A program made the translations under genes and the position numbers. Source: Gammaproteobacteria bacterium (GTDB lineage Bacteria; Pseudomonadota; Gammaproteobacteria; UBA12402). From it: a stretch of DNA of 8,047 nt. Positions 1 to 8,047 of the stretch are shown one piece after another. Positions within the stretch are counted from its first letter, which is position 1. Each line of letters starts with the position of its first letter. The notes beneath the pieces were generated by a model. That model searched no databases. It was not told the origin of the DNA and saw only the letters and a list, made by a program, of their open reading frames with translations. The DNA lies in NCBI GenBank assembly GCA_028282395.1, contig JANQHY010000164.1, positions 1 to 8,047 on the forward strand, written 5' to 3'.

Positions 1-8
1 AGTAAATT

Positions 9-803
9 ATGAGATCTACAAAAACAGTATTAAGAACAGTTGTGCTAACGCTATCTTTAGTATTGATAACGACTGGGGTGGCAACGAGTAATACAATAAA
101 TTGTCCTAACCAGACGAAAGAGTCTTGTAGCCAAAGTGCCATAAATTGGTATCATCAATCGACTGAAAAGGTTGCTTTGTATTATCAGATATATCGGCTT
201 GGTGGCGAGTATGTTGATACCTGGGTTAGAATTCACCATCCCAAACCGCATTCGTGGGGAGTTGCATTGGATATTGATGAAACTGCTTTAGATAACTCTT
301 GGTATTTTAAAAAATGTCACTCTGTAGCCGTGACGAACAATAATGATGATTATGATAAATATGTTGTGTTAGCGAAAAGATCAACTGCGCTACCTGGCGT
401 TGTTGCGTTTACACACCATGTGCATCAGCTTGGCGGTTATGTCACACTGTTATCAAACAGGAATGACTCTCTACATGTAAATCCCAATGCGGTTCTTCAA
501 GCAACTATTGAGAACTTAACTCAACAACACATCTATTTTGACCAAGTGTTATTAGCGAATGGTAAACAGTCAAAAAATCCCGACGATAAAAGTGCGCGTT
601 TTGATGCATTGAGAACGGGAGTCTATAATGATCATGAGATGATCTATAGTAGAAAATTACCAGCACATAAAATTGTTGCTTACTTTGGCGATCATATGCA
701 TGACTTTCCTATTAGAAAGTCAAATAGCAACCATCTCAATGATCCTGCCTGGTTTGCTAAATTTGGTGCTGGCTACTTTATTTTACCTAATCCGATGTAT
801 TGA
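9..803 (+). CDS. Exported HAD-superfamily (IIIB) acid phosphatase / 5'-nucleotidase, e(P4)-like
   Basis: Predicted periplasmic or secreted phosphomonoesterase of HAD subfamily IIIB, the group holding class B-type acid phosphatases and lipoprotein e(P4). All four HAD motifs are visible: DIDET at residues 88-92 (nucleophile D88, acid/base D90) followed by LDNS; motif II Ser149 in LLSNR; motif III Lys194 in DKSAR; and motif IV GDHMHDF at 227-233 with D228 and D232. Residues 1-27 look like a signal peptide: basic start, hydrophobic stretch about 11-22, and a possible cleavage after GVA (25) or ATS (27). There is no lipobox cysteine, so unlike e(P4) it is probably not a lipoprotein. The start is well fixed, because an in-frame TAA at 3-5 lies just upstream of the ATG at 9. 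It ends in tandem stops TGA TAG. It converges on the trp operon and has no evident functional link to it. The substrate cannot be read from the sequence. Confidence 0.88.
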   Translation: MRSTKTVLRTVVLTLSLVLITTGVATSNTINCPNQTKESCSQSAINWYHQSTEKVALYYQIYRLGGEYVDTWVRIHHPKPHSWGVALDIDETALDNSWYFKKCHSVAVTNNNDDYDKYVVLAKRSTALPGVVAFTHHVHQLGGYVTLLSNRNDSLHVNPNAVLQATIENLTQQHIYFDQVLLANGKQSKNPDDKSARFDALRTGVYNDHEMIYSRKLPAHKIVAYFGDHMHDFPIRKSNSNHLNDPAWFAKFGAGYFILPNPMY

Positions 804-820
804 TAGTGACTGTGCACGGT
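804..820. other. Convergent intergenic junction, no clear terminator
   Basis: Only 17 nt separate the stop of the phosphatase gene from the stop of aroF on the opposite strand. An imperfect hairpin can be drawn from CGGTT (817-821) with AACCG (842-846) outside and GTCG (827-830) with CGAC (837-840) inside. It has an asymmetric internal loop and no U-run on either strand, so it is not a convincing intrinsic terminator. Each transcript probably runs some way into the other gene's antisense strand. Confidence 0.6.
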
Positions 821-1843
821 TTAGGAGTCGATTGAACGACCAACCGCGTCGCCAACTTTACGTAGTGTTACCATCATCTCACCAAACATCTCTGTGCTAA
901 TCGTCTGTTTAGCATCAGAGATTGAGCGATCTGGGTCGGTATGTACTTCAACAATGACGCCATCTGCCTGAACTGCCATGGCAGCGTTGGCCATCGGAAC
1001 GACTGCATGACGTAAGCCGGTACCGTGGCTAGGGTCAATGATAATCGGCAGGTGGGTTAGTTCGCGTAGAATTGGTACCGCGGCCAAATCAAGAGTATTG
1101 CGACTGTAGCTTTCAAACGTACGAATGCCACGCTCACACAGCATCACATCTGGATTACCGTTACTGAGAATATACTCAGCGGCAAGAAGAAACTCTTTAT
1201 AGGTGGCGGATAGTCCGCGCTTTAATAGCACTGGTCGATTGACACGGCCCACCGCTTTGAGCAGATCGTAGTTCTGCATATTGCGCGCACCAATTTGTAA
1301 AATATCAACGTAGTCAGCTACCTGAGGTAGTGCATCAACGCTCATGACTTCTGAAACCACGAGTAGGTCATTATCATCAGCGGCTTGGCGCATCATTTTC
1401 AATCCTGCTTCGCCTAATCCCTGAAAATCATACGGTGAGGTGCGTGGTTTAAATGCGCCACCACGTAAAATTGTTGCGCCACTTTTTGCTACGGCACTAG
1501 CAATAGCAGAGATCTGTTCGGGTGATTCAATAGAGCAGGGACCCGCCATGACAGCAAAATGGCCGCCACCAATTTTTCTCCCTTTGATATTGATGACTGA
1601 TAGCGCATTATTGAGTACACGACCGACTAATTTGAAGCGATCATTGAAAGGCAAAACTTTTTTTACTAATGGGAGAGTGCTAAATAGTTCCGTTTTCGTG
1701 TATTGGTCAATGCCGCTAATAATGGCAATCGCTTTATCATTACCCTCATTTGCAGTTGCAGTATGAAAGCCCATAAAGGCAAGACGATCTTGCAGTTGTT
1801 GAATTTCCAGTGCAGTACTTTGGTTGTCGAGTAAAAGAATCAT
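821..1843 (-). CDS. aroF: 3-deoxy-7-phosphoheptulonate (DAHP) synthase, type I-beta with N-terminal ferredoxin-like domain
   Basis: Condenses phosphoenolpyruvate and erythrose 4-phosphate into DAHP, the entry step of the shikimate pathway that feeds chorismate to TrpE. It is 340 residues long, as expected for the I-beta form with a regulatory ferredoxin-like domain (about 1-66, as in Thermotoga maritima) ahead of the TIM barrel. Visible motifs are AGPCSIES (100-107), [15 protein letters not shown] (126-140), QIGARN (183-188), LLKRG (206-210), CERGIRTFE (236-244), DPSHGTG (270-276) and VEVH (298-301). The likely metal ligands are C103, H273, E299 and D310. In characterised relatives the N-terminal domain mediates Tyr/Phe feedback inhibition; which ligand works here is unknown. 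The ATG lies 12 nt after the trpA stop, behind AAGAGGT, so it is the last gene of the trp operon. The symbol aroF follows common usage for this family. Confidence 0.95.
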
Positions 1844-1850
1844 AATCGTT

Positions 1851-1857
1851 ACCTCTT
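1851..1857 (-). promoter_or_regulatory. Shine-Dalgarno of aroF
   Basis: On the minus strand AAGAGGT lies 7 nt before the aroF ATG and shares its leading bases with the trpA stop codon TAA. A ribosome ending trpA would therefore stop directly on the aroF initiation site, which supports coupled translation and fixes the start at 1843. Confidence 0.75.
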
Positions 1858-2626
1858 AATTTCTTGGATCAATGGAAGATGCTAATTGACGGATAGTTTC
1901 AGGCGATGCACCTTCGGCCATTGCCTTAACAAAACGTGATGCGACGACAAATCCATCGGCACAGCTCAATGCTTCTGCGGCCATTTCACGTGTAGAAATT
2001 CCAAACCCGGTAGCAACGGGTTGATCACAAAGCGTTTTGATTGTTGAAATACGCTGTTGATAATCTTCTGGTATTGTATTACGTATACCAGTCGTGCCAT
2101 TGCGACAAACATAATAGAGAAATCCACGGCAATATTCACTGATACGCTTAATACGGGCTTCAGGTGTTGAGGGTGAGATTAAATAGATTGGATCAAGACC
2201 TGCAGCGTTGCAGCTATCTAGATAATTGTCTGACTCTTCAAGTGGTAGGTCAACAACTAGCACACCATCAACCCCAGCACTAGCAGCCTCAGTTAAGCTA
2301 TTGGCAAGACCTCGAGCGAGCAGAGGGTTATAGTAGCCAAATAATACGATGGGGATATTCGTGTGTTTTTTGATGGCAGTAATCATCGACAACGCAGCAG
2401 TAAAATCCGTGTTACGTTGTAATGCATCAGCCATTGCTTGCTGAATGACTGGGCCATCTGCCACTGGATCAGAAAATGGTATTCCCACTTCTAAAATATC
2501 AACACCTCCTTCTGCTAGCGCAATGGCTGTCTCTTGTGTCATCTGCTCACCAAGATATCCAGCAGTAACGTAACTAATAAAGGCTTGACGATGATAAAAA
2601 ACATTTTCAATATTACTCATTTTCAT
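1856..2626 (-). CDS. trpA: Tryptophan synthase alpha chain
   Basis: Cleaves indole-3-glycerol phosphate to indole and glyceraldehyde 3-phosphate, and channels indole to TrpB in the cytosolic alpha2-beta2 complex. It is 256 residues, slightly shorter than the 268 of the enteric enzyme. The signature LEVGIPFSDPVADGP (45-59) carries the catalytic acids E46 and D57 (E49 and D60 in Salmonella). Loop 6 reads CRNGTTGIR (174-182), keeping the catalytic-loop Thr (T179). The phosphate-binding end is GFGIST (207-212) and VVASRFV (227-233). In the latter, Ala-Ser replaces the usual Gly-Ser. Of two candidate ATGs (2626 and 2620), the first is preferred because AGGAG sits 6 nt before it. It overlaps trpB by 14 nt and is followed closely by aroF. 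It contains no tryptophan. Confidence 0.97.
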   Translation of the reverse strand: MKMSNIENVFYHRQAFISYVTAGYLGEQMTQETAIALAEGGVDILEVGIPFSDPVADGPVIQQAMADALQRNTDFTAALSMITAIKKHTNIPIVLFGYYNPLLARGLANSLTEAASAGVDGVLVVDLPLEESDNYLDSCNAAGLDPIYLISPSTPEARIKRISEYCRGFLYYVCRNGTTGIRNTIPEDYQQRISTIKTLCDQPVATGFGISTREMAAEALSCADGFVVASRFVKAMAEGASPETIRQLASSIDPRN

Positions 2627-3815
2627 TTAATACTCCTTGGCTAATCAGTTGCGGAAGATCTTTATCGCCACGCCCTGAAAGATTCACCACAACAATATCC
2701 TCTTTAGCAAAACTCTTTGCTTCACGGAGGTAATAGGCCAATGCATGGGAAGACTCGAGTGCGGGAATAATTCCTTCACACTGTGACAGGAGTTTAAACG
2801 CCTGCAGTGCCTCACTATCGCTGGCGCTGGTGTAGTGGGCACGACCCTGCTCATAAAGATCGGCGTGTTGTGGGCCAACCATTGGATAATCAAGTCCCGC
2901 AGAGATGGATGCAGTATTTGCAACCTGGCCATTACCATCTTGAAGTAAATAACTGAGGCAGCCATGTAGTACTCCAGGTCGTCCCCCATTAAATCGTGCT
3001 GCATGCTCGCCCAAGGTTTGACCGTGACCACCGCCTTCGACACCAACAAGTTTCACTGTTGGGTTATCGATAAAAGCAGAAAAAATACCGATAGCATTAG
3101 AGCCACCGCCGACGGCGGCGATAACAACATCGGGTAACTGGCCGGTTAACTGTTGACACTGTTGTGCGGTCTCTTTACCGATTACAGACTGAAAATGTGC
3201 CACCATCTGTGGATAGGGGTAGGGGCCAAGTGCGGAACCTAAACAGTAGTGGCTAGTAGCGAAATTGGCAGCATAATCACGCAGTGCTTCATTCACCGCT
3301 TCTTTTAGTGTTTGACAGCCAGCATCGACCGCTTCAACTTCTGCACCTAACAGACGCATCTTTTCAACATTGGGACGTTGGCGCTTGATATCTGCACTAC
3401 CCATGTAAATTGTGCAAGGGAGGTCTAAATGGGCACAGACGGTTGCCGTTGCAACACCATGTTGCCCAGCACCAGTTTCAGCGATGATACGCTGTTTGCC
3501 AAATTTTTTTGCTAGCAGGCATTGGCCAAGGACGTTATTAATTTTATGGGCGCCGGTGTGTAACATATCTTCACGTTTGAGAAAGAGTCGTGGTCCATTT
3601 GCCGCTTGTTGAAAACGTTTTACTTCAGTGAGTGGCGTTGCTCTACCGGCGTATTGACTGAGTAGTTGATTGAGCTGCTGATTAAACGCATCGTCCTCCT
3701 TCATCTCGGCAAACTGCTCGGCGAGCTGTCTCATTGCTTCAATCAGTGATTCGGGCATGAAGATGCCACCAAATTTTCCATAATGTGTTGCTTGTTGACT
3801 TAATGGTGTTGTCAT
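2613..3815 (-). CDS. trpB: Tryptophan synthase beta chain
   Basis: PLP enzyme that joins indole from TrpA to serine, giving tryptophan. At 400 residues it has the length of the standard TrpB1 form that pairs with TrpA. HTGAHKIN (86-93) holds the PLP lysine K91 (K87 in Salmonella). ETGAGQHG (113-120) holds the catalytic E113. The phosphate-binding loop GGGSNAIG is at 236-243, E354 matches Salmonella E350, and LSGRGDKD (379-386) carries the Ser that contacts the PLP ring. The COMM-domain region before GPYPYP (198-203) is present. The position normally occupied by Trp in the LRDW motif is Tyr181. Its ATG overlaps the trpF stop by one base (TAATG), with GGAG 10 nt upstream. Its 3' end overlaps trpA by 14 nt. 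Confidence 0.98.
   Translation of the reverse strand: MTTPLSQQATHYGKFGGIFMPESLIEAMRQLAEQFAEMKEDDAFNQQLNQLLSQYAGRATPLTEVKRFQQAANGPRLFLKREDMLHTGAHKINNVLGQCLLAKKFGKQRIIAETGAGQHGVATATVCAHLDLPCTIYMGSADIKRQRPNVEKMRLLGAEVEAVDAGCQTLKEAVNEALRDYAANFATSHYCLGSALGPYPYPQMVAHFQSVIGKETAQQCQQLTGQLPDVVIAAVGGGSNAIGIFSAFIDNPTVKLVGVEGGGHGQTLGEHAARFNGGRPGVLHGCLSYLLQDGNGQVANTASISAGLDYPMVGPQHADLYEQGRAHYTSASDSEALQAFKLLSQCEGIIPALESSHALAYYLREAKSFAKEDIVVVNLSGRGDKDLPQLISQGVLNENE
2632..2638 (-). promoter_or_regulatory. Shine-Dalgarno of trpA, inside trpB
   Basis: On the minus strand AAGGAGT lies within the last codons of trpB. AGGAG is 6 nt from the ATG at 2626 and 12 nt from the in-frame ATG at 2620, which favours the upstream start. 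Being inside trpB, it fits coupled translation and equal production of the two tryptophan synthase subunits. Confidence 0.75.
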
Positions 3816-4468
3816 TATAGAAGGTCTCCATCTTGGTGAATTAAGTTAATAATTTTTTCAATGTATGAGAAAGATTTTTTCCCGGGTGCTGTTTCGACAC
3901 CAGAAGAGAGGTCAACTGCATAGGGTTGGCATTGCGTGACTGCTGATAAAATATTGTTGCTGTTTAATCCGCCAGCAAGAAAGAATTGTCCTAAGTTGCG
4001 TGTTTGTGCCAGCACAGTAAAATTAACTGGTTGACCACTACCGCCAACAATATTATCAAATAGCAGTTTATCACGGCGGTGATCAAAAATTTTTTTGCAG
4101 AAATGGCTATCATTAATGATGTTCCCAGCAGAATCAATATGACGTACATAAATACGTTGTAGCGTCGAGGGTAGCTGTTGACTAGCTTGGCGTGCTGTAT
4201 CGCCATGCAGTTGTGCAATATCAATATCACTGCGTTCACAGATCTCAATTATCTGTTCGCTGCAGTGGTTAACAAATACACCAACCACCTGACCGCCTGC
4301 TTCATGGGTGGCAGTGGAAATTTCCTTTGCTTGGGATAATTCAACATAGCGTGTTGATGTAGGGTGAAAAATTAAGCCAATATAATCAACACCAGCTTTA
4401 GCACTGTCATAAGCTAGCTGGGCTGAGGTTAGGCCACAGATTTTGATGCGTGGACAATATCTCTTCAT
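3815..4468 (-). CDS. trpF: Phosphoribosylanthranilate isomerase
   Basis: Converts N-(5-phosphoribosyl)anthranilate to the carboxyphenylaminodeoxyribulose phosphate used by TrpC. It is a free-standing single-domain TIM barrel of 217 residues. KICGLT (9-14) holds the general base C11, QLHGD is at 86-90, and LLFDN (135-139) holds the likely general acid D138. GGSG (142-145), LAGGLNSNN (164-172) and VDLSSGVE (185-192) followed by PGKKS form the phosphate-binding end. The usual FDW after GGSG is VNF here, so Phe150 replaces a common Trp. It overlaps trpC by 4 nt (ATGA) and trpB by 1 nt. Its Shine-Dalgarno is weak (GAGAAG), suggesting translation depends on coupling from trpC. One sampled line (4081-4140) is only 30 percent GC, lower than sampled trpB. 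Confidence 0.96.
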   Translation of the reverse strand: MKRYCPRIKICGLTSAQLAYDSAKAGVDYIGLIFHPTSTRYVELSQAKEISTATHEAGGQVVGVFVNHCSEQIIEICERSDIDIAQLHGDTARQASQQLPSTLQRIYVRHIDSAGNIINDSHFCKKIFDHRRDKLLFDNIVGGSGQPVNFTVLAQTRNLGQFFLAGGLNSNNILSAVTQCQPYAVDLSSGVETAPGKKSFSYIEKIINLIHQDGDLL

Positions 4469-5274
4469 GCTACTTCTCGCATCTGTTGAATAAATCGTGT
4501 TGGATCAGGATGTTTTACCAGTGCTTCACCAATCAATGCTGCATCAAAACCCGCAGCGTGAACTTTTTTGATGTCATCAACAGTTTGAATGCCCGATTCA
4601 GCAATTTTTGTTATCGAGTCGGGAATTTCAGCAGCAAGGGTCAATGATGTGTTAAGGTCGACGGCAAAGTTTTGTAAGTTGCGGTTGTTAATCCCAATAA
4701 TTTCAGCACCGCTATCAACTGCAATATCGAGTTCAGCGCGGTTGTGGACTTCAACAATCGCATCGATGTTGAGGGCTTTAGCAAAATTCAATAGTTCCGC
4801 GGTTTGCTGTTGTAAGACCGCAACAATAAGTAAAATCGCATCGGCACCGAACAGCAATGATTCAATAATCTGTACTTGGTCAATAATAAAATCTTTACGG
4901 AGTACCGGAGTGGTGTGATTTTTCAGGTGTTGTGCAATCTGCTGTAGATCATTAACACTGCCAGAAAAAAAGTTGCGCTCAGTTAGCACCGAGATAGCGC
5001 TAGCGCCGCCGTTAACATAGTTTTCAACTAGCTCAGTTGGCTTGCTAATAGTCGCTAGATTCCCTTTCGAGGGAGAGCGGCGTTTGATTTCACTGATGAT
5101 TGCTACGCCAGGCTGTTGACGTAGGGTATCGCGCAGAGATTTATGCGGTTGGCGCATTTTTAATAGACGCACACGATCACTTTCAAGATCACTATAGTTG
5201 ATAGAGAGTTGTGTTTTGAGTTGCTCCACTTCATTCTGTTTATGGTGAATAATTTCTGTTAAGCGATTATGCAT
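4465..5274 (-). CDS. trpC: Indole-3-glycerol phosphate synthase
   Basis: Closes the indole ring by decarboxylation and dehydration, producing the TrpA substrate. It is a single-domain protein of 269 residues with no TrpF fusion, unlike the enteric enzyme. SEIKRRSPSKG (61-71) holds substrate-binding and catalytic E62 and K64. LRKDFI (125-130) holds K127, the general acid in relatives. EVHN (175-178) holds the catalytic E175. INNRNL (195-200) carries the conserved Asn, and AESGI (225-229) and IGEALV (248-253) form the phosphate site. The start is supported by AGGGAG 8 nt upstream, inside trpD, which it overlaps by 8 nt. At the other end it shares ATGA with trpF. All catalytic positions expected from the Sulfolobus enzyme are present, so it should be active. 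Confidence 0.98.
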   Translation of the reverse strand: MHNRLTEIIHHKQNEVEQLKTQLSINYSDLESDRVRLLKMRQPHKSLRDTLRQQPGVAIISEIKRRSPSKGNLATISKPTELVENYVNGGASAISVLTERNFFSGSVNDLQQIAQHLKNHTTPVLRKDFIIDQVQIIESLLFGADAILLIVAVLQQQTAELLNFAKALNIDAIVEVHNRAELDIAVDSGAEIIGINNRNLQNFAVDLNTSLTLAAEIPDSITKIAESGIQTVDDIKKVHAAGFDAALIGEALVKHPDPTRFIQQMREVA

Positions 5275-6301
5275 GGTTAACGCTCCCTATCTTGCTATTC
5301 TCTTTTTGCGTATAGCTAATTAATTGTTCGATTAGTTGTTGGGCGCTGCCATCATTGAGCTTCTGTTGTGCTAATGCTATACCATCAGCAACACTATCAG
5401 TTAAGCCGTAGAGACGATTCGCCAGACCAGCATTCAATACCAAGGTATCAGCAATTGGGCCGCGCTGACCAGATAGTGCGGCGGTTAACTTTTTAGCATT
5501 TTGTTGTGGATTGCCGCCGCGGAGATCATCAATTTGACAGCGGGAAAATCCGTATTGTTCTGGTCTGATAATGAATGGAGTAATTCTTTTACCAGCGATT
5601 TCCACCACTTCGTTGTCACCAACTGTCGCGATCTCATCAAGACCGCAGCAGTGAAATAGGAGGGCACGCTCTGTTCCCAGTGCCGTCAATATTTTTGCTG
5701 TCGGCAGAAGGCGTTGACGATCACTTAAGCCAATCATAAGGAATTGGGCGCCAGCGGGATTAAGTAGTGGGCCAAGCATGTTAAAGGTTGTCGGTAAAGC
5801 TAATTTCCGTCGTACCTGTTTGATTCTTTTAAATGCGGGATGAAAATTGTTAGCGAAGCAGAAGCCAAAATTAAATTGACGAATCGAATTAGCAACGGTT
5901 TCAGCATCGAGATCGATGTTAATACCCAGTGCCATCATCACATCGGCGGCACCACACAGCGATGTTGAGGCGACATTACCATGTTTGGCAACCGCGACAC
6001 CACATGCAGCAGCGAGGAGCGCTGAAGCGGTAGAGATATTAATCGTATTAAAGCCATCGCCACCACTACCAACAATATCAAGTACGGGTGTTGCTACGTC
6101 AACTTTCACCATATGTTGGCGTAGGGTTGTGACAATTGCACTAATCTCTGCAACGGTTTCACCTTTTGTGCGTAGTAGGGATAGAAATGCACCCGCTTGA
6201 ACCTCGTTGTCACTGACAATCATCTCATTAATCGCCTGTTTAACCTCCTCTGTTGTTAATGTTTGGCGCTGCATTAATTTTTCAATAGCGTGTTTTAACA
6301 T
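5267..6301 (-). CDS. trpD: Anthranilate phosphoribosyltransferase
   Basis: Transfers phosphoribose from PRPP to anthranilate, the second dedicated step. It is 344 residues, normal for the stand-alone form with an N-terminal helical domain and a PRPP-binding alpha/beta domain. Visible motifs are GSGGDG (78-83, normally GTGGDG), NISTAS (88-93), KHGN (106-109), FHPAFK (153-158), QVRRKL (162-167) with the anthranilate-contacting Arg, FNMLGPLLNP (173-182) and the metal-binding LDEI (221-224, D222 and E223). It is unusual that the Arg following KHGN is Val110 and that the next segment reads STSLCGAAD instead of the common SSxSGxAD. The start at 6301 overlaps the end of trpG by 7 nt, with GAGGG just upstream. 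It is not fused to TrpG. The retained DE and Arg residues argue for an active enzyme. Confidence 0.96.
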   Translation of the reverse strand: MLKHAIEKLMQRQTLTTEEVKQAINEMIVSDNEVQAGAFLSLLRTKGETVAEISAIVTTLRQHMVKVDVATPVLDIVGSGGDGFNTINISTASALLAAACGVAVAKHGNVASTSLCGAADVMMALGINIDLDAETVANSIRQFNFGFCFANNFHPAFKRIKQVRRKLALPTTFNMLGPLLNPAGAQFLMIGLSDRQRLLPTAKILTALGTERALLFHCCGLDEIATVGDNEVVEIAGKRITPFIIRPEQYGFSRCQIDDLRGGNPQQNAKKLTAALSGQRGPIADTLVLNAGLANRLYGLTDSVADGIALAQQKLNDGSAQQLIEQLISYTQKENSKIGSVNHA

Positions 6302-6879
6302 GGTGCCCTCGCAACACAGTGGTTAAGAAAATTTCCCATTACCTCGCTACCTGTTTGTGACAAAATAGACTCGGGGTGAAACTGCAGGCCAAAACAGGGG
6401 TAGTGTTCATGACGAATGCCCATGATAATGCCATGGCGATTTTCCGCTTCTATTTTTAATTGTGTCGGAAGTGAATGACGTTCAACAATTAATGAGTGGT
6501 AGCGTCCAGCTTCAAAGGGTAAGGGTAAATTCTGATAAAGTTGGCGACGATTATGAAAAACAAGATCGGTTTTGCCGTGAACAATTTGCTGTGACTGAAT
6601 GATTTTGGCGCCAAATGCTGCAGCGATTGCTTGATGACCAAGGCAGATGCCTAATATTGGTGTCGTTGCAGCCATTGCGTTTACTAGTTCAATGCAGATG
6701 CCGGCATTTTCTGGTCGCCCTGGACCAGGCGATAGAATAATCGCTTCAGGTTGTAGCGCTTTAACTTCAGCAATCGTAATTTTGTCGTTGCGTACAACAC
6801 GGACGTCGGTTATCTCTTGTGCGACCATTTGATAGAGGTTGTAGGTAAAGCTGTCGTAGTTATCAATAAGTAAAATCAT
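6295..6879 (-). CDS. trpG: Anthranilate synthase component II, glutamine amidotransferase
   Basis: Class I glutamine amidotransferase that releases ammonia from glutamine for TrpE. It is 194 residues, the usual length for a free subunit. LLIDNYDSFTYNL (3-15) is the classic N-terminal motif. The oxyanion-region SPGPGRP is at 50-56, the nucleophile C79 is in GICLGHQ (77-83), HGK is at 101-103, RYHSL at 126-130, and the catalytic His168 and Glu170 are in QFHPES (166-171). The ATG shares ATGA with the trpE stop and has GGAG (6887-6890) 7 nt upstream inside trpE. Because it sits directly between trpE and trpD, anthranilate synthesis is its main role. A shared role with PabB in folate synthesis is possible in some bacteria and cannot be tested from this window. 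Confidence 0.97.
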   Translation of the reverse strand: MILLIDNYDSFTYNLYQMVAQEITDVRVVRNDKITIAEVKALQPEAIILSPGPGRPENAGICIELVNAMAATTPILGICLGHQAIAAAFGAKIIQSQQIVHGKTDLVFHNRRQLYQNLPLPFEAGRYHSLIVERHSLPTQLKIEAENRHGIIMGIRHEHYPCFGLQFHPESILSQTGSEVMGNFLNHCVARAPC

Positions 6880-8047
6880 AATGCTTCTCCGCTTGCTAGG
6901 GCGATACCATTTAAAATGGCACTCGCTTTTTGACGTGATTCATTGGCTTCGGTTTGTGGATCAGAGTCAAAGACAATGCCGCCGCCAGCTCTAACCGTTG
7001 CTACCCCATCTTTGATAACTGCCATGCGGATAGCAATACAGCTATTAAGGTTGCCGCAGTTATCAATGATGCAGATAGCGCCACCGTAAACACCACGGCG
7101 TGACGACTCGATTTCATCTATAAGCTCCATAGCGCGGATTTTTGGTGCACCACTGAGTGTGCCGGCTGGAAAAGTACGTTTGAGGACATCGAATGCATCG
7201 AGCCCTGGCTGTAATTGGCCACGTACAATCGATGCCATATGCATAATACGTGTATATTTCTCAATATTGCGTAACGCGTCAATTGTGACGCTGCCCGGTA
7301 GTGATACTGAACCGACATCGTTACGCGCAAGGTCAACTAGCATCATATGTTCAGCGATCTCTTTTTCATCATTGGCTAACTCCTCTTCCAGTTTTGCATC
7401 TTCCTCAGCAGTTTTACCGCGTGGGCGTGAGCCAGCAAGTGGTGAAGATTCGACGATGCCATTTTCTATCTGAACCAACTGCTCTGGTGAAGCGCCAGCT
7501 AAAACAAAATCGTCACATTCGAGATAGAACATATAGGGTGAAGGGTTAGAGAAATGTAGTGCACGGTAGATATCAATCGGGCGTGCTGCAGTACGAATGC
7601 TATATTCACGTGAAATAACCACTTGGAAAACATCACCATTAATAATGTATTGCTGTGCCTGCTCTATCATCCGACAGAAGTTTTCATCATCAATATTCGT
7701 TTCAATTTCGATCTCTGTTGCTGCATGTTGGCCAAGTGTTTCATCATGTTTGAGTTGTTGTGGACCATTAAGCAGGGTTGTGGCAATGTCATCGATATGT
7801 GCCATTGCTTCCTGATAGAGCTGTTCTAGTTCGCCCGAGCGGGTATCTACAGCAGTAGCAATCACAACTTTACCGCTACGGTGATCAAAGGTAATACTGT
7901 CATTGCAGAAACGGAAAAACATCAGCGGTGGGCTATTTTCACTGCTGTGGCGATCGGGAATGTCCTCAATTAAACGGATAGCATCATGGCTTACGAAGCC
8001 GATCATGCCACCGATCACTTTTGCTAAAGGGTGGTCACTGTGAGTAG
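6876..8047 (-). CDS. trpE: Anthranilate synthase component I, 5' end missing
   Basis: Makes anthranilate from chorismate with ammonia supplied by TrpG. The reading frame is open to the right edge, so the gene is cut there: 389 residues plus two bases are visible, and roughly the first 100-130 are outside. A GTG at 8016-8018 could be mistaken for the start, but in-frame codons upstream encode family-like sequence (HPLAK before it). Numbering the visible fragment, PLAGSRPRG (202-210) has Ala where PabB enzymes usually have Lys, supporting anthranilate synthase. KEIAEHMMLVDLARND (228-243) and PAGTLSGAPK (293-302) follow. H269 matches E. coli H398. AGGGIVFDSDP (353-363) precedes the Mg-binding E366 and E369. 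The tryptophan feedback site (LLES region) lies in the missing N-terminus. The stop is TGA in an ATGA overlap with trpG. Confidence 0.96.
   Translation of the reverse strand, partial: THSDHPLAKVIGGMIGFVSHDAIRLIEDIPDRHSSENSPPLMFFRFCNDSITFDHRSGKVVIATAVDTRSGELEQLYQEAMAHIDDIATTLLNGPQQLKHDETLGQHAATEIEIETNIDDENFCRMIEQAQQYIINGDVFQVVISREYSIRTAARPIDIYRALHFSNPSPYMFYLECDDFVLAGASPEQLVQIENGIVESSPLAGSRPRGKTAEEDAKLEEELANDEKEIAEHMMLVDLARNDVGSVSLPGSVTIDALRNIEKYTRIMHMASIVRGQLQPGLDAFDVLKRTFPAGTLSGAPKIRAMELIDEIESSRRGVYGGAICIIDNCGNLNSCIAIRMAVIKDGVATVRAGGGIVFDSDPQTEANESRQKASAILNGIALASGEAL

What the first reader, a model, noticed from the sequence alone, without database searches (positions are those of the whole stretch)
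821..8047. A tryptophan operon whose visible proteins contain no tryptophan
Reading all eight operon proteins (TrpE fragment 389, TrpG 194, TrpD 344, TrpC 269, TrpF 217, TrpB 400, TrpA 256, AroF 340; about 2,409 residues), I find no Trp at all. The adjacent phosphatase has five in 264 (W47, W72, W83, W98, W248). At the roughly 1 percent Trp typical of proteins, about two dozen would be expected. Low use of an amino acid in the enzymes that make it (low cognate bias) is a known trend, but a complete absence across the set is an extreme case. Inference: it would let the pathway be translated during severe tryptophan starvation, for example in a host that depletes tryptophan. Part of the effect is inherited, since several of these families are naturally Trp-poor.
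Basis: partly seen in the sequence, partly recalled or inferred. Interest (0 to 1): 0.7.

Follow-up and report, generated by a model that had tools for sequence, protein, structure and literature searches.

The report
Trp operon enzymes without any tryptophan
The tryptophan-making enzymes readable in this bacterial sequence contain no tryptophan themselves, an extreme case of a known trend that is shared with close relatives and includes replacement of two tryptophans kept by nearly all the other bacteria examined.

Summary
In detail: 0 Trp in 2,409 residues of eight readable operon proteins. "Two dozen expected" is a proteome figure (about 27). The seven trp enzymes carry 5-14 Trp in 22 complete gammaproteobacterial sets, 2-11 in 13 diverse sets and 0-6 in ten operons of the window's type. 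One of those ten, G099, is also Trp-free. The trait is therefore unusual among bacteria but belongs to a Trp-poor operon lineage; published Coxiella counts sum to 1 in 2,075 (PMC3937554). Two near-universal residues are replaced: E. coli TrpB W177 (Trp in 79 of 79 comparison loci) is Tyr here, and the TrpF residue matching E. coli TrpC W392 (71 of 75) is Phe. Tyr at the TrpB site marks a 43-row clade, 42 rows Trp-free, although 9 of the ten same-type operons still have Trp there. Relatives' dnaE and alaS have normal Trp. Selection for translation during Trp shortage is the best explanation, untested; depletion by a host is speculation. The TrpE N-terminus and the host genome are not available.

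The parts
821..1843 (-). aroF: class I-beta type DAHP synthase, last gene of the operon, 340 aa, 0 Trp
   Evidence: NF006421 444.3 bits (cut-off 335), TIGR01361 371.3 bits (cut-off 267.75); 0 Trp; 62 of the 120 best homologues are Trp-free
1856..2626 (-). trpA, 256 aa, 0 Trp
   Evidence: TIGR00262 231.7 bits, over cut-off
2613..3815 (-). trpB, 400 aa, 0 Trp
   Evidence: TIGR00263 589.2 bits, over cut-off; 47 of the 120 best homologues are Trp-free; 0 of 30 gamma and 0 of 49 diverse are
3273..3275 (-). TrpB residue 181, Tyr (TAT), at the site of E. coli Trp177
   Evidence: Trp in 30 of 30 gamma, 49 of 49 diverse and 9 of 10 same-type operons; in the 120 best homologues 67 Trp and 53 Tyr
3815..4468 (-). 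trpF, 217 aa, 0 Trp
   Evidence: best model NF002298, 157.6 bits, below its cut-off of 215
4019..4021 (-). TrpF residue 150, Phe (TTT), aligned with E. coli TrpC W392 (numbering of the translated CDS)
   Evidence: Trp in 29 of 29 gamma, 42 of 46 diverse and 2 of 10 same-type operons
4465..5274 (-). trpC, 269 aa, 0 Trp
   Evidence: NF001377 286.6 bits, over cut-off of 260; 115 of the 120 best homologues are Trp-free
5267..6301 (-). trpD, 344 aa, 0 Trp
   Evidence: TIGR01245 343.4 bits, over cut-off
6295..6879 (-). trpG, 194 aa, 0 Trp
   Evidence: TIGR00566 216.9 bits, over cut-off
6876..8045 (-). trpE fragment (C-terminal 389 aa), 0 Trp; N-terminus outside the window
   Evidence: TIGR00564 432.7 bits, profile positions 89-452 of 455, below the cut-off of 517.7 as a fragment

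Best explanation
This is a compact trpE-G-D-C-F-B-A-aroF operon of an uncultured gammaproteobacterium that looks Legionellales-like. It belongs to an operon lineage, with relatives in Coxiella-like and Simkania-type bacteria, in which tryptophan is nearly absent from the enzymes that make it; here it is absent from everything readable. Shown: no Trp codon in 2,409 codons; Tyr and Phe at two sites that are Trp in nearly all comparison loci; a clade of TrpB that shares the first change; normal Trp content of two housekeeping proteins in relatives. Inferred: selection for low cognate bias, so that ribosomes can still complete these enzymes when charged Trp-tRNA is scarce and synthesis can restart. 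At least part of the loss is inherited, so this organism's present environment need not be the cause.
For: 0 of 2,409. Same seven genes elsewhere: gamma 5-14 (22 complete sets), diverse 2-11 (13), same-type operons 0-6 (10). Sites. TrpB tree of 149 rows: starred clade of 43 rows (SH-aLRT 99), all Tyr, 42 Trp-free over the columns aligned to the window; 49 of the 55 Tyr rows are Trp-free. Of 13 long proteins with both TrpF and TrpB Pfam domains, 12 have no Trp at all. Controls: dnaE mean 8.75 Trp in 8 hosts of same-type operons against 8.40 in 20 other gammaproteobacteria; alaS 6.38 against 6.80. Phe and Tyr are not depleted: 3.53% and 2.42% in the window, 3.14% and 2.45% in the gamma sample. 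Low cognate bias for Trp, measured on the final enzyme of the pathway, is reported over 1,526 organisms (PMC4209129, passages).
Against: On the means of same-type operons zero has a Poisson chance of 0.055 (0.039 with AroF), so it is the low end of a range. Nine of the ten same-type operons from genomes keep Trp at the TrpB site, so loss there is not general in the lineage. The tree is a quick one with SH-aLRT only. Only two control families were tested, and in relatives. There are no fitness, expression or starvation data; host and environment are unknown.
Confidence: 0.6

Rival explanations
1. Inherited neutrality: an ancestor of this sub-lineage lost the conserved tryptophans through tolerated Tyr/Phe swaps, and descendants keep the state without present selection.
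For: Tyr at the TrpB site is strongly clustered on the tree (6 changes against a shuffled mean of 44.7); TrpC is Trp-free in 115 of 120 homologues anyway; TrpG and TrpC are Trp-free in all ten same-type operons.
Against: The two sites are otherwise nearly invariant (79 of 79 and 71 of 75); absence covers TrpB, TrpF and AroF together while dnaE and alaS of relatives are unchanged; the tree needs at least 6 W/Y changes, 4 of them forced by starred branches, so Tyr probably arose or was lost more than once.
Confidence: 0.25
2. Chance at the low end of a Trp-poor lineage: no cause beyond families that average about three tryptophans per seven enzymes.
For: Poisson P(0) 0.055 for seven genes, 0.039 with AroF, on the means of ten same-type operons.
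Against: G099 is Trp-free too, and of 37 contig-length groups holding at least two of TrpC, TrpB and AroF, 26 have no Trp (pairing inferred from equal contig length, and close homologues only).
Confidence: 0.1
3. Economy: tryptophan is a costly residue and is removed to save synthesis cost, not to survive starvation.
For: Trp biosynthesis is described as particularly costly (PMC3937554, passage).
Against: Phe and Tyr are not reduced, and dnaE, alaS and proteome samples of relatives are not Trp-poor.
Confidence: 0.05

Closest known systems
Trp operon of Coxiella burnetii as tabulated in PMC3937554 (section with Table 1 read; passages)
   Same: Almost Trp-free enzymes (0/493, 0/121, 0/334, 0/258, 1/601, 0/268: 1 in 2,075 by my sum); a Coxiella TrpC is 48% identical to the window's (P0090)
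   Different: TrpF and TrpB fused, no aroA in the operon, trpR elsewhere, trpG and trpD called pseudogenes by that paper; one Trp remains
Trp operon of Simkania negevensis (trpR/E/G/D/C/F/B/A/aroA in E. coli names; PMC3937554), and the Chlamydiia MAG L001
   Same: Same gene order including the terminal DAHP synthase
   Different: Simkania's seven enzymes have 5 Trp in 2,126 aa (my sum of Table 1) and L001's eight have 5 in 2,335; the window has none in 2,409; trpR cannot be seen in the window
Low cognate bias of amino acid biosynthetic enzymes (PMC4209129, passages; Alves and Savageau 2005 is cited there, not read)
   Same: Fewer cognate residues in the pathway than in the proteome
   Different: Complete absence in all eight readable proteins, with replacement of residues conserved elsewhere
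E. coli K-12 trp operon (L140)
   Same: TrpA and TrpE are Trp-free
   Different: TrpB W177, three in TrpC, one in TrpD: 5 in 2,169 aa; leader peptide trpL with 2 Trp

Membership tests
Simkania/Coxiella-type compact trp operon | Gene order trpE-G-D-C-F-B-A followed by a DAHP synthase gene | tested here: met
   Coordinates and families; same order in G119, G099, G323, G224, G107 and L001, while no aroF was found in the regions of G034, G179, G374 and G252
Simkania/Coxiella-type compact trp operon | Overlapping neighbouring genes (reported for Simkania in PMC3937554) | tested here: met
   E/G, G/D, D/C, C/F, F/B and B/A share 1-14 bases in the ORF list; trpA and aroF are 12 bases apart
Simkania/Coxiella-type compact trp operon | trpR at the head of the operon | not testable with these tools
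   The window ends inside trpE. In ten relatives a trpR-like gene lies directly upstream of trpE in 6, just downstream of trpA in 3, and was not found in 1
Simkania/Coxiella-type compact trp operon | Common ancestry of the enzymes | tested here: met
   For TrpB only: a branch (SH-aLRT 94; quick tree) parts 130 rows, with the window, nine same-type operons from genomes and L001, from 19 rows that hold all ten other gammaproteobacterial rows. Ancestry of the other enzymes was not tested by tree
Low cognate bias | Cognate residue rarer in the pathway than in the proteome | tested here: met
   0% against 1.08-1.42% in proteome samples of six relatives; the window's own proteome is not held
Low cognate bias | Advantage in recovering from starvation | not testable with these tools
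   Needs experiment
Down-Trp selection for persistence in a host (Lo et al. 2012, known only as cited in PMC3937554) | A host that depletes tryptophan and a persistent state | not tested
   Host and lifestyle of the window's organism are unknown

The most novel reading that the evidence does not exclude
A lineage of Legionellales-like bacteria has made its whole tryptophan pathway independent of tryptophan, while the repressor TrpR beside it keeps one or two tryptophans within its first 18 residues (Trp-free relative G099: residues 10 and 18). During starvation ribosomes would stall on the repressor but pass through the enzymes, so the code itself would act as a switch favouring enzyme over repressor synthesis. 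For the window this is a prediction: its trpR is not visible.
Probability: 0.12. Interest if true: 0.7.

Novelty: new member of a known kind. Interest (0 to 1): 0.45.

Why it matters
Cognate bias is usually a statistical trend over proteomes. A pathway from which the cognate residue is absent altogether, including at sites where nearly all other bacteria examined keep it, offers natural replacements (Tyr for TrpB W177, Phe for the TrpF site) with which the old hypothesis can be tested in a laboratory strain: does a Trp-free pathway restart faster when tryptophan runs out? It also shows that the expectation must come from the enzyme families and operon lineage (about 3-9), not from the proteome (about 27).

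Tried and rejected
Rejected: one organism's oddity - G099 is equally Trp-free over the window-equivalent lengths and in its TrpE N-terminus, and a 43-row TrpB clade shares the state. Rejected for relatives, untestable for the window's own genome: Trp poor genome-wide - proteome samples, dnaE and alaS are normal. Rejected: Trp hidden by TGA recoding - TGA ends genes here and no in-frame stops occur. No sign of a mobile origin at the sensitivity used: no megablast match in the plasmid collection and no TrpB relative by the pattern scan of viral contigs.

Led nowhere: the TrpD scan of genome contigs (24 pattern matches, none a relative); whole-genome access. Paper searches: 0 papers; 1, unrelated; in their listings I saw no report of a fully Trp-free trp operon. 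In one search the TrpF parts of fused proteins were cut at a fixed length and their reading at the TrpF site (mostly Thr) looks misaligned, so only their total Trp counts are used; P0126, counted among 14 long proteins, lacks the TrpF domain (and has 5 Trp) and is left out of the fusion count. One search picked wrong reading frames for at least two rows (G151, G125); one search replaces it.

Rows dropped before counts: G031 (TrpC match with stops, only TrpF long enough); G012 (no TrpC place listed); G323 from both housekeeping controls, G188 from dnaE and G277 from alaS (split or partial matches); sets lacking one of seven genes from the 'complete' counts (8 of 30 gamma rows, E. coli included among the 30; 66 of 79 diverse rows); eight of ten further gamma regions (L130-L134, L136, L137, L139) were not used. 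G179/G374 and G224/G107 are near-duplicates, so ten same-type operons are about eight. Homologue counts refer to the best 120 of about 8,000 scored.

Full report
OBSERVATION. Eight ORFs on the minus strand encode AroF, TrpA, TrpB, TrpF, TrpC, TrpD, TrpG and the C-terminal 389 residues of TrpE. They hold 2,409 residues and no tryptophan; the neighbouring phosphatase holds 5 in 264. TGA is an ordinary stop here.

HOST. No genome is held for the window. The nearest proteins, TrpC at 93%, TrpB at 90% and AroF at 96%, are each named as from a metagenome-assembled 'Gammaproteobacteria bacterium'. Further named hits among the best 120 include Pseudomonadota and Legionellales MAGs, Candidatus Paracoxiella and Coxiella burnetii, but also a few from other groups, such as Melainabacteria and Riflebacteria for TrpB. 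Among 368 sampled genomes of the class, 321 with a TrpC match, the five best matches lie in genomes of 1.4-2.0 Mb; the sixth is 3.9 Mb. In the small orders of three of them trp genes are patchy: 5 of 16 genomes have a TrpC match, one of these very weak, and 1 of 11 and 1 of 3 have a TrpB match of this kind. 'Legionellales-like' is my inference from these names.

EXPECTATION. Against proteome samples of six relatives (1.08-1.42% Trp) 26-34 Trp would be expected, and no random protein set was Trp-free. That baseline ignores that the families are poor in Trp. I counted Trp in the seven trp enzymes, with TrpE trimmed to the window's fragment. Gammaproteobacterial sets with all seven genes have 5-14, median 8 (22 sets, E. 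coli 5). Diverse bacteria have 2-11, median 5 (13 sets). Operons of the window's type have: G034 6, G179 5, G374 5, G119 3, G252 3, G323 1, G224 1, G107 1, G099 0, and the Chlamydiia MAG L001 4. Poisson chances of zero on these three baselines are 1.2e-4, 2.6e-4 and 0.055. G099 is Trp-free in all eight enzymes over the window-equivalent lengths and in its TrpE N-terminus.

WHICH TRYPTOPHANS ARE MISSING. Several families lack conserved Trp, so their zeros mean little: TrpC is Trp-free in 115 of 120 homologues. Two sites matter. E. coli TrpB W177 is Trp in 30 of 30 gamma and 49 of 49 diverse loci, and in 9 of 10 same-type operons, but Tyr (TAT) in the window and Tyr in G099. The TrpF site at E. 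coli TrpC W392 is Trp in 29 of 29 gamma and 42 of 46 diverse loci, in 2 of 10 same-type operons, and Phe in the window (TTT) and in G099. Phe and Tyr contents are ordinary.

LINEAGE. On a tree of 149 TrpBs (quick search, LG+G4, SH-aLRT; four Trp-variable columns left out) the window sits in a starred clade of 43 rows, all with Tyr at the site, 42 of them Trp-free over the columns aligned to the window; the whole tree needs at least six W/Y changes, four forced by starred branches. Of 55 Tyr rows 49 are Trp-free. Of 13 proteins with both TrpF and TrpB domains, 12 have no Trp over their whole length. Of 37 contig-length groups with at least two of TrpC, TrpB and AroF, 26 have no Trp (pairing by equal contig length is an inference, and the lengths were entered by hand, not exhaustively).

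CONTROL. dnaE has a mean of 8.75 Trp in 8 hosts of same-type operons against 8.40 in 20 other gammaproteobacteria, and alaS 6.38 against 6.80. Among the two families tested, and in relatives only, there is no general loss of Trp.

HOW IT PROBABLY WORKS. Shown: the readable coding sequence has no Trp codon. Reported (PMC4209129, passages): tryptophan has a low cognate bias in almost every proteome studied, measured on the final enzyme, and a model links low bias to recovery from starvation. Inferred: the enzymes of this operon can be completed when Trp-tRNA is uncharged. In relatives a trpR-like gene lies beside the operon in 9 of 10 regions and, taking the first Met of the frame as start, carries 1-2 Trp within its first 18 residues. 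A starvation block on the repressor while enzymes are still made is a possible addition that cannot be seen in the window.

WHAT IS KNOWN. PMC3937554 (one section with Table 1 read, passages) gives Trp counts for chlamydial and Coxiella Trp enzymes, describes the Simkania operon with the same order and a terminal DAHP synthase, says these enzymes all have low Trp content as expected from cognate bias, and proposes transfer of such an operon to Coxiella. By my sum Coxiella's enzymes have 1 Trp in 2,075. The window extends that series from one to none. In the listings of seven searches I saw no report of a fully Trp-free trp operon or of a TrpB clade with Tyr at the W177 site; the library lacks most subscription papers, so this is weak evidence of absence.

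VERDICT. A real and extreme but not isolated case of low cognate bias; the causal story is plausible and untested.

Noticed in passing
9-803: Phosphatase of the HAD/acid phosphatase kind, possibly secreted, distantly similar to the 5'-nucleotidase lipoprotein e(P4) family (94.6 bits, cut-off 216.05), converging with aroF.
   Followed up: no
L121, L122 and less perfectly L120, upstream of trpE: A palindrome of the form TTGTAA..TTACAA in the last 150 bases before trpE, possibly a TrpR operator; not tested against chance.
   Followed up: no
L126, L128, L129 between trpR and trpE: An inverted repeat (CTCCTGGTGCTA..TAGTACCAGGAG in L126) with a short loop between repressor and first enzyme gene; function unknown.
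   Followed up: no
L120, L121, L125: A trpR-like gene lies just downstream of trpA, where other relatives have aroF; no aroF was found in these regions.
   Followed up: partly
L091 / L127 (G031): A 1.7 Mb genome whose TrpC match contains stop codons and whose neighbouring trp matches are mostly partial: an apparently decaying trp operon.
   Followed up: no
L001 5124-12863: A Chlamydiia MAG carries trpR-E-G-D-C-F-B-A-aroF in the order described for Simkania.
   Followed up: partly
L246, L276 (G323): dnaE and alaS matches are split in this genome, suggesting assembly errors or real frameshifts.
   Followed up: no
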